Assembly: GCA_945882095.1 (NCBI GenBank)
Contig: CAMCWF010000009.1
Span: forward strand, 1-64,000
DNA: 64,000 bases
From: Chryseobacterium gleum
GTDB taxonomy: Bacteria > Bacteroidota > Bacteroidia > Flavobacteriales_D > Crocinitomicaceae
Direction: 5' to 3'
The notes beneath the pieces were generated by a model. The model was not told the DNA's origin, made no database searches, and saw only the letters and a program-made list of their open reading frames with translations. Below, piece after piece: positions 1 through 64,000 of this stretch. Both the position numbers and the translations under genes were made by a program. Position 1 is the first letter of the stretch, and each line of letters starts with the position of its first letter.

Positions 1-108
1 GGGAAGCAATTGGATTAATGCGGCTTCACTATTGAAAACATCGAACCATGTAGCTTTTACATCGATGCCAAACGTATTGTAGGACAGTAAGGACTGATTT
101 TCGTGCAT
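1..108 (-). CDS. murB: UDP-N-acetylenolpyruvoylglucosamine reductase MurB, N-terminal fragment
   Basis: Only the first 36 codons are present; the gene runs off the left edge of the window. The start ATG is at 106-108. The N-terminus contains SYNTFGIDVKA, which matches the usual MurB opening (an L.YNTFG..V.A motif leading into the FAD-binding domain). MurB is the cytosolic flavoenzyme that reduces UDP-GlcNAc-enolpyruvate to UDP-MurNAc in peptidoglycan synthesis. A TAnnTTTG promoter element lies 3 bases upstream of the ATG, so the gene may have its own near-leaderless transcript although it also follows the hydrolase gene on the same strand by 25 bases. The identification rests on this short motif only. 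Confidence 0.75.
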   Translation of the reverse strand, partial: MHENQSLLSYNTFGIDVKATWFDVFNSEAALIQLLP

Positions 109-111
109 GGT

Positions 112-119
112 CAAAACTA
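112..119 (-). promoter_or_regulatory. Bacteroidota -7 element TAGTTTTG upstream of murB
   Basis: Perfect match to TAnnTTTG on the minus strand, ending 3 bases before the murB ATG. Transcription from it would start at or next to the start codon. No convincing -33 element was seen. Confidence 0.45.
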
Positions 120-133
120 AATAAATTATTCAA

Positions 134-955
134 TCAGCGGGTGAAATAACCGCGCTCATGGGGTTTTAAATCGTAAAACCATAAAAAATCCTGCAAATGA
201 TGACTTTTGATGAATCCCCTTCGGCAAATTTTTGGAACGAAAACACGACCGCCTTTGCCTGGCATTAAATCATCCAAATGGTTAACGGGGGCCTGTGGGG
301 CAATGCCATCTTGAAAACAAATAAAATCTGCCTTGTCTTCTCCTAAATTGCTTCCGTATTGCCAAACTTCCATGCAAGAATTCCAGTTGAAATCACCCAT
401 GGTGGGCATTTCAGGGGCAAGGATTAGGATTTTTCCCAATACAAAATTCGTGTCCAAGGCACTTAAAAATCCCAATGAATAAATGTATCCCATGCTATGG
501 CATACCAAATCTACGGTGTCTCTTTTTGTCTTTTTCGGAAAGGAATCTTTTACCATATGCAAAAAGTTTTGACCACAAAGTTGCCCGTTCTTAAAGCGGA
601 TGGCATACCCTTCAGGATTGGGTTTGGTATTGAGCCCAAAGCCTTTCTTACTTCTGAAGAAACAAAATCGCGTCAACAAATAAGAGCCAGCAGCACGCCC
701 TTGCGTACGATGTGCAGAGGTTGAAATGGGGTGGTGACCTGAAATGTAATAAGGGACGATGGGTTGAAACCGTTGGATGATGGTATCGTCAATGTTGTAC
801 CAATACCCAGGCGCTTTTTGGGTGACGAGGTTTTGGGTGGTGTAGGCGTCGTTATGAGGTCCCAAATACCCATTGGCAAAAACCATATAACGTTTTTGGG
901 CGAAGGAATTGAATACGCTAAGAAGGATGAAAATACAAGCCAGCTTATTTCCCAT
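134..955 (-). CDS. secreted alpha/beta-hydrolase-like protein
   Basis: 273 residues from the ATG at 955. An upstream in-frame extension to 1009 exists, but starting at 955 places a clear signal peptide (MGNKLACIFILLSVFNSFAQ) at the N-terminus. Residues 148-156 (VDLVCHSMG) form a nucleophile-elbow-like HSMG with Ser154 as likely nucleophile. Candidate acid and base residues are the Asp in CFQDG (about 216) and His252/253 near the C-terminus. This layout suggests an exported esterase or lipase; the substrate is unknown. It overlaps the end of the upstream DUF2459 gene by 11 bases and precedes murB, so the three probably form a transcription unit. The family assignment is inferred from motif order only. 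Confidence 0.6.
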   Translation of the reverse strand: MGNKLACIFILLSVFNSFAQKRYMVFANGYLGPHNDAYTTQNLVTQKAPGYWYNIDDTIIQRFQPIVPYYISGHHPISTSAHRTQGRAAGSYLLTRFCFFRSKKGFGLNTKPNPEGYAIRFKNGQLCGQNFLHMVKDSFPKKTKRDTVDLVCHSMGYIYSLGFLSALDTNFVLGKILILAPEMPTMGDFNWNSCMEVWQYGSNLGEDKADFICFQDGIAPQAPVNHLDDLMPGKGGRVFVPKICRRGFIKSHHLQDFLWFYDLKPHERGYFTR

Positions 956-1652
956 ACTGATATAAAATCCCTTCCGAGAAGGCCGTCCAATAACATGCTT
1001 TTTGTCCACTCGCCATCAGGCCGCTGTTGATCCAAGTATTGCAAGTCGTCAAGATGCTGTAACTGCCTTTTGCATCGTAATAACTGTCGTAATCGAAGGT
1101 GGTTCCGGCAACTCGGGGCTTTAAGAAAATGGGTTTGTGGTTTTTGTAGCGCAAGGTAGTTTTGATGTATTTACACAATTGGGTGTATTGCAACTGTGTC
1201 AACTTAAGTTTAATCACCGGGCGATCCGACGGGATTTCATAGTAATAATAGGCATGCACAGCAGATCCACTCATTCCCGAAGCCGCCTTAACAGCCGTAG
1301 CTAATGTTAAGTCATTCCATGTGGGTGTATTCAGGTAAAATTCTTTGTCGCCCCATCCAATTGCTAAATAATGAAAGGTTGTGTCTATGATTTTGTTGTT
1401 TTCGTAGGGGAAGACAGCATCCCAATTTTGAAGGGGGTGGTGAACAGGCACCAGAAAATCAGTGTGAACACCGGATTTCATGAAATAAATCTCTACTTCT
1501 TTTTTGGCAATGGTTTTTTTAGATTCCCTTGGAATCAATGGCAACACGACACATAAAAAGAGATATGAAAGCAACAGAAGAAGGAGCATTGCAATCAGAT
1601 TTTTTAGGATCCGAAAGGTGATCTTTAAAGGGTGTTTGAGCTTGTGTTTCAT
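945..1652 (-). CDS. DUF2459 (TIGR02117) membrane-anchored protein
   Basis: 235 residues. A basic N-terminus is followed by one long hydrophobic segment (about residues 20-41), then an exported domain. The order of conserved pieces fits the DUF2459/TIGR02117 family: GVHTD around residue 60, IGWGDKEFYL around 98, and TCNTW near 203. The family was first noticed near urease genes, but no urease gene is present here. The conserved His (GVHTD) and Cys (TCNTW) would suit a cysteine-hydrolase-type active site; that is an inference. It is the first gene of the minus-strand unit with the hydrolase and murB. Confidence 0.8.
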   Translation of the reverse strand: MKHKLKHPLKITFRILKNLIAMLLLLLLSYLFLCVVLPLIPRESKKTIAKKEVEIYFMKSGVHTDFLVPVHHPLQNWDAVFPYENNKIIDTTFHYLAIGWGDKEFYLNTPTWNDLTLATAVKAASGMSGSAVHAYYYYEIPSDRPVIKLKLTQLQYTQLCKYIKTTLRYKNHKPIFLKPRVAGTTFDYDSYYDAKGSYSILTTCNTWINSGLMASGQKACYWTAFSEGILYQYGK

Positions 1653-1726
1653 TGCTTAAAGTTGCCAAAAAAACCTAATAATCTTAAGTTTTTTCAAAAT
1701 TAAAGCTTTCATCTCAATCGTGTTAC

Positions 1727-1734
1727 TATTTTTG
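1727..1734 (+). promoter_or_regulatory. -7 element TATTTTTG upstream of the S41 protease
   Basis: Perfect TAnnTTTG match 29 bases before the ATG at 1764. It would give a leader of about 20-25 bases. Confidence 0.4.
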
Positions 1735-1763
1735 CCTTCATTCGTTACCTAGCCAAAAAAAAT

Positions 1764-3353
1764 ATGAGAAATTTATTATTCATTGCTTTTGTTACTTCTT
1801 TGTCTACTGTTTTTGCGCAACAAAATCCGAACACGCTTTCAACAGGAATAAAATTTCAAGAAATCATTACGCAGATTGAAGCCAATTATGTCGACGCAGT
1901 GGACTCAAAGAAATTGACAGAAACGGCCATCATTGCCATGCTTGAAAAACTGGATCCACATTCAACTTATATTCCTGCTGAAGAAGCCAACGAAGCACAG
2001 TCGCAAATCAATGGCAGCTTTGTAGGCATTGGGATTCGATTTCAAATTGTAAAAGACACATTGATGGTGGTTGCAACGATCCCCGGTGGACCAAGTGAAA
2101 AATTAGGCATCTTGGCGGGTGACCAAATCGTAGCGGTAGATGGGAAAATCATCGCAGGCGTGAAAATCAAGAACGACGATGTTCGCGCCAAATTGATGGG
2201 AGAACTTGGATCCAAAGTAGAAGTTCAAATCCTAAGAAAGAAAACGGCTTCTTTGAAGTTTAACATCACCCGAGATAAAATTCCCATTTATTCTGTGGAT
2301 TCCTACTACATGGTGAACAAAGAAGTGGGATACATCAAACTCAACAGCTTCTCGCGTACCACCGTTGAAGAAATGCAGAACGCGCTGAAATTCCTAAAAT
2401 CCAAAGGAATGAAATCACTTATTTTTGACCTCCAAGGTAATGGGGGAGGTCTCCTAGATGCCGCTCGAGGTGTTGCCGATGAATTCCTTTCTGGAAATAA
2501 ACTTTTGGTTTATTCGGAAGGTCGTTCCCAACCGCGCAGTAACTTGCAAGCAAGCAGAAAAGGTCTCTGGGAAGAAGGTGGATTGATTGTGCTCACCGAT
2601 GAATATTCTGCTTCAGCAAGTGAAATCGTTTCAGGTGCATTGCAGGATTGGGACAGGGCTTTAATCGTGGGCAGAAGAACGTTTGGAAAAGGTTTGGTAC
2701 AACGTCCAATAACCTTGTCGGATGGCTCTGAAATTCGACTCACCATCGCACGTTATTACACACCTACAGGCAGGTTTATCCAAAAACCTTATTCGGATGT
2801 TGAGAACTACAGAAAAGACCTGACGGAAAGATACCTCAATGGAGAATTTCAACATGCAGATTCCATTAAATTACCAGATTCTTTGAAATTTACAACCCTG
2901 AATAAGAAGCGTTTTGTCTATGGCGGAGGGGGTATTATGCCTGATGTGTTCGTGGCCTTGGACACTACAGATGTTACCGATTACTTCAACGACTTGGTTC
3001 GTGGGGGGCATGTCAATTCATTTTCCCTTCAATATGTGAACAACAACAGAGAAACCTTGAAAAAAACGTATCCATCCTTCGATGTGTTCTTAAAATCGTT
3101 CGATACAGATGAAAACTTTATGAAAGAATTCTTTGCCTATGTTGAGAAGGAAGATCCAAAACTTACCATCGTAGAAACAGAATACGCCACCAGTGCGAAA
3201 TCAATTCAAATTCGAATAAAATCAAACATCGCGCAGGACCTTTTTGGTTTCAGTGAATCCTACCAAATTTTTAACCAAATGAATGAAATGGTTAACAAAG
3301 CCATTCAGCTGTTCAACAGCAAGGAATACGATGTCTTTGATTTGGCGGATTAA
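1764..3353 (+). CDS. C-terminal processing peptidase, S41 family
   Basis: 529 residues with a signal peptide (cleavage probably after VFAQ, residue 19). A PDZ domain spans about residues 85-165 (GSFVGIGIRF, LAGDQIVAVDG). The S41 catalytic region follows: LQGNGGG, then SASASEIVSGAL with the nucleophile serine, and the general-base lysine in RRTFGKGLVQ. These tail-specific proteases (CtpA/Prc type) act in the periplasm on C-termini of envelope proteins. A C-terminal extension of roughly 150 residues carries no motif I recognise. The gene has its own promoter candidate and its stop codon is one base from the stop of the convergent M13 gene. Confidence 0.9.
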   Translation: MRNLLFIAFVTSLSTVFAQQNPNTLSTGIKFQEIITQIEANYVDAVDSKKLTETAIIAMLEKLDPHSTYIPAEEANEAQSQINGSFVGIGIRFQIVKDTLMVVATIPGGPSEKLGILAGDQIVAVDGKIIAGVKIKNDDVRAKLMGELGSKVEVQILRKKTASLKFNITRDKIPIYSVDSYYMVNKEVGYIKLNSFSRTTVEEMQNALKFLKSKGMKSLIFDLQGNGGGLLDAARGVADEFLSGNKLLVYSEGRSQPRSNLQASRKGLWEEGGLIVLTDEYSASASEIVSGALQDWDRALIVGRRTFGKGLVQRPITLSDGSEIRLTIARYYTPTGRFIQKPYSDVENYRKDLTERYLNGEFQHADSIKLPDSLKFTTLNKKRFVYGGGGIMPDVFVALDTTDVTDYFNDLVRGGHVNSFSLQYVNNNRETLKKTYPSFDVFLKSFDTDENFMKEFFAYVEKEDPKLTIVETEYATSAKSIQIRIKSNIAQDLFGFSESYQIFNQMNEMVNKAIQLFNSKEYDVFDLAD

Positions 3354-3354
3354 C

Positions 3355-5400
3355 CTACCAGATTTTCGCCACCTTTCCTTTTGGGTTTCGCATAGGTTTG
3401 CCTTCCGATACGGAAAATGCTTCGAAGAACTCAGGACAATTTTTCAATGGTCCATTTACGCGGTACATCCCAGGTGAATGCGGGTCTGTTGCCAACCTGT
3501 TCTTCATTTCTTCGGCTGTATACTTAATTTTCCAAAGTTGACCGTAAGCAATGAAAAAGCGTTGCGCTGGTGTGAATCCCTCGCGTTTGTCTCCAGACTT
3601 AAATTCTTCGGTCATCTGGTACGCATGGTAAGCCATTGTTAACCCTCCTAAATCCGCAATGTTCTCTCCCATGGTGAGGTCTGCGTTTACGCAATTTCCT
3701 TCGGTAGGACAAAAAGCGCTAAACGTTTCCCCTAAAATGGCCGTTCGACTGTCAAACGCTTCGCGGTCCTTTACAGACCACCAGTTGCTAAAACTTCCGT
3801 CAGCGGCAAATTTCGACCCCATATCGTCAAATCCATGGGTAAATTCATGTCCAATCACCATTCCGATGCGTCCATAGTTCACAGCGTCCTCGGCGTTGAC
3901 ATCGAAAAAGGGTGCTTGCATAATTCCAGCCGGAAAAGCAATTTCATTCAGCAAAGGATGATAGTAGGCGTTTACCATGTGTGCTGGCATTCCCCACTTC
4001 GCTTTGTCCACAGGTTTTTTAAGTTCACTGAAGTTTTTTTGTACCGAATAGCGGGCACTTTCTTTGACATTTTCGAGGTATTGTTCAGGAGAAAATTTCA
4101 ACATCGAAAAATCTTCCCATTGAGAAGGATAGCCTAATTTTCTACCGATGGCCAAAAGTTTTTTGATCGCCTCCGTTTTTGTGGAATCTGTCATCCAATC
4201 CAATTGTTGAATGCGCTCCTCGAAAACCTTCAGAAGGTTATCTACCATTACATTGACTCGTTTTTGTGCCATAGGAGAAAAGTGTTTCTCTACGAAAGCT
4301 TTTCCTAATAATTCGCCAAATTCTAAATTCGTAATTTCATCTATGGCTTTTTCATTCAAAGGTTTTTGTGTCTTTTTTCCTTTCAAAATGGTACCGTAAA
4401 AATTGAAATTTTGGTCAACGAAAGCTTGGTTTAGATGTCCTGCATATTGGTTGATAAGGTTCCATTGCAAGTAGTCTTTCCACGCATTGAGAGATTCAGA
4501 TTCAATTAGGTCTGAGAAGCGTTGTACAAAAGGTGGATGTGAAACGACAATGGTGTCTGGAAAAACACTTCCTACGTTGTTTAGGTAAAGTCGGAAATCA
4601 AAGGTTCCCATGAGTCCAATGACATCCTTCGTTGGCATTTTGTGGTAGGTAAGTTCGGGGATTCTCATTTGCGCAGGTGTCAACATGGAATCTGCAAGTT
4701 TAGTCTCCATTTGTACAACGTTAGTGGCTGCCCGTGCCGCGTCCACTTCAGATTTTCCAAGCATGACAAAGCATTTTTGGATGTGTTTTTCGTAGGCGAG
4801 CAAGATGTCCTTGTTGGTGGCTTTAAAATAATAATCTCGGTTTGGCAATCCAATGCCACCTTGTCCCAAGTAACTGATGTTGCGGTCCACATTCTTTAGG
4901 TCTTGTCCAACACCAAATCCAAAACCACTCCCGATTCCGTCCTTGTGTTGGTTGGCGATGAACTCTACCAAAACATCCTTTCGTTTAATCAATTGAATGG
5001 CGTCCAAGTCTTTGGAAATGGGTGTGATCCCAATCGAATCACGCACTTTCATATTTAACAGGGAAGCGTAATAAGCGCCTAGAATTTGGTTTTGAGAACC
5101 TTTTATACCCGGCTGCGACTTACATTCTTCTAAAATTTCGGTGAGTTTGATGTTGTTTGTTGTTTCCAATTCGTTAAAACTCCCCCAACGAGATTCTGTG
5201 GATGGAATGGCCGTGTTTTCGACCCAAGTGCCATTGCAAAAGGAAAAGAAATCCTCCTGAGGTGAAATTTTAGGATTCATATTCGCCATCGTAACGGTGC
5301 TGTAATTTGGGTTTACCGTTGTGGTTGTTGTGACATTCCTTGGGGTACCGCATGCGAAAAGCACGGAAAGAACAATCAGGGATATAATGCTTTTTTTCAT
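3355..5400 (-). CDS. M13 family metallopeptidase (PepO/neprilysin-like) lipoprotein
   Basis: 681 residues. The N-terminus is a lipoprotein signal with lipobox LFACG (lipidated Cys17), so the enzyme is probably membrane-anchored and exported. The M13 catalytic signature is intact: VIGHEFTHGFDD supplies the two zinc histidines and catalytic glutamate, ENIADLGG the third ligand, and NAYYHPLLNEIAFPAG the substrate-binding NAYY motif. Length is normal for M13. It lies 3 bases downstream of the ElaA-type acetyltransferase gene and is presumably co-transcribed with it. Likely role is degradation of small peptides in the envelope. Confidence 0.93.
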   Translation of the reverse strand: MKKSIISLIVLSVLFACGTPRNVTTTTTVNPNYSTVTMANMNPKISPQEDFFSFCNGTWVENTAIPSTESRWGSFNELETTNNIKLTEILEECKSQPGIKGSQNQILGAYYASLLNMKVRDSIGITPISKDLDAIQLIKRKDVLVEFIANQHKDGIGSGFGFGVGQDLKNVDRNISYLGQGGIGLPNRDYYFKATNKDILLAYEKHIQKCFVMLGKSEVDAARAATNVVQMETKLADSMLTPAQMRIPELTYHKMPTKDVIGLMGTFDFRLYLNNVGSVFPDTIVVSHPPFVQRFSDLIESESLNAWKDYLQWNLINQYAGHLNQAFVDQNFNFYGTILKGKKTQKPLNEKAIDEITNLEFGELLGKAFVEKHFSPMAQKRVNVMVDNLLKVFEERIQQLDWMTDSTKTEAIKKLLAIGRKLGYPSQWEDFSMLKFSPEQYLENVKESARYSVQKNFSELKKPVDKAKWGMPAHMVNAYYHPLLNEIAFPAGIMQAPFFDVNAEDAVNYGRIGMVIGHEFTHGFDDMGSKFAADGSFSNWWSVKDREAFDSRTAILGETFSAFCPTEGNCVNADLTMGENIADLGGLTMAYHAYQMTEEFKSGDKREGFTPAQRFFIAYGQLWKIKYTAEEMKNRLATDPHSPGMYRVNGPLKNCPEFFEAFSVSEGKPMRNPKGKVAKIW

Positions 5401-5403
5401 TCG

Positions 5404-5859
5404 TTATCTATTTACGTAATATTTCATTTCAACATGCGGGATTCCATCCTCCAAATATTCTTTTCCTGTGGAAGAAAATTGATGGGAGGCATAGAAATTT
5501 TCTAGGTGTTTTTGTGCGGACAGTTTCACAGGGACTTCGCCATAGGTTTTAAGAATGAAATCCATGCATGCACGCATGAGGTGATGTCCTTCACCGGTTC
5601 CCCTTGCCTTTTCATCGATGGTTACCCTGCCAATGGCAACTTCTGGGTAGGAGACGCCAGGTGGCAGTATGCGCGCCGTAGCCAATATGTTTTGCGCTTC
5701 GTCACAACCCATTAAATGAAAACAATCGAGGTCCTTTCCGTCCAAATCTTGATAGATACAATTTTGTTCAATGACGAAGACCTTTACCCGAAGGGCAAGC
5801 AACGAATACAATTCGTTTACCGAAAGCGAGGAGAAAGATTTAATTGAATAGTGTAACAT
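5404..5859 (-). CDS. ElaA-type GNAT N-acetyltransferase
   Basis: 151 residues from the ATG at 5859; a longer form would need a TTG at 5871 that overlaps the promoter element. The early LRVKVFVIEQNCIY block followed by DLDGKDLDCFHLMG is characteristic of the ElaA subgroup. The acetyl-CoA binding region reads IGRVTIDEKARGTGEGHHLM, close to the GNAT Q/RxxGxG/A pattern. Acceptor substrate unknown. First gene of a two-gene unit with the M13 peptidase. Confidence 0.85.
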   Translation of the reverse strand: MLHYSIKSFSSLSVNELYSLLALRVKVFVIEQNCIYQDLDGKDLDCFHLMGCDEAQNILATARILPPGVSYPEVAIGRVTIDEKARGTGEGHHLMRACMDFILKTYGEVPVKLSAQKHLENFYASHQFSSTGKEYLEDGIPHVEMKYYVNR

Positions 5860-5868
5860 TGTGCGTCC

Positions 5869-5876
5869 CAAAGGTA
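5869..5876 (-). promoter_or_regulatory. -7 element TACCTTTG upstream of the ElaA-type gene
   Basis: Perfect TAnnTTTG match on the minus strand ending 9 bases before the ATG at 5859. It supports the shorter start, because the TTG alternative lies inside the element. Confidence 0.45.
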
Positions 5877-5924
5877 AAAAAAAAGGAATAACATCAATTC
5901 ATGCGGTGGTTTGGCATTTCCTAT

Positions 5925-5932
5925 TAATTTTG
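5925..5932 (+). promoter_or_regulatory. -7 element TAATTTTG upstream of terC
   Basis: Perfect TAnnTTTG match ending 7 bases before the ATG at 5940. Confidence 0.45.
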
Positions 5933-5939
5933 TGGGACA

Positions 5940-6953
5940 ATGGAGTTGAGTAAAACGGTTGTTCTTATTGTTTTTGCATCCATCATTTCGGTGCTATTAT
6001 TCTTTGATTTGCGTAGCCTTGTGAAAGCCAAGTCGCACGTAAAATCGAATGCAAACGCAGTTCTGTGGACACTTGTGTGGGTAGGTTCGGCCATGCTTTT
6101 CGGGTTTTTCGTTTGGCAACAAGAAGGTTTTGAGAAATTCACCCAATTTCAATCGGCCTATTGGATAGAGCAATCCCTTTCGGTAGACAATCTCTTTGTG
6201 TTTCTTTTGGTTTTCAGGTATTTCAAGGTGGATGGCAAAGGGCAGTCCAAGGTTTTGTTGTGGGGGATTCTGGGAGCAATCGTTTTAAGAGCCATCTTTA
6301 TTTTTGCAGGTTCTTGGTTGATCGATTTGACCTTTCTGCCTACTTTCTCAATTGGGAGTTGGACATTTGGTGGGGACGAAAACAATCCTGCGGCGGCGCC
6401 TCACTTTGGGAACATTAACATGCTCATTACTGTGTTTGGCTCCATGCTGGTTTATGGCGGCTTTAAAACCCTTTTGATCAAAGAATCAGAGGATGCCAAA
6501 GATTTTGGGAATTCCATTGGCGCCAAGATTGCCAGAAAATTGTTCCGTGTACGCATGGAATTTTATGGGAATCGTTTCTTTATCTTGGAAAAACGGAAGT
6601 ATTTTGCCACCCTGCTATTTGTGGTACTCTGTGTAATCGAAACCACCGACCTCATTTTTGCGGTGGATTCCATCCCGGCTATATTCTCCATTGCACCCAA
6701 TGATCCTTTCATTCTCTACACGTCCAATATTTTTGCGATTTTCGGATTAAGGTCTCTGTATTTTCTCATCGCAAATTCCATGGATCGTTTCTCCAAACTG
6801 CAATTTGGGATTTCTTTTATCCTAATTTTTATTGGGGTGAAAATGGTATTGGCTCCAATGTACCACATCGAAACCTACGTTTCACTCATTGTGATTGTCT
6901 CGTTGCTTCTGTTTTCCATTGGGTACTCCTTACTTTCCAAAGACAAAGCCTGA
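5940..6953 (+). CDS. TerC/Alx family integral membrane protein
   Basis: 337 residues, mostly hydrophobic with about 8-9 membrane segments. TerC signatures are present: an acidic residue in the SLSVDNLFVFLL motif (about residues 79-90), and ETTDLIFAVDSIPAIFSI followed by SNIFAIFGLRSLYF (about 235-280). The acidic residues in these helices are thought to handle metal ions; family members are linked to manganese export and metallation of exported proteins, while tellurite resistance is the historical name. It is a single gene with its own near-leaderless promoter candidate, 61 bases before the TonB-receptor gene. Confidence 0.93.
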   Translation: MELSKTVVLIVFASIISVLLFFDLRSLVKAKSHVKSNANAVLWTLVWVGSAMLFGFFVWQQEGFEKFTQFQSAYWIEQSLSVDNLFVFLLVFRYFKVDGKGQSKVLLWGILGAIVLRAIFIFAGSWLIDLTFLPTFSIGSWTFGGDENNPAAAPHFGNINMLITVFGSMLVYGGFKTLLIKESEDAKDFGNSIGAKIARKLFRVRMEFYGNRFFILEKRKYFATLLFVVLCVIETTDLIFAVDSIPAIFSIAPNDPFILYTSNIFAIFGLRSLYFLIANSMDRFSKLQFGISFILIFIGVKMVLAPMYHIETYVSLIVIVSLLLFSIGYSLLSKDKA

Positions 6954-7002
6954 TCCCTAGGAATTCAGACCACCCGATTACCTTCCTTTTTCTTTTTAAG
7001 CG

Positions 7003-7010
7003 TAAATTTG
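7003..7010 (+). promoter_or_regulatory. -7 element TAAATTTG upstream of the TonB-dependent receptor
   Basis: Perfect TAnnTTTG match followed by CAAC and then the ATG at 7015. The 4-base spacing predicts a leaderless transcript. Confidence 0.5.
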
Positions 7011-7014
7011 CAAC

Positions 7015-9480
7015 ATGATAAAAAACATCGTGTTCCTTTTGTGCTGTCTGTTCAGCCTCCCTTTTATGGCTCAAAAACCGCAAGGAGAAGGCGTTGTATT
7101 GGGGAAAGTGGTGGACCAACTCAAGAAGAAAACCCTCGAATATGTCAAAGTTAAACTGATGGACCCCAAAGATTCTTCCATCATTCTTGGGCAATACACC
7201 AATGATGAAGGGAAATTTAATTTTGAAAATTTACCCTACAAGTTGTATTTGGTTTCCATTTCATTCGCAGGATTTGAAACAGTTTTCATTCAAAATTCAG
7301 AACCTAAAAACGACCTCAGAATCGTAAACCTTGGCACCGTTGAACTGGTTCCGAACAATCAAAAAGTGATTGATGAAATCACCGTGCTTGGAAAACAAGA
7401 CATCCTAAAGAGCGGAATCGACAAAAAAGTGTACAATGTCAGTGAAGATTTAACGCTGCGAGGAGGTACTGCAAACGATGTGCTTAAAAACATTCCTTCG
7501 GTGGATTTAGACCAAGATGGAAGGATTTTACTTCGAGGCGAGGGTTCTGTAAATGTCCTGATTGATGGAAAGCCAAGCTCGCTTGCCGGTTCAAATGGTA
7601 AAACGCTGTTGGATGCCTTGCCTGCGGGTTCCATCGAACGCATTGAAATTGTTACCAATCCCTCCGCGAAATACGATCCGGATGGAAGTTCAGGAATCAT
7701 CAACATCGTACTTAAAAAGAACAAACTCAAAGGTTTTAATGGTATGGTCAATGCAAACCTTGGCAGTGGCGATTTAAAGGGGGGGAATGTTGCCGAAGGA
7801 AACGTCTCGCTGAGTTACCGTAGCGCTTCCCTAAATGTTTTTGGATCATATACCGGTAGGTATTTGGATGGTTACAGAAACAACTATTTGTACAGCCGTC
7901 AAACCCTTACCAATGATTCTGTGGTGATTTTGGACCAAGTAAGGTTAGGAACCGACCTCAATGCAGGTCAAACCATGCGAGGGGGACTCGATTGGACCAT
8001 GAAAAACAACAGGATCCTTTCCTTTACATGTACAGGCGCTTTGGGTGTACGCGACCGCACAGGAGATTTGTGGACATCGAGGAAGAGCGAAGATTCTTTG
8101 GTAAATGAATTTGTCACAAGCAGGTGGTTGCGGACGTCATACGATCCTTCCCAACAACAAAACCTCGACCTTAACGCCAATTTCAAGCAAAACTTTAAGA
8201 GCAACCGAGGAAGCATAATGGTGGACGTTAACCAGTCCTTCGGAAGAGACCGGATTCAAGGGTATTACGAACAATCGTATTATACCCCGGCCGAAGTTGC
8301 TTTGGCCAACAAAGCAAACCTGCTGCAAAGACTTTCAAATGTGGAATCCAACAGCGTAAGTGCCATGCAAATCGATGGAACCTACCTGTGGCCAGACCTT
8401 AGCATTCGAAGCGAATTTGGAGCCAAGGCCATTCTTCGGCACCAAACGGTGGATACCTATTCTGAAACACAAGATTCAACCGATCAATTGTATTACCTTG
8501 ATACCCTTTCCAATTTTCTTTACCAATACGACGAAAAGATTTTTAGCGTATATGGCATCTTGGCACATCAATACAAAAAGTTTAAATACCAAGCAGGCTT
8601 GCGGGTAGAAAAAGCCTATCAAATACCCGACCTCGTCTCCGATACCATCCGAATTGTAAACGATTACTTCAATTTCTTTCCTTCCGCGCACATTCGCTAC
8701 GTGGTGAAAAAAGGAATTGAACTTGGCCTCAGTTACAGCCGAAGGATTACCCGTGCAAGCAGTGCAGACTTAAATCCTTTTACTTCCTACGCCGATCCAT
8801 TGAATTTACAGAGGGGAAATCCGTATTTACAGCCGGAGTACATTGATTCCTATGATTTTGGTGCGACCAGGGAAGGGAAAAAATTGAATCTTTCGGCCAG
8901 TGTTTACTACCGTAGAACCACCGATATGATTTCAAGGGTTAAAAGATTCAATGAGGAAAACGCTGCGGTGATAACCATGATCAATTTAAATTCATCCAAT
9001 TCGTTAGGGACAGAATTCGTTGTAAGCTACAAGCCTATGAATGGGTTTAGGAACACTTTGTCGGCTAACATAAATTACATTCAATACCAAACAGACATCG
9101 AAAGTTGGAACCGTGCTGGGTTTAATTACAACGTGAAACTGAACAGTTCATTCGATTTTTGGAAACGTACAGCCACCGTTCAACTCAATGTAAATTACAT
9201 CGCGCCAAGGATTACCATTTTAGGTACCGCGCAACGCCGAGGACCGGTCGACGTCGGATTGGACAAGCGTCTGGGCAGTCATTGGTCAGTAGGGTGTAAG
9301 GTTACAGATGTATTCAACAGGCAAGGGTTTTACATGCATGTTCGACAACCTGCGATATCCCAAGACGTTGAGTTTAAATGGTTGACACGTAGGTTTTATG
9401 TAAATGTCTCCTATAAATTTGGTAAATTAGAAATGACGAAGCCTAAAAACAACCAAGATTCGGGCGGTGGTGAAATGTAA
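7015..9480 (+). CDS. TonB-dependent outer-membrane receptor family protein
   Basis: 821 residues with a signal peptide ending near FMAQ (residue 19). A carboxypeptidase-regulatory-like beta-sandwich follows (about 25-115, with GVVLGKVVDQ and FETVFIQNSE). A plug-like domain spans about 125-235 and contains NVLKNIPSVDLDQDGRILLRG, then VLIDGKPSS and GSIERIEIVTNPSAKYDPDG. The rest is rich in alternating aromatic strands typical of the barrel of this Bacteroidota group (outer membrane beta-barrel family 3). No SusD partner or substrate clue lies nearby, so the ligand is unknown. The SUI1-like gene starts 5 bases after its stop. Confidence 0.9.
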   Translation: MIKNIVFLLCCLFSLPFMAQKPQGEGVVLGKVVDQLKKKTLEYVKVKLMDPKDSSIILGQYTNDEGKFNFENLPYKLYLVSISFAGFETVFIQNSEPKNDLRIVNLGTVELVPNNQKVIDEITVLGKQDILKSGIDKKVYNVSEDLTLRGGTANDVLKNIPSVDLDQDGRILLRGEGSVNVLIDGKPSSLAGSNGKTLLDALPAGSIERIEIVTNPSAKYDPDGSSGIINIVLKKNKLKGFNGMVNANLGSGDLKGGNVAEGNVSLSYRSASLNVFGSYTGRYLDGYRNNYLYSRQTLTNDSVVILDQVRLGTDLNAGQTMRGGLDWTMKNNRILSFTCTGALGVRDRTGDLWTSRKSEDSLVNEFVTSRWLRTSYDPSQQQNLDLNANFKQNFKSNRGSIMVDVNQSFGRDRIQGYYEQSYYTPAEVALANKANLLQRLSNVESNSVSAMQIDGTYLWPDLSIRSEFGAKAILRHQTVDTYSETQDSTDQLYYLDTLSNFLYQYDEKIFSVYGILAHQYKKFKYQAGLRVEKAYQIPDLVSDTIRIVNDYFNFFPSAHIRYVVKKGIELGLSYSRRITRASSADLNPFTSYADPLNLQRGNPYLQPEYIDSYDFGATREGKKLNLSASVYYRRTTDMISRVKRFNEENAAVITMINLNSSNSLGTEFVVSYKPMNGFRNTLSANINYIQYQTDIESWNRAGFNYNVKLNSSFDFWKRTATVQLNVNYIAPRITILGTAQRRGPVDVGLDKRLGSHWSVGCKVTDVFNRQGFYMHVRQPAISQDVEFKWLTRRFYVNVSYKFGKLEMTKPKNNQDSGGGEM

Positions 9481-9485
9481 TTCCT

Positions 9486-9833
9486 ATGTCTAAAAATAAA
9501 AAATGGGTGAATGTGGTGTATTCTACCAACCCAAATTTCCAATTTGAAAGCGAGTCGGACGAAATTCCAGAGACGCTTTCTGCAGGCAATCAAAAATTAT
9601 ATGTGTCCATTGACCGTAAACAACGCGCTGGAAAGGAAGTCACGCTGATTGAGGGTTTTGTGGGTACAGATGACGACCTTAAAGAATTGGGAAAACTGCT
9701 TAAATCCAAATGTGGAGTGGGAGGTACGGCAAAGGATGGTGAAATTCTCATTCAAGGAAATTTTAAACAAAAAATCTTCGACCTTCTCATCGCTGCGGGC
9801 TATTCCCAAACCAAAACAAAGGGCGGAAATTAA
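9486..9833 (+). CDS. SUI1/eIF1-like translation factor (YciH type)
   Basis: 115 residues, soluble. The SUI1 core spans about 35-108: LYVSIDRKQRAGKEVTLIEG, LKSKCGVGGTAKDGEILIQG and FDLLIAAGY. These match the bacterial YciH group, which resembles eukaryotic eIF1 and is proposed to affect start-site fidelity at the ribosome. It is tightly linked to the receptor gene upstream (5 bases) and followed by a strong hairpin terminator. I see no functional link to the receptor; shared transcription is the likeliest reason for the pairing. Confidence 0.92.
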   Translation: MSKNKKWVNVVYSTNPNFQFESESDEIPETLSAGNQKLYVSIDRKQRAGKEVTLIEGFVGTDDDLKELGKLLKSKCGVGGTAKDGEILIQGNFKQKIFDLLIAAGYSQTKTKGGN

Positions 9834-9878
9834 ATGTAGCGTTTTTCGTAGGATTTGAAATCTTGCCAACTTGGACAA

Positions 9879-9908
9879 AAAAAAAGGCAGTGTGAACTGC
9901 CTTTTTTT
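9879..9908. terminator. bidirectional intrinsic terminator
   Basis: An A-rich arm plus GGCAG, a 5-base loop region and CTGCC followed by seven T form a hairpin with A tracts on one side and T tracts on the other. It can terminate both the SUI1-like gene (plus) and the convergent T9SS cargo gene (minus). Confidence 0.85.
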
Positions 9909-9923
9909 GTGAATTGATTCAAC

Positions 9924-12413
9924 TTAAAGTTTCGTGATCTTGAAGGTTTTAGATTTGCTACCTTGTGTTAGGACAAGTAAGTAAGACCCGCTGTTAAGCC
10001 CTTTGAGGTCAATTTCCGCTTGGTCTGTTGCATTTTGGCTGTCAAGGGTTCTGCCTTGTAAATCATATAGAGAGAAAGAAAAACCACCATTTAAGTCAAT
10101 GTTTAGGTTTGATTGGGTTGGGTTTGGATATACACGGCCCATTTCGGTTTCATTTTCATCAATTCCCCAAGCCAGAACGTTTACATTGTAGGTTGTATTT
10201 GTTACAATGGCTGGGTTCCAATCAAAGTAAATGTGTGCTGTGTTGGTGATTTCAGATCCTATTACATTGCCAATGTTTTCAGAGATTTTGTAAATCAAAT
10301 ACCCATGACTTGCAGGTTCGTTGCTTGCTGAATCAGCCAACCATATTCCGTTGAATTCAAATCTTTTGATGCCGTTGCCTAAATCTACCACAACCATAGG
10401 GTGAGAAGTTTGAACCACTTCGAAGGTTGATAAGTCCAAATTTGAATCTATGGTATCTAAAATAAAGATGTTTTGCGCTGGAGCAGTACCCGTGTTTTGG
10501 AAACGAACGGTATAGGTTAACTCATCGGTAAGGTTGACGTCAATATCCGTATCAAAAGACATCATTAAAGATTGGTAAGCAATTCCCCGGTCAACGTTTT
10601 TGTCGTTTGGATCATAGCTGTTTCCTGCGATTTGCAACAAAGAACCATTGTTATTTTGCACATTGCAATCTTGGAAATTTCCTGTGGCAGCAATGTTGCT
10701 CGTGAAATAATGCTGGGCACCATTTAATATCCCACCAGGAACATTAAAAGTAATGATGTCGTTGATTGCAAAACTTGCAGAAGCGCTGTTCAAATTCCAT
10801 GTGATCGTATTTCCGTTGATAACATATCCTGGGGTGTTGATGGTTGCTGTGTTTACAGTAACCCCTACAGGGAAGTTAAAGGTAAGGGTGTAGGTTCCTG
10901 GCGCCACAGGACCATAATTCCCCCAGTTCAATCGAACGTGCGCTACAGTGTTTTGGTAATAACCAATCCATGGGGTTACAGTGGTCCATAAATCTGTACA
11001 AACCGCGCCGTTACCACCACAGTTGATTGGAAACATTCCGTTGTAGACTGCGCCATTTTGATTGCCAACCAAGTTTACGGTTTGGGTATTGGTGGTGTAG
11101 CCATTGTTCGCTAGGTATTGTTGGCTGATGGTTGCGACTGCATAATTGGTATTGGAAATCTGTCCACAATAGGTAAAGTGACCTGTGGAATCGGTGTAAA
11201 CCGTCACTGAATTTACATTGTTAACGCCAGGTGCACCGGTCAAAACAATCGGAACAAAGGCCAACGGACTTTCTCCTGCTTGCATGGTTCCGTTGTTGTT
11301 TGCATCACAAAAAACATAACCAGAAAAACAATTTGGACTCCCTGGATTTGGGCCACACAGAATAGGGAAGCTTGCATTTGCCGGAGGCAATCCAGCTTGG
11401 CATGGTGTATTTAAAATAGTATCTACATTAAAACCAGCTGAATAACCATGTTGAACCATCCAGTTTGCATTCAAGGAAACGATGGCTGTTGTATTTGGCA
11501 ATCCCATGTAAGAAGCGTTGTAATTCCCCGAAGCATTTGTATAAACGATTGTATTTCCATTTCCGTAATTCACTTGGATGGGTGCATTCACCATATAGAT
11601 ATCGCCCGCTGAGTAAACACCATTGCTGTCTTGGTCACAAAAAACAGTACCTGTTACACACATGCTGATCGGATTTCCACCGCCGCCATTTCCACAGTTT
11701 AAAGTAAAAATCATGGTTGCAGCGCCATTTCCTGGGCCAATGGCTTGAGGACCTTGTACGGTTCCAATTACATAGTTGTTTGCGCTTAACCAAGCCGGGT
11801 CGATGGTAACCGTGTACAATCCAGGTTGAATTCCAGTGAAATTGTAGAAATTATTTTGGGTTGAACCCGTATACACTTGCCCTGAACCTGTTAAAATTAA
11901 AGGAATGGAAACATTGTTGAAGGTAGAGTCGATGGTCCCATTGTTGTCACAATCCACTTGAAATAATGAATAAACTGGCAATGAACAGCTCCCGACGGTG
12001 TAGCTTACTGTGTCAATTGCCATCGTTTGATTCGCCATATTCAAGATATAGGTTGCGATGTTATAAGTCCCTGGAGAAGGGTAGGTATGGCTTGGGGAAG
12101 GATTCAACGGAATCAAAGTACCTTGAGTGGATACGCCCCCATTGTAACTGTTTGATGTTCCATCTCCCCAATAAATTTGAAAAGAAAATTGGGATGGAAC
12201 GAAATTGGTACCACTGATTACATAAGGTAAATCATGGTTTTGTCCTGCGTTGTTGGCAGCAGATTGTGCCCAAAATGAAACCGTGACGACTGTGTCACAA
12301 CTTGAAAGTGCTGTGTTGGGAACTAAATTTAAGCTGTTTAGACCATATCCTACCTGTGAATACGTCTGAAGACTTAAAAGCACAATGACAGCAAGGGTAA
12401 ATAATTTTTTCAT
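9924..12413 (-). CDS. large secreted protein with T9SS type A sorting domain
   Basis: 829 residues from the ATG at 12413; the TTG two codons earlier is less likely. The signal peptide ends near TYSQ. Residues about 25-140 form a PKD-like domain (YWGDGTSN, HTYPSPGTYNIATYI). Three repeats with a CDxxxNGxxxxG core (about 155, 260 and 365) resemble SdrD/prealbumin-like B domains, each closing with a GNGG-type stretch. A DUF11-like region (about 480-590) and a YDPNDKNVDRG domain (about 600-745) follow, the latter of the type found in many Bacteroidota surface proteins. The last 75 residues (VYPNPTQSNLNIDL to KTFKITKL) are a type A sorting domain. Probably cell-surface or released; function unknown. 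Confidence 0.88.
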   Translation of the reverse strand: MKKLFTLAVIVLLSLQTYSQVGYGLNSLNLVPNTALSSCDTVVTVSFWAQSAANNAGQNHDLPYVISGTNFVPSQFSFQIYWGDGTSNSYNGGVSTQGTLIPLNPSPSHTYPSPGTYNIATYILNMANQTMAIDTVSYTVGSCSLPVYSLFQVDCDNNGTIDSTFNNVSIPLILTGSGQVYTGSTQNNFYNFTGIQPGLYTVTIDPAWLSANNYVIGTVQGPQAIGPGNGAATMIFTLNCGNGGGGNPISMCVTGTVFCDQDSNGVYSAGDIYMVNAPIQVNYGNGNTIVYTNASGNYNASYMGLPNTTAIVSLNANWMVQHGYSAGFNVDTILNTPCQAGLPPANASFPILCGPNPGSPNCFSGYVFCDANNNGTMQAGESPLAFVPIVLTGAPGVNNVNSVTVYTDSTGHFTYCGQISNTNYAVATISQQYLANNGYTTNTQTVNLVGNQNGAVYNGMFPINCGGNGAVCTDLWTTVTPWIGYYQNTVAHVRLNWGNYGPVAPGTYTLTFNFPVGVTVNTATINTPGYVINGNTITWNLNSASASFAINDIITFNVPGGILNGAQHYFTSNIAATGNFQDCNVQNNNGSLLQIAGNSYDPNDKNVDRGIAYQSLMMSFDTDIDVNLTDELTYTVRFQNTGTAPAQNIFILDTIDSNLDLSTFEVVQTSHPMVVVDLGNGIKRFEFNGIWLADSASNEPASHGYLIYKISENIGNVIGSEITNTAHIYFDWNPAIVTNTTYNVNVLAWGIDENETEMGRVYPNPTQSNLNIDLNGGFSFSLYDLQGRTLDSQNATDQAEIDLKGLNSGSYLLVLTQGSKSKTFKITKL

Positions 12414-12522
12414 TATCAATATTTTAACATTTTTTGGTACGACGTTTAAGGTCAGTTTTTAGTTGCGTTTCGACAATCCTTCTTATAATTGATTAAATTC
12501 GCAAGCTAAGTTAAGAATCATT

Positions 12523-13446
12523 TTGGACAGAACTCAATTTATAAATTTTGGAAACCTTGAAATACTCGCCAACCAAGTGGTTGAGGGATTTGTGACGGGT
12601 ATGCATAAAAGCCCATTCCATGGTTTTTCGGTAGAGTTTGCAGAGCATCGCATTTACAACCAAGGAGAGTCAACCAAGAACATAGATTGGAAGCTGTATG
12701 GAAGAACCGACCGGTTTTATACAAAAAAGTATGAAGAAGAAACCAACCTTCGGTGCCAAATCCTAATTGATTGCTCGAAATCCATGTATTTTCCCATCGA
12801 TTCTCCGGAAACCAAAATTAGACATGCCATCTATGCAGCAGCGAGTGTTATTGAGTTGTTGCGGAGACAACGGGATGCCTTTGGGGTGACATTGTTTGAC
12901 AAGGACATTTTACTTCATACAGCCTCCAAAGCATCGCATGCCCACCAACGTTTCGTCTACGCTGAAATTGAAAAGTACCTAAAAGCATTTACGCCAGGGG
13001 AACAGACCGACACCCACTTGTCAGCCATCATTCACGAAGTAGCGGAAATCATTCCCAGAAGTAGCATGGTCGTTGTTTTTACAGATTTTTGGTCCGCCAA
13101 AGAAGATGCAGATGCATTTTATAGCGCACTCAATCACCTAAAGCACGCCAAACACGAGGTGATTGTTTTTCATGTCTTTAGTAGAAAATATGAACAGTCC
13201 TTTGGATTGGACAACCGTCCCTATCAATTGATTGATATGGAAAGTGGAGAATCCATTCGGATTTTACCCAACGACTTTCGAAACAATTACATTCAAAATG
13301 TCGAAGCACATATGAATGAAATAAAAATGCGTTGCGGTAACATTGGGGTAGATTTTACCTCTGTTGCCATTGAAGACGATTACCACCAAATTATGATTCA
13401 ATATTTGATCAAGCGACAAAAATTGATGCAAGCACGACGAGGATAA
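12523..13446 (+). CDS. DUF58 / VWA-like protein
   Basis: 307 residues, with TTG as the most plausible start: homology to the DUF58 pattern begins right after it (MDRTQFINFGNLEILANQVVEG) and no in-frame ATG precedes it. Key motifs are GFSVEFAEHRIYNQGE, then IDWKLYGRTDRFYTKKYEEE, followed by a VWA-like fold opening with LIDCSKSMYF (MIDAS-like DxSxS, written DCSKS here). Such proteins usually sit beside a MoxR AAA ATPase and may act in protein maturation or envelope stress. No moxR lies beside it here. A promoter element separates it from the next gene. Confidence 0.85.
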   Translation: MDRTQFINFGNLEILANQVVEGFVTGMHKSPFHGFSVEFAEHRIYNQGESTKNIDWKLYGRTDRFYTKKYEEETNLRCQILIDCSKSMYFPIDSPETKIRHAIYAAASVIELLRRQRDAFGVTLFDKDILLHTASKASHAHQRFVYAEIEKYLKAFTPGEQTDTHLSAIIHEVAEIIPRSSMVVVFTDFWSAKEDADAFYSALNHLKHAKHEVIVFHVFSRKYEQSFGLDNRPYQLIDMESGESIRILPNDFRNNYIQNVEAHMNEIKMRCGNIGVDFTSVAIEDDYHQIMIQYLIKRQKLMQARRG

Positions 13447-13456
13447 GCCCTTTTAT

Positions 13457-13464
13457 TAATTTTG
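13457..13464 (+). promoter_or_regulatory. -7 element TAATTTTG upstream of polyprenyl synthase
   Basis: Perfect TAnnTTTG match ending 7 bases before the ATG at 13472; the same element sequence and spacing occur upstream of terC. Confidence 0.5.
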
Positions 13465-13471
13465 TACTACC

Positions 13472-14440
13472 ATGGTTGTTGAGGAAATAATTAGACCTGT
13501 TGCGAATGAACTTAAGGAGTTTGAAGGTTTTTTTACCGAAACCATGAAGTCCAAGGTGCCTTTATTGGACAAGGTCACGCATTACATGGTCAAACGAAAG
13601 GGAAAGCAAATTCGACCTTTGTTTGTGTTTTTGTCATGCAAGATCTTCTCAGACATCAACCAAAAAGCGTTTGATGCCGCTGCCTTGGTGGAATTGTTGC
13701 ATACGGCCACCCTGGTTCACGACGATGTCGTAGATGATGCCAACGAACGTAGGGGCTATTTTTCCGTGAATGCATTATGGAAAAATAAAATTGCAGTTCT
13801 CGTAGGCGATTACATGCTTTCTAAAATTTTACTTCTTTCCATTGAAAAACAAAACACAGACATCTTGGAACTTGTCGCACGCTCCGTCCGCGAAATGTCT
13901 GAGGGGGAACTGCTTCAGATGGAAAAGTCGAGGTTGTTGGACATCACAGAAGAGATTTACTTTGAAGTCATACGCAAGAAAACTGCCTCTTTACTCTCTA
14001 CAAGTTGTGAATCCGGTTGTTTGGCTGCAGGTGCCTTAGAACACCGCGAGACCATGCGCAGCTTTGGGGAGAAGGTAGGTTTGGCATTTCAAATCAAGGA
14101 CGATATTTTCGATTTTGGTGATTCTGAAAACATTGGGAAACCTACAGGAAACGACATCAGGGAACAAAAGCTAACCCTTCCGATGATTTATACATTGAAC
14201 CATGCGCCTGCCGAAGAAGTGAAGGCCCTAAAATTCATTGTGAAAAACCAAAACAACAAGGAAGAATCCGTTCGAAAAGCCATCGACATCGTGTTGAGGA
14301 ACGGAGGGATTCAATATGCGGATGCCATGATGCGAAAAATTGGGGAAGAAGCCAAAGGATTACTAGCGGATTTACCCGACAACGATGCAAAAGCATCCCT
14401 GATCGCATTGGTAGATTATACCATGAACAGAACCAAATAA
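13472..14440 (+). CDS. ispB: long-chain polyprenyl diphosphate synthase
   Basis: 322 residues. The first aspartate-rich motif is LVHDDVVDDANERRG (about residues 84-98) and the second is QIKDDIFDFGD (about 207-217). GKQIRPLFVF near residue 48 supplies the diphosphate-binding region. This is the trans-prenyltransferase fold that extends farnesyl or geranylgeranyl diphosphate with IPP, probably for the menaquinone side chain. The chain length made cannot be told from sequence alone. It lies 25 bases after the DUF58 gene and 3 bases before the MORN lipoprotein gene. Confidence 0.9.
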   Translation: MVVEEIIRPVANELKEFEGFFTETMKSKVPLLDKVTHYMVKRKGKQIRPLFVFLSCKIFSDINQKAFDAAALVELLHTATLVHDDVVDDANERRGYFSVNALWKNKIAVLVGDYMLSKILLLSIEKQNTDILELVARSVREMSEGELLQMEKSRLLDITEEIYFEVIRKKTASLLSTSCESGCLAAGALEHRETMRSFGEKVGLAFQIKDDIFDFGDSENIGKPTGNDIREQKLTLPMIYTLNHAPAEEVKALKFIVKNQNNKEESVRKAIDIVLRNGGIQYADAMMRKIGEEAKGLLADLPDNDAKASLIALVDYTMNRTK

Positions 14441-14443
14441 ATT

Positions 14444-14845
14444 ATGAAGAAAGTATTCTTTTTTTTACTCGTTTTCGGAATCTTTGCCTGTGGCTCAGAG
14501 AAGAAAAAGCCAGTGTCAAATCAACCAGAGAAATTAATAGAACAAAAGAATGGTGTCTATTACGAATGGTACCCAGGTAAAAAACAATTGAAATTCAAAG
14601 GTGCCTTGGATGCCAAAAGTCAACGCAATGGCAAATGGGTTTTTTATGCTGAATCTGGGAATGAATTGTCGATAACAATGTTTGAGAATGGATTGAAAGA
14701 AGGTTTTACCATTGTGAAATATCCCAATGGGAGGGTACATTACCGTGGGGAATACCTTCACGATGAAATGGTGGGAACCTGGACAACCTATGATGCGAAT
14801 GGGAAGTTGGTCACTGAAAAAAATTATGCCTACCCCAATGAGTAG
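14444..14845 (+). CDS. MORN-repeat lipoprotein (YwqK-like)
   Basis: 133 residues with lipobox GIFACG (lipidated Cys16) followed by a charged linker. Three or four MORN_2-type repeats fill the rest: NGVYYEWYPGKKQLKFKG, NGKWVFYAESG, KEGFTIVKYPNGRVHYRGEY and VGTWTTYDANGKLVTEKNY. Automated pipelines often call such proteins YwqK-family antitoxins; nothing toxin-like is adjacent. Its last 8 bases overlap the start of dnaG, so the two may be translationally coupled. Role unknown, probably at the membrane. Confidence 0.85.
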   Translation: MKKVFFFLLVFGIFACGSEKKKPVSNQPEKLIEQKNGVYYEWYPGKKQLKFKGALDAKSQRNGKWVFYAESGNELSITMFENGLKEGFTIVKYPNGRVHYRGEYLHDEMVGTWTTYDANGKLVTEKNYAYPNE

Positions 14846-16793
14846 AATCCCAGGACATGTAATTGACCAAATCTTACAGACTGCGCGCATTGAAGAAGTT
14901 ATAGCAGAATTTGTACAGCTAAAACGTGCAGGTACCAACTTGAAAGGACTGAGTCCTTTTACCGATGAAAGAACGCCTTCCTTCATTGTTTCTCCGGGAA
15001 AGCAAATTTTCAAGTGTTTTTCCACAGGAAAAGGAGGAAACGTGGTTTCGTTTTTAATGGAAAAGGAACATTTTTCCTATCCAGAAGCTTTGAAATGGTT
15101 GGCTGATAAATACAACATTGAGGTCCCTCAAAGCCAGGAAGTTACCGCTGAGGAACTTGCCATTGCCACAGAAAAGGACAGCTTGTTTATCATCAACGAA
15201 TTTGCAAAAAACCACTTTCACGAGAACCTAACGCAAACCCAAGAGGGAACCTCCATCGGATTGTCTTACTTTGAAGAAAGGGGCTTTCGAAGGGACATCA
15301 TTGAAAAATTTCAGTTGGGGTATTGTGCCAATTCAGGTACAGATTTCACAGACAGTGCGTTGGCCAAAGGATTCAAATTCGATTACCTAGAAAAAGTAGG
15401 ATTAAGTAAGGAAAAAGAAGGCCGTCGCTTTGATTTTTTTAGGGGAAGGGTGATGTTTCCCATTCAAAGTCTTTCGGGAAGAGTGTTGGGCTTTGGTGGA
15501 AGAACCTTGTTCACGGATAAAAAAGTAGCGAAATATTTCAATTCGCCTGAAAGTCCGGTTTACAATAAAAGTGAAGTGCTTTACGGAATGTTTTTTGCGA
15601 AAAACAGCGCCATAAAGTACGATGAGTGTTTGCTTTGCGAAGGGTATACCGATGTCATCAGCATGCACCAAGCAGGCATTGAAAATGTAGTATCCTCCTC
15701 AGGTACGTCTCTTACTCGGGAGCAAATACGCTTGATTTCAAGGTTTACCAAGAACATTACGATCCTATTCGATGGGGACGCGGCAGGCATTAAAGCTTCG
15801 TTTAGGGGGATTGACTTGATTTTAGAGGAAGGATTGAATGTGAAAGTGGTACTCTTTCCGGAAGGAGAAGATCCAGATTCTTATTCAAAGAAAACCAGTT
15901 CAACGGACTTAATTGCCTTTTTGAAAGCAAATAAGCAAGATTTTATTTCCTTCAAAGCAGGAATTTTACTCAAAGATGCCCATGCAGACCCCTTGCAAAA
16001 AGCACAGTTGATTAAAGACATCGTGTTGTCCATTTCCCTGATCCCGGATGCGATAACCAGGACAGTCTATGCCCAAGAAATTGCGTCGAAATACGCCATT
16101 GAAGAAAGTTTAATCAATGAGGAAGTCAGTCGCCACCGCAAAGGAAAACTTGCCGAAGCGTTGAAAGAACCTTGGATAGCCGATGTTAAGACCGCTCCCA
16201 AGCCTATTCCGCAATTAGTTGCGCCCAAAGCAGCCGTGTTGCAAAGCGAATTGATCGAGAAGGAACTCATGCGGTTGATGTTGCAATACGGAAGCCGTGA
16301 AATGGTCTTTCTCAAAGAAAATGTGATTGAACCCATGACCCTGAGGGTTACAGATTTTATCATTCAAGAACTTGCTTCTGACGACCTCTCCTTTGTTCAT
16401 CCCGTTTGCGCAAAAATCTACGGGGAAATGTTAGATGGCATCGCCGAAGGAATTCTCTATACGGCCAATTATTTCAACCGTTCACAAGACATGGAAATCA
16501 TTCAGTTTGTAACGGATTTAGAAACACTTGGAAATGAGTTGAGTCCAAATTGGGAATCCAAGTATCGAATTACAACCAAACACGAGGAACACGACATTTA
16601 TCCTACGGTTTTGTACGCAATTTATAATTTTAAATACCATAAAATCTGTGACCACATTGAGGGGTTGCGAAATAAAATTCAAGATGAATCCATCGAGGAA
16701 GCAATTTTAATGGAACTGCTCTCAGAACAAATGGCATACGAGCGGGTGAAAATTGCCTTTTCAGAGAAATTAGGAAGAATAATATTAAAATAA
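14838..16793 (+). CDS. dnaG: DNA primase DnaG with degenerate zinc site
   Basis: 651 residues from the ATG at 14838, which overlaps the preceding stop by 8 bases; the in-frame extension to 14727 lies inside the MORN gene. The N-terminal zinc-binding domain (1-100) keeps the family shape but reads SPFT at 39-42 and CFST at 60-63, where most bacteria have CPxH and CxxC. Three of four zinc ligands are thus absent. The TOPRIM core is intact (LLCEGYTDVISMHQAG, then LFDGDAAG). The C-terminal DnaB-interacting region is divergent. It makes RNA primers at the replication fork; dnaB and dnaX are also in this window. It overlaps the MscS gene by one base. Confidence 0.95.
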   Translation: MSRIPGHVIDQILQTARIEEVIAEFVQLKRAGTNLKGLSPFTDERTPSFIVSPGKQIFKCFSTGKGGNVVSFLMEKEHFSYPEALKWLADKYNIEVPQSQEVTAEELAIATEKDSLFIINEFAKNHFHENLTQTQEGTSIGLSYFEERGFRRDIIEKFQLGYCANSGTDFTDSALAKGFKFDYLEKVGLSKEKEGRRFDFFRGRVMFPIQSLSGRVLGFGGRTLFTDKKVAKYFNSPESPVYNKSEVLYGMFFAKNSAIKYDECLLCEGYTDVISMHQAGIENVVSSSGTSLTREQIRLISRFTKNITILFDGDAAGIKASFRGIDLILEEGLNVKVVLFPEGEDPDSYSKKTSSTDLIAFLKANKQDFISFKAGILLKDAHADPLQKAQLIKDIVLSISLIPDAITRTVYAQEIASKYAIEESLINEEVSRHRKGKLAEALKEPWIADVKTAPKPIPQLVAPKAAVLQSELIEKELMRLMLQYGSREMVFLKENVIEPMTLRVTDFIIQELASDDLSFVHPVCAKIYGEMLDGIAEGILYTANYFNRSQDMEIIQFVTDLETLGNELSPNWESKYRITTKHEEHDIYPTVLYAIYNFKYHKICDHIEGLRNKIQDESIEEAILMELLSEQMAYERVKIAFSEKLGRIILK

Positions 16794-17896
16794 TGAGTGA
16801 AACATTTTTAAAAATTGGGCCCTTTAACATTTGCCTTTGGAACCTGGTCTTTTTGTTGGTCATTTTTGTGTCCGCCGTCATCATCCGAAAATTGTTGTCT
16901 CGTTTCTTAAAACAAACCCTCAAGAACAACAACATTCAAATCGAAGGAACAAAAGAAACCTATTTGAAGTTGTTTACCCAAAGTGTTTACCTAATTGCTT
17001 TGTATGTTGCGGTGCTAAGTTTTCGATTTAACAATGCCAATGTCACCTTTGAAGATTTCATTAAATACAACCTCATCAGCTTTGGGAATGTTCACATTTC
17101 GTTGTACAACCTAATCCTTGTCATCGCCATCTTCATCGTCGCCCGGATGGTCATTAATTTATACAAGTTATACCTTGGAAAACGAAATGCACAAAAAGCC
17201 AATTACGATCCAGGGGTGGAATTTGTCTATGTTCAACTTGCCAAATACGTAGTCAACCTTTTATCCATTGTCTTGGCGTTAAACATATTAAACATCAACG
17301 TCACCTTAATTTTAACGGGTTCCGTAGGTTTATTGGTGGGCTTAGGGCTCGGGTTGCAAGATGTTTTTAAGGACATGATTGCCGGCGTGGTACTCTTGGT
17401 TGAAGGAAATTTAAAAGTTGGAGACATTGTCGAAATCAATGGGGGGAATTTGGTGAAAGATGCCTCAACAACCGTAGCCAAAATTTTGAAAATCAGCTTT
17501 CGAACTACCCAAATTGAAACCAGGGAAGGGAATGTATTGATCATTCCGAATTCCCGTCTTACCCAACAACAAGTTGAAAATTGGAGCCACAGCTCCCCGC
17601 TTTCCATGTTTACCATTCCTGTGGTGGTAGAATTTGGTTTTGATACAGAAATCGTTTCCAACCTATTGATCTTGGCCGCAAAGCAACATCCCAAAGTGAA
17701 AAAAAACGAGCCCATTTTTGTTAGGCTTTCCAAATTCGCAGATCATGGCATCGAGCTGGAATTGGTGTTTTGGGCAGAACATAGCTGGGACATTGGGAAT
17801 TATAAATCGGACATTCGTTTTGAAATAGACAAATTGTTTCGTGAACATGGAATCATCATTCCGTATCCAACAAGGACAATTATCAATAAGGTATAG
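16793..17896 (+). CDS. MscS family mechanosensitive channel
   Basis: 367 residues. Four hydrophobic segments (about 12-30, 58-75, 100-120 and 140-165) precede the pore-lining helix GSVGLLVGLGLGLQDVFKDM (about 180-199), whose glycine/alanine packing is typical of MscS. The beta domain follows (EGNLKVGDIVEINGG; IPNSRL) and then the soluble alpha/beta domain. It releases solutes under osmotic downshock. The start ATG shares one base with the dnaG stop (TAATG). Its stop is 2 bases from the stop of the convergent pdxJ. Confidence 0.92.
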   Translation: MSETFLKIGPFNICLWNLVFLLVIFVSAVIIRKLLSRFLKQTLKNNNIQIEGTKETYLKLFTQSVYLIALYVAVLSFRFNNANVTFEDFIKYNLISFGNVHISLYNLILVIAIFIVARMVINLYKLYLGKRNAQKANYDPGVEFVYVQLAKYVVNLLSIVLALNILNINVTLILTGSVGLLVGLGLGLQDVFKDMIAGVVLLVEGNLKVGDIVEINGGNLVKDASTTVAKILKISFRTTQIETREGNVLIIPNSRLTQQQVENWSHSSPLSMFTIPVVVEFGFDTEIVSNLLILAAKQHPKVKKNEPIFVRLSKFADHGIELELVFWAEHSWDIGNYKSDIRFEIDKLFREHGIIIPYPTRTIINKV

Positions 17897-17898
17897 CC

Positions 17899-18609
17899 CT
17901 ATTTCAACTTGCGTTTGTACATCTGGATCGTGTTTTCAATGCCAAAGTAAAGAGCATCTGAAATCAACGCATGTCCAATGGAAACCTCGTCCAATTGCGT
18001 TAAAGAACTTTTGAAATAAGCCAGGTTTTCTAAGCTTAAGTCATGTCCAGCGTTTATTTTTAACCCAAGCGACAAGGCGAAATCGCATGCGTCAACATAC
18101 GGTTGTACACAAGAAGGATTTGTAGGAAAAGCTTCGGCAAAAGGACCTGTGTAAAATTCAATCCTTTCCACTCCTAATTTTGCAGCTGCTTCAATTTGGT
18201 GAAGATCCGTTTCCATAAACAATGAAACACGTATGCCCAGCGACTGAATTTTATCTACCCAATTTTTTAAAAAATCATGGTTATCCGTTACGTTCCAACC
18301 CTCAGATGATGTGATCACATCACGTCCATCGGGTACCAAAGTGGCTTGGGTAGGTAAAGTAGTCTGTAAAATGTCAAAATAACGCGCGTCAGGGAAGCCT
18401 TCAATGTTGAATTCTGTAGTGATGATTTCTGCAATCGCAAGGCAATCTCGCTGGGTAATGTGCCTTTCGTCAGGTCGCGGATGAACTGTGATTCCGTCGG
18501 CACCAAAGGTTTGACAATCCTGAGCGAATTTTACGACATTTGGATGATCCCCGCCTCGAGCGTTGCGCAAGGTGGCCACCTTATTTACATTCACACTTAA
18601 TTTCGTCAC
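17899..18609 (-). CDS. pdxJ: pyridoxine 5'-phosphate synthase PdxJ
   Basis: 236 residues from a GTG start at 18609. The reading frame stays open to 18678, but family homology begins exactly here (TKLSVNVNKVATLRNARGG) and a perfect TAAATTTG element sits 12 bases upstream inside the extension. Further motifs are GADGITVHPRPDERHI (about 38-53) and HDLSLENL near the C-terminus. It condenses 1-deoxyxylulose phosphate with 3-amino-1-hydroxyacetone phosphate to form pyridoxine 5'-phosphate in vitamin B6 synthesis. It is divergent from the CBS-domain gene, sharing a 58-base promoter region. Confidence 0.95.
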   Translation of the reverse strand: MTKLSVNVNKVATLRNARGGDHPNVVKFAQDCQTFGADGITVHPRPDERHITQRDCLAIAEIITTEFNIEGFPDARYFDILQTTLPTQATLVPDGRDVITSSEGWNVTDNHDFLKNWVDKIQSLGIRVSLFMETDLHQIEAAAKLGVERIEFYTGPFAEAFPTNPSCVQPYVDACDFALSLGLKINAGHDLSLENLAYFKSSLTQLDEVSIGHALISDALYFGIENTIQMYKRKLK

Positions 18610-18621
18610 CTGTTTTTTGGA

Positions 18622-18629
18622 CAAATTTA
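18622..18629 (-). promoter_or_regulatory. -7 element TAAATTTG upstream of pdxJ
   Basis: Perfect TAnnTTTG match on the minus strand, 12 bases before the GTG at 18609. It decides for the GTG start over the longer open frame. Confidence 0.5.
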
Positions 18630-18667
18630 CGAACTCTGTGGTAAATTCCCTACCTTCGTGGACCCTT

Positions 18668-19330
18668 ATGCGTGCCATCGAAATGCTTACGGAAGAAATT
18701 CCTCCCTTGCTTCACTCTGACAGTGGAGAGAAAGTTCTGTATTGGATGGACGAATTCAAAGTAAGTCATTTACCCGTGCTTAAAAATGGCAATTTCGTCG
18801 GCATCGTCTCAGAATCAGCTGTATTAGACCACCTCGAATTGGAAGAAAGTTTGGACGTGATGTTCGACCACCTTCCTCGTCCCTTTGCCTATTCAAATGA
18901 TCATTTGTACGACGTGCTTTTGAAAATGTCAACCGAAAAACTGAGCGTTTTACCCGTACTAAACGAGCAAGAGGAATACCAAGGATGCATCTCCATTTAC
19001 CAAGTGATGGGTGTAATGTCGGATTTTGGCAGTTTAAAAGAGCATGGCGGTATTTTAATTTTGGAGGTGAATGCGGTTGATTACTCCATGGTGCAGATAG
19101 CACAAATCATTGAAAGCAATTCAGCGAAGATTTTAAGTTCGTACATCGCCGCAACCGATGAATCTACAATCATCGAGGTGACCTTGAAGATAAACCAATC
19201 CAATCTTTCACGCATTATCCAGACGTTTGAACGGTATGACTATGTTGTGAAAGCAGCCTACCAAGATAAAAATGCAGAAGATGACCTTCGCGGTAGGTTT
19301 GATACCTTGATGAATTTTTTGAAATTCTAG
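18668..19330 (+). CDS. CBS-domain protein
   Basis: 220 residues from the ATG at 18668; the open frame reaches further upstream, but only into the divergent pdxJ promoter. Two CBS motifs cover about residues 8-120 (FKVSHLPVLKNGNFVGIVSE and EKLSVLPVLNEQEEYQGCIS). The C-terminal 85 residues look ACT-like (GGILILEVNAVDYSMVQIAQ; TIIEVTLKIN). Such proteins bind adenine nucleotides and act as energy sensors. It sits 2 bases before nadK, an arrangement I recall in other Flavobacteriales, which suggests that it could sense nucleotides relevant to NAD phosphorylation; that is inference. Confidence 0.85.
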   Translation: MRAIEMLTEEIPPLLHSDSGEKVLYWMDEFKVSHLPVLKNGNFVGIVSESAVLDHLELEESLDVMFDHLPRPFAYSNDHLYDVLLKMSTEKLSVLPVLNEQEEYQGCISIYQVMGVMSDFGSLKEHGGILILEVNAVDYSMVQIAQIIESNSAKILSSYIAATDESTIIEVTLKINQSNLSRIIQTFERYDYVVKAAYQDKNAEDDLRGRFDTLMNFLKF

Positions 19331-19332
19331 CT

Positions 19333-20211
19333 ATGAATATCGCAATATACGGAATGAAATTTACCAAGCAAAGCTTGGATTACCTACAACAAATTATAGT
19401 TGAAATTGAACGAAGGGGATGGAAAGCTTTGCTCGAATACCAAACCGTTGAACACCTGCGAAATAAATACAATTTCGAACCCAAGGTCGCTACGTATGTA
19501 GATTACACAGATTTCAAATCGGGAATTGATTTAATGATTGGTTTGGGAGGAGATGGTTCTTTCTTACGCGCAGTACGTTTCATCAGAGATTCAGGGGTTC
19601 CCATCGTAGGAATCAATACGGGAAGACTGGGGTTCTTGTCTAACATCTCAAAGGAATCCATCTCGGAAACCTTCTTTCTGATTGAAGCAAAAAAGTTTGA
19701 TTTCCAAAAACGGTCGTTGCTTCGTGTTGCGACCCAAGACGAATTGTACGGAGATGAGAATTTTGCATTGAATGAATTGACCATTTCTAAACGAGATACT
19801 TCTTCGATGATTACCGTTCATGCTTCCCTAGATGGAAAGTACCTAAACACCTATTGGGCGGATGGATTGATCATTTCTACACCTACTGGTTCTACAGGAT
19901 ATTCCCTCAGTTGCGGAGGTCCAATTATTACTCCGGGTTGTCAAGTGCACATCATTACACCCATTGCCGCTCACAACCTCAACGTGCGACCCGTTGTTGT
20001 TCCAGATCATATGCCCATAGATTTAACCTTGGAAGGAAGGGATCGGAGTTGTTTGCTTAGCTTGGATGGAGTCACAAAAAATATTAAACAAGGAGAACAA
20101 ATTCGGGTGACAAAAGCAGAATTTCTAATTAATGTAATTAAATTTGACCACACTAATTTCTTGGATACCATCCGCAATAAGATGTACTGGGGAATTGATA
20201 ATAGAAACTAA
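19333..20211 (+). CDS. nadK: NAD kinase
   Basis: 292 residues. The catalytic GGDGT-type motif appears as LGGDGSFLRAVR (about residues 73-84). INTGRLGFLS follows, then the NADP-binding ISTPTGSTGYSLSCGGPI (about 180-197). It phosphorylates NAD to NADP in the cytosol. The Thr-to-Ser change in the GGDG motif is conservative. It lies in a tight plus-strand run: CBS protein (2 bases before), then the FKBP isomerase gene 2 bases after its stop. Confidence 0.95.
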   Translation: MNIAIYGMKFTKQSLDYLQQIIVEIERRGWKALLEYQTVEHLRNKYNFEPKVATYVDYTDFKSGIDLMIGLGGDGSFLRAVRFIRDSGVPIVGINTGRLGFLSNISKESISETFFLIEAKKFDFQKRSLLRVATQDELYGDENFALNELTISKRDTSSMITVHASLDGKYLNTYWADGLIISTPTGSTGYSLSCGGPIITPGCQVHIITPIAAHNLNVRPVVVPDHMPIDLTLEGRDRSCLLSLDGVTKNIKQGEQIRVTKAEFLINVIKFDHTNFLDTIRNKMYWGIDNRN

Positions 20212-20213
20212 CC

Positions 20214-20909
20214 ATGAAAAAACACATTTTTACCCTTGGATTTGTCGCAATTGCATTGTTCTCTTTTGCACAAAAATCATCTAAAAAGAAAATTGCCCTT
20301 AAAAATGAGGTGGATACCGTATCTTACCTTTTGGGTGTTAACATCGGTTCCAACATTGGAAAAGAAATGAGTGAAGCCAATATGGAGCTTATCATTCAAG
20401 GTTTTCGCGATGCCGTTAACAAAAGCAAACTGGCTTGTTCGGATCAAGATGAATTGATTTTAGGGGGCTATTTCTCTAAAAAAGCAGCGAAAGTGCAAGC
20501 TGAAGCAGATAAGAAAAACGAAGGGCTTAAGGCAGCAGGAGAGAAATTCATGGCCGATAACGCTAAGAAGGATGGGGTAATCACCACTGCAAGTGGACTT
20601 CAGTATTCTGTCATCAAAGAAGGAGAAGGTGAGCATCCAAAAGCTGAATCCACTGTGAAGGTACATTACCATGGCACTACCATCGACGGTGTGGTGTTTG
20701 ACAGTTCTGTTGACAGGGGAGAGCCCATTGAGTTTGGACTGAACCAAGTGATTCCAGGGTGGACTGAAGGGGTTCAATTGATGAAAAAAGGTGGGAAATA
20801 CAAATTCTTTATTCCACAAAACTTGGCGTATGGCGCAAGCTCTCCAAGCCCTCAAATTCCAGCCTATTCTCCATTGATTTTTGAAGTTGAATTGTTAAGT
20901 TTTGATTAA
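20214..20909 (+). CDS. FKBP-type peptidyl-prolyl isomerase, Mip/FkpA-like, exported
   Basis: 231 residues with a signal peptide ending near FSFAQ (residue 20). An N-terminal helical dimerisation domain (about 30-115) begins [20 protein letters not shown], as in Mip/FkpA proteins. The FKBP catalytic domain fills 125-231 ([31 protein letters not shown], and IPQNLAYG). It should act as a periplasmic foldase. It is followed after one base by a second isomerase gene that fuses a cyclophilin to an FKBP domain. Confidence 0.93.
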
Positions 20910-20910
20910 T

Positions 20911-22032
20911 ATGAAAAATTTATTTGTACTCTCATTTGCAATCCTATCGTTGAACGCTTTCGCTCAAAACGGAAGCGCTAAATTGCCAGAAGGTTTATAT
21001 GCAAAGTTTTCCACGACAAAAGGTGAAATCATCTGTCAATTGTACTTCGAAAAGGTACCCATGACCGTAGGGAATTTTATCGGTTTGGCCGAAGGTAAAT
21101 TAAACGTAGACACCGTTAAAATTGTCAAGCCATTTTTCAATGGATTGAAGTTTCACCGCGTAATTCGTGAGTTTATGATTCAGGGTGGAGATCCTGCAGG
21201 AAATGGTTCAGGTGGACCTGGGTATAAATTCTATGATGAAATTGACACTACCTTGAAACATTTGTATCCTGGTATTTTGTCTATGGCAAATTCTGGACAA
21301 AACACAAATGGAAGTCAGTTCTTCATTACCCACAAAGCCACGCCATGGTTGGATGGAAAGCACACGGTTTTTGGCCGTGTAGTCGCTGGACAAGAAATCG
21401 TTAATGCGATTGAGCAAAATGACGTAATGAATGAAGTAACCATACTACGCATTGGAAAGAAAGCCCAAGCCTTTGTAGGTCAAAAAGGATTTGACAGCAA
21501 ATACCTTCCAATGAAGAAGATTGAAGAACAAAAGCAAGAAGGGTATAAGAAAATTGCTGCAATGACTGACGCAGAATATTTTCAAGATTTCAAAAACCGC
21601 GTTTCCAAAGTTGAGACCCGTCCAAATTTAATGCAAGCAGCCTCCGGACTTATGTTTGTAATCGAGAAAGCAGGAGATACTTTGACGCCAAAATTGGGTT
21701 CTAAAATTTCTTTGCATTACCGAGGAACGCTTTTCGCGACAGGGGAGAAGTTTGATGCTTCTTACGACCGCAACATGCCTTTGGATTTTAATTTTCAGGT
21801 ACAAAGAATGATTCCTGGTTTTGAAGAAGGAATTAAATTGTTAGGAAAAGGTGGAAAAGCAAAATTGTACATTCCTTACCGTTTGGCGTACGGCCCAGCA
21901 GGACGTCCAGGAATTCCTCCATACTCAGATTTGATTTTCGAAATTGAAATGATGAATTGTGAAGCACCCGCAAATGTACCTTCATCACCGGAAGGTCATG
22001 AGCACCATGAAGGAGACGGGCACAATCACTAA
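20911..22032 (+). CDS. cyclophilin-FKBP fusion peptidyl-prolyl isomerase
   Basis: 373 residues from the ATG at 20911; a TTG nine bases earlier overlaps the FKBP gene and is less likely. The signal peptide ends near NAFAQ (19). Cyclophilin domain about 28-185: [30 protein letters not shown] and [10 protein letters not shown], retaining the catalytic Arg83. A linker helix region (195-235) leads to an FKBP domain about 243-350: [30 protein letters not shown] and IPYRLAYG. The last 13 residues are His-rich ([13 protein letters not shown]) and may bind metal. Such dual-family immunophilins are known but uncommon. Likely an exported foldase. Confidence 0.92.
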
Positions 22033-22680
22033 TTACTGCGTATAAACGAAGTATAATATATTCGCTCCCATTTTCAAAGCTTGCTGACGTTTGTTGTCAG
22101 GGTCGTTGTGAACACTTTGATCCTCCCATCCATCGCTTAAATCTGTTTCATAGGTATAAAGCAGCACCAACCTTCCTTCATGGATGATTCCAAACGCTTG
22201 GGGTCGTTTCCCATCGTGTTCATGAATTTTAGGAAGACCACTGAAAGGGAATTTTACGTTGAAGATGCCATGGTTAGAGGGTAATTCGACCAGGTCGTGT
22301 TCTGGAAAAACCTTTTTAATTTCAGTTCGAATGTATTCATTCATTCCATAGTTGTCATCGATGTGTAAAAACCCACCCGCCAATAAATACGTCCTTAAAT
22401 TGCTGATTTCAGCTCTTGAAAAAACAACATTTCCATGCCCCGTCATGTGAACAAAAGGGTAAAGAAAAAGATCTTTGCTTCCCACCTCAACATAAGGAAC
22501 TTCTTTTGAGATGTTCGTTCCCAATTGCATATTGCAAAATTGGATCAAGTTCGGAAGCGCTGTGGGATTCGCGTAATAATCTCCTCCACCGTTGTATTTG
22601 AGTACGGCAAGCTTGTAACTTCCCTGTGCACAAACCAAAGAAAGTGAAATGGTAAATAAAGCACAAATTAAGGTTTTCAT
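22033..22680 (-). CDS. DUF4159 secreted protein
   Basis: 215 residues from the ATG at 22680, which begins a clean signal peptide (cleavage near VCAQ, 19). The body matches DUF4159: FVHMTGHGNVVFSRAEISNL, then GGFLHIDDNYGMNEYIRTEI, LPSNHGIFN and a C-terminal region ending in NILYFVYTQ. The fold is thought to resemble class-I glutamine amidotransferase-like or ThuA-like domains. Function is unknown. Its last base directly abuts the stop of the convergent immunophilin gene. An element TATTTTTG lies 17 bases upstream. Confidence 0.85.
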   Translation of the reverse strand: MKTLICALFTISLSLVCAQGSYKLAVLKYNGGGDYYANPTALPNLIQFCNMQLGTNISKEVPYVEVGSKDLFLYPFVHMTGHGNVVFSRAEISNLRTYLLAGGFLHIDDNYGMNEYIRTEIKKVFPEHDLVELPSNHGIFNVKFPFSGLPKIHEHDGKRPQAFGIIHEGRLVLLYTYETDLSDGWEDQSVHNDPDNKRQQALKMGANILYFVYTQ

Positions 22681-22697
22681 CGATAAGAATTGAATCA

Positions 22698-22705
22698 CAA
22701 AAATA
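22698..22705 (-). promoter_or_regulatory. -7 element TATTTTTG upstream of the DUF4159 gene
   Basis: Perfect TAnnTTTG match on the minus strand 17 bases before the ATG at 22680. It lies inside an alternative longer open frame, which argues for the shorter start. Confidence 0.4.
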
Positions 22706-22809
22706 AGGGAATTTACCATCTTATAAAGATTCAATACACTATTAACATTTCGCAGTAAGATTGTTCAAAAACACTGACTTTTGGATGTTTGAAGTAAGGT
22801 TATTTCATT

Positions 22810-22817
22810 TAATTTTG
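22810..22817 (+). promoter_or_regulatory. -7 element TAATTTTG upstream of carB
   Basis: Perfect TAnnTTTG match 47 bases before the ATG at 22865, in the 184-base region shared with the divergent DUF4159 gene. The leader would be about 40 bases, with no attenuator-like hairpin apparent. Confidence 0.4.
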
Positions 22818-22864
22818 GTCACCAAATTCTGTTGCGTTGCAACCTCGAAAGTAAATTGCAAACT

Positions 22865-25681
22865 ATGCCAAAAGACAATTCGCTAAAGTCCATTTTAATT
22901 ATCGGTTCAGGTCCCATAGTGATTGGGCAAGCTTGTGAGTTTGACTACGCAGGTTCCCAGGCCGCAAGGTCCTTAAGAGAAGAGGGAATTGAAGTTACGT
23001 TGATTAACTCCAATCCTGCCACCATCATGACGGATAAGGTGGTAGCCGACAATGTTTACCTGTTGCCATTGGAGCCGGAAAGCATTGTGGAAATCCTTAA
23101 AAATCATAAAATAGATGCGGTACTGCCTACCATGGGTGGTCAAACGGCATTGAATCTCTGTATAGTTTGCGATGAAATGGGCATCTGGGAAACCTACGGT
23201 GTGAAAATCATTGGAGTCGACATCAAAGCCATTGAAATTACAGAAAACCGAGAAGCGTTTCGCATGTTAATGCTTGACATCGGTGTGCCCATGGCACCGC
23301 AAAAAACCGCAAAATCCTTTTTAGAAGGGAAAGAAATAGCCCAAGAATTTGGTTTCCCACTTTGCATTCGACCAAGTTATACTTTAGGTGGCTCAGGCGC
23401 TTCTATTTTACACAACCCTGCTGAGTTTGATAACTTATTAGAAAGAGGTTTACAGCTTTCTCCCATTCATGAGGTCATGATAGACAAAGCCTTATTGGGA
23501 TGGAAAGAATTTGAATTGGAGCTATTACGTGATTCCAATGACAATGTAGTAATTATCTGTTCAATAGAGAATTTTGACCCCATGGGGATTCATACAGGTG
23601 ATTCTATTACGGTGGCCCCAGCCATGACTTTATCTGACGTGACTTTCCAGAAAATGAGGGATATGGCCATTCTAATGATGCGCTCGATTGGGAATTTCGC
23701 CGGTGGCTGCAACGTTCAATTTGCGGTCTCACCCGACAACCAAGAAGACATCATTGCCATCGAAATCAATCCTCGGGTTTCAAGGTCTTCTGCATTGGCA
23801 TCTAAGGCAACGGGATATCCGATTGCTAAAATTGCTTCTAAACTTGCGATTGGGTATCACTTGGATGAGCTGAAAAACCAAATCACCAAAACGACCTCCG
23901 CACTTTTCGAACCTACCTTAGATTATGTGATTGTGAAAATTCCAAGGTGGAATTTCAATAAATTTCCAGGAGCGAATCGGGAGTTGGGACTTCAGATGAA
24001 ATCGGTAGGAGAGGTGATGGCCATTGGAAGGTCTTTCCAAGAAGCACTTCAAAAGGCATGTCAATCGCTTGAAATCAATCGCAATGGTTTGGGGGCAGAT
24101 GGCAAGGAATTGACCAATCAAAATGAAATTTTACACAGTTTGTCACACGCAAGCTGGAACCGCATATTTCATATCTATGATGCCATTAAGTTGGGAATCC
24201 CTTTCAAAACGATTGTTGAAAAAACCAAGATTGACATTTGGTTCCTAAGGCAAATCGAGGACCTCATTAAGATGGAGCGTAAAGTAGAAAAGAATACCAT
24301 CGAGAACATTCCATCTGATATGCTTTTCGAAGCAAAACAAAAAGGATATGCAGATCGCCAAATTGCCCACCTCCTTAAATGTTTGGAATCTGAAGTCTAT
24401 GCAAAGCGTAAAGATTTTGGCATCAATCGGGTATATAAATTGGTAGATACGTGTGCCGCTGAATTTGAAGCGCTTACGCCTTACTACTATTCTACCTTCG
24501 AATATGAAAATGAGAGTGTGGTAAGCGACCGTAAAAAAATCGTGGTACTGGGCTCAGGTCCAAACCGCATTGGACAAGGGATTGAGTTTGATTACTCTTG
24601 TGTTCACGGTGTTTTAGCGGCCAAAGAGTGTGGTTACGAGACCATCATGATCAATTGCAACCCAGAAACCGTCTCTACAGACTTTGATACGGCTGACAAA
24701 TTGTATTTTGAACCGGTTTTTTGGGAGCATATTTACGACATCATTCAGCATGAAAAACCAGAAGGGGTCATTGTCCAATTGGGGGGCCAAACCGCATTGA
24801 AATTAGCGGAGAAGCTACACCGATATGGAATTAAAATCTTAGGAACCAGTTTTGATGCGTTGGATTTGGCCGAAGACCGTGGTAGATTTTCCAAGGTGTT
24901 AGAGGAAAACAACATCCCTTTTCCACAATATGGCGTGGTTGAAAGTGCCGAACAAGCGTTGGAGTTGGCCGATGTGCTTGGGTTTCCATTGTTGGTCCGA
25001 CCTAGCTATGTTTTGGGAGGACAAAAAATGAAAATTGTCATTAACAAAACGGAATTAGAACACCACGTCGTTGACATCATCAATGAAATGGGAAGCAATC
25101 AAATTTTGTTGGATCACTTTATCGGCGGGGCAATAGAAGCTGAAGCAGATGCCATTTGCGACGGGGAGGATGTTTATATCATTGGCATCATGCAACACAT
25201 CGAACCAGCAGGGATTCATTCTGGAGATTCCTATGCAGTTCTTCCGCCTTACAACCTCGGTGATTTTGTTATGACACAAATTGAGGACATCACACGGAAA
25301 ATTGCGTTGGAGCTTAAAACCGTAGGGTTGATCAACATTCAATTCGCAATCAAGGACGACAAGGTGTATGTCATTGAAGCAAATCCAAGGGCTTCCCGTA
25401 CCGTTCCCTTTATTGCCAAAGCGTACGATGAACCGTATGTCAACTATGCAACAAAAATCATGTTGGGGGTCAATAAATTGAAAGACTTTAATTTTCAACC
25501 GAAACGATCTGGGTATGCCATTAAAATCCCCGTGTTTTCCTTTGAGAAATTTCCCGAAGTTAAAAAGGAACTCGGTCCAGAAATGAAATCCACAGGCGAA
25601 GCAATTCGATTCATCAAAGACCTCAAAGACCCGTTTTTTACTAAAATCTATTCCAAAAGGAACATGCACTTGTCTCGTTAA
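22865..25681 (+). CDS. carB: carbamoyl-phosphate synthase large subunit CarB, lacking the C-terminal regulatory domain
   Basis: 938 residues from the ATG at 22865 (MPKDNSLKSILIIGSGPIVI). Two homologous ATP-grasp halves are present: the first at about 1-400 (GSGPIVIGQACEFDYAGSQA; RPSYTLGGSGASI), the second at about 560-938 (GSGPNRIGQGIEFDYSCVHG; RPSYVLGGQKMKI), with the oligomerisation region between. The protein ends soon after GPEMKSTGEAIRFIKD, about 130 residues short of the E. coli enzyme, so the methylglyoxal-synthase-like allosteric domain that binds UMP and ornithine is missing. I believe this shorter form is common in Flavobacteriia. carA is not in the window. Confidence 0.95.
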   Translation: MPKDNSLKSILIIGSGPIVIGQACEFDYAGSQAARSLREEGIEVTLINSNPATIMTDKVVADNVYLLPLEPESIVEILKNHKIDAVLPTMGGQTALNLCIVCDEMGIWETYGVKIIGVDIKAIEITENREAFRMLMLDIGVPMAPQKTAKSFLEGKEIAQEFGFPLCIRPSYTLGGSGASILHNPAEFDNLLERGLQLSPIHEVMIDKALLGWKEFELELLRDSNDNVVIICSIENFDPMGIHTGDSITVAPAMTLSDVTFQKMRDMAILMMRSIGNFAGGCNVQFAVSPDNQEDIIAIEINPRVSRSSALASKATGYPIAKIASKLAIGYHLDELKNQITKTTSALFEPTLDYVIVKIPRWNFNKFPGANRELGLQMKSVGEVMAIGRSFQEALQKACQSLEINRNGLGADGKELTNQNEILHSLSHASWNRIFHIYDAIKLGIPFKTIVEKTKIDIWFLRQIEDLIKMERKVEKNTIENIPSDMLFEAKQKGYADRQIAHLLKCLESEVYAKRKDFGINRVYKLVDTCAAEFEALTPYYYSTFEYENESVVSDRKKIVVLGSGPNRIGQGIEFDYSCVHGVLAAKECGYETIMINCNPETVSTDFDTADKLYFEPVFWEHIYDIIQHEKPEGVIVQLGGQTALKLAEKLHRYGIKILGTSFDALDLAEDRGRFSKVLEENNIPFPQYGVVESAEQALELADVLGFPLLVRPSYVLGGQKMKIVINKTELEHHVVDIINEMGSNQILLDHFIGGAIEAEADAICDGEDVYIIGIMQHIEPAGIHSGDSYAVLPPYNLGDFVMTQIEDITRKIALELKTVGLINIQFAIKDDKVYVIEANPRASRTVPFIAKAYDEPYVNYATKIMLGVNKLKDFNFQPKRSGYAIKIPVFSFEKFPEVKKELGPEMKSTGEAIRFIKDLKDPFFTKIYSKRNMHLSR

Positions 25682-25686
25682 TTGAA

Positions 25687-27219
25687 ATGGGAATTGTAAA
25701 AAAAGATGCCCTAAAAACCACCCTAATTTCGTATGTGGGATTGGTATTGGGGTATTTGAATAAAGCTTTTCTTTTCATCCTCTTTCTTACCACCATTGAA
25801 ATTGGCTTGGTTAACTTACTTTCCACGACTGGCTTGCTCTTCGCGCAATTATGTAACCTCGGAAGCATTTATGTTACGTGGCGATTCTTCCCCTTTTTTA
25901 GAAACAAAGAAAAGCGAAATTATGGGTTCTTAATGCTCAATGTTCTCATTGTTTTGATTGGGATTTCCCTTTTTTCAACGCTGTTTTTTGTATTCAAAGA
26001 CCAGATTGTGGCCTATTTCACGGAAAAATCTCCGCTGTTTGTGGCCTATGCTTGGTGGGTAATTCCCGTGGGGATAGGAAATGTGTTTTTTATGCTTTTT
26101 GAAAATTACATGAGGGGCTTGTATCAAAATGTGCTTCCCGTTTTTTTACAAGACATCGTATTAAGGTTAATCACCACTGTATGCTTGCTTTTGTTCGCTG
26201 CGCAATGGATTTCATTTGAGCATTGCATGATTGCCATGATGGTAAGCAACCTTTTTCCAGCATCGGTATTGTTTTTTTACCTGTTGACGAAAGGGGAGAT
26301 TCATTTGTCGCTTAGGCACATTACCGTACCCAAAAGGTTTAGAAAACTCATATTGACCTTTAGCCTTTTCTCTTACATTAATACCCTTGCCACCATTTTG
26401 GTAGTTTCGATGGACGCTTTGATGATCGGAAGTATGATCGGCTTGGCTGCTACAGGGATTTATACAACGATGATGCAGGTTACAAGCGCAGTGCAGATAC
26501 CCTTTCGTGCCATGACCCGTGTCAGTTCGCCCATCGTGGCAAAATTGTGGAAGGAAAAAGACTTGGTGGGTTTACAATCAATTTATAAAAAATCGAGTGG
26601 GGCAGGGCTTTTCATTGGATTGTTCTCATTTTTAGCACTTTGGTTACCAAGGGAAGAATTGTTTTCATTTCTAAACCCTGATTTCAAGGCAGGTTTGCCG
26701 GTGTTGTGCTTTTTGCTGATTGGAAAAGTAGTGGACATGTACTGCGGACTGAATGGAATTATCTTCGCTACGTCCAGAAAATACAAATTCGACCTTCTTT
26801 TTACCTTGTTTTTGTGTGTAGGGATTTATTTCATGAATCGTTGGTTGATTCCTGTTTATGGGATTTCAGGGGTGGGATTTTCAACTGGATTTATTTACGT
26901 TTTCTACAATTTGGCAAGGTCGTATTATATTTACCGGTCCTATCGCTTGAATCCTTTTGATTGGGGACAACTCAGGCCCATTGTATGGTTTGGATTGGTG
27001 CTTTCGCTCTATTTTTTGTTGATACCCATGCTTCCTTTTGAAATCGAATCGAGCAAATGGAAGCGCATTATTCGATTGCTAACCATTGAATCGTATGTCG
27101 TTGTCGCCTTTGTGGTCCCCGTGCTTTATTTCAAGTGGGAACCCGAAACCGCTGGTTTTGTAAGAAGTTTTTTCGAACGTATTTTTGCAAAGCGTTTAAA
27201 TCGTAAATTTAGACCGTAA
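25687..27219 (+). CDS. polysaccharide flippase-like membrane protein (MOP superfamily)
   Basis: 510 residues with about 12-14 predicted membrane segments and few soluble loops. The N-terminal MGIVKKDALKTTLISYVG and the paired-bundle layout suit the Wzx/polysaccharide_synt family, which moves lipid-linked saccharides across the inner membrane. No glycosyltransferase or other polysaccharide gene is nearby, so the substrate is unknown. It starts 5 bases after carB and precedes an outer-membrane-like gene by 9 bases. Confidence 0.8.
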   Translation: MGIVKKDALKTTLISYVGLVLGYLNKAFLFILFLTTIEIGLVNLLSTTGLLFAQLCNLGSIYVTWRFFPFFRNKEKRNYGFLMLNVLIVLIGISLFSTLFFVFKDQIVAYFTEKSPLFVAYAWWVIPVGIGNVFFMLFENYMRGLYQNVLPVFLQDIVLRLITTVCLLLFAAQWISFEHCMIAMMVSNLFPASVLFFYLLTKGEIHLSLRHITVPKRFRKLILTFSLFSYINTLATILVVSMDALMIGSMIGLAATGIYTTMMQVTSAVQIPFRAMTRVSSPIVAKLWKEKDLVGLQSIYKKSSGAGLFIGLFSFLALWLPREELFSFLNPDFKAGLPVLCFLLIGKVVDMYCGLNGIIFATSRKYKFDLLFTLFLCVGIYFMNRWLIPVYGISGVGFSTGFIYVFYNLARSYYIYRSYRLNPFDWGQLRPIVWFGLVLSLYFLLIPMLPFEIESSKWKRIIRLLTIESYVVVAFVVPVLYFKWEPETAGFVRSFFERIFAKRLNRKFRP

Positions 27220-27228
27220 GTAATTCCT

Positions 27229-27909
27229 ATGTATTCAAAGATTGTTCTTGTTTTACTGTTGTTAGCAATGCCGTTGTTTGCGTGTCAATCGATGCATGCG
27301 CAAATTGATCCAGACGATTCATTTGTGATTGAATTGGGTTTGCCTAACGGCATGGTGAACGCTCCTTTCAAGAACATTATGCAAGGTTTGGTTTACATAT
27401 CACCCATGTATCAATATACCACGAAAAGTGGACTTTCCTTTGGTGGAGGTTTGCATTATTCATTCTTTTCTGTCAATCAGTTTCGCATCAACCAAAAGGT
27501 CAGTGGAGGTATGCATACCGGGGCCGCTTTTTTGAAGTTGGGTCATGAGAAATTTTGGAACAATGCATTGGCAACGGACATCGCATTGAAGGGTGGCGTT
27601 GCGCAATCTGTAATTATAACCGATGCGTTAAAAGCATCAGGCGTTGGGTTTCTTCCAAAAACTTGTTTGTACCTCGAACCAAACATTGGACTTTGCCTGG
27701 CCTCTGAAGTCAACGCTTCTTTTCGTTTAACCATCGGCTATGCAATCTATGGTTTCGGTTTTAAACCTTGGGACTTAGGTGTGAATTCTACCTTAGGTTA
27801 TTCACAGGCCGAACTCAACAAAGTCACGTCCTTCTTGGTGGTAGGTTTTGGGTATTCTCGTTATTTCAATGGGAAAAAAAGTACCGATTCCGGTTGGGGA
27901 GAAGAATAA
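27229..27909 (+). CDS. outer-membrane beta-barrel-like protein, unknown function
   Basis: 226 residues with a signal sequence; a Cys-containing stretch (PLFACQSMHAQ) leaves open either a lipoprotein (Cys19) or signal peptidase I cleavage after HAQ. The mature part consists of alternating hydrophobic strands ending in aromatic residues, including GLSFGGGLHYSFFSV and the closing strand TSFLVVGFGYSRYF, as expected for a small barrel. No family recognised. It follows the flippase-like gene by 9 bases and ends 4 bases from the convergent carboxylase gene. Confidence 0.6.
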   Translation: MYSKIVLVLLLLAMPLFACQSMHAQIDPDDSFVIELGLPNGMVNAPFKNIMQGLVYISPMYQYTTKSGLSFGGGLHYSFFSVNQFRINQKVSGGMHTGAAFLKLGHEKFWNNALATDIALKGGVAQSVIITDALKASGVGFLPKTCLYLEPNIGLCLASEVNASFRLTIGYAIYGFGFKPWDLGVNSTLGYSQAELNKVTSFLVVGFGYSRYFNGKKSTDSGWGEE

Positions 27910-27913
27910 GTTT

Positions 27914-29557
27914 CTACGTCTGGATTGCTCCCACATTATAGCGTTTCGTGATTTTGGCGTGGTTCGCCATTTCAATGCCCATAGAAATTACCTTTCGGGT
28001 GTCCGCAGGATCAATGATGGCGTCAACCCAAATTCTACTTGCAGCATAATAAGGTGAAATCTGCTCGTCGTAACGATTCTTTATCTTGTCAAACAATTCT
28101 TTTTCCTTCTCAGGTGTGATGGTTTCCCCTTTCGCTTTAAGCGTTGCAACTTCTATTTGAAGCATGGTTTTCGCTGCAGCTGCACCACTCATTACCGCAA
28201 TCTCAGCGGTAGGCCAAGCAACAATGAGCCTTGGGTCGTATGCTTTTCCACACATTGCATAATTCCCCGCGCCGTATGAATTCCCAACGATAACGGTGAA
28301 TTTTGGTACGACACTGTTTGACATGGCATTGACCAATTTTGCACCGTCTTTAATGATTCCTCCTTGCTCACTTTTCGATCCTACCATAAATCCAGAAACG
28401 TCTTGGATAAACACCAAAGGAATGGATTTTTGATTGCAAACCATGATGAACCTCGCAGCCTTATCTGCTGAATCGGAATAAATGACACCCCCCAATTGCA
28501 TTTCACCTTTGGTTGATTTTACGATTTCACGGTTGTTTGCTACAATACCCACGCTCCATCCGTTGATTCTGACATAGGCGCATAGGATTGTTTTTCCGTA
28601 CGTTGGTTTGTATTCAGTAAACTCCGAATCGTCAACCAATGATTTCAACAATTCTTTCGTGTTGTAAGGTTTTGAACGGTCATTCGGAAGGACTCCGTAG
28701 GCATTTTTTTCAGGTAACATCGGGGCTTTTGGCTCCTTTCTATCGAATCCTGCCCTTTCGGTGTGTCCAATTCTACCCATTAAGTCACGGATGGTTTCCA
28801 AACATTCTTGGTCATTGGCTACTTTGTAATCACAAATCCCAGAGATTTCAGTTTGTGTGGTCGCTCCTCCTAATGTTTCGTTTTCAATCACTTCACCTAT
28901 GGCAGCTTTTACGAGGTAGGATCCAGCTAGGAAAATGGTACCTGTTTTATCGACAATCAACGATTCGTCGGACATGATGGGAAGGTAAGCACCACCGGCC
29001 ACGCAGCTCCCCATAACGGCAGCAATTTGAATGATTCCTTGAGAGCTCATAATCGCATTGTTACGGAAAATTCTTCCAAAATTCTCTTTGTCAGGGAAAA
29101 TCTCGTCTTGCATGGGAAGGTAAACACCCGCAGAATCGACTAAATAGATGATCGGAAGGTGATTTTCCATGGCAATTTCTTGAGCCCTAAGGTTCTTTTT
29201 ACCCGTGATGGGAAACCAGGCTCCCGCTTTTACCGTAGCGTCATTCGCAACCACAATGCATTGGTGACCAGAAACATAACCAATCACAACAACCACACCG
29301 CCAGAGGGGCATCCGCCATGTTCAGCGTACATTCCATAACCTGCCAACGCACCCACCTCGAAGCGCTCGGTATCCTTGTCCAACAATAAATCTATTCTTT
29401 CCCTGGCCGTTAATTTTCCAGAAGCATGAAGTTTTTCAATTCTTTTTGTGCCGCCGCCCAGTTTGATTTTGTTGAGTTCACTTTCTAAGTTACTGATACG
29501 TAACCGCATTTGGTCATCGTTAAAGTTGAACTCCAGTTCCTTTTGAGAAATTGCCAT
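27914..29557 (-). CDS. acyl-CoA carboxylase beta (carboxyltransferase) subunit
   Basis: 547 residues from the ATG at 29557 (MAISQKELEFNFN); an earlier in-frame ATG at 29575 overlaps the promoter element. The two crotonase-like carboxyltransferase halves are clear: GGCPSGGVVVVIGYVSGHQC and DSAGVYLPMQDEIF in the first; FIQDVSGFMVGSKSEQGGI and VGNSYGAGNYAMCGKAYDPR in the second. Sequence layout is closest to the methylcrotonyl/propionyl-CoA carboxylase group. It transfers CO2 from carboxybiotin to an acyl-CoA in branched-chain amino acid or odd-chain degradation. No biotin carboxylase subunit is nearby, so the exact acyl-CoA is not decided. Confidence 0.92.
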   Translation of the reverse strand: MAISQKELEFNFNDDQMRLRISNLESELNKIKLGGGTKRIEKLHASGKLTARERIDLLLDKDTERFEVGALAGYGMYAEHGGCPSGGVVVVIGYVSGHQCIVVANDATVKAGAWFPITGKKNLRAQEIAMENHLPIIYLVDSAGVYLPMQDEIFPDKENFGRIFRNNAIMSSQGIIQIAAVMGSCVAGGAYLPIMSDESLIVDKTGTIFLAGSYLVKAAIGEVIENETLGGATTQTEISGICDYKVANDQECLETIRDLMGRIGHTERAGFDRKEPKAPMLPEKNAYGVLPNDRSKPYNTKELLKSLVDDSEFTEYKPTYGKTILCAYVRINGWSVGIVANNREIVKSTKGEMQLGGVIYSDSADKAARFIMVCNQKSIPLVFIQDVSGFMVGSKSEQGGIIKDGAKLVNAMSNSVVPKFTVIVGNSYGAGNYAMCGKAYDPRLIVAWPTAEIAVMSGAAAAKTMLQIEVATLKAKGETITPEKEKELFDKIKNRYDEQISPYYAASRIWVDAIIDPADTRKVISMGIEMANHAKITKRYNVGAIQT

Positions 29558-29572
29558 GTTTGAAATTTGTTT

Positions 29573-29580
29573 CAAAGATA
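29573..29580 (-). promoter_or_regulatory. -7 element TATCTTTG upstream of the acyl-CoA carboxylase gene
   Basis: Perfect TAnnTTTG match on the minus strand, 15 bases before the ATG at 29557. Confidence 0.4.
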
Positions 29581-29620
29581 CATATTGGTAATGAAAGTGC
29601 TAATTCATTACTTTTACCAA

Positions 29621-31000
29621 ATGAACAAATGGATTAAATCTTTTACCTCAATTCTCAGTTTTCTTATTCTCTTCGCGAATGTCGCTTTGTCTTATGCTTT
29701 GCAAAGTTATTTAGGTCATGGATTTGAGGTGTTTTTCCAAGTAGTCCGGTTTATTCTTATCGGGGGATTGTTTTTCATAGCCTTCAAAAGAAAGAAAATG
29801 TCCCTGTGGATTTTTGGTGCCATGCTTTTGGGGATCGAAGTGGGATTGGATTTCCCGTGGTTTGCAAAAGAAATGGAACGATTCGCAAAAATATTCCTCC
29901 GTTTGATAAAGTCCTTGGTGGCTCCGTTGATATTTTCAACCTTGGTTGTAGGAATAGCAGGTCACAGTAACCTCAGGCAGGTGGGGCGAATGGGTTTAAA
30001 GAGTATTTTGTATTTCGAAATTGTCACCACCATCGCCTTGTTCATCGGCTTGTTTTCAATCAACCTCTCCGAGGCGGGTGTAGGTGTGAAGGTTACTTCT
30101 GGAAAGGCAGAGATTGAAAAATCGGCAGAGTTGTTGGCGCAAAAGGCGGAGCACAAAGACCATTTGGTGGAAATGTTTCCCGAAAACATTGCGAAGTCGA
30201 TTGCTGAAAATCATGTTTTACAAATCGTGGTCTTCGCACTCATTTTCGCCATCGGTTTAGGAATGGTAAAGAATGAGCAACACAAGCTGACCATGTTGCG
30301 ATGGAACGAAAGTTTGGCTGAGGTGATGTTTAAGTTTACAGACCTCGTAATGTACCTTGCGCCGCTGGCAGTTTTTGGTGCCTTGGCTTCAACTGTCGCG
30401 AAATCAGGGGTAGATGTGTTACTTGGACTCATGAAATTGGTTGGCACGCTGTATTTTGCCTTGATTGTCTTCGTTCTGGGTGTGCTCTTACCGATTGCCC
30501 TGATTGCCAGAATACCGATACGGAAATTTATCGCGGCTGTGACCGAACCGGTGAGCCTGGCGTTTGCCACCGCGAGCAGCGAGGCAGCCCTTCCAAAGGC
30601 CATGGAGAACTTGGAGAAATTTGGCATCCCCAAACACATTGTAGGTTTTGTCATTCCTACAGGCTATAGTTTTAACTTGGATGGAACCACTCTGTATTTG
30701 TCCTTGGCAACCGTGTTCATTGCCCAAATGTCTGGGATTGATTTATCCATAGGAGAACAAATTTCCATCTGTCTGGTGCTCATGCTTACAAGTAAAGGCG
30801 TAGCAGGGGTACGTGGCGCTTCTTTTGTGATTTTGGCGGGTACGGTTGCTTCCATGGGTTTAGATCCTGAAAAAGCGTCCGTTATCCTCGGAATTGATGC
30901 CATCATGGACATGGCCAGAACATCGGTGAATGTACTTGGGAATTGTTTAGCCACTGCCGTCATCGCAAAATCAGAAGGCGAATTAAATGTTGCCGAGTGA
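29621..31000 (+). CDS. dicarboxylate/amino acid:cation symporter (SLC1/DAACS family)
   Basis: 459 residues from the ATG at 29621 (MNKWIKSFTSILSF); ATGs upstream at 29591 are possible but run back toward the divergent carboxylase gene. The family's transport motifs are present: the re-entrant loop FATASSEAALPKAMENL (about 320) and GYSFNLDGTTLYLSLATVFI (about 350), a variant of the NMDGT signature with Leu for Met, and the C-terminal DAIMDMARTSVNVLGN. It should import glutamate, aspartate or C4-dicarboxylates with cations. Its stop overlaps the GTG start of the Kazal-domain gene. Confidence 0.93.
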   Translation: MNKWIKSFTSILSFLILFANVALSYALQSYLGHGFEVFFQVVRFILIGGLFFIAFKRKKMSLWIFGAMLLGIEVGLDFPWFAKEMERFAKIFLRLIKSLVAPLIFSTLVVGIAGHSNLRQVGRMGLKSILYFEIVTTIALFIGLFSINLSEAGVGVKVTSGKAEIEKSAELLAQKAEHKDHLVEMFPENIAKSIAENHVLQIVVFALIFAIGLGMVKNEQHKLTMLRWNESLAEVMFKFTDLVMYLAPLAVFGALASTVAKSGVDVLLGLMKLVGTLYFALIVFVLGVLLPIALIARIPIRKFIAAVTEPVSLAFATASSEAALPKAMENLEKFGIPKHIVGFVIPTGYSFNLDGTTLYLSLATVFIAQMSGIDLSIGEQISICLVLMLTSKGVAGVRGASFVILAGTVASMGLDPEKASVILGIDAIMDMARTSVNVLGNCLATAVIAKSEGELNVAE

Positions 31001-31824
31001 AAAAAGTAATATTGGTATACTTTACCGCACTTGCCTGCGCATTCGGTTTTGGTCAAAACTGCATTGATACCGCACTCATCGATACCACTGCCTTATGTCC
31101 CGCGGTTTTTGATCCTGTCTGCGGTTGCGATGGGGTAACCTATGACAATGCTTGTCTTGCAGTCGTTTCTGGTGGAGTCACCTCGTATGATCTAGGACCT
31201 TGTCCTTTGTTGGAACCTGATACCTGTCTTTCTGTGCCAAACGGGGTAGATTTCGGCGCCTGTGCCATGGTACTTGGGGTGATTAGGCAAAATGATTCAT
31301 GCTTCACCATGTCAGGCTGCTCAATGATTGGGAGCAATGGCATTGATTACGCTGGATATTTTTACAATTCTACCTACCAATGCAACAGCCTTTGTCTAAA
31401 CGATACCTTCGCGATTATCGGGTGCATTGACAGTGCCCTCATTGATGTGAGCGTCTTGTGCAATGGTGTTTACGATCCTGTATGTGGCTGTGACTCTGTG
31501 AGCTATTACAATGCCTGTGTTGCTGTGAACTATTTTGGGATATCGCAATTTCAACCAGGGGAATGTGCCTTCGCAGGAACAAAGGAAAATAGCTTTGGTG
31601 AATTTCGTGTGGTACCCAATCCAGTGAATGAGCATTTGGTCTTAGCGGGCCGTAAAATAAATGAAATCAAAAAGACATTGGTTTATTCGTTGGAAGGCAA
31701 GTTGCAATGCCAAGGAATGGGAAATGAAGCCTTGGACGTACATACTATTAGCCGAGGAAGGTATTTGTTGGAGATTATTCTAAACGATGGAACCCGAAAC
31801 ATCGTTTTTTTCGATAAAAATTAG
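30997..31824 (+). CDS. secreted two-Kazal-domain protein with T9SS sorting domain
   Basis: 275 residues from a GTG that overlaps the symporter stop (GTGA). The signal peptide ends near FGFGQ (20). Kazal-like domains lie at about 22-69 (ALCPAVFDPVCGCDGVTYDN) and 143-190 (LCNGVYDPVCGCDSVSYYNA), separated by a Cys-rich segment (77-135). The C-terminus (about 200-275) opens with RVVPNPVNEHLVL and ends NIVFFDKN, a type A T9SS sorting domain. Kazal domains inhibit serine proteases, so this could protect against host or self proteases, but inhibition is not established for bacterial versions. A terminator hairpin follows. Confidence 0.87.
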   Translation: MKKVILVYFTALACAFGFGQNCIDTALIDTTALCPAVFDPVCGCDGVTYDNACLAVVSGGVTSYDLGPCPLLEPDTCLSVPNGVDFGACAMVLGVIRQNDSCFTMSGCSMIGSNGIDYAGYFYNSTYQCNSLCLNDTFAIIGCIDSALIDVSVLCNGVYDPVCGCDSVSYYNACVAVNYFGISQFQPGECAFAGTKENSFGEFRVVPNPVNEHLVLAGRKINEIKKTLVYSLEGKLQCQGMGNEALDVHTISRGRYLLEIILNDGTRNIVFFDKN

Positions 31825-31830
31825 CACAAA

Positions 31831-31852
31831 AAAAGGGAGCCAGGCTCCCTTT
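31831..31852. terminator. bidirectional intrinsic terminator
   Basis: Hairpin AAAAGGGAG / CTCCCTTT with loop CCAGG, flanked by A and T tracts. It separates the Kazal gene (plus) from the convergent HU gene (minus). Confidence 0.8.
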
Positions 31853-31872
31853 CATCGAAAATAAAAATTTTC

Positions 31873-32145
31873 TTAGTTTACTTTGCTAGAAAGCTCAGCA
31901 CCCGCTTTGAAACGAACTGATTTTTTCGCTTGGATGGTGATAACTTCACCTGTTTTTGGGTTACGTCCATTTCTTTCTTGACGATCAGAAATAGAGAAAG
32001 ATCCAAATCCTACTAAAGAAATTCTGTCTCCATTTTTTAATGCTTCAGCTGTTGCTTCTACAAATGAATCTAATGCTTTTTTAGCATCTGCTTTTGTTAA
32101 ACCTGACCCAGCGGCCATTGCATCAATTAATTCTGCTTTGTTCAT
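31873..32145 (-). CDS. HU family DNA-binding protein
   Basis: 90 residues, normal HU length. MNKAELIDAMAAGSGLTKAD begins the helical dimer part; VGFGSFSISDRQERNGRNPK and the following beta arm carry the DNA-contacting Arg/Asn-Pro (NPKTG) motif. It is a small nucleoid protein that bends DNA and acts as a dimer. It has its own promoter with a leader of about 35 bases and a terminator on its 3' side, so it is a single-gene unit. Confidence 0.96.
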   Translation of the reverse strand: MNKAELIDAMAAGSGLTKADAKKALDSFVEATAEALKNGDRISLVGFGSFSISDRQERNGRNPKTGEVITIQAKKSVRFKAGAELSSKVN

Positions 32146-32183
32146 GGTAATACTTTTAAGTGGTTAATAAATAATTTACCCGA

Positions 32184-32191
32184 CAAATATA
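32184..32191 (-). promoter_or_regulatory. -7 element TATATTTG upstream of the HU gene
   Basis: Perfect TAnnTTTG match on the minus strand, 38 bases before the ATG at 32145. Confidence 0.45.
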
Positions 32192-32354
32192 TTTGAATAA
32201 CTAACCTAAGCGTCGCAAACCCTTGTAAAATCTAGTAAAATGTTGAAAAAACCATACATTTGTTAATAAATCCAAGGGTTTTAGGGGAAATCTGATGATT
32301 TGGACCCTAGAAAATCTTGTGTGAACCATTTATTTTAACGTTTGTTTACCCCTT

Positions 32355-33830
32355 ATGCGCAGAGAAGCAATAGTCATTGGAAGTGGAGTGGGTGGTTTGG
32401 CAAGTGCCATTCGCCTCGCAAAGTTGGGTTTTAAGGTTAAGGTTTTTGAAAAAAATGATTTCTTAGGCGGTAAGGTACATTCAAGGACTTTTGGAGGCTA
32501 CCGTTTTGACATTGGACCTTCCGTTTTTACCGAACCCCACCTGATTGATGAACTTCATAAACTCGTCGATACGCCAACCTCGTTTCGTTACATTCATTTG
32601 AAAGAATCCTTCAGGTATTTTTTTAACGACGGAAAAAAAGCCATTCTCACCTCCGGGATAGAAGATGTTGTTGCATCCTTTGCTGAGGAATTTAATGAGA
32701 ACCCTAAGAAAGTCAGAAAGTTGTTACATCGTGTGGCGAAGAACTATGACGCATTGTATCCGGTGTTCATTACCACTTCTTTGCATAGGTTTAGGCATGG
32801 TATCAAACCTGAATTGGTGAAGGCAATTGTGCGAATTCCTTTCTATGGACTTTTAACAACAATGGACGGCTTTGTGAAAAGATTCCTGAAAGATGAGAAG
32901 TCCATTCAAATTTTTAATCGTTTTTCAACCTATAATGGGAGCAGCCCTTTCAAAACGCCAGGATTGTTAAGCATCATCAGTCACCTTGAGTTGAATGCGG
33001 GGATCTATTTTCCTGTTGGAGGCATGGTTTCCATTACAGAAGGATTGGTCCAAACCGCTAAGAAATTAGGTGTTGCATTTTACTGTGAAGATGCGGTGCA
33101 GGAAATCATTGTTGAAAACGACAAGGTAGTCGGTGTGCAATCCCATTCAGGAAAATACCCCGCGGATTTGGTGGTTAGCAACATGGACGTACACTTTACC
33201 TATGAACGTTTGTTAGAAGAGCGGTTTTCCCCAAATCGACTTTTGAATCAAGAAATGTCCTCCTCTGCGGTTGTGTTTTATTGGGGGATTAAAAAACAAT
33301 TTGATACGCTGGGATTGCACAATATCTTCTTTACATCCGATTACAAACAAGAGTTTAAGGCCATTTTTGAGGATAAAACGTTGGTTGACGATCCTACGGT
33401 TTACATTCACATCAGCAGTAAAATCGAAAAATCCGATGCTACAGAAGGGGGTGAAAATTGGTTTGTAATGGTAAATGCACCGATCAATACAGACCAAAAT
33501 TGGGATGAACTTGTTCACAAATTAAGGAAAAACATCCTTCGTAAGATTTCCAGAATACTAGAAATTGACGTTGAGGAATACATAGAAGCAGAGTACATTA
33601 ATGATCCTGTGAAACTCGCAACGGTTTTCAATGGCAAAGGGGGTTCGATTTACGGAAACAGCTCCAATTCTAAATGGTCGGCTTTTTACAGGCATCCCAA
33701 CCAAGCACCTAAATTGAAAAACTTATATTTTGCTGGGGTTACTGTGCATCCAGGGGGTGGTATTCCCTTGGCTTTGAACGCTGCAAAAATCGTTGAGCGA
33801 ATGGTAAAAGAAGATTTTAATTTTTCTTAA
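32355..33830 (+). CDS. phytoene desaturase-family FAD oxidoreductase (CrtI/CrtD-like)
   Basis: 491 residues. The dinucleotide-binding GSGVGGLASAIRLAKLGFKV (residues 9-28) is followed by FLGGKVHSRTFGGYRFDIGP, typical of carotenoid desaturases. The C-terminal FAD motif reads YFAGVTVHPGGGIPLALNAA. The early block resembles CrtD (hydroxycarotenoid 3,4-desaturase) as much as CrtI, so the substrate is not settled. No crtB, crtY or other carotenoid gene is adjacent. It is a lone gene whose 3' end overlaps the convergent TPR gene by 14 bases. Confidence 0.85.
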   Translation: MRREAIVIGSGVGGLASAIRLAKLGFKVKVFEKNDFLGGKVHSRTFGGYRFDIGPSVFTEPHLIDELHKLVDTPTSFRYIHLKESFRYFFNDGKKAILTSGIEDVVASFAEEFNENPKKVRKLLHRVAKNYDALYPVFITTSLHRFRHGIKPELVKAIVRIPFYGLLTTMDGFVKRFLKDEKSIQIFNRFSTYNGSSPFKTPGLLSIISHLELNAGIYFPVGGMVSITEGLVQTAKKLGVAFYCEDAVQEIIVENDKVVGVQSHSGKYPADLVVSNMDVHFTYERLLEERFSPNRLLNQEMSSSAVVFYWGIKKQFDTLGLHNIFFTSDYKQEFKAIFEDKTLVDDPTVYIHISSKIEKSDATEGGENWFVMVNAPINTDQNWDELVHKLRKNILRKISRILEIDVEEYIEAEYINDPVKLATVFNGKGGSIYGNSSNSKWSAFYRHPNQAPKLKNLYFAGVTVHPGGGIPLALNAAKIVERMVKEDFNFS

Positions 33831-34641
33831 AGGTTGTAAAACCTTTTACCAATTTTACATCCCCAAAATGTACACAATCGAAGTAGAGTATTTTGACTTT
33901 GGGTTTTCCTTTTAGGGTATTGTATTTTACTTCAACTTTTGTAACCGCGCCTTTTTGCAGAACGGTAAACGGCACATAGGCCCCTGATGGCGAACGTAAA
34001 TGCCTCAAGTAGGTGGTTAAGTTATCATCGTTCCCCACTGGGATAAGATGTTTTTTAGAATGCCCATAATTTTTTCTTGTTGCAGATTCGGTTATTTGAA
34101 GCAGCGGTTGGTGAATGAGATTTTGGTAAGAAGTATCTCGGCATGCTTTTGTTTTTTCATACGCATTTTGATATCCTTTCCCCAATGCATTGTTGTAATC
34201 CGTACAGGCAAATTCAAAGAGTCCTTTTAACTCATATACTTTAGCACGTTGAAAATAGGCTTCCCCATACTCTCGGTCTAAGTGCAAAGCTTGGGCATAA
34301 TCGGCCAATGCGCCGTCGTAATAACCGATGTACATTTTCGTAATCCCTCTATTGAGCCAAACCTTTTTATAGGTGGGACTGATTCCGATACAGGTACTGA
34401 AATCGTATATGGCCGACTCGTAATCTCCAAGCATATTCTTCGCCATTCCTCGGTTGTACCAAGCGTAGGCATCTAAAGGAAGCGCTTCGATTGCTTTGGT
34501 GAAAGAAGCAACGGCACCTACATAATCCCCGAGTTTTGCTTTTTCCAATCCTTCTGCGTGGTTCTTTTCCAAGGCATGCTCTTGGGAGAAAGCCGAGTGG
34601 CAAAGGGAGAGGAGCAAAATGATTAAGTGTATTAATTTCAT
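33817..34641 (-). CDS. exported TPR-repeat protein
   Basis: 274 residues with a signal peptide ending near SAFSQ (20). Residues about 25-165 hold four tetratricopeptide-like repeats, such as GDYVGAVASFTKAIEALPLD, GDYESAIYDFSTCIGISPTY and GYYDGALADYAQALHLDREY. The remaining 100 residues have no recognised domain. TPRs mediate protein contacts. Its ATG overlaps the stop of the upstream glycosidase-like gene (ATGA), so the two are translationally coupled and may act together in the envelope. Confidence 0.85.
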   Translation of the reverse strand: MKLIHLIILLLSLCHSAFSQEHALEKNHAEGLEKAKLGDYVGAVASFTKAIEALPLDAYAWYNRGMAKNMLGDYESAIYDFSTCIGISPTYKKVWLNRGITKMYIGYYDGALADYAQALHLDREYGEAYFQRAKVYELKGLFEFACTDYNNALGKGYQNAYEKTKACRDTSYQNLIHQPLLQITESATRKNYGHSKKHLIPVGNDDNLTTYLRHLRSPSGAYVPFTVLQKGAVTKVEVKYNTLKGKPKVKILYFDCVHFGDVKLVKGFTTFKKN

Positions 34642-35789
34642 TCGGTTTTTACTTTAATTCCAATGTAGACAGGTGAACGTTGTATAAAATTTTTACGAAA
34701 CAGACGCATGCAAACCCGATCGCAAAAATTCCCGGCATCCATTTCGTTGTTGAAAGCGGAAAATGATTCATGATAATCAGGGTGGTTGAACGCATACTGT
34801 AGCGCAATCCCTGCGTCGAACAAAGCGGCATGTTTAACCCCAATGCGTTGGGCAACCTGGGTTATTTCTTTTACGCTTAGGAGTCCACCGTTGTTGGAGA
34901 CGACAAATACAATGGATCCGTCCTCTTTCTCACCAATTAAATTTCGATAGGTTTTTTTTCCCCATTTGAGATGCCCAAGGTATTGCTCATTGTCTATGTA
35001 TCCGAAGATGGTTCCGTTTTTCATGGTAGATGGATGTGCTTGACATGCATAATAAGGCGCAGAGCGATAGGGGGTAAAAATCGATTCTGGTCCCGCGTGT
35101 GGCTTGCCATCGATGACTTTAAAATAACCGGAAGAGCTGCTCTTGTTTTGGTACTTTTCACCGAGGTAATAAATTTCGCCAATGGCATTGTTGTTCCGAT
35201 CGTAAAAACTGGCATTGATTAAGAAATCACTTTGTTTACGACTTTGTGCTTCTGCTTGTGACATCGGATGAAAACGATTGGATACGTCGGCGACAAGGTA
35301 AAAGTCATTTTCAGGTTTAAAGGTGAATACTCGGATTTGTTCCTGAATGATTAGGTTTTTCACCTTTCCAAGGATTTTCGGTTGGGAACGTTTGAAGTAA
35401 ACCGTTTGAACCGTTACTTCTTCTGAAATAAATTCATTTGAAAGGTCAATTTTGGTCGCATTATCGATGGAAACCCATTCGTCATCCATCAATACTTTCA
35501 TCGGCGCAGAATGGTCGAAGAAGAAAACGTAATTTGTTTCACTTCTAACCAAGTTGAAAAGAAAGGAAGATGCGCCAAAAAGCAATATAAGGATCACGGT
35601 TCTAAAGATTACCCATCCGCTGGATTTGTATTGGGTCCAACGTCTTAACAACCAACGCAAACCAAAAAAAAGCAAGGCGTATAAGAGGGCGTGCCAGAAA
35701 CCATTGTTTAAGAACATGCACAACAGGCAAACAAAAAGCAGGACTGTTACCAAGGTGAGATGTACGGTGGGTTTGTTTTTTTTCGCCAT
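34638..35789 (-). CDS. phosphodiester glycosidase-like (NAGPA/DUF2233 domain) membrane protein
   Basis: 383 residues from the ATG at 35789. The N-terminus has about three membrane helices (roughly residues 12-85), leaving a large exported domain. The C-terminal region fits the NAGPA-type domain: EDGSIVFVVSNNGGLLSVKE and then a helix ending in LFDAGIALQYAF, in place of the usual NLDGGGSS-type site. Domain members remove GlcNAc from phosphodiester-linked sugars in eukaryotes and act on envelope glycans in bacteria. The changed end motif makes activity uncertain. It is the first gene of a pair with the TPR protein. Confidence 0.7.
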   Translation of the reverse strand: MAKKNKPTVHLTLVTVLLFVCLLCMFLNNGFWHALLYALLFFGLRWLLRRWTQYKSSGWVIFRTVILILLFGASSFLFNLVRSETNYVFFFDHSAPMKVLMDDEWVSIDNATKIDLSNEFISEEVTVQTVYFKRSQPKILGKVKNLIIQEQIRVFTFKPENDFYLVADVSNRFHPMSQAEAQSRKQSDFLINASFYDRNNNAIGEIYYLGEKYQNKSSSSGYFKVIDGKPHAGPESIFTPYRSAPYYACQAHPSTMKNGTIFGYIDNEQYLGHLKWGKKTYRNLIGEKEDGSIVFVVSNNGGLLSVKEITQVAQRIGVKHAALFDAGIALQYAFNHPDYHESFSAFNNEMDAGNFCDRVCMRLFRKNFIQRSPVYIGIKVKTE

Positions 35790-35795
35790 GCAATT

Positions 35796-35803
35796 CAAAT
35801 CTA
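35796..35803 (-). promoter_or_regulatory. -7 element TAGATTTG upstream of the phosphodiester glycosidase-like gene
   Basis: Perfect TAnnTTTG match on the minus strand, ending 6 bases before the ATG at 35789, and it supports that start over the upstream in-frame ATG-like codon at 35807. Confidence 0.45.
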
Positions 35804-35882
35804 CCAAAATTTAGCTTTCAAAGACCTTCTTTCGAAACAAAGTTCGTAAGCCCTCTCGAACCCTTCAAGATGTTTTAGATAA

Positions 35883-35913
35883 AAAACAAAAAGCCTAAGT
35901 AAACCTAGGCTTT
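35883..35913 (-). terminator. intrinsic terminator after tRNA-Met
   Basis: On the minus strand AAAGCCTA and TAGGCTTT pair around an 8-base loop, followed by TTGTTTTTT. It starts 3 bases after the mature tRNA 3' end. Confidence 0.8.
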
Positions 35914-35915
35914 AG

Positions 35916-35989
35916 TAGCGAGACCGAGAGTTGAACTCGGGACCTTAGGGTTATGAATCCTACGCTCTAACCAACTGAGCTATCTCGCC
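35916..35989 (-). tRNA. tRNA-Met (CAT anticodon), probably elongator
   Basis: 74 bases fold into a cloverleaf: acceptor GGCGAGA/TCTCGCT (with G1-U72 wobble), D arm GCTC/GAGC, anticodon arm TAGGA-TTCATAA-CCCTA, T arm CCGAG-TTCAACT-CTCGG. The anticodon is CAT. The G1-U72 pair argues against initiator tRNA, which has an unpaired C1-A72 in most bacteria. The alternative is tRNA-Ile2, whose C34 becomes lysidine; acceptor and D arm look more like elongator Met. The last anticodon-stem pair is A31-C39, a mismatch. No CCA is encoded. Confidence 0.92.
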
Positions 35990-36073
35990 ATGATCATTAT
36001 TCTATGCTGTAGAGGTTGGTAAACTACTTACAACATCTTAAAAACGAGGTGCAAATATACGATTTTTTCCTTT

Positions 36074-37792
36074 TTATGCATTTTGGCAGGTAGATAATTC
36101 CTTTTGCACAAATCCCATTAGGCTTTTGATCTGTTCTAGGGTGAAATCAAAAGGTACACCTGAAGTTTCATAAATGGATTTGAGTCCCTGCGTATAGCCC
36201 AAAGAAAGTCCTTCTTTGTATTTTGTTAAGGCTTTTGCTTCGTCCTCCATGCTGTTTTTCCAAACGCCCAAAGCACCAATTTGTGCGATGCCATATTCAA
36301 TGTAGTAAAATGGAACTTCATACAAATGCAATTGTTTTTGCCATGCATGTTTTTGATTTTCTTCAAATCCCGTCCAATCGGTTAAGCCCGTTCCAAATCT
36401 TTTCGATAATCCCAACCAATAATCGTTTCGCTCTGTAAAGGTGTGTTCAGGGTGGGTGTAAATCCAATGTTGGAAGGCATCAATTTGCGCTACCCATGGC
36501 AATACCATTAAGATGTCTTCTAAATGTTCTCTTTTTGCCCGCTTTGCATCATCTGGATTTTGGTAGAACCTTCCCCAATATTTCATGCTCAACAATTCCA
36601 TCGACATAGAAGCCAATTCGGCACCTTCCGAAGGAACGTCCTTAAAAGCCGTTAAGGTTAAGTCCCGGTTAAGAAACGAATGGATGGCATGTCCACCCTC
36701 ATGTACCATGGTTACTAAATCTCTGTGGGATCCAACGGCGTTCATAAAGATAAATGGGACGCCTATTTCGTACAATGGGTAATTATAGCCTCCGGGTGCT
36801 TTTCCCGTTTTCGATTCTAAATCAAGGTGATTCATTTTCTCCATGGTTGTCAAACAAGCTCCAAAGTAACTGTCCATTTCAGAGAAAATGTCAATGGTTT
36901 TTTCCAACATTTCCCTCCCGTTTTCAAAGGGTTTTAGGGCTTTATTTCCATCTGGATCGACATCCAAATCCCAGGGTTTAAATCTCATTTGCCCTAATTT
37001 GTCTAACTTTTTTTGTTGGATTTCCTTAACCATGGGTACAACAAGGGATTCTACTGATGCATGGAATTCAAAGCAGTCCTCTTTGGTGTAGTCAAAACGT
37101 CCCATCGCTGCAAACATGTAATCGCGGTAATTTTCAAATCCTGCATTTAATGCCAGTTGGTGTCTTTTTAAGATTAGATCTGAATACAGTGCATTGAGTT
37201 TTTCGAAATCTTCACTGCGTCGTCCGGCCATCTTTTCAAATACCTCTTTTCTTACCTTCTCATCCTGACTTTTTAGGTGTAACGCCGCTTGTTGCATCGT
37301 GAGACTTTTTTCTTCATAAGTGATTTCTTGCGCACCGCTGATGTTACCATATTCTTGTGATTTTTCATTCAAATAGGCTTCTATGGTGATGTTTTCTTCA
37401 CGGTATAAATCCAGGGATACTTGTATGGAACGAAAATAGATTTCATATGCTTTGTCTTTGCTTAACGCTTCGAGAAAGGTAGATTCTACTATCTTTTTAT
37501 GCAATGCATTGTCCAGCGGCGCTAACTTAGGTTGTATGGTTGAAACATACGTGTTGTAATCTTGTGCGTAGGTTTCGTTGGTCGTGTCTATCGTCATTTT
37601 GATATACCTCCATCCCACATTTTCTTCAAGAAATGCATCGAGTTCACTTATGTCACTTAGCCAATCTTTGTATTCATCCATCGATGTGATTTCACGAGAC
37701 AAAAGGTTATCATAATAAGGTTTGATGTCTTCGAAAGTTGACAATACGATGTCTACGGCAATAAAATTTCGCTGAATGGTGGGGATTTCCAT
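36074..37792 (-). CDS. M3 family oligoendopeptidase (PepF-like)
   Basis: 572 residues from the ATG at 37792 (MEIPTIQRNFIA); the longer open frame is unsupported. The thimet-type zinc site is intact: MVHEGGHAIHSFL (two His and the catalytic Glu), followed by EGAELASMSMELLS carrying the third ligand Glu. No signal peptide, so cytosolic. It degrades oligopeptides. It is a single minus-strand gene between the tRNA and a T9SS protein; a near-match promoter element TACTTTCG lies upstream. Confidence 0.93.
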   Translation of the reverse strand: MEIPTIQRNFIAVDIVLSTFEDIKPYYDNLLSREITSMDEYKDWLSDISELDAFLEENVGWRYIKMTIDTTNETYAQDYNTYVSTIQPKLAPLDNALHKKIVESTFLEALSKDKAYEIYFRSIQVSLDLYREENITIEAYLNEKSQEYGNISGAQEITYEEKSLTMQQAALHLKSQDEKVRKEVFEKMAGRRSEDFEKLNALYSDLILKRHQLALNAGFENYRDYMFAAMGRFDYTKEDCFEFHASVESLVVPMVKEIQQKKLDKLGQMRFKPWDLDVDPDGNKALKPFENGREMLEKTIDIFSEMDSYFGACLTTMEKMNHLDLESKTGKAPGGYNYPLYEIGVPFIFMNAVGSHRDLVTMVHEGGHAIHSFLNRDLTLTAFKDVPSEGAELASMSMELLSMKYWGRFYQNPDDAKRAKREHLEDILMVLPWVAQIDAFQHWIYTHPEHTFTERNDYWLGLSKRFGTGLTDWTGFEENQKHAWQKQLHLYEVPFYYIEYGIAQIGALGVWKNSMEDEAKALTKYKEGLSLGYTQGLKSIYETSGVPFDFTLEQIKSLMGFVQKELSTCQNA

Positions 37793-37865
37793 GGAATTAA
37801 TTTTCCACGAAAGTAACATAAAAGTCAGACCTAGTCAGTGAAAATCCTTCTAAATCGAGTGCTTT

Positions 37866-40800
37866 TTACTGCTTGATGAATCGAATCACCTCAGCACGAT
37901 TGCCATTGTATGCGCCTAAGTAATAGGTTCCCGCAGCCAATTTTTTCGACATTTCGATGGTGTTTTTCACAGCGCCATTTTGTGTTCCTAAGGTAAATTC
38001 AGATACCAATTTACCCTCGATGTTAAACAACTTGCAAGTCACCTCGTCGCCAACAACTCCATTGATTTCCAGTTCAAAGGTTCCGTTGTTTGGATTGGGA
38101 TACAACAGTGCAATTACAAATCCATCTAAATCTTCAACCCCTTGAACAGCCTCTACTGTAACTTGAACCGATGAGATACATCCGTTCACGTCCTTTACGT
38201 AACAAGTATAGGTTCCGGGCGCAAGGCTGCTAAACAAGTTTCCTGAATAGTAATTCACTCCATTGGTACTGTAAGTGTAAGGTGCGTTTCCACCGGTCCC
38301 GGTGATGGTAATGGTACCATTTGCGCCAGTGGATCCTGTTGGGATTGCATTTACTGTGATTTGAGTAGGCTCAACAACTGTGGTAGAAAATGTACTGCTA
38401 CATCCGTTTGCATCTTGCACGGTCACTGTATACGCACCTGCAGCAAGGTTGTTGAAGACATTGCCTGCTTGAAACGTAGCCCCGTTGATGCTGTAGGTAT
38501 ACGCAGGTATGCCTCCCGTTGCACTTACATTAATGGCACCATTTCCAGCTCCAAAACACGTAATTGCTGTTGGAATTGCATTGATTGCAATGGCTGTAGG
38601 TTGGGTTATGGTAACGGAGAACGTTCCTACACATCCATTTGCATCTTTGGCATACAATGTATACGTACCTGCAGCCAATCCATTAAAAGCGTTGGAAGCT
38701 TGGTAAGTGGATCCATTGGATGAATACGTGTAAGTTGCTTGACCACCAGCGGCAGACAATTGTACGGAACCATTCGTAAGTCCATTACACGTGATGTTGG
38801 TGGTACTGGCCGATGACACAACGATGTTTGTAGTAGGGCTTAGTTGAAAAGATCCGGTACCACTGCATCCAGCATTGTCTGTTACGGTGTAGTTAATCGT
38901 GTTGGCTGCCAATCCAGAAAAGACACCCGAGGCTTGGTTTGCGCCCCCATTGATGCTGTAGGTGTACGGTGCTGTTCCTCCATTTACAGAGAAGGTAATT
39001 TGTCCATTGCTCCCTGTACAGCTTGGCGGCGTGTTCACTGTGTGGGAAATGTTTAACAAGTTCGCTCCTGTGGTTACAGTTATGGAATTGGCATCATTAC
39101 AGGTGTTCTCATCGGGAGAAATTCCGTTTACAGAAGCGGAGGTAAAGGTGAGGACATTTGCGCCAGCACCTAAGCCGGTAACGTTAACGAAGATGGTATC
39201 CGTACTACCAACAGCGGTTAATTGATTGGAGTTGTAGTTGACAGAAGTTGTTGCACCTGCACCTACTTGCCATGTAAAGGCTCCACTTGTAACACTGGTT
39301 GTTCCGTTGTTTTGAACAATTACCCCTATTTGTACCGCTGAACCACAAATAGCTCCGGGAATAACTTGGTATGCTCCTGCGATACTTACATCCGTGGCGT
39401 CTGGGTTCATTTGGATGGCTGCAACACGTGTACGGGTAGAACTTGCATCACGGTAAACGCCTGTGTAATAAAACGTTTTTCCATCAAAATCGTCAATGGC
39501 CATGTGGTGATAATCTCCCCATCGCGTGTCAGAAGTTTTTGAGGAAGCCCCCGCGATGATCGTGGTCTCTGTCATGGTCATTTGTCCAAGGGGATCACAA
39601 GGTTTACGTCCGGTCATTTTAATCGATGGAAAATCTCCTGCAGTGGTACTTGATGCGGAATATGCCATGATGATGTTTCCGTTTTTGTCAATGTTAATGG
39701 CTGGCATCCAGCGGTTGGTGGTACCTGGTGAATAGGTCCCTTCTTGATACAAGGTCCAATTGGCACTTGTACTTCCCGTTGGTCTTCTTAATTCACACCA
39801 GCGAACACCTGACCTATCGGCACCATTCACATCGGTAACCAGTGAAGCAACAATGGTTTGGTGGGTATTGAATACACGCATTGGCGCTTTGAACATAACG
39901 GTTTCACGCAAAGGATCCAACTTTACAGAGGTACCCGGTTGTGGTACGCATGTGAAACTTGTAAGTCCACATAATTTCGAATCAATTTCTGCAATGGCGA
40001 TGTCTTGGATTTTTGCAACCGTAGCAGAAGTTGCCGCCCAGTTTATGGTCATTTCCCAAAGTTCAATCCAATCGTTGGTTGGACTGTCTGGACTTCCATT
40101 GCTATGAGATTCATCATCGCGGTGTCTAATAAACAAAGGTTTCATTCCTACAGGTGCTGCATTGTCGCCTTCTAAGTCTACTGGGGTAATGGATTGAAAC
40201 CCAAATCCGTTTAGGGAATATCCAATGGGAATTCCGATAAATGGCGATGCCGTTCCGGCAAGTAGGTTACTTAACCTCATTGCATAAATCCTTGGGGGTC
40301 CTCCTTCATTGGTGCTTACGGTAAAGGCGTCTGAGGTTTGACTGAATCCCCATTTCGGATAATCAGGGAAGTTAGGACAGGTAAATTGGTAGGTGTAATA
40401 AGCTCCTTGTGGATTGTTCGTTTGGGAAACATGAAGGAGTAATTTGTTACCTGTTGAAGAAAATTCCATTAAAAACCAACGTCTTGCCGGTTTGTAATAA
40501 AGCACAATTGGATCGCCCAAACCCGTGGGGCCTCCCAAAGCCTGCATGGTCAATGAACTGGCAATCGTCGCTCCAGTTGTTTTATTGAAAATTCTGTAGG
40601 TTGCGCCTCCACCTGAATTTGTGGCTTGAATGGTTACAGAACTGTCAGAATCCAAGCTTGGGTCTGGTGGTGACATGTTGGTACCTACGCCAAATCCTTG
40701 CCATACGATGGTGGCTGAAGTTGTTTTTTCAGTCTGTTGATGTTGTTGCCATACCCAATCCAAATTGTGGGTTTGAGAATTATCTACTTCGATAGATTCT

Positions 40801-40970
40801 CTTCCTTTGAAATTAGGTTTGATAATGACTTTTTTAGATTCAATGTTTTTGTCCTTGGTAGGGACCAAATGACTTTCGATTGGCGCAAACAATCCATAAA
40901 ACTCAGAAGATTGAGCGAAAACAAAGGATGAGGAGAGGGCCACTAAGACAACGAGTAGTATTTTATACAT
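37866..40970 (-). CDS. large secreted protein with four SprB-type repeats and T9SS sorting domain
   Basis: 1034 residues, signal peptide ending near FVFAQ (20). Residues about 90-560 are a large domain with an apparent beta-propeller or sialidase-like character (GFGVGTNMSPPDPSLDSD, RWGDYHHMAIDDFDGKTFYY). A CARDB-like domain (about 545-635) precedes four tandem repeats of about 75-78 residues with the core YTYSxNG...F.gLa.GtYt...kD.nGC, matching SprB repeats. The last 80 residues (LYPNPNNGTFELEI to VIRFIKQ) form a type A sorting domain. Likely a surface protein, perhaps adhesive as SprB is in gliding; that is inference. Confidence 0.88.
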   Translation of the reverse strand: MYKILLVVLVALSSSFVFAQSSEFYGLFAPIESHLVPTKDKNIESKKVIIKPNFKGRESIEVDNSQTHNLDWVWQQHQQTEKTTSATIVWQGFGVGTNMSPPDPSLDSDSSVTIQATNSGGGATYRIFNKTTGATIASSLTMQALGGPTGLGDPIVLYYKPARRWFLMEFSSTGNKLLLHVSQTNNPQGAYYTYQFTCPNFPDYPKWGFSQTSDAFTVSTNEGGPPRIYAMRLSNLLAGTASPFIGIPIGYSLNGFGFQSITPVDLEGDNAAPVGMKPLFIRHRDDESHSNGSPDSPTNDWIELWEMTINWAATSATVAKIQDIAIAEIDSKLCGLTSFTCVPQPGTSVKLDPLRETVMFKAPMRVFNTHQTIVASLVTDVNGADRSGVRWCELRRPTGSTSANWTLYQEGTYSPGTTNRWMPAINIDKNGNIIMAYSASSTTAGDFPSIKMTGRKPCDPLGQMTMTETTIIAGASSKTSDTRWGDYHHMAIDDFDGKTFYYTGVYRDASSTRTRVAAIQMNPDATDVSIAGAYQVIPGAICGSAVQIGVIVQNNGTTSVTSGAFTWQVGAGATTSVNYNSNQLTAVGSTDTIFVNVTGLGAGANVLTFTSASVNGISPDENTCNDANSITVTTGANLLNISHTVNTPPSCTGSNGQITFSVNGGTAPYTYSINGGANQASGVFSGLAANTINYTVTDNAGCSGTGSFQLSPTTNIVVSSASTTNITCNGLTNGSVQLSAAGGQATYTYSSNGSTYQASNAFNGLAAGTYTLYAKDANGCVGTFSVTITQPTAIAINAIPTAITCFGAGNGAINVSATGGIPAYTYSINGATFQAGNVFNNLAAGAYTVTVQDANGCSSTFSTTVVEPTQITVNAIPTGSTGANGTITITGTGGNAPYTYSTNGVNYYSGNLFSSLAPGTYTCYVKDVNGCISSVQVTVEAVQGVEDLDGFVIALLYPNPNNGTFELEINGVVGDEVTCKLFNIEGKLVSEFTLGTQNGAVKNTIEMSKKLAAGTYYLGAYNGNRAEVIRFIKQ
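38147..39050 (-). repeat. four tandem SprB-type repeats inside the T9SS protein
   Basis: Protein-level tandem repeats at about residues 640-942. Each contains a conserved TYS-NG core, GL-AGTY and a D-NGC end. DNA identity between copies is moderate rather than perfect, so the repeats are old and not recent slippage products. Confidence 0.8.
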
Positions 40971-41042
40971 CTTTTAATTTTTGATGCCGAAAATTACCAT
41001 TATTTCTCAAATTATTTTAGGATTTGTAAAATAACTATGCGT

Positions 41043-41050
41043 TAAATTTG
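41043..41050 (+). promoter_or_regulatory. -7 element TAAATTTG upstream of yaaA
   Basis: Perfect TAnnTTTG match ending 6 bases before the ATG at 41057. A TTTG at 41023-41026, 16 bases upstream, may be the -33 element. The element itself supplies the TTG at 41048, which is not the start. Confidence 0.5.
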
Positions 41051-41056
41051 CAACAG

Positions 41057-41803
41057 ATGAAACACCTGAAAATCCTATTGTCTCCTGCAAAATCCTTGAA
41101 ATTATCAAAGAATAATGGGGAACTGCCTAATCAAAAGCCACATTTTCTCAAGGAATCACGTCAGCTGCATTCATTTTTGAAGACTTTGGATGCAATGCAC
41201 TTGCAGGAACTTATGTCGATTTCCCCTAAAATTGCAGAGGAGGTAATGGGATTCAACAAGCATTGGAAAAAGGACTTTTCTTACCAAGCTGTCTCCCTTT
41301 TTGATGGTGAAGTATACAGAGGCTTGGATGTAGCAACCATGGATGCGCATTCTCTTGATTGGATGGAAGGTCACCTGAATATTTTATCGGGACTTTATGG
41401 GGTTTTGCGACCCTTCGATGTCATTGCGCCTTATCGTTTAGAGATGAAAACCAAAGTCATACTGGATGAGCCCACAACGTTGTACCGGTTTTGGGGCGAT
41501 AAAATTGCGAAACACCTACGCAAGGATGTGGATGTACTTGTGAATTTAGCTTCAGAGGAGTACAGTAAAGCGATACTCCCTTATTGGAATAAGGAACAGG
41601 TAATCAATCCAATCTTTTTAGAGGATAATGGCGTTAAACCCAAAATGGTGATGATGTACGCTAAAAACGCAAGGGGAAAAATGGCCCGTTTTATCATCGA
41701 TCATCGAATTGAAAACCCTGCATTCATCAAAGCTTTTGACCTCGATGGGTATGCTTTTTCTGCTGAAAAATCCCAAGGAAATGACTGGGTTTTTATTCGT
41801 TAA
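41057..41803 (+). CDS. yaaA: YaaA family peroxide-stress protein
   Basis: 248 residues from the ATG at 41057. Family features: MKILLSPAKSLKL-type N-terminus (here KILLSPAKSLKLSKNN), FDGEVYRGLDV, LSGLYGVLRPFDVIAPYRLE and the C-terminal YAKNARGKMARFII. In E. coli YaaA limits free iron during peroxide stress and binds DNA. It is divergent from the SprB-repeat gene and has its own near-leaderless promoter. Its final 4 bases overlap the convergent DUF456 gene. Confidence 0.93.
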   Translation: MKHLKILLSPAKSLKLSKNNGELPNQKPHFLKESRQLHSFLKTLDAMHLQELMSISPKIAEEVMGFNKHWKKDFSYQAVSLFDGEVYRGLDVATMDAHSLDWMEGHLNILSGLYGVLRPFDVIAPYRLEMKTKVILDEPTTLYRFWGDKIAKHLRKDVDVLVNLASEEYSKAILPYWNKEQVINPIFLEDNGVKPKMVMMYAKNARGKMARFIIDHRIENPAFIKAFDLDGYAFSAEKSQGNDWVFIR

Positions 41804-42300
41804 AAAAAGGCGTCAAAATTTCGAATCAAGATCAATGCAAATGCGACCAAGAAAACCATTGCGATGGTAAAATTGATTAAGGTTGAAAGTAAAAATCCTA
41901 AGAAAGTTCCAAAAGCCGCCTTTAACGCACGTCTCCAATCCGAATTGTCGTGGTACATCTCTCCCGCAAAAGCGCCAATTAAAGGTCCTAATATAAAACT
42001 AAAAGGAAAGGGAAAAATGATTCCGATGATCAGCCCAACATACGATCCCCTCACCCCAAACTTGGTGCCCTTGAACACCTTGGTTCCGTAAGCAGGTATG
42101 GTGTATTCAAGTATTAAGCTTGCTATGGCTAACAATCCTAAAGGAATCAATACCCAAAAATTAAAGTCGATGGCAGAAGTACAATAAAGTAAGAGGATTC
42201 CAACCCAACTGAGTGGAGGGCCGGGGAGGCCGGGGATGAATACCCCTGCGATTCCTACCAGCACGCAAATTATTCCTAAAATAACCAATACTACATCCAT
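41800..42300 (-). CDS. DUF456 membrane protein
   Basis: 166 residues with four or five hydrophobic segments. DUF456 features are visible: GVFIPGLPGPPLSWVGILL near residue 25, and a glycine-rich helix with IIFPFPFSFILGPLIGAFAG. Function unknown. It lies 12 bases downstream of the FAD oxidoreductase on the same strand. Confidence 0.88.
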   Translation of the reverse strand: MDVVLVILGIICVLVGIAGVFIPGLPGPPLSWVGILLLYCTSAIDFNFWVLIPLGLLAIASLILEYTIPAYGTKVFKGTKFGVRGSYVGLIIGIIFPFPFSFILGPLIGAFAGEMYHDNSDWRRALKAAFGTFLGFLLSTLINFTIAMVFLVAFALILIRNFDAFF

Positions 42301-42312
42301 ATCCCGACTGTT

Positions 42313-43452
42313 TTAAGTTTGTTCGTTTACAATTTTTTGACTGAGCTGGTCCCCGATCATCGCGCCAATGGCCACACCCATTCCTCCCATACGAACACCC
42401 ACCAATAGGTTCTTGTCGATAACGGTGACGATGGGTTTTTTACTTTGACCAATTCCCATGATGCCTGCCCATTGATAGGCTATTTCGAATGCGTGACCCG
42501 GGATGATTTTAGTCCGAAGAAGGTGTTCCAAATGCGATTGAATGGCCTCGGTTGTTTCCATTTCGGTGGTGTTTTCACCAGTAAAATCCAAGTTTCTTCC
42601 ACCTCCAAACAATATCCGGTTTCCTACATTCCTGAAATAATAATACCCTTGGTCAAAATGAAAAGTGCCTTCCCATGGTAAGGACGGAATAGGAGAGGTG
42701 ACCAATACTTGAGCCCTCGCAGGTTCCACCTCTAAATCCAACAATTGCTTTGCAAAACCATTCGTACACACAATGACCTTTTCACTAACCAATCGGCCAA
42801 AATTGGTTTCCAATTCCACCTGATTCGCTTGGTTATGAATGGAAAGCACTTCTGCGCCTTGTAGAAATTTTATGCCCAGTAAAGTACATTTTAAATGGAG
42901 TTGTTCCATTAATTTTCCCGTATCTATGCTGCCCTCTAAACGATTTCCAAAAGCTTTTTCAAACCCTAAAAATCCGCAAGATTGAATTTTCCCAAGGTCA
43001 TTATAATATACGTCGGATACCTTTGTGAATTTTTGAATCTGCTCGTTTAAGTATGACAGAAAAGCGGGGGTGATGTCTTCTTGCGATTCTGGGCACAAAT
43101 CCCAAGAGCCACATTGTTGATAATCCAACAGGGAAGGGGGTACAATTTCAAATAACTTTTTCAAGCCCTCAAAACGCATTTGTACGGTTTCCCAAACTTC
43201 ATTTTCTGGGATGTGTTTGAGGTCATCGAAGATTTCTGTGGGACTTCCAAAACAAGCAAATCCTGCATTTTTTGTGCTCGCTCCAGACGGTAAATAACCG
43301 CGTTCCAATACGATAATCTTATGCTTTGGTAGCTTGTGTTTGATAAGGATTGCTGTGGTTAATCCGACAATGCCGGAGCCGATAATGGTAACATTGTTTC
43401 CTTCCAGGTAGGTTGTTTTTTCCCAATAACTGAGTTTGTGGTACGGAAGCAT
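42313..43452 (-). CDS. FAD-dependent oxidoreductase (DAO/glycine oxidase-like)
   Basis: 379 residues from the ATG at 43452. The frame remains open to an ATG at 43515, but that extension contains the promoter element of the divergent gene, and family homology begins near LSYWEKTTYLEG. The FAD-binding motif is VTIIGSGIVGLTTAI followed by ERGYLPSGASTKNAGFACFG (DAO-type loop). A C-terminal FAD contact reads GVRMGGMGVAIGAMIG. It should oxidise an amine or amino acid, with the substrate unknown. DUF456 follows in the same unit. Confidence 0.82.
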   Translation of the reverse strand: MLPYHKLSYWEKTTYLEGNNVTIIGSGIVGLTTAILIKHKLPKHKIIVLERGYLPSGASTKNAGFACFGSPTEIFDDLKHIPENEVWETVQMRFEGLKKLFEIVPPSLLDYQQCGSWDLCPESQEDITPAFLSYLNEQIQKFTKVSDVYYNDLGKIQSCGFLGFEKAFGNRLEGSIDTGKLMEQLHLKCTLLGIKFLQGAEVLSIHNQANQVELETNFGRLVSEKVIVCTNGFAKQLLDLEVEPARAQVLVTSPIPSLPWEGTFHFDQGYYYFRNVGNRILFGGGRNLDFTGENTTEMETTEAIQSHLEHLLRTKIIPGHAFEIAYQWAGIMGIGQSKKPIVTVIDKNLLVGVRMGGMGVAIGAMIGDQLSQKIVNEQT

Positions 43453-43500
43453 TTTTTTTGTTCGTGAAATTTCGCCAAATTTGTTGAAGGATAAAGGTAA

Positions 43501-43508
43501 TACATTTG
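43501..43508 (+). promoter_or_regulatory. -7 element TACATTTG upstream of the 912-residue protein gene
   Basis: Perfect TAnnTTTG match 34 bases before the ATG at 43543. It lies within the optional N-terminal extension of the divergent FAD oxidoreductase, which supports the shorter start of that gene. Confidence 0.4.
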
Positions 43509-43542
43509 TTACCATAATTTAGTTAAATCGTTATCAGCACCG

Positions 43543-46281
43543 ATGAAAAAACGCTTTGTATTATTGACTTTCCTGATTTCCACACTTGGATTTTCCCAGT
43601 CTGTAAATGTGATTCTGCCTGGACAGGTGCTTAAGCTAAAATCGACAAACCTTATTGCCGGAAGCAGTATCTACTTAATTCAAAACAACAATACCGTCGC
43701 AAAAGCCAAAGGTGATAACCAAGGTTTTTTTACATTGGCCGGTACAATTGCTACGGGTTCTCCCTTCGAAGTGCAAATTTCCAAGCCTGGCTTCATCTCA
43801 AAAAAAATAAGCTTCGACGTTAAAAAGCTTGAAATTCCCAAAAAAGTAAATACCATAACCGTTAAATTGCTTGACTCTTTAATCGTTGAATTAATACCCG
43901 TAAAGGCAGGCGTAAACATACAAGTAGGGGACAAAGAATACGCGGAAAAATATACTTGGAATGAAGCATTGGCCATTTGCCAGGCCGACACCAAATTCAA
44001 ACAAAAAAACATTGACTCTGTCTTGCAGATTTATAAAAACGCCGAATTGAAAATCATTTCAGATGGCTTCAAACAAAAAAGCTCGGAATTTGAACGCGTG
44101 AAAAACTATACGATGGCCATTCAATACATCGATTCAGCTACAAAAGTTGGTTTGAAGGATACTACCATCGTAAGTAAGAGAATCTCCCTGGAAAAAGCCA
44201 AAGCGCTTCAGGAAAAAGAAATTCTTACACTCAAAGAAATTGAGAAAAACCTTAGAGAAGGCGATTCTTTGTTGACACTTTTTAAGTGGAAGGAGGCAGA
44301 ATTGAAGTACAAAGAAGCCTTGAAAAAAGACCCTAAAAATGCAAAGGCGATCAATAAGATTGCAGAAATTGCTGTAATCAAAGCAGCAGATGAAAAACGA
44401 AAGGCGGAATTAAAACTCTACGGAATCAACCGAGCTTCATGCACCAAATTAGCTGCCTCGAAAAAATACAGCGAAGCCATCACGGCCATTAAGAAGAATG
44501 AATTACTCCAAAACATTCCAAGCGTTTTAAAGGAACGAATTCCGGGTACCCTTGACTCCTTGAACGCTTTGGTAGGTCTTGCCAACTTGGAAAAAGAAAT
44601 CCAGACAGAATTGACGAATGCAAAAGCGTTTAGTGTCAAAGGTGATTTAACAAATTCAAAGGCTGCTTACGAAAAAGTTTTCGCATTGATTTCTAATCAC
44701 AAAGACCCCAAAAAGCAAGAAGTACTTAAATCGGAAACCGATAAGCAGATTTCTCAATTCATTGATGCCGAGATAAAAAAAGCCTACGACCTTCACACGA
44801 AGAAACAATATGACAAAGCCATCGATTCTTACCAAAAAGCAATGCCTTTGATTTCCATCTTAAGTGACAAGGCGCTTCAAACCCAAAAAATAAATGACGT
44901 AAACGATAAAATCAAAAGCGCCCAGAAATCTAAGTTGGATGATGAGAAAAAATTTCAAGATGCCATTGTCATGGTGAAAAACAAACTGGATTCAGCCACC
45001 TTTGATCCCCAGTTCAATGCAAACCCTGAAGCGAAATTGGCCAAAGTAAAATCCCTTCTTTCAACCGAACCGTTGAAGTCTAAAGCATCCATGGCCGATA
45101 TCAAAGCCCTCAACGACCGCTATCTAAAGGTTAATGCGTATTTCACCTCGAACAAATTAAAAGTGAAAGAGTTGGAACTTAAGGATTCCTTAAAAGCCTT
45201 GGCCGCTGCGAATGCGCTCTTAATTGCCAGTGGTACGGCAGAGGTAGGGAAGATTGAAGTTGCTTTTGTCACCAAAAAATTGGATATCCTCAAAAAGAAA
45301 ATGGAAAAACCTGCGCCTGTAGCTAAATCCAACACAAGAGGCTTCGTGTTGAACGTTCCCCAAGGAACTACGGAAGTCAAAGGCAGCGTGCAAGATGCAT
45401 ACAAGGACATTATGTTGTCAGAAGCAATGAAAAAACAAAAGGTTGACTTGGCAATGGATAAAATAAAGGATGACATCGATTCGAAAAATGAACTTACACA
45501 ACTTCAAGAAGCAGAACGTGCAGAACTCCAAATAGCCTACGTAGCGGGTGCCAACGACCAACGTGCAATCATCGACCAAAAGGAAATCGACAGGAACAAA
45601 GCGCTGGAATTGCAAAATGTAAAAGCGGTGGACCAAAATTCATACGACATCAACCGCATAAACAAAGAGAACTTGGCATTGACCAATAACTTCGCAAATT
45701 ATTCCGAGAAGGTGGTTGATCAAAAAGATGTTGCCAACGCAAAAACCATACAGCAAAATGAAGAAAATCGTAAGGAGAGCACTTCCTTTGTTGATAAAAC
45801 CATTGACAATCAAGACGTGCGCAAGCTAGCAGAATACGAGAGCCACTTGTTGCGTGTGAACGAACAACGAACGGTGACCCAGAATTATGAAGTGAGTACA
45901 TACAAAAACGAGGTCGCGGTGGACTCCATAAATAAGCGAAATCAAAAAGCCCAAGACAAACTGACCGATTATATCGACCTGAGAACCTACGAGCCTAATT
46001 ATTTGAAGGATGAAAATGGCGTATGTTTTCCATGGAATAAGATGACTGAGAAGATTTATGAGTCGAAAAACGAAATGGGCTTTACCTATTTAATCATTGT
46101 TCGACGCATTGTTGTGAATCCAAATGGATATGGAGTGGTGTTTGAACAAACCACCACGGATTCCGGTCACCACGCTTATACTTTGAATGGACAAAGCATT
46201 CCCGAGTCAGTTTGGATGCATGATTCTACCGGCGAACCTGTCTTTGCAGAGGGCGTAGATGTGAAAACCGACTGCAATTAA
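43543..46281 (+). CDS. exported Lys-rich TPR and coiled-coil protein, unknown function
   Basis: 912 residues, signal peptide ending near LGFSQ (19). About 20-105 resembles a carboxypeptidase-regulatory-like sandwich (GFFTLAGTIATGSPFEVQIS). Helical TPR-like segments fill about 140-560; clear repeats are WKEAELKYKEALKKDPKNAK (250) and KQYDKAIDSYQKAM (about 420). From about 640 to 840 comes a charged helical region with recurring Asn/Gln-rich units of about 35 residues. The last 80 residues form a compact, beta-rich domain (TYLIIVRRIVVNPNGYGVVF). There is no T9SS domain or barrel. I do not recognise the whole protein; it could be a periplasmic scaffold. Confidence 0.7.
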   Translation: MKKRFVLLTFLISTLGFSQSVNVILPGQVLKLKSTNLIAGSSIYLIQNNNTVAKAKGDNQGFFTLAGTIATGSPFEVQISKPGFISKKISFDVKKLEIPKKVNTITVKLLDSLIVELIPVKAGVNIQVGDKEYAEKYTWNEALAICQADTKFKQKNIDSVLQIYKNAELKIISDGFKQKSSEFERVKNYTMAIQYIDSATKVGLKDTTIVSKRISLEKAKALQEKEILTLKEIEKNLREGDSLLTLFKWKEAELKYKEALKKDPKNAKAINKIAEIAVIKAADEKRKAELKLYGINRASCTKLAASKKYSEAITAIKKNELLQNIPSVLKERIPGTLDSLNALVGLANLEKEIQTELTNAKAFSVKGDLTNSKAAYEKVFALISNHKDPKKQEVLKSETDKQISQFIDAEIKKAYDLHTKKQYDKAIDSYQKAMPLISILSDKALQTQKINDVNDKIKSAQKSKLDDEKKFQDAIVMVKNKLDSATFDPQFNANPEAKLAKVKSLLSTEPLKSKASMADIKALNDRYLKVNAYFTSNKLKVKELELKDSLKALAAANALLIASGTAEVGKIEVAFVTKKLDILKKKMEKPAPVAKSNTRGFVLNVPQGTTEVKGSVQDAYKDIMLSEAMKKQKVDLAMDKIKDDIDSKNELTQLQEAERAELQIAYVAGANDQRAIIDQKEIDRNKALELQNVKAVDQNSYDINRINKENLALTNNFANYSEKVVDQKDVANAKTIQQNEENRKESTSFVDKTIDNQDVRKLAEYESHLLRVNEQRTVTQNYEVSTYKNEVAVDSINKRNQKAQDKLTDYIDLRTYEPNYLKDENGVCFPWNKMTEKIYESKNEMGFTYLIIVRRIVVNPNGYGVVFEQTTTDSGHHAYTLNGQSIPESVWMHDSTGEPVFAEGVDVKTDCN

Positions 46282-46353
46282 AAAATTATTGTCAGTAAGT
46301 CCATTGTGATTTAGATTTTTCAATCCTTTTCTTCTTTAGTTTTACCAAAAAAA

Positions 46354-47718
46354 ATGCATATCCATTTTATTGCCATAGGAGGAAGTGCCATGCACAACTT
46401 AGCAATCGCCTTGAACCGAAAAGGCTACAAGGTAACAGGCTCAGATGATGAAATCCTAGATCCTTCTCGCTCGCGATTGGAAAAGGAGGGAATCTTACCT
46501 GATGAAATGGGATGGTTTCCCAATAGGATAACTGAAGGGATGGATGGAATTATTTTGGGAATGCATGCCCGGGAGGACAATCCGGAACTCCTTCAAGCAA
46601 AAAAGTTGAATGTTCCCATTTATTCGTATCCAGAATACCTTTACGAAGCCAGCAAGGATAAAATCCGGGTCGTGATTGGGGGAAGTCACGGAAAAACCAC
46701 CATTACTTCAATGATTCTTCATGCAGCCAAGAAACTCAATTTTGCTTTGGATTTTATGGTGGGGGCACAATTAGAAGGCTATGATTGTATGGTGCAAATT
46801 ACGGACGAAGCTAAGTTTATTTTGCTGGAAGGCGACGAATATTTGAGCTCACCGATTGACCGCAGGCCGAAATTTCATTTGTACAAACCTCACATTGCCT
46901 TAATCAGTGGGATTGCTTGGGACCACATTAATGTTTTTCCGACTTTTGAGAATTACGTCGAACAGTTTGATGTTTTTATCAAACAGATTGAATCGAACGG
47001 AGTGTTGGTTTACAACGAAGTGGACCCTGTCTTACAATCTTTGGCGCTGTCGAATCCACAAACAGGATCTTCTGTGGCGTATCAAATTCCGGAATACGAG
47101 GTGAATGCTGAGGGGACATTGTTGAAGTACGATTCAAAGGAATATCCTTTACTGGTTTTTGGTGAACACAATTTGCAAAACCTCATGGGTGCAATGTTCG
47201 TCGCAGAAGCTATGGGCATCAATGCTCACAATTTTCTTCAGGCCATGTCAGATTTTACGGGGGCTGGAAAACGCCTGCAAAAAGTTGTCGACGTTCCCAC
47301 TTTTAAAATGTTCAAAGATTTTGCCCATTCTCCTTCCAAATTGAAAGCAACAACGGCGGCGGTTAAAAACCAATTCAAATCATTCAAACTGGTTGCATGT
47401 ATGGAATTACATACCTTTTCATCCCTTAAAAAGGAATTTTTACCTCAGTATCTTGACACCATGAAAACGGCCGACACGGCCTTGGTGTATTTCAATCCGA
47501 AGGTAGTGGCCCATAAAAAACTCGAATCAATCACCAAGGAAATGGTCTACGAAGGTTTTGGTGGGAGCGTGGTTGTGGTCAATGATACCCAATCGGTTTT
47601 GGATTTTATTCACAAAGAGGTAGGGCAACAATCGGTACTTTTAATGATGTCGTCCGGAAATTTTGACGGCATCAATTTTGACGAACTAGGAGCGGAGCTT
47701 TCTACGAATTTGTCTTGA
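46354..47718 (+). CDS. mpl: Mur ligase family protein, Mpl-like (UDP-MurNAc tripeptide ligase)
   Basis: 454 residues. N-terminal Rossmann motif HFIAIGGSAMHNLAIALNRK, then the ATP-binding VIGGSHGKTTITSMILHAAK (about 108-127). The central and C-terminal Mur ligase domains follow, with HINVFPTFENYVEQF and FKDFAHSPSKLKATTAAVKN. The short N-terminal domain and HSP motif fit Mpl, which reattaches the recycled peptide L-Ala-gamma-D-Glu-meso-DAP to UDP-MurNAc. MurC is the alternative, but the overall motifs favour Mpl. Its end overlaps the convergent DUF4199 gene by 17 bases. Confidence 0.85.
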   Translation: MHIHFIAIGGSAMHNLAIALNRKGYKVTGSDDEILDPSRSRLEKEGILPDEMGWFPNRITEGMDGIILGMHAREDNPELLQAKKLNVPIYSYPEYLYEASKDKIRVVIGGSHGKTTITSMILHAAKKLNFALDFMVGAQLEGYDCMVQITDEAKFILLEGDEYLSSPIDRRPKFHLYKPHIALISGIAWDHINVFPTFENYVEQFDVFIKQIESNGVLVYNEVDPVLQSLALSNPQTGSSVAYQIPEYEVNAEGTLLKYDSKEYPLLVFGEHNLQNLMGAMFVAEAMGINAHNFLQAMSDFTGAGKRLQKVVDVPTFKMFKDFAHSPSKLKATTAAVKNQFKSFKLVACMELHTFSSLKKEFLPQYLDTMKTADTALVYFNPKVVAHKKLESITKEMVYEGFGGSVVVVNDTQSVLDFIHKEVGQQSVLLMMSSGNFDGINFDELGAELSTNLS

Positions 47719-48262
47719 CTTGCTTGAACAAAAGCTTACGGTAAATGATTGCGATTAGCATGCTGTTCAAAATAGCATAAAGCGTAAGTGCAAGCAATGA
47801 AATTACAAAAGTAAAGCTGGGATTGGCAATTTGTTTGGATTGACGCATGGACATTGTTCGGATTTCTTTGTCGGATTTATTCTCTAAGTCAGGGTTTTTT
47901 GATCGTATTTTCTCAATGTTTTTGGGGTCCTCCAACAATTCTTTTGCTTGATTGATTTGATAGTCGTTGTATGCAGGATGAATTTTGGCATAAAAAACAT
48001 AAAGAAATATGCTCACCATTAGGGTGTAAAACATCCCACCGGCAAGTGCTTTTCGAATATCCTGAAGTAAATTACCGCTTTCTGTTTCGCTTTTTTTGGC
48101 GAAGTAGAGAGAGACAGCAATGGCACCTGTAAGGCAAAGCATATTGATTAAAACATAGACCTGAACGCTTCCAAAGGTGAACATTCCCATCACGAAAGCA
48201 ACGTACTTAATTAACATCCAAAGGGCTGCAAAAACAAAGGCTATGACAAGGGTTTTTTTCAT
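47702..48262 (-). CDS. DUF4199 membrane protein
   Basis: 186 residues with four hydrophobic segments (about 5-25, 32-52, 75-95 and 148-172) and a charged loop between the third and fourth. This layout is typical of DUF4199, a Bacteroidota membrane family of unknown function. It starts 1 base after the rho stop on the same strand, so it is probably a downstream passenger of the rho operon. Confidence 0.82.
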   Translation of the reverse strand: MKKTLVIAFVFAALWMLIKYVAFVMGMFTFGSVQVYVLINMLCLTGAIAVSLYFAKKSETESGNLLQDIRKALAGGMFYTLMVSIFLYVFYAKIHPAYNDYQINQAKELLEDPKNIEKIRSKNPDLENKSDKEIRTMSMRQSKQIANPSFTFVISLLALTLYAILNSMLIAIIYRKLLFKQVKTNS

Positions 48263-48263
48263 C

Positions 48264-49895
48264 TTAGCTGTTCATTGAAATCAAGAATTCTTCATTGGAA
48301 AGTGTGTTCTCCATATGTGATTTCAAAAATTCCATGGCTTCCACAGGGTTCATATCCGCAATGAATTTTCGCATAAGCCATACCCTTTGAAGCACATCTT
48401 TTTTAACCAATAGGTCTTCTCTTCTTGTTCCTGACGCCGTAATGTCAATGGCCGGGTAGATCCTTCTGTTGGAAATTTTTCGGTCTAACTGAAGTTCCAT
48501 GTTTCCAGTACCTTTAAATTCTTCAAAAATAACCTCGTCCATTTTTGAGCCTGTCTCCGTAAGTGCGGTTGCCAAAATTGAAAGAGAGCCTCCGTTTTCA
48601 ATTTTACGTGCGGATCCGAAGAATCTTTTTGGTTTATGCAGAGCATTGGCGTCAACACCTCCCGATAAGACTTTTCCAGACGCAGGGGAAACGGTGTTGT
48701 AAGCTCGGGCAAGTCGCGTGATGGAATCCAATAAGATGCAAACATCGTGACCACATTCTACCATTCTTTTGGCTTTCTCAAGTACCATGTTCGCAACTTT
48801 CACGTGGCGTTCTGCAGGTTCGTCAAAGGTTGAGGCAATGACTTCTGCTTTGACACTTCTTGCCATGTCTGTAACCTCTTCGGGACGTTCGTCGATGAGC
48901 AATACAATTAAATAAGTTTCGGGATGGTTGGCGGCAATGGCATTCGCCACATCTTTCAAGAGCATGGTTTTTCCCGTTTTAGGCTGCGCTACAATCATAC
49001 CACGTTGTCCCTTTCCGATCGGTGCGAACAGGTCCATGATTCGGGTAGACAAGGTTTCTTGCGCATGGCCCGTTAACTTAAATTTTTCGTCAGGAAATAA
49101 AGGGGTGAGGTACTGAAAAGGAACCCTGTCACGAATATATGAAGGGTCGCGGCCATTGATGGATTCGACTTTCACCAACGGGAAATACTTTTCGCCTTCT
49201 TTTGGAGGTCGAATGGTACCTTTTACCGTGTCACCTGTCTTAAGTCCGAAGAGCTTGATTTGATTTTGACTTACGTAAATATCATCAGGAGAAGGCAAAT
49301 AGTTGTAGTCAGAGGAGCGTAAAAAACCATAACCGTCTTGTATAACTTCCAAAACACCTTCCGCGCTAACGATTCCTACTAAGTCATAGAGGTCTTCTCG
49401 AATGACAGGTGGCTTTTCCGTATGTTGTGGAGCTCTGTAAGGTTGTTGATTGGGTTGTTGGTTGGGTTGTTGGTTGGATTGATGGTTGGGTTGTTGGTTG
49501 GATTGATGGTTGGGTTTTGAGGGAGCTTTCTCCTCTTCATTCTTTATCGATTCAGGTTGCGTTTCCCTCCTTACCGGTTTGGGTTTAATTTCTTTCTTTT
49601 CAGTTTCTACTTCAGTTGTTGGAGCATCAAAATCCAAAGGGAGCGTAGGTTCCGCATCGGTTGTGTCCAGGGTAGTCTTTGGTTTACGACCTCTTCTTTG
49701 TTTGGGTGCCGCTTCAGCAATGGGTTCCTGCGAACTGTCGTTTGATTCTGTGGGAGATTCTTGTTCGGAGGAATGTCCCGCGATTGCTGCCAACAATTCA
49801 TTCTTGTTCATTTCATCGGCATTGTCAATGCTCAAAGTATTCGCAATAATTCTTAAATCATTAAGACTTTTACTTGCTAGTTCGTTTTTTTCCAT
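48264..49895 (-). CDS. rho: transcription termination factor Rho
   Basis: 543 residues, longer than E. coli Rho (419). The N-terminal helical domain (1-42) is followed by a low-complexity insert (about 43-165) rich in Pro, Gln, Asn, Lys and Glu. The RNA-binding domain (about 175-245) follows ([20 protein letters not shown]), then the ATPase core with [18 protein letters not shown] (Walker A), [14 protein letters not shown] (Walker B) and the Q/R loop region. Rho ends transcription as a hexamer. The insert includes a tandem repeat. DUF4199 lies downstream by 1 base. Confidence 0.97.
49443..49514 (-). repeat. 12/24-base tandem repeat inside rho
   Basis: Encodes PNHQSNQQ twice then PNQQ twice (residues 128-151). 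The DNA copies are almost identical, based on a 12-base unit AACCAACAACCC/ATCAATCC on the minus strand. Copy number is a plausible site of strain variation. Confidence 0.8.
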
Positions 49896-50000
49896 GAATG
49901 GGTTGGCGGGTTAAAATTATAGGGGAGGTTGTGTCAACCAGGAGAATTCGTTTGCAAGTTTATTAAAAAAAACCTTCAGTTCAATAAAAAAACATGAAAA

Positions 50001-51266
50001 TCAGGTTTTTCTTTTCTTTTTCTTGGCCGCAGGAAACAGTATATTATTGAGTATCAGTCGATAACCCGGAGAATTCGGATGTAAATTTAAATCCGTAGGA
50101 GGATCGCCTACAAAATGTTGGTAATCTTCAGGGTCATGGCCACCATAATACGTCCACATGCCTTGTCCATATTCACCATGAAGGTAGCGAACGGTACCAA
50201 TGGACTTCGTTTCGCCCATGGTCAGCACATTGGGTTTGATAAATTCCTTATGGAAATCGGTAGATTGTCCCATAAAGCCTTTAATTGTACTGGTGTGGCA
50301 TTGGGTTAACATGGTAGGCACAACATCCCACTTCGCAGAATATTCGAACAAGGTGAAATAATCTTCACTCTCTTCAATGGTGCGGTTGTTTCTTAAGTCT
50401 GTAGCATCGAGGTTAGAATACTCGTAGAAGTAAGGGTCTTTGTTCAAGGTATAATTTTGAAACGCAAGGGTTTTGTTGAAGTCGAGTTTTTTCTGTGCAT
50501 TTTGATCTGCGGGATCCCCATCAAATATGTTCTCGCAAATGTCCACGCCTTCGGCAGATAACGCAATGTCATAGCTGTCTGTGCCGCTGCACATGGTGAA
50601 CAGAAATCCGCCTCCCATTACGAAGTTTTTTATGTTTTGAGCTACGGCCAATTTAAGTTGTGAAACTTTTTTAAATCCCAACATCCTCGCATTGGATTCT
50701 GCAACCCGTACTTGCTCCTTGTACCAAGCTTGCTGCCCTGCTGAGCTGTAAAATTTACCAAATTGCCCTGTAAAATCCTCGTGATGTAAATGCAGCCAAT
50801 CGTATTTAGGGAGCAAACCCATTACAATCGCTGAGTCATATATTTTCTCATATTTGATTTCTGCATATTCCAATACCATGGTTACCGCGTCATCCCATGG
50901 TTGTTTATTTGGGGGTGTGTAAACGGCAATTTTGGGTGCTTTTTCCAATTGGACGACTTCCATGTTTACATCGGGATTGGAGATTTCTGTTTTAATGGCA
51001 TTGACCTGCCCATCGGTAAGAATTTGGTACCTCACCCCACGTATTTTAAGTTCTTTTTCAATTTCTTGAAGGTGAGGCATCAGAAAAGCGCCGCCTTTGT
51101 AATTCAACAACCATTCGATCACAACACCATTTTCCAAGGTCCAATAGGCAATGCCATAGGCTTTTAAGTGGTTGGTTTGGCCATTGTCCATCGGGACAAG
51201 GATTTGGGTTGCATGTCCACGAAGAACGCTGCATAGAAGCAAAAGGGTGAGTAGAAAAGACTTCAT
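50001..51266 (-). CDS. conserved exported protein, often mislabelled 'asparagine synthetase B'
   Basis: 421 residues from the ATG at 51266; the longer frame runs into dnaB. The signal peptide ends near RGHA (about 19). It contains ILVPMDNGQTNHLKAYGIAY and repeated aromatic-rich blocks such as GMWTYYGGHDPEDYQ. Related Bacteroidota proteins are automatically named asparagine synthetase B, but I see no glutaminase Cys2 or synthetase ATP motif, and the protein is exported. A Lys/Arg-rich tail (AAKKKKRKT) ends it. The start is one base after the dnaB stop, indicating co-transcription. Function unknown. Confidence 0.7.
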   Translation of the reverse strand: MKSFLLTLLLLCSVLRGHATQILVPMDNGQTNHLKAYGIAYWTLENGVVIEWLLNYKGGAFLMPHLQEIEKELKIRGVRYQILTDGQVNAIKTEISNPDVNMEVVQLEKAPKIAVYTPPNKQPWDDAVTMVLEYAEIKYEKIYDSAIVMGLLPKYDWLHLHHEDFTGQFGKFYSSAGQQAWYKEQVRVAESNARMLGFKKVSQLKLAVAQNIKNFVMGGGFLFTMCSGTDSYDIALSAEGVDICENIFDGDPADQNAQKKLDFNKTLAFQNYTLNKDPYFYEYSNLDATDLRNNRTIEESEDYFTLFEYSAKWDVVPTMLTQCHTSTIKGFMGQSTDFHKEFIKPNVLTMGETKSIGTVRYLHGEYGQGMWTYYGGHDPEDYQHFVGDPPTDLNLHPNSPGYRLILNNILFPAAKKKKRKT

Positions 51267-51267
51267 T

Positions 51268-52821
51268 TTAGAAAGGGACTTCTTGGTTGTCTCCAAAGTC
51301 AAAATCGTTATCCTTTTCAGGATTGCCATTCATTTTACTTTGGATGGTGATGGTATTTGAATCTTGATTGTAGTTTGAAATCGCAGTATTGCTCATTGGG
51401 GCATCGTATTCATTGTTCTCATTTAAGTTCTCAAAGCGTGCGTATTTGGCTTCGAAACGCATCCGAACCGTATCGGTTTTACCATTTCTGTGTTTTGCAA
51501 TGATGTACTCACAGATGTCCTTGTTTGGATTTCCGTTCTCATCCTTGTCGATTTTATAGTATTCTGGACGATACAAGAAGGAAACGATGTCCGCATCCTG
51601 TTCAATGGCACCCGACTCCCGTAAATCCGATAACATGGGTTTTTTGTCCCCTGCACGTTGCTCTACGGAACGACTTAATTGGGCCAATGCGATGATGGGA
51701 ATGTTTAATTCTTTGGCGATTTCTTTGATGGAGCGCGAAATGGTAGAGATTTCTTGCTCGCGATTGCCATTGTTTTTTCCGTCTTTGGCAGACATCAGCT
51801 GCAAGTAGTCAATGATCACCAATTCAATGTTGTGCTGAGATTTTAGCCTTCTGCATTTTGCACGAAAATCAAAAACACTAAGTCCTGGTGAATCGTCAAT
51901 AAAAATAGGCGCTGTGGATAATTTTACAATGCGGGAATGCATTTGTTGAAATTCATGGTCGGCCAAATCTCCTTTTCTTAGTTTTTCAGAATCTATGCGT
52001 GATTCCCCAGCAATGAGTCTTTTTACCAATTGAACGGAAGACATCTCCAAAGAGAATATTGCGACCCCCATTCCGTGGTCTACGGCCGTATTTCTTGCTG
52101 TGGACAATACAAATGCTGTTTTACCCATACCAGGTCTCGCTGCAATGACAATCATGTCTGAACGCTGCCATCCTGAGGTAATCTTGTCTAATTCCACAAA
52201 GCCCGAAGGGATTCCTGAAACGCCGTCCGAATTGCTTCGCGCTTTTTCAATCTCCTCAATGGCATCTTTAACCACCTTTGACATGGTGTTCACCTGCTTG
52301 GACATGTTGTTCTCTGCGATTTGAAACAATCCGGATTCTGCTTGATTCAGTAAATCAAAAACATCTTTGGTATCATCGTATGCGTCTCGAATGATTTCAC
52401 TGCTGATCCGTATCAATTCTCGTTTGATGTACCTTTCAGAAATAATCCTTGCGTGGTATTGAATGTGCGCTGAAGAAGCAACCCTGTTGGTTAACTGGGA
52501 AACATACCCTGCGCCACCGGCTGCTGCTAACTCACCGTTTTTCGCAAGACGTTCGGTAACCGTAACCAAATCAACAGGACTGGTAGCGGCGAATAAATCC
52601 AAAATAGCCTTGAAAATATATTGGTGTTTGGGGTCGTAAAAACTTGCTTCATGGAGGATGTCTATGGTCTCATTCACCGCATTTCGTTCCAACATCATAG
52701 CGCCTAAAACCACTTGTTCTAAATCTACCGATTGAGGCGGGATTCTCCCTATCTCATTGGAGATTAGGGTACCGATTTTAGCGCGCGCAGAAGGTTTGCG
52801 TGATGTTTCGTTGCTTTCCAT
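51268..52821 (-). CDS. dnaB: replicative DNA helicase DnaB
   Basis: 517 residues from the ATG at 52821. An N-terminal primase-interacting domain (about 25-150: PPQSVDLEQVVLGAMMLERN) and a linker precede the RecA-like ATPase. Motifs: MIVIAARPGMGKTAFVLSTA (Walker A), ELVIIDYLQLMSA (Walker B), and the C-terminal DIVSFLYRPEYY. It unwinds the replication fork as a hexamer and recruits DnaG. A TACTTTTG element is 42 bases upstream. No intein is present. Confidence 0.97.
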   Translation of the reverse strand: MESNETSRKPSARAKIGTLISNEIGRIPPQSVDLEQVVLGAMMLERNAVNETIDILHEASFYDPKHQYIFKAILDLFAATSPVDLVTVTERLAKNGELAAAGGAGYVSQLTNRVASSAHIQYHARIISERYIKRELIRISSEIIRDAYDDTKDVFDLLNQAESGLFQIAENNMSKQVNTMSKVVKDAIEEIEKARSNSDGVSGIPSGFVELDKITSGWQRSDMIVIAARPGMGKTAFVLSTARNTAVDHGMGVAIFSLEMSSVQLVKRLIAGESRIDSEKLRKGDLADHEFQQMHSRIVKLSTAPIFIDDSPGLSVFDFRAKCRRLKSQHNIELVIIDYLQLMSAKDGKNNGNREQEISTISRSIKEIAKELNIPIIALAQLSRSVEQRAGDKKPMLSDLRESGAIEQDADIVSFLYRPEYYKIDKDENGNPNKDICEYIIAKHRNGKTDTVRMRFEAKYARFENLNENNEYDAPMSNTAISNYNQDSNTITIQSKMNGNPEKDNDFDFGDNQEVPF

Positions 52822-52863
52822 TGAAGGTTTATTAGTGGATTGTGTATTGGAATAATTCCAATT

Positions 52864-52871
52864 CAAAAGTA
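52864..52871 (-). promoter_or_regulatory. -7 element TACTTTTG upstream of dnaB
   Basis: Perfect TAnnTTTG match on the minus strand, 42 bases before the ATG at 52821. It separates dnaB from the upstream nth gene. Confidence 0.4.
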
Positions 52872-52906
52872 TGAATAAGTTAATAATATTATGGAAATGT
52901 TAATAA

Positions 52907-53551
52907 CTATTTTAAGCCTGCAATCGCTTCTTTTGTACCGATTTTCATGGTTATAAAATCCACTTCTTTTTTTGGACTGCGTGCAGGGGAGTATGCCCTT
53001 CCATAAAAGATGATCTGCAAATGAAGTGCATTCCATGTATGTTCAGGGAAGAGTATTTTCGCATCTTTTTCGGTCTGCTCAACATTTTTTCCTGACGTCA
53101 ATCCCCAACGAATCATGAGTCGATGAATGTGTGTATCAACGGGAAAAGTTGGAATGCCAAAGGCTTGTGCCATGACCACACTTGCGGTTTTATGTCCCAC
53201 ACCCGGCAATGCTTCCAAGGCTTCAAAGGTATTGGGCACCTCCCCGTTATGGTGTTCCAATAGCAATTCAGAAAGCCGGTGAATGGCCGCAGATTTTTTG
53301 GGAGAAAGTCCACAGGGTTTAATGATATTGCGAATGCTTTCCACCGACAATTGGACCATTTTCTGGGGAGTATTTGCCAACGCAAACAGGGCCGGTGTTA
53401 TTTGGTTCACTCGTTCATCCGTACATTGTGCGGACAGAAGTACGGCAATCAATAAGGTGTATGCGTCGCTGTGGTCTAACGGAATTGGGGTTTCTGGAAA
53501 CAGTCGTGCCAATTCTTCAATGACATACTTCGCTTTTTCTTTCTTTTTCAT
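52907..53551 (-). CDS. nth: endonuclease III-like DNA glycosylase without Fe-S cluster cysteines
   Basis: 214 residues from the ATG at 53551 (a second ATG two codons earlier is equally possible). The helix-hairpin-helix LEALPGVGHKTASVV carries the catalytic Lys121, and FPVDTHIHR supplies Asp139. The C-terminus, where the family has four cysteines binding a 4Fe-4S cluster, reads YGRAYSPARSPKKEVDF and has no cysteine. The only cysteines are Cys43 and Cys80. The enzyme should remove oxidised pyrimidines in base excision repair. Its ATG overlaps the stop of the J-domain gene (ATGA). Confidence 0.93.
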   Translation of the reverse strand: MKKKEKAKYVIEELARLFPETPIPLDHSDAYTLLIAVLLSAQCTDERVNQITPALFALANTPQKMVQLSVESIRNIIKPCGLSPKKSAAIHRLSELLLEHHNGEVPNTFEALEALPGVGHKTASVVMAQAFGIPTFPVDTHIHRLMIRWGLTSGKNVEQTEKDAKILFPEHTWNALHLQIIFYGRAYSPARSPKKEVDFITMKIGTKEAIAGLK

Positions 53552-54405
53552 GGCCATTGTCCTAAAGTTAAAATGGAAAAAATCCTAAAGTGAAATACCA
53601 AAAAACACAGAAGAATCAATGTGGTCACATACATGCTTAGCCATGAACCCAAAACCATTAAAACGTTGTGTTTACGCACAAGTACAATGAGGATGGAAAT
53701 AACCAAAAATGCCACAATTCCCCCCCTTACCCAATAAAAGTTAAAGTGAATTTCAATGGGATTGGCTTTTCCTGCCCATTCATGCGAGACAAAGGCATTT
53801 TGCCGACAGATTTTTGTTTGGTAAAGTGTAATTTCTGGCTGCTTGTCAAATGTATTCGGTACATAATTCGCGATGAATAAGGTATGCCCTTTTTGGGTGT
53901 GAACCTCATGTAAGAATCCTTCGCCTACAGTTTGATAACGCGTTAGGTTGTAACTTGAAATGCGGTCTTGTACTGGTATTTTTTTTGAGAATTCATCGAT
54001 GGTCAGGCAAGTAAGCACCAGAAAAGAAACCACCGCGACGATGTATTTGAACCTCATTTTTTTTCCAGTAAGCAGAGAATGGTAGAAGTTGTTAAGTTCA
54101 TTTTCTTGTTCTTTGCGCATTCTTTCGTAACGCTCCCAAGCTTTTCGGTGAAAATCAGTATGGTTGACATTTGGATTTGATGAAGGGTAATTCGCGCGCG
54201 CATTGAACTTCGGGGTTTCTTGAAAATCTTTCTTCAGAATGCGTTCATAGGCATCCAAAATACGTTGAAAAGTTTCCGTAGCCGCTGGGTCTGGATTTTT
54301 GTCGGGGTGAAATTCTTTAGCAAGCGAACGAAATTTTTTCTTAACCTCTTCATCACTGCTTTGATTGGGCAATCCTAAAATGTTATAGTAGCGTGTTCCA
54401 GGCAT
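53548..54405 (-). CDS. membrane J-domain protein
   Basis: 285 residues from the ATG at 54405. The J domain occupies about 4-62 (YYNILGLPNQSSDEEVKKKF; the HPD motif is present in FHPDKNPDP). A hydrophobic helix at about 118-137 and two more near the C-terminus (about 225-280) anchor it. J proteins stimulate DnaK; here the J domain probably faces the cytosol. The gene overlaps the MenE-like gene by 23 bases at its start and nth at its end, forming a tight unit. Confidence 0.85.
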   Translation of the reverse strand: MPGTRYYNILGLPNQSSDEEVKKKFRSLAKEFHPDKNPDPAATETFQRILDAYERILKKDFQETPKFNARANYPSSNPNVNHTDFHRKAWERYERMRKEQENELNNFYHSLLTGKKMRFKYIVAVVSFLVLTCLTIDEFSKKIPVQDRISSYNLTRYQTVGEGFLHEVHTQKGHTLFIANYVPNTFDKQPEITLYQTKICRQNAFVSHEWAGKANPIEIHFNFYWVRGGIVAFLVISILIVLVRKHNVLMVLGSWLSMYVTTLILLCFLVFHFRIFSILTLGQWP

Positions 54406-55393
54406 TTGCGTCAATCGTTTCCTGCATTTTAACTCTGTCTATTTTTCCATTTTCAGTTTGTGCAATAAAATCAACCGCTTGGTAAACCCTTGGGATTTCA
54501 TAATGGTTAAACAATTCGCTGTCAATCAAGTCTTTTCGTTTCGGTAATTGTGATTTCTCAGTGATCACCAAAGCGGTCGTTTCACCAAAAAGTGAATGCT
54601 CCGCAGAAGTAATCATGTAGTCTCCAGAGATTAATTTACCCAAACGCTGTTCAAGGTTTTCAGGATGTACTTTAATTCCACCAGAATTGATGGCAAAGTC
54701 TGAACGTCCAATAAAACGAAACGTAGAAACGTCTAACAATTCTACAATGTCAGTGGTGACAAGGGTTGTGTTTAACAATTGAGGTGCATGGATGGCTAAA
54801 TTCCCTTCGTTTGTACTGAACGTAACACCGGGAATGGCGTGGTAGGGATTGTTGCTTGACCCATTGATATGGCGAATGGCTACATGGGAATAGGTTTCTG
54901 TCATTCCATACGATTGATAGGCATTTTTCCACAGCAGTGCGATTTTTGCTTCCAAATCTAAGGAAATGGGTGCGCCTCCGATAAGGAAGGTGCAGTCGGT
55001 GTGAAGTGTTGAGCCCGATGCGAGGTGTGAGGCAGCTTGTGCAGGAACCAGGGAAATAAAGTCTATGTTTTCGACGACATCTTCCAGGGGGTTTTGACAC
55101 AAAGGGAGGATGTGCAGCTTCATTTTACATTCCATGGCACGAACGATCATCATTTTACCGGCGATGGTATCGCAGGAAAGCGCAAGCGCAGCGTTTTGAC
55201 CGGGTTTAAGGTTGAAGAAAGCAATCGTGTTTTGGGCAGATTTTCGCATTTTTGATTTATCCAAACGAATGGTTTTCGGCGTACCCGTGGAACCAGAGGT
55301 ATGGCAGATAATAAAATCCTCGGCATTGTTCCATTCGTGAAGAAAGGCATCGACTTCAGGTTTTCGTCTTATCTCGTGATAAAAAATTTCCAT
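54383..55393 (-). CDS. menE: AMP-binding ligase, MenE-like (o-succinylbenzoate-CoA ligase)
   Basis: 336 residues, short for the superfamily because the N-terminal region is reduced. The AMP-binding motif is CHTSGSTGTPKTIRL (about 30-44). Further motifs are QSYGMTETYSHVAIRH (about 178) and GRSDFAINSGGIKVHPENLE (about 240). The C-terminal NGKIDR contains the catalytic Lys. In Bacteroidota a short MenE of this size activates o-succinylbenzoate in menaquinone synthesis; no other men gene is in the window to confirm it. It begins 3 bases after the dnaX tau stop. Confidence 0.8.
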   Translation of the reverse strand: MEIFYHEIRRKPEVDAFLHEWNNAEDFIICHTSGSTGTPKTIRLDKSKMRKSAQNTIAFFNLKPGQNAALALSCDTIAGKMMIVRAMECKMKLHILPLCQNPLEDVVENIDFISLVPAQAASHLASGSTLHTDCTFLIGGAPISLDLEAKIALLWKNAYQSYGMTETYSHVAIRHINGSSNNPYHAIPGVTFSTNEGNLAIHAPQLLNTTLVTTDIVELLDVSTFRFIGRSDFAINSGGIKVHPENLEQRLGKLISGDYMITSAEHSLFGETTALVITEKSQLPKRKDLIDSELFNHYEIPRVYQAVDFIAQTENGKIDRVKMQETIDANAWNTLL

Positions 55394-55396
55394 GTA

Positions 55397-57111
55397 TTAA
55401 TATTCAATGTCTAAATTAAATCGATTTTTCAAGGTGTGAATGTTCGGATTTTTCCTCGCCATGGCTTGAAATTTATCTTTTCCAGTGACAGGTTTTTGCA
55501 CTTCGGTAGGGTTGTCGATGACGTCAAGTTTGATTTCTAAAAATCCATTTTTAAGGCTCTGTCTTAAAAAGTTAACATATTCTTGAAGAATCGGTCGGAT
55601 GTATTCTACTTGTACCTGATTGTCTAAGGTTAAGGTTATCGTCTCATCGTCCAACAATGGATCGCGTTTGATCAGCGCGTGGAAAAAGGTTTCCTTGCCG
55701 GCTTCTCTTACTTCATGGGCATATTGTCGCGAAAACTTTTTGAGGTCACTAAGCGAAACCACTTCTCTGGGTAGGTTTCCGACAGGTTGAGAGGTCTGTT
55801 TTCTTTGAGCCTCCATTTCGGATTTGATGCTGATGGTATTTGTTGATTCCGCCACGGGCGTAGGGGCCTGCGTAGAAGGGATTTTTTTGACGACTTCCTG
55901 GATTTTTACTACCTCCAAAGGAGCTTCAGGCTTGTTCGTTCCTTGAACGGTCTTTCGCAAAGATGCTGGATAAGGCAAGATGTCAATGGGATCCGTTAGG
56001 GATTTTTTTTTTCGGATTCCTGTTGAAGGGATCCTAATTCCAAAAGCGCAACTTCGAGGAGCAACCTAGTATTTTTGGAGGTCTTGAATTGTGTGTCTGC
56101 CTTACTCAAAGCGAACAAACCACGAACAATTTGGTTTCTTTCCCACGCTTTGGATTGTTCTATGTACTTGTTTTGTACCGTTTCTGATATGTCTAATATG
56201 GGAAGGGTTCTTGGGTCTTTGGCAATCAATAGGTTTCTAAAGTGATCTGAAAGTCCTTGTAGAAACATTTGTCCATCGAATCCTTTTTCCAAAATCGCAT
56301 TGAGTTCGAGCAGCGCGGCGGCAAGATCTTCCTTTTTCAAGTGGTCTAGCAAATTGAAATAATGCTCATAGTCCAATACATGCAAATTGTTTAGCGTACT
56401 GTCGTAGGTAATGTTGTTGCCTGTAAACGACGCAATTTGGTCGAAAATAGACAAGGCATCCCGCAAGGCTCCATCTGACTTCATGGCTATTAAATGTAGG
56501 GCTTCCATTTCAGCGGAAATGCCTTCTTTTTCAGCGATGCTCTGAAGATGGTTGGCAATATCGGATACCTTAATTCTGCTAAAATCAAATATTTGACAGC
56601 GCGAGAGAATGGTAGGAATTATTTTGTGTTTTTCTGTGGTGGCAAGTATGAAAACAGCGTATGGAGGGGGTTCTTCCAGTGTTTTTAGGAATGAATTAAA
56701 GGCACTGTTCGAGAGCATGTGGACCTCGTCGATAATATAGATTCGGTACTTTCCAAGCATCGGTGGGATACGCACCTGCTCGATGATCGCTCGAATGTCA
56801 TCCACGGAGTTATTGGAAGCGGCATCAAGTTCATAGATGCTTAAAGAGTTCCCTGTTTTGAACGAAAGACAAGATTCACATTCGTCGCATGCCTCTTGTA
56901 TGTCTGAAAGTTGAAAGCAATTAAGTGTTTTTGCCAAGATACGCGCAGTCGTCGTTTTACCTACGCCCCTGGATCCACAGAATAAAAAAGTTTGTGCCAA
57001 ATGGTGATTCTTAATGGCATTTTTCAACGTGGTCGTTATGGACGCTTGTCCAATGACTGTATCAAAAGTTTGGGGCCTGTATTTTCTGGCAGAGACTACA
57101 AAATCACTCAT
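55397..57111 (-). CDS. dnaX: DNA polymerase III tau subunit, by -1 frameshift (dnaX full form)
   Basis: If reading shifts -1 at the A10 run (56003-56012), residues 1-369 of gamma continue as KSLTDPIDILPYPASLRK and then a 193-codon tail, giving about 571 residues. The tail frame is open from the run to the stop at 55397 and has only a TTG near its beginning, so it is not an obvious separate gene. The tail ends KDKFQAMARKNPNIHTLKNR, a conserved feature I associate with Bacteroidota DnaX C-termini. Tau binds the polymerase and DnaB; in E. coli the same gene layout makes tau and gamma. The alternative explanation is a homopolymer sequencing error. Confidence 0.75.
55996..57111 (-). CDS. dnaX: DNA polymerase III gamma-type clamp-loader ATPase (dnaX short form)
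   Basis: 371 residues in the unshifted frame, ending NP-stop two codons after the A run. The AAA+ core is complete: FLFCGSRGVGKTTTARILAK (Walker A), a four-cysteine zinc knuckle (CFQLSDIQEACDECESC), YIIDEVHMLS (Walker B), and TILSRCQIFDF (SRC sensor/finger). Domain III extends to about residue 365, so the shift point lies right after the clamp-loader collar domain, as in E. coli dnaX. A TAGCTTTG promoter element ends 4 bases before the ATG. Confidence 0.95.
   Translation of the reverse strand: MSDFVVSARKYRPQTFDTVIGQASITTTLKNAIKNHHLAQTFLFCGSRGVGKTTTARILAKTLNCFQLSDIQEACDECESCLSFKTGNSLSIYELDAASNNSVDDIRAIIEQVRIPPMLGKYRIYIIDEVHMLSNSAFNSFLKTLEEPPPYAVFILATTEKHKIIPTILSRCQIFDFSRIKVSDIANHLQSIAEKEGISAEMEALHLIAMKSDGALRDALSIFDQIASFTGNNITYDSTLNNLHVLDYEHYFNLLDHLKKEDLAAALLELNAILEKGFDGQMFLQGLSDHFRNLLIAKDPRTLPILDISETVQNKYIEQSKAWERNQIVRGLFALSKADTQFKTSKNTRLLLEVALLELGSLQQESEKKNP
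56003..56012 (-). other. A10 slippery run, candidate -1 frameshift or transcriptional slippage site
   Basis: Minus strand reads GAAAAAAAAAATCCC. In frame: GAA AAA AAA AAT CCC TAA. After a -1 shift: GAA AAA AAA AAA TCC CTA. Adding one A during transcription would give the same product. It resembles the E. coli dnaX A-run (ribosomal slip) and the Thermus dnaX A9 run (transcriptional slippage). Confidence 0.75.
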
Positions 57112-57115
57112 CGAA

Positions 57116-57123
57116 CAAAGCTA
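57116..57123 (-). promoter_or_regulatory. -7 element TAGCTTTG upstream of dnaX
   Basis: Perfect TAnnTTTG match on the minus strand, ending 4 bases before the ATG at 57111, predicting a near-leaderless dnaX transcript. Confidence 0.5.
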
Positions 57124-57192
57124 CACTTTTTAACTATTTCACTCGATTAAAAAAACAAATTGTTGAAAAAAACAATTCATCGGTGCGACGAC

Positions 57193-58764
57193 TTATTCCT
57201 TGATAAAGGTCGCCTTAAAACAAACGTTTCCTTCACTTGCTAGGAATAGATAGCCTCCCATAGGAAAGGAAGACAGGTTGATTTCTTGTTCCGTTGCGGA
57301 ATCCGTTTTCCATACAACTTCTCCTTGAGTGTTATAGATTTTCACTTCATACCCCAACAGTTTTTCTGGAATTTTGAATCCATCGTGAACAGGATTTGGG
57401 CTTATTAACATTTGGGTTTCACTCGACATTAAATGCGATTGTCCAACTTGGGTGTTTACATTCCATTTGTTGAGATAAATTCGTACCGTACCGGTTCGTA
57501 CATCACCCCAAACGGCATAGGCTGTATCTCCAATAAAAACGGCGCTCATAAAATCATTGCCTTTTCCTTCCAATATCGTGTCATGGGCTACCGATTGCGA
57601 AGTTATGGGGTAATCTTGCTCAAACCCTGCGCCACCAAAATTTTTGGTCGCTGCATAAATCTCTGAAGGTTGGTTGTACCCATCTGCACCAGCATTTCTT
57701 CGGTCTCTCCAACAAGCTAACAAATCGCCTTGTTCGTTAAAATCTGCCCAAACTAAATCTTGCACCCTTGGAATGCCTGCAGGGTCCTGGTTGATTTTTT
57801 GCATGGCACTCCATTGCGCACCCCCATTGAACGTTTCAATGTAATAGACATCGCTTTGGTCATTTTGTTGGCTGAGAAAGAGATACGCTAAATGTCCAGA
57901 ATGTGCTGGGTCCGCTGCCAATTTACCTCCACGTTTAAAAAGCCCATTAGACACCCCCATTAAGGTCCCTTGGTAGGCTATCGAATGCTGTAGGTTTATG
58001 CCTGCGTCTTGGGTCTGCACAAGGATGTGTCGCGGGAAAGGGGATTGACTTACGTCGTACGAAGGATAAATGGCCCAGTAAGTTCCGTCTCCTCCAATGG
58101 CGGGTGTGGCAGATGGCTGGGGAATGGTTGTTCCGGCTAAAAATTGCAGGGTATCCATGAAACGGGGGTTGTTAAATGACACTCCTCCATCTGTGCTTAC
58201 ACTCAAGTATGGGTTGTAAGGAGCGGAAACCAATGCGGGTTGATCTGCGTTCATGGTGCAAACATAAATGGCATCCGTAGGGTTGGCGCCGAAGTGGTCA
58301 ATCACCATCCAAGGCCTGTCGATGCAAAGTTTTCCCGGACAATCGCTTATGCTTATGACCTCTGTTGGATTTCCCCAAGTGAGACCTCCATCTGTTGATT
58401 TTCTCAACAATACCTTACCAGAAGAAAAGGTCACATTGTCATAATCTATGTAGCACATGAAGGCATTTCCCAAGTGGTCAAAACCCAGAGAGACATCCGC
58501 AGAGGAATAGGAGGGGATAAGGTGTGTTTGGGAAACGGGCTGGGTCCAACTGGTGCCTCCGTTAAAAGAAACAGCTGATTTGATAACGATTTTTTGGTTC
58601 CATTGGTATCCCATCCAAGCGGCAACCAAATGCTGCGGATTTAAGGGATTGTGGGTGAGATAGGGTTCTCCTTCAAAAATGGCTGCGTTCGATACTTCCA
58701 CATTGTTTTGCGCAAAACCTAAAAGGGGAATCCAAAAAAGCAAAGCAAAACAAAGTGTTTTCAT
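57193..58764 (-). CDS. secreted sialidase/BNR-like protein with T9SS sorting domain
   Basis: 523 residues from the ATG at 58764, which overlaps the upstream TraB-like stop (ATGA); the longer frame has no signal peptide. Signal peptide ends near LGFAQ (19). The body repeats blocks such as SFNGGTSWTQP, RKSTDGGLTWGNP, VSTDGGVSFNNP and ETFNGGAQWSA, matching BNR/Asp-box (S-x-D-G-G-x-x-W) repeats of a six-bladed propeller. The C-terminal ISPNPVHDGFKIPE to KATFIKE is a type A sorting domain. The sialidase catalytic arginines were not traced, so enzymatic activity is uncertain. Confidence 0.82.
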   Translation of the reverse strand: MKTLCFALLFWIPLLGFAQNNVEVSNAAIFEGEPYLTHNPLNPQHLVAAWMGYQWNQKIVIKSAVSFNGGTSWTQPVSQTHLIPSYSSADVSLGFDHLGNAFMCYIDYDNVTFSSGKVLLRKSTDGGLTWGNPTEVISISDCPGKLCIDRPWMVIDHFGANPTDAIYVCTMNADQPALVSAPYNPYLSVSTDGGVSFNNPRFMDTLQFLAGTTIPQPSATPAIGGDGTYWAIYPSYDVSQSPFPRHILVQTQDAGINLQHSIAYQGTLMGVSNGLFKRGGKLAADPAHSGHLAYLFLSQQNDQSDVYYIETFNGGAQWSAMQKINQDPAGIPRVQDLVWADFNEQGDLLACWRDRRNAGADGYNQPSEIYAATKNFGGAGFEQDYPITSQSVAHDTILEGKGNDFMSAVFIGDTAYAVWGDVRTGTVRIYLNKWNVNTQVGQSHLMSSETQMLISPNPVHDGFKIPEKLLGYEVKIYNTQGEVVWKTDSATEQEINLSSFPMGGYLFLASEGNVCFKATFIKE

Positions 58765-59618
58765 GGCGCCATCATTGAAATTGGGGTAACCTGGTATCCT
58801 TTCTGTTTCAGAAGATTTATTACGCCACTGTCTCCAGGAAGGTGTCCTGCTCCCACGGCAATAAAGGTGGGCTGTGATTTCATTTGTTCTTCGATGACGG
58901 GAATCCAATTTCGGTTTCTTTTGTTCAGTAAGTTTTCCGTAAAATCAGGGAAAGCAGCGGATTCCTTGGTGATCAATCCATAGAGTTTATCTAAATCTTC
59001 AGCCAAGTATGATTGCAACATCTCTTCAAACAATAAGGGTTGTCCCAACGCATCCATGAGCATTTCAACCTGGTCTTCAACGCTGACAGTGTTGATGGTT
59101 TGGAGCTGGGCTTGAATGGATTCGAGTCCTAAGGTTTTCTTTTGATTCTTTTTTGCCATGTTGTTAAATTCCACTTCATACGATTTGCTTTTCTTCATTT
59201 CTTTTTGAAGCAATAGACTCGAGAAATAGAACGGTTTCAAATGTGCGTAACGCTCAAATTTTTTGTCGGAATAATCAAGTGAATCCTTGCAATAGGAGAC
59301 CAAACGTTTGTATTCTTCAGGTGTCATGACATCTTTCAAGGTCTTTCCTTCGGGCAGCAATGTTTCCTGTGCCATTTTGATTTTGTCGGATAAGGAAAGG
59401 TTTAAATCTACCTCCATTGCCAAAGTTGAACAAGAATCAAAGGCTTGTTGCAACCTCGATTGGATCTTAAAATCTTTTTTGGGCATAAGATGTATCGTTC
59501 CATATAGGTAGGAAGGAGGGGTGCCCGGTTTGCCTTTAATGCAATACAATAGTTGGCCGAAACCTGCGCAGTGGATGCCCAGTAAAAATACCAAGGCTAA
59601 ACTTTTCGTTGCGGACAT
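58761..59618 (-). CDS. TraB/GumN family protein, exported
   Basis: 285 residues with a signal peptide ending near CAGFGQ (about 21). The family's opening motif SYLYGTIHLMPKKDF and the closing AVGAGHLPGDSGVINLLKQK (GxxH) are present. A Lys/Glu-rich helical middle region separates them. Family members are proposed metallo-hydrolases or peptidases, activity unproven. It lies 1 base after the M16 gene pair and is coupled to the BNR-like gene. Confidence 0.88.
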   Translation of the reverse strand: MSATKSLALVFLLGIHCAGFGQLLYCIKGKPGTPPSYLYGTIHLMPKKDFKIQSRLQQAFDSCSTLAMEVDLNLSLSDKIKMAQETLLPEGKTLKDVMTPEEYKRLVSYCKDSLDYSDKKFERYAHLKPFYFSSLLLQKEMKKSKSYEVEFNNMAKKNQKKTLGLESIQAQLQTINTVSVEDQVEMLMDALGQPLLFEEMLQSYLAEDLDKLYGLITKESAAFPDFTENLLNKRNRNWIPVIEEQMKSQPTFIAVGAGHLPGDSGVINLLKQKGYQVTPISMMAP

Positions 59619-59619
59619 G

Positions 59620-61707
59620 TTAAAAACCTTTTAAATCGACAACGCCGTTGATTTCAATCTTGTCGATGTTAATGTCAAAAGTAATGGGTGCCGTTGCAAC
59701 AATCAGGTGATGTGGAAACAAGAATCCACCCTCATCCAAGAATTGGTCAAACTGTGAAGTTGCAGATTCAGTTTCGCCCGATACGGTTTGAATTTTCGTC
59801 ACTTTTTCTTTCATGAAAGTTTTAACATTGTAATAATTAATCGACTGGGCATTTTCATTCTGGGTGATTTTCAAAACATAGTATTTGTTCGCTCCATCAG
59901 ATTCAATGCCTAGCAATTCCATTTTTACAGTGGATGTATTGTTTGCAAGGTTCGCTTCAGGGAAAAGGGCTTGTTCGAATGCTGCCATTTTCAATTCCTC
60001 ATCGGTCATTTTTTGTTCCCCGGTTTGCATGTTAAAAGTGTATCCTGTTTTTCCATCGAAATAAGATTTTTGGGCTACATTCCCGCCAAACTCCATTTTC
60101 TCAGCACGGATGCCTTTGTTGGTGTAGATTTCTGTGTTTGACAATGGAAAAGGGATTTTGTCTGATTTCAAGGTAGAATTTTGTGTCATGGATTTTACCT
60201 TCGCTATTTTCTTCATCGCTGATTTCAAATCTTTGGTTTGGGTTACGGCTAAAGTATACTTCAATGCCAAATCTTTTGCGGTAATGTCCGCAGGAACCAT
60301 GGCTTGTTTGATGTCCCCAAATTCATCCAGTTGAATGATTTTTCCATCGGAATCGAATTTTTTAAGCTTTTCCAGCACCTCTTCGTTTCCAACCACAACG
60401 ATGTTGTAATTGTTTTCCTTGAGATAACTTTGCGCCAATACCAATAAATCTGAAGATGAAATTGCGTTCAATTTGGTGAGGTAATTTTTATAATAGTCCG
60501 TCGGCAATCCATAGCGTTGAATGTTGTAGGCAAACCTTGCAATGGTTTGTGGTCGTTCCAGTGAACGTGCAAAACTTCCTGTTTTGGTAGCTTTTGTCAA
60601 TGCCAACTCATCGTCACTTACTTTTTCAGACAACAAGCGGTTCAGTTCATTGACAATTTCTGTAATGGCTGAGTCGGTCACCGCATTTCTAAAGTTCCCT
60701 GTAATGGAAACCCATCCGCCTTCGTTTTGAAAATTCAAACCGGAATAGCAGCCATAGGTGTAAGCCTTGTCTTCCCTCAAATTTTGCATTAGGCGTGTAC
60801 CGAATCCATTTCCACCAAACACGTCATTCAATACACTCATTTTAAGGTTGTTTGGGTCACCCATGCGCATGGCAAGTGGGAAGCTTACATGGATTACCGA
60901 TTGAACCGAACCAGTTTTGTTCACAAAATAAACTTGGTTGCCATCTAATTTCTTTGGGTCAGCAAAACTTGGTTTGGAAGGTACCTTTCCGGTCCAACTT
61001 CCAAAGTGTTTTTCCATCATTTGTTCAGCTTGTGCACGGGTGATGTCGCCCACGATGACCATGTATGCACCTTGTGGGGTGAAATTTGCAGCGTAATAAT
61101 TTTTCACATCCTCCAAGGAAATAGCAGACAAGGTGTTAACAGTCATCACTTCACCATACGGGTGGTTTGGGAAATTAACTTTCACCGTTGCATTGTTCGC
61201 CATGGCTTCTCCTTCTGATTTTACTGAAAGTAAGCTGGATTGGTATTGTTTAACCACTCTTTCGAATTCAGAGGTTGGAAAGTTTGCATTCGAGGTTAAG
61301 TCTGACATTACTTCCAATCCTTTTTCCATGTGTTTGGTAAGGGTGGAAAGGTATAGGTTGGTTGAATTCGCTGTTAAGCTTGCGCCAATGAAATCAATCT
61401 CTTTATCCAAGACATCTTTTGATCGGTTTTTAGTACCCGACATAATCAAAGACCCAGTCAGTTCTCCCAATCCTGCTTTGGCTCCTTCCATTCCAGGTGT
61501 GTATCCCAAGGTTAAGTCGAAAGAAACTTTTGGCAATTTATGATTCTCGGAAAGAATGACAATGATTCCGTTTTTCGTAGTAAAGACCTCGGATTCTTTT
61601 AATTGAATGGTTGCAGCCTCTGCCGGTTTTGGCATGACAGAGCGATCCAACTGAGCAGAAACTTGAAGGCTAAGCGAGATACAAGCGAGGTATATTAATT
61701 TTTTCAT
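59620..61707 (-). CDS. M16 peptidase-like protein lacking the HxxEH zinc motif
   Basis: 695 residues, signal peptide ending near SLQVSAQ (19). Two M16 domains are visible: the first opens VSFDLTLGYTPGMEGAKAGL, where active family members have HxxEH; the motif is absent. The R-Y type motif and the region GGNGFGTRLMQNLREDKAYT (about 290-310) are typical of M16 partner subunits. About 200 further residues at the C-terminus look like a separate domain. It probably forms a heterodimer with the active M16 protein encoded just upstream. Confidence 0.88.
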   Translation of the reverse strand: MKKLIYLACISLSLQVSAQLDRSVMPKPAEAATIQLKESEVFTTKNGIIVILSENHKLPKVSFDLTLGYTPGMEGAKAGLGELTGSLIMSGTKNRSKDVLDKEIDFIGASLTANSTNLYLSTLTKHMEKGLEVMSDLTSNANFPTSEFERVVKQYQSSLLSVKSEGEAMANNATVKVNFPNHPYGEVMTVNTLSAISLEDVKNYYAANFTPQGAYMVIVGDITRAQAEQMMEKHFGSWTGKVPSKPSFADPKKLDGNQVYFVNKTGSVQSVIHVSFPLAMRMGDPNNLKMSVLNDVFGGNGFGTRLMQNLREDKAYTYGCYSGLNFQNEGGWVSITGNFRNAVTDSAITEIVNELNRLLSEKVSDDELALTKATKTGSFARSLERPQTIARFAYNIQRYGLPTDYYKNYLTKLNAISSSDLLVLAQSYLKENNYNIVVVGNEEVLEKLKKFDSDGKIIQLDEFGDIKQAMVPADITAKDLALKYTLAVTQTKDLKSAMKKIAKVKSMTQNSTLKSDKIPFPLSNTEIYTNKGIRAEKMEFGGNVAQKSYFDGKTGYTFNMQTGEQKMTDEELKMAAFEQALFPEANLANNTSTVKMELLGIESDGANKYYVLKITQNENAQSINYYNVKTFMKEKVTKIQTVSGETESATSQFDQFLDEGGFLFPHHLIVATAPITFDINIDKIEINGVVDLKGF

Positions 61708-61711
61708 TTTT

Positions 61712-63178
61712 TTATTTTTCTTTGGGTAAGTAATAAAGGATAACCCTGGCGTTATCGGTCAAATAGGTATTTGCTACACGTAAAATGTCTTCACGGGTGA
61801 CCTTTCTGTACATTTCTAACATTTGATTGGTACGCGCTGCATTTCCAAAATACACATGGTTGTCAGCCAAATTCTCTGCAATGCCTGCAACGGTTGAATA
61901 ACTTTCAACCACTTGCTTTTCAAATTTATTCAATACGGTTTCGTATTCTTCCGCGCTGATCAATTGGTCTTTCATCAACCGAATTTGTTCATCTAATTCC
62001 TTTTGAACCTCCGGTAAAGAAATGCCATCGTTTGCCAAAGCTAAAAAGATGTTAAGTCCACCATCCTCTAGTCCGTAATTAAAAGAACCTGCATAGTTTG
62101 CCAAACGTTTGCGTTCGACCAATTCTTTGTTAATCCTAGAGCTGTTTCCTCCAGAAAGTACTTCATTCATAAATTCCAACGCATAGCTGTCGGCATTGTT
62201 TTGATCTGGAATTTTATATCCCATGAAAATGGCCGAAAGTTGAATGTTGTCAAAAATAGTATCCGTGATTACCCCATTGATTTTTGTGTTGTCTTTTTGG
62301 GTTCTACGAATGTTGATTGGGGTTTCCGAATATTTTTTAATCAATGCCAAAGCATTTTTATCCTTTGTATTGCCATAATCTTTTGGATTGAACATTTCTT
62401 TTGACATTCCATATTTCGCTGTGAATTTAACATCGTCCATTGCCATACAGTCTCTGTATAAATTCAAAGCCTGTCCTTTCGGTATGGAACCGAAATAGGT
62501 CATGATCCATTTCTTGGTTTGTTCAATTGGAATGTCTCCTGCAATGGAAATGGTCGCATTGGTGGGTACATAAAAATCTTGGTAGAATTGCACATAGTCT
62601 TGTTCTTGTGCTGCGTCAAGGTGCTCCATAGAACCGATGGGAACCCAATTGTAGGGGTGGGTAGGAAAGGCTCTTTTGAACATTTCAGTAATAAAACCTG
62701 CATACGGTTGATTGTCAACTCGTTGTCTTTTTTCTTCCTTTACAACGCTTCGCTGTGTTTCAATTCCTACGTTTTCAACTTTCGCATGCAACATACGCTC
62801 ACTTTCCAACCAAATGCCTAATTCCAATTGATTCGAAGGAAGAATTTCGTAATAAAAGGTTCGGTCCTGCGATGTGTTGGCGTTTAAAGCACCTCCGTTT
62901 TTCTCAACCAATTTGGCGTAGTCACCCCGGCCAATGTTTTGTGAACCCTCAAACAAAAGGTGTTCGAAAAAATGTGCGAAACCGGTTTTATCGGTGTTTT
63001 CATTTTTTGACCCAACGTGGTACAATACAGAAACCGCAACAATGGGCGTCGAATGCTCTTCGTGTAGAATCACATGGATGCCATTGGGTAAATCGTATTC
63101 AATGTAATTGATTTTTGTTTGGCTCATGGCCGTAAAGGCTCCCAAAACAAATAAGAAAAATATAAATCCTTTGCGCAT
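61712..63178 (-). CDS. M16 zinc peptidase, active subunit
   Basis: 488 residues with a signal peptide ending near TAMSQ (20). The inverted zinc motif is complete: FAHFFEHLLFEGSQN (HxxEH), with a downstream glutamate in TQRSVVKEEKRQR. The second domain lacks a zinc motif, as in the family. It is the first gene of the four-gene unit that continues with the inactive M16 partner (4 bases), the TraB/GumN protein and the BNR protein. Likely periplasmic oligopeptide processing. Confidence 0.92.
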   Translation of the reverse strand: MRKGFIFFLFVLGAFTAMSQTKINYIEYDLPNGIHVILHEEHSTPIVAVSVLYHVGSKNENTDKTGFAHFFEHLLFEGSQNIGRGDYAKLVEKNGGALNANTSQDRTFYYEILPSNQLELGIWLESERMLHAKVENVGIETQRSVVKEEKRQRVDNQPYAGFITEMFKRAFPTHPYNWVPIGSMEHLDAAQEQDYVQFYQDFYVPTNATISIAGDIPIEQTKKWIMTYFGSIPKGQALNLYRDCMAMDDVKFTAKYGMSKEMFNPKDYGNTKDKNALALIKKYSETPINIRRTQKDNTKINGVITDTIFDNIQLSAIFMGYKIPDQNNADSYALEFMNEVLSGGNSSRINKELVERKRLANYAGSFNYGLEDGGLNIFLALANDGISLPEVQKELDEQIRLMKDQLISAEEYETVLNKFEKQVVESYSTVAGIAENLADNHVYFGNAARTNQMLEMYRKVTREDILRVANTYLTDNARVILYYLPKEK

Positions 63179-63282
63179 GGTTATTTTTTAAGTCCACTAA
63201 ATTACACAAAGCATTAAAATACAGCTACAAATTGCCAAAACTTATTAATTTCATTGCGCAGTTTTGTGGTATAAAAATTGAC

Positions 63283-63290
63283 TAAATTTG
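63283..63290 (+). promoter_or_regulatory. -7 element TAAATTTG upstream of the truncated last gene
   Basis: Perfect TAnnTTTG match ending 6 bases before the ATG at 63297. A TTTTG at 63262-63266 lies 16 bases upstream, the same spacing as at yaaA. Confidence 0.5.
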
Positions 63291-63296
63291 AATCCT

Positions 63297-64000
63297 ATGA
63301 AATTATCCAAAAGTTTCTTGTTGTGCGTTGTTATGTTCCTTTGGCATTCGGTGCATTCCCAATCGGTCGTTCCTTTCAAAGATTTCAATAACTTTTTCAT
63401 GACCTTCGAAAATGGAGGGTTTAAACAAATTGAAATTCAACCCATTAAAGATTTTAAGGCTGGAGACGAATTGGTAGCCTACATCGACACCCGAGGAAAT
63501 TTGCGCTTGTACGATGGTAAAATTCGAAAGGACATTACCAACCTGAATGTTGAATACCAAGTTTCAGATCATTTGCTGGGTTATATGATTGGACCCACGT
63601 TGAACATGTGGGATCACGGAAGGCTTCAAACGTTGACCTATTTCGCCAGAAACTTCCAAGTGAAGGACTCTTTAATTCTTTACGAAGACACAAGGTTTAA
63701 CACACTTAATGTGTATTGGAAGAAAAATACAATGGCCCTTGCCACCATCATTGGTGACTTGTCGCTTCCAACAACGGTGGGTGAAAACATATTGGTATTT
63801 AAAGACAACGGGAATCTTTTTAAGGTTTTTGAAAATGGCTTGATTTATGAAATTTGCGCTTGGAATGGTACCATTGACTTTCAATTGGGTACCAATGTTT
63901 TGTGTTTCAATGACCCCACCACGCGAACCTTTGTTCTGTATCAAAATGGACAATTTGTAGACGTTGAAAACCAGTTCATGCGCAAATACAAAGCGGGTAG
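63297..64000 (+). CDS. secreted propeller-like protein, unknown function, truncated by window end
   Basis: At least 234 codons, open to the last base. The signal peptide ends near SVHSQ (22). The rest repeats strand-turn patterns such as YIDTRGNLRLYDGK, VFKDNGNLFKVFENGLIYEI and FNDPTTRTFVLYQNGQFVDV, roughly every 40 residues, as in propeller blades. No family recognised. It is divergent from the M16 unit. Confidence 0.75.
   Translation, partial: MKLSKSFLLCVVMFLWHSVHSQSVVPFKDFNNFFMTFENGGFKQIEIQPIKDFKAGDELVAYIDTRGNLRLYDGKIRKDITNLNVEYQVSDHLLGYMIGPTLNMWDHGRLQTLTYFARNFQVKDSLILYEDTRFNTLNVYWKKNTMALATIIGDLSLPTTVGENILVFKDNGNLFKVFENGLIYEICAWNGTIDFQLGTNVLCFNDPTTRTFVLYQNGQFVDVENQFMRKYKAG

Follow-up and report, generated by a model that had tools for sequence, protein, structure and literature searches.

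The dnaX locus and its A10 run

The window, i.e. the whole stretch of 64,000 nucleotides that was analysed, carries on its minus strand a dnaX gene that is laid out in two reading frames. Firstly, the zero frame (55996..57111) encodes the ATPase, the lid and domain III, and its unslipped product would be gamma, a protein of 371 amino acids ending in EKKNP. The end of this frame reads GAA AAA AAA AAT CCC TAA. It contains exactly ten A (the A10 run at 56003..56012, in the codons GAA AAA AAA AAT), and the TAA stop of gamma (55996..55998) lies four bases past the run. Secondly, the -1 frame has 202 open codons between the run and its stop at 55397-55399, and the part that follows the run (55397..56002) constitutes the tau tail of 201 codons and a stop. 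After the run, stops are reached two codons on in frame 0 and six codons on in the +1 frame. The A10 run is the sole A/T run of at least 10 in the whole window. The analysis reproduced the coordinates and frames of the original prediction, which had described a 371-residue frame ending two codons past ten A and a -1 tail open for 202 codons.

Pfam searches of the zero frame matched the ATPase, the lid and domain III, with DNA_pol3_gamma3 ending at residue 363 of 371, in line with the earlier proposal that the break falls just after domain III; in the tau tail no Pfam domain was matched. Compared to the DnaX model PRK14971/NF011531 (614 positions), gamma corresponds to positions 1-369 and the tail is colinear with residues 443-613. 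The scores of 641.2 bits for gamma and 69.3 bits for the tail are each below the 685-bit cut-off of NF011531, as expected because the gene is split over two frames. Since gamma and tail correspond to opposite ends of a single DnaX model, they read as parts of one gene in two frames. Another DnaX model, TIGR02397, was matched above its cut-off.

Two further elements lie close to the run on the same strand. Upstream, AGGA, a purine-rich motif resembling a Shine-Dalgarno (SD) sequence (56018..56021), ends 5 nt before the run and could act as a ribosomal stimulator. Downstream, the start-like codon closest to the beginning of the tail is a TTG (55976..55978), as read from the sequence and its open reading frames. 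The heptamer of the window is A_AAA_AAT, the A_AAA_AAG of the E. coli type being absent. Next after dnaX, a gene for an AMP-binding ligase-like protein (54383-55393, minus strand) starts just past the tau stop, and is followed by one for a J-domain-like protein (53548-54414, minus strand); both were named by eye.

The window comes from a genome assembly of 2.35 Mb in 44 contigs (96.7% complete). Among its relatives, the gene was present in 56 of 60 genomes, own genome counted, and the junction was read out in 30 loci, our own and 29 of the same genus. All 30 show the break in the same codon, a G before the run, an open -1 frame and, at an identical position right behind the run, a TAA or TGA stop. 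The run is A10 in 29 of them and A11 in one (L037), where the next base is also an A and the frames are unchanged. The original prediction had proposed a comparison of the run in close relatives, and the 29 same-genus loci all keep the split instead of having a single frame with a non-slippery junction. In the case of a near relative (G222, locus L039), gamma is 99% identical and the A10 is the same, and the tails differ at 1, 4 and 15 bases in codon positions 1, 2 and 3, respectively; the tail is therefore under purifying selection at the protein level. Genome-wide, 14 distinct A/T runs of at least 10 were found, and only the one in dnaX sits at an overlap of two same-strand frames of at least 100 codons, so that there is no sign of run-linked gene breaks elsewhere in this assembly.

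An error in sequencing or assembly, or a disrupted gene whose real run has another length and leaves one frame, is hardly credible: one family member (L044) does have A11 and a single frame, but at least seven single-contig genomes are split as well (L087, L154, L172, L182, L183, L184, L186), the other A/T runs of the genome do not fall between long same-strand frames, and the break shared by the 29 same-genus loci together with the selected tail led us to reject both error and pseudogene, which are excluded for the group.

The run and the three tau frames in Bacteroidia

To describe the distribution of the run, loci were drawn from samples at the order, class, family and phylum level and from a scan of named genomes, and the junction was read by script. 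We removed 16 duplicates, judged by the first 1000 nt, and dropped L212 and L219, which both start inside the gene. The 299 distinct Bacteroidia genes are weighted to the Crocinitomicaceae, the probable family of the window, which contributes 94 of them. In support of this assignment, the dnaX genes of a same-genus genome (G002) and of Crocinitomicaceae bacterium isolate Ww7 (loci L209 and L022) do not differ over the 1000 bases compared. Another 20 genes, from other classes, were treated separately (12 without a run, four with tau in frame 0 and four with tau at -1); they are included in the 236- and 129-gene counts given below, and the eight run-bearing ones also in the tree. Frame counts were limited to genes with at least 60 codons of tail on the contig. 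Thus L152, L238 and L355, with only 18, 17 and 4 codons, were left out of them, and stay in the 261 run-bearing genes and in the stop-distance tests, where L355 may enter the small +1 group. L107 was scored as having no run, yet its contig ends before the junction.

A run of A9-A13 was found at the junction of 261 of the 299 Bacteroidia genes, being A10 in 213, A11 in 27, A9 in 18, A12 in two and A13 in one. Over the first 1000 nt of these 299 genes (299 kb), runs of at least nine A were absent, and the tails of the run-bearing genes (168 kb) had four. The Bacteroidia genes that have no run comprise 16 from one Crocinitomicaceae clade and 22 others, among them L240, L245 and L257 of Bacteroidaceae, and L107. 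Within the 94 genes of the own family, 76 are split with a run, 16 are split without, one is single-frame and one is cut off. A search of this family matched 226 of 240 genomes, and among the matches listed a full-length open frame was seen in G187 (the genome of L044) and G550. Outside Bacteroidia, the run is present in 8 of 20 genes from further classes of the phylum. One member of the own family (L327, genome G571) has a -1 tail that is shut after 72 codons and followed by a 132-codon stretch in the same frame.

The frame in which tau follows the run varies. In run-bearing Bacteroidia genes it is 0 in 120, -1 in 125 and +1 in 13. The expectation that a split would be unusual in Bacteroidota was not borne out, as 138 of the 258 run-bearing Bacteroidia genes whose tau frame could be called are split, a figure in which the own family is over-represented. 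The single-frame relatives mostly have the same run; examples of a run in a single frame are Aquimarina mytili, Aequorivita viscosa, Pedobacter psychrodurus, Mucilaginibacter psychrotolerans and Chitinophaga terrae, and the named isolate Flavicella marina has a run and split frames. Three genera are of mixed state, g27 of the own family, g78 and g68. In the own family the -1 state is dominant, with 76 genes against one frame-0 gene. This one gene is L044 of g27, which has A11 and a single frame, while its g27 relatives have A10 and two frames; in L044 the A that slippage would supply is already written in the DNA.

A gene tree was built from 130 run-bearing genes, including eight that do not belong to Bacteroidia, and requires at least 30 frame changes. 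This full-tree count leans on weak branches, and collapsing these leaves lower bounds of at least 13 changes (branches with support <95 collapsed) and at least 8 (support <99). Shuffled labels need 42-57 changes compared to 31 observed in the 131-row set. Regardless of the tau frame, stops lie close to the run in both of the other frames, with medians of 1-4 codons versus 9 in controls (118 thinned run-bearing genes; p from 2e-2 to 3e-15, values that ignore kinship and are too small). In 56 of 60 frame-0 genes both other frames are shut within 10 codons.

Two-ORF dnaX genes of this kind have been described before. A GeneTack cluster contained 17 such genes from 12 genera, nine of them with A10 and three of a Chlorobi type with 7-9 (Antonov et al. 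2013, PMC3711429). As in those genes, gamma and tau lie in adjacent frames with a -1 transition at the DNA level and ten A at the break, and the poly-A is conserved at the transition; the gene of the window is another case of them. A review from 2016 mentions the reversed type. The passages on these genes in that paper describe neither +1 genes nor a conserved run in single-frame relatives. Our literature search, which had most subscription journals outside its range, found the class-wide pattern in no paper besides the 2013 one, and as far as this search reached, the conservation of the run across three frames is unpublished.

A survey from 2005 pointed out that slippage is difficult to detect by comparison where its product is the shorter one, as for Thermus dnaX, since no additional coding sequence exists that could be tested. 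This difficulty falls away with relatives that have tau in other frames, as they indicate that the run itself and the closure of both other frames are selected across much of the class. Why cells keep gamma beside tau is now testable in many unrelated bacteria, and split dnaX annotations are not necessarily pseudogenes.

Genes without the run and the start of the tail

If the tail were a separate gene with its own start, a fused tau would not be made. The original prediction had noted only a TTG near the beginning of the tail and no sign of a promoter of its own, and the other split genes agree with this in lacking a conserved start codon. Among 129 split run-bearing genes of all classes, only 27 have an ATG, GTG or TTG within 15 codons of the run and 41 have none in the first 60 tail codons, the first start-like codon being at a median position of 43. 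With start-like codons this rare near the run, the TTG at 55978 is therefore not a conserved start. It is nevertheless one of two points that could speak for an independent tail gene, the second being a related clade without the run that seems to start its tail separately. In the run-bearing genes, separate starts would also leave the run without a reason for being kept. We therefore rejected the independent tail gene as very improbable, given that no start is conserved and that the run is.

The clade mentioned consists of loci L103-L106, L108 and L305-L319 from the Crocinitomicaceae genera g23, g29, g30, g36 and g185, all of which retain the gamma stop and the -1 tail. At 13 of 16 distinct junctions the tail frame has an ATC one base before the stop (e.g. 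ATC-T-TAA), and at the other three a standard start overlaps the stop (TAATG, ATGA, GTGA). This suggests that in this clade the tau tail is started separately beside the gamma stop, perhaps from AUC. In the case of L103 and L104 (g29), which keep an A_AAA_AAG heptamer, a ribosomal shift is possible instead of a separate start.

Other arrangements were seen in Bacteroidales genes that have no A run. In L243, L269 and L275 the gamma frame is closed by an in-frame TAG, after which comes ATT GCN AGG, and the tail is open in the same frame directly past the TAG, which in L269 also ends another open frame. Readthrough or restart in place of slippage is suggested by this layout. No relatives of these interrupted genes above 66% identity were present among the matches listed. 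L258 has its tail in the +1 frame around the gamma stop, which could be another type of recoding or an error.

Combining the frames of the run-bearing genes with the clade that has none, we arrive at a reading of dnaX in Bacteroidia as frame-agnostic, which we consider evenly balanced between right and wrong as a whole. Slippage of RNA polymerase at A9-A11 would give all three frames, so that the frame in the DNA would be nearly neutral and would have drifted repeatedly among 0, -1 and +1. What selection preserves would be the run together with the nearby stops of the two frames not used for tau. In lineages that lost the run, such as the Crocinitomicaceae clade, the tail would have become a separate polypeptide started beside the gamma stop, often at AUC apparently, and a covalent tau would perhaps be absent there.

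Slippage in transcription or on the ribosome

Programmed slippage that makes gamma and tau, the main point of the original prediction, is supported by the conservation of both run and split, and judging from these sequences a short and a long protein are very probably made from the single dnaX by slippage at A10. We consider it likely that A10 is a programmed slippage site where the slip occurs in transcription rather than on the ribosome. RNA polymerase would stutter on A10 and produce mRNAs of differing A number. Those with ten A would give gamma, with the stop two codons later, and those longer by one A (or shorter by two) would bring the tail in frame and give tau. We also infer that the cell produces gamma as well as tau and uses the two in its clamp loader.

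Several observations point towards transcription. The run is kept whatever the direction of the shift, which argues for transcriptional slippage more than for a ribosomal -1 shift. In the 2013 paper (PMC3711429), a mixed shift direction is taken as a mark of transcriptional realignment, and this mechanism is proposed for the two-ORF A10 dnaX genes. Transcriptional slippage requires just such a site, with at least nine A kept in any codon phase and for any direction of shift, and with early stops in both other frames. The ribosomal heptamer of the E. coli type needs only six A, and the 9-13 found here consequently favour transcription. At the codon level, the run of the own family is written with Glu GAA in 68 of 68 genes and with two full Lys AAA in 68 of 68, compared to backgrounds of 74% and 76%.

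The principal alternative is ribosomal -1 frameshifting on A_AAA_AAN helped by the upstream purines, in which the mRNA would have a fixed A10 and some ribosomes would enter the tail. We regard this as rather unlikely, although ribosomes could slip as well, as every run of at least nine A holds an in-frame A_AAA_AAA or A_AAA_AAN heptamer. Additionally, the own family is nearly always -1, and its fourth codon is AAG in 38 of 68 genes, but in the window this codon is AAT. The run is also present in the 13 +1 genes and the 120 frame-0 genes. A -1 shift could explain the -1 genes and the gamma of frame-0 genes, but it could never make the tau of the +1 genes, and this speaks against the ribosome, as do the stops enriched in both unused frames.

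Downstream of the run, folding of 70 nt showed no hairpin in the window (z 0.17). Over 115 genes of the -1 type the mean z was -0.46 versus -0.12 in controls. The means of the three groups are -0.46, -0.42 and -0.58, those of their controls -0.05 to -0.12, a weak trend towards slightly stronger folding in every group. Upstream, synonymous shuffles predict an SD-core motif in 67.9 +/- 5.8 of 236 run-bearing genes, and 97 have one; in control windows the count is 78 of 708 with 86.7 expected. Furthermore, of the 79 own-family genes examined, 74 have Glu two codons before the run, and 69 of these use GAG, at a background of 26%; the window itself has GAA there (56017-56019). This upstream enrichment of purines and GAG favours the ribosome and goes against transcription alone, as transcriptional slippage does not explain it. 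Ribosomes of Bacteroidia are described as not recognising SD sequences, which makes an upstream stimulator like that of E. coli dnaX unlikely to work there. The own genome was also scanned for its 16S 3' end, in order to check the anti-SD; no exact match was found, and matches with two mismatches were near chance (56 versus 42 in the reversed control), so that this assembly probably contains no rRNA. Concerning universality, the 22 Bacteroidia genes without a run, Bacteroidaceae included, are evidence against a slippage site common to the entire class.

The locus can be compared to two further known systems. The published descriptions of E. coli dnaX give a -1 ribosomal shift at A_AAA_AAG with SD sequence and hairpin, in which gamma is the shifted product. 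The locus of the window is similar in its A-rich site and in the end of gamma right past it; unlike E. coli, it has ten A, no hairpin was found in it, and tau is the shifted product. For Thermus thermophilus dnaX (A9), the literature describes mRNAs that differ in their number of A, and stops in both frames, gamma and tau coming from one gene. The run of at least nine A and the close stops in the other frames are shared with the window. Thermus and the window differ in that tau is the zero frame in Thermus, while in the window gamma is the zero frame and tau at -1 needs a slip. The Thermus arrangement, with tau unslipped, is present in many of the Bacteroidia relatives.
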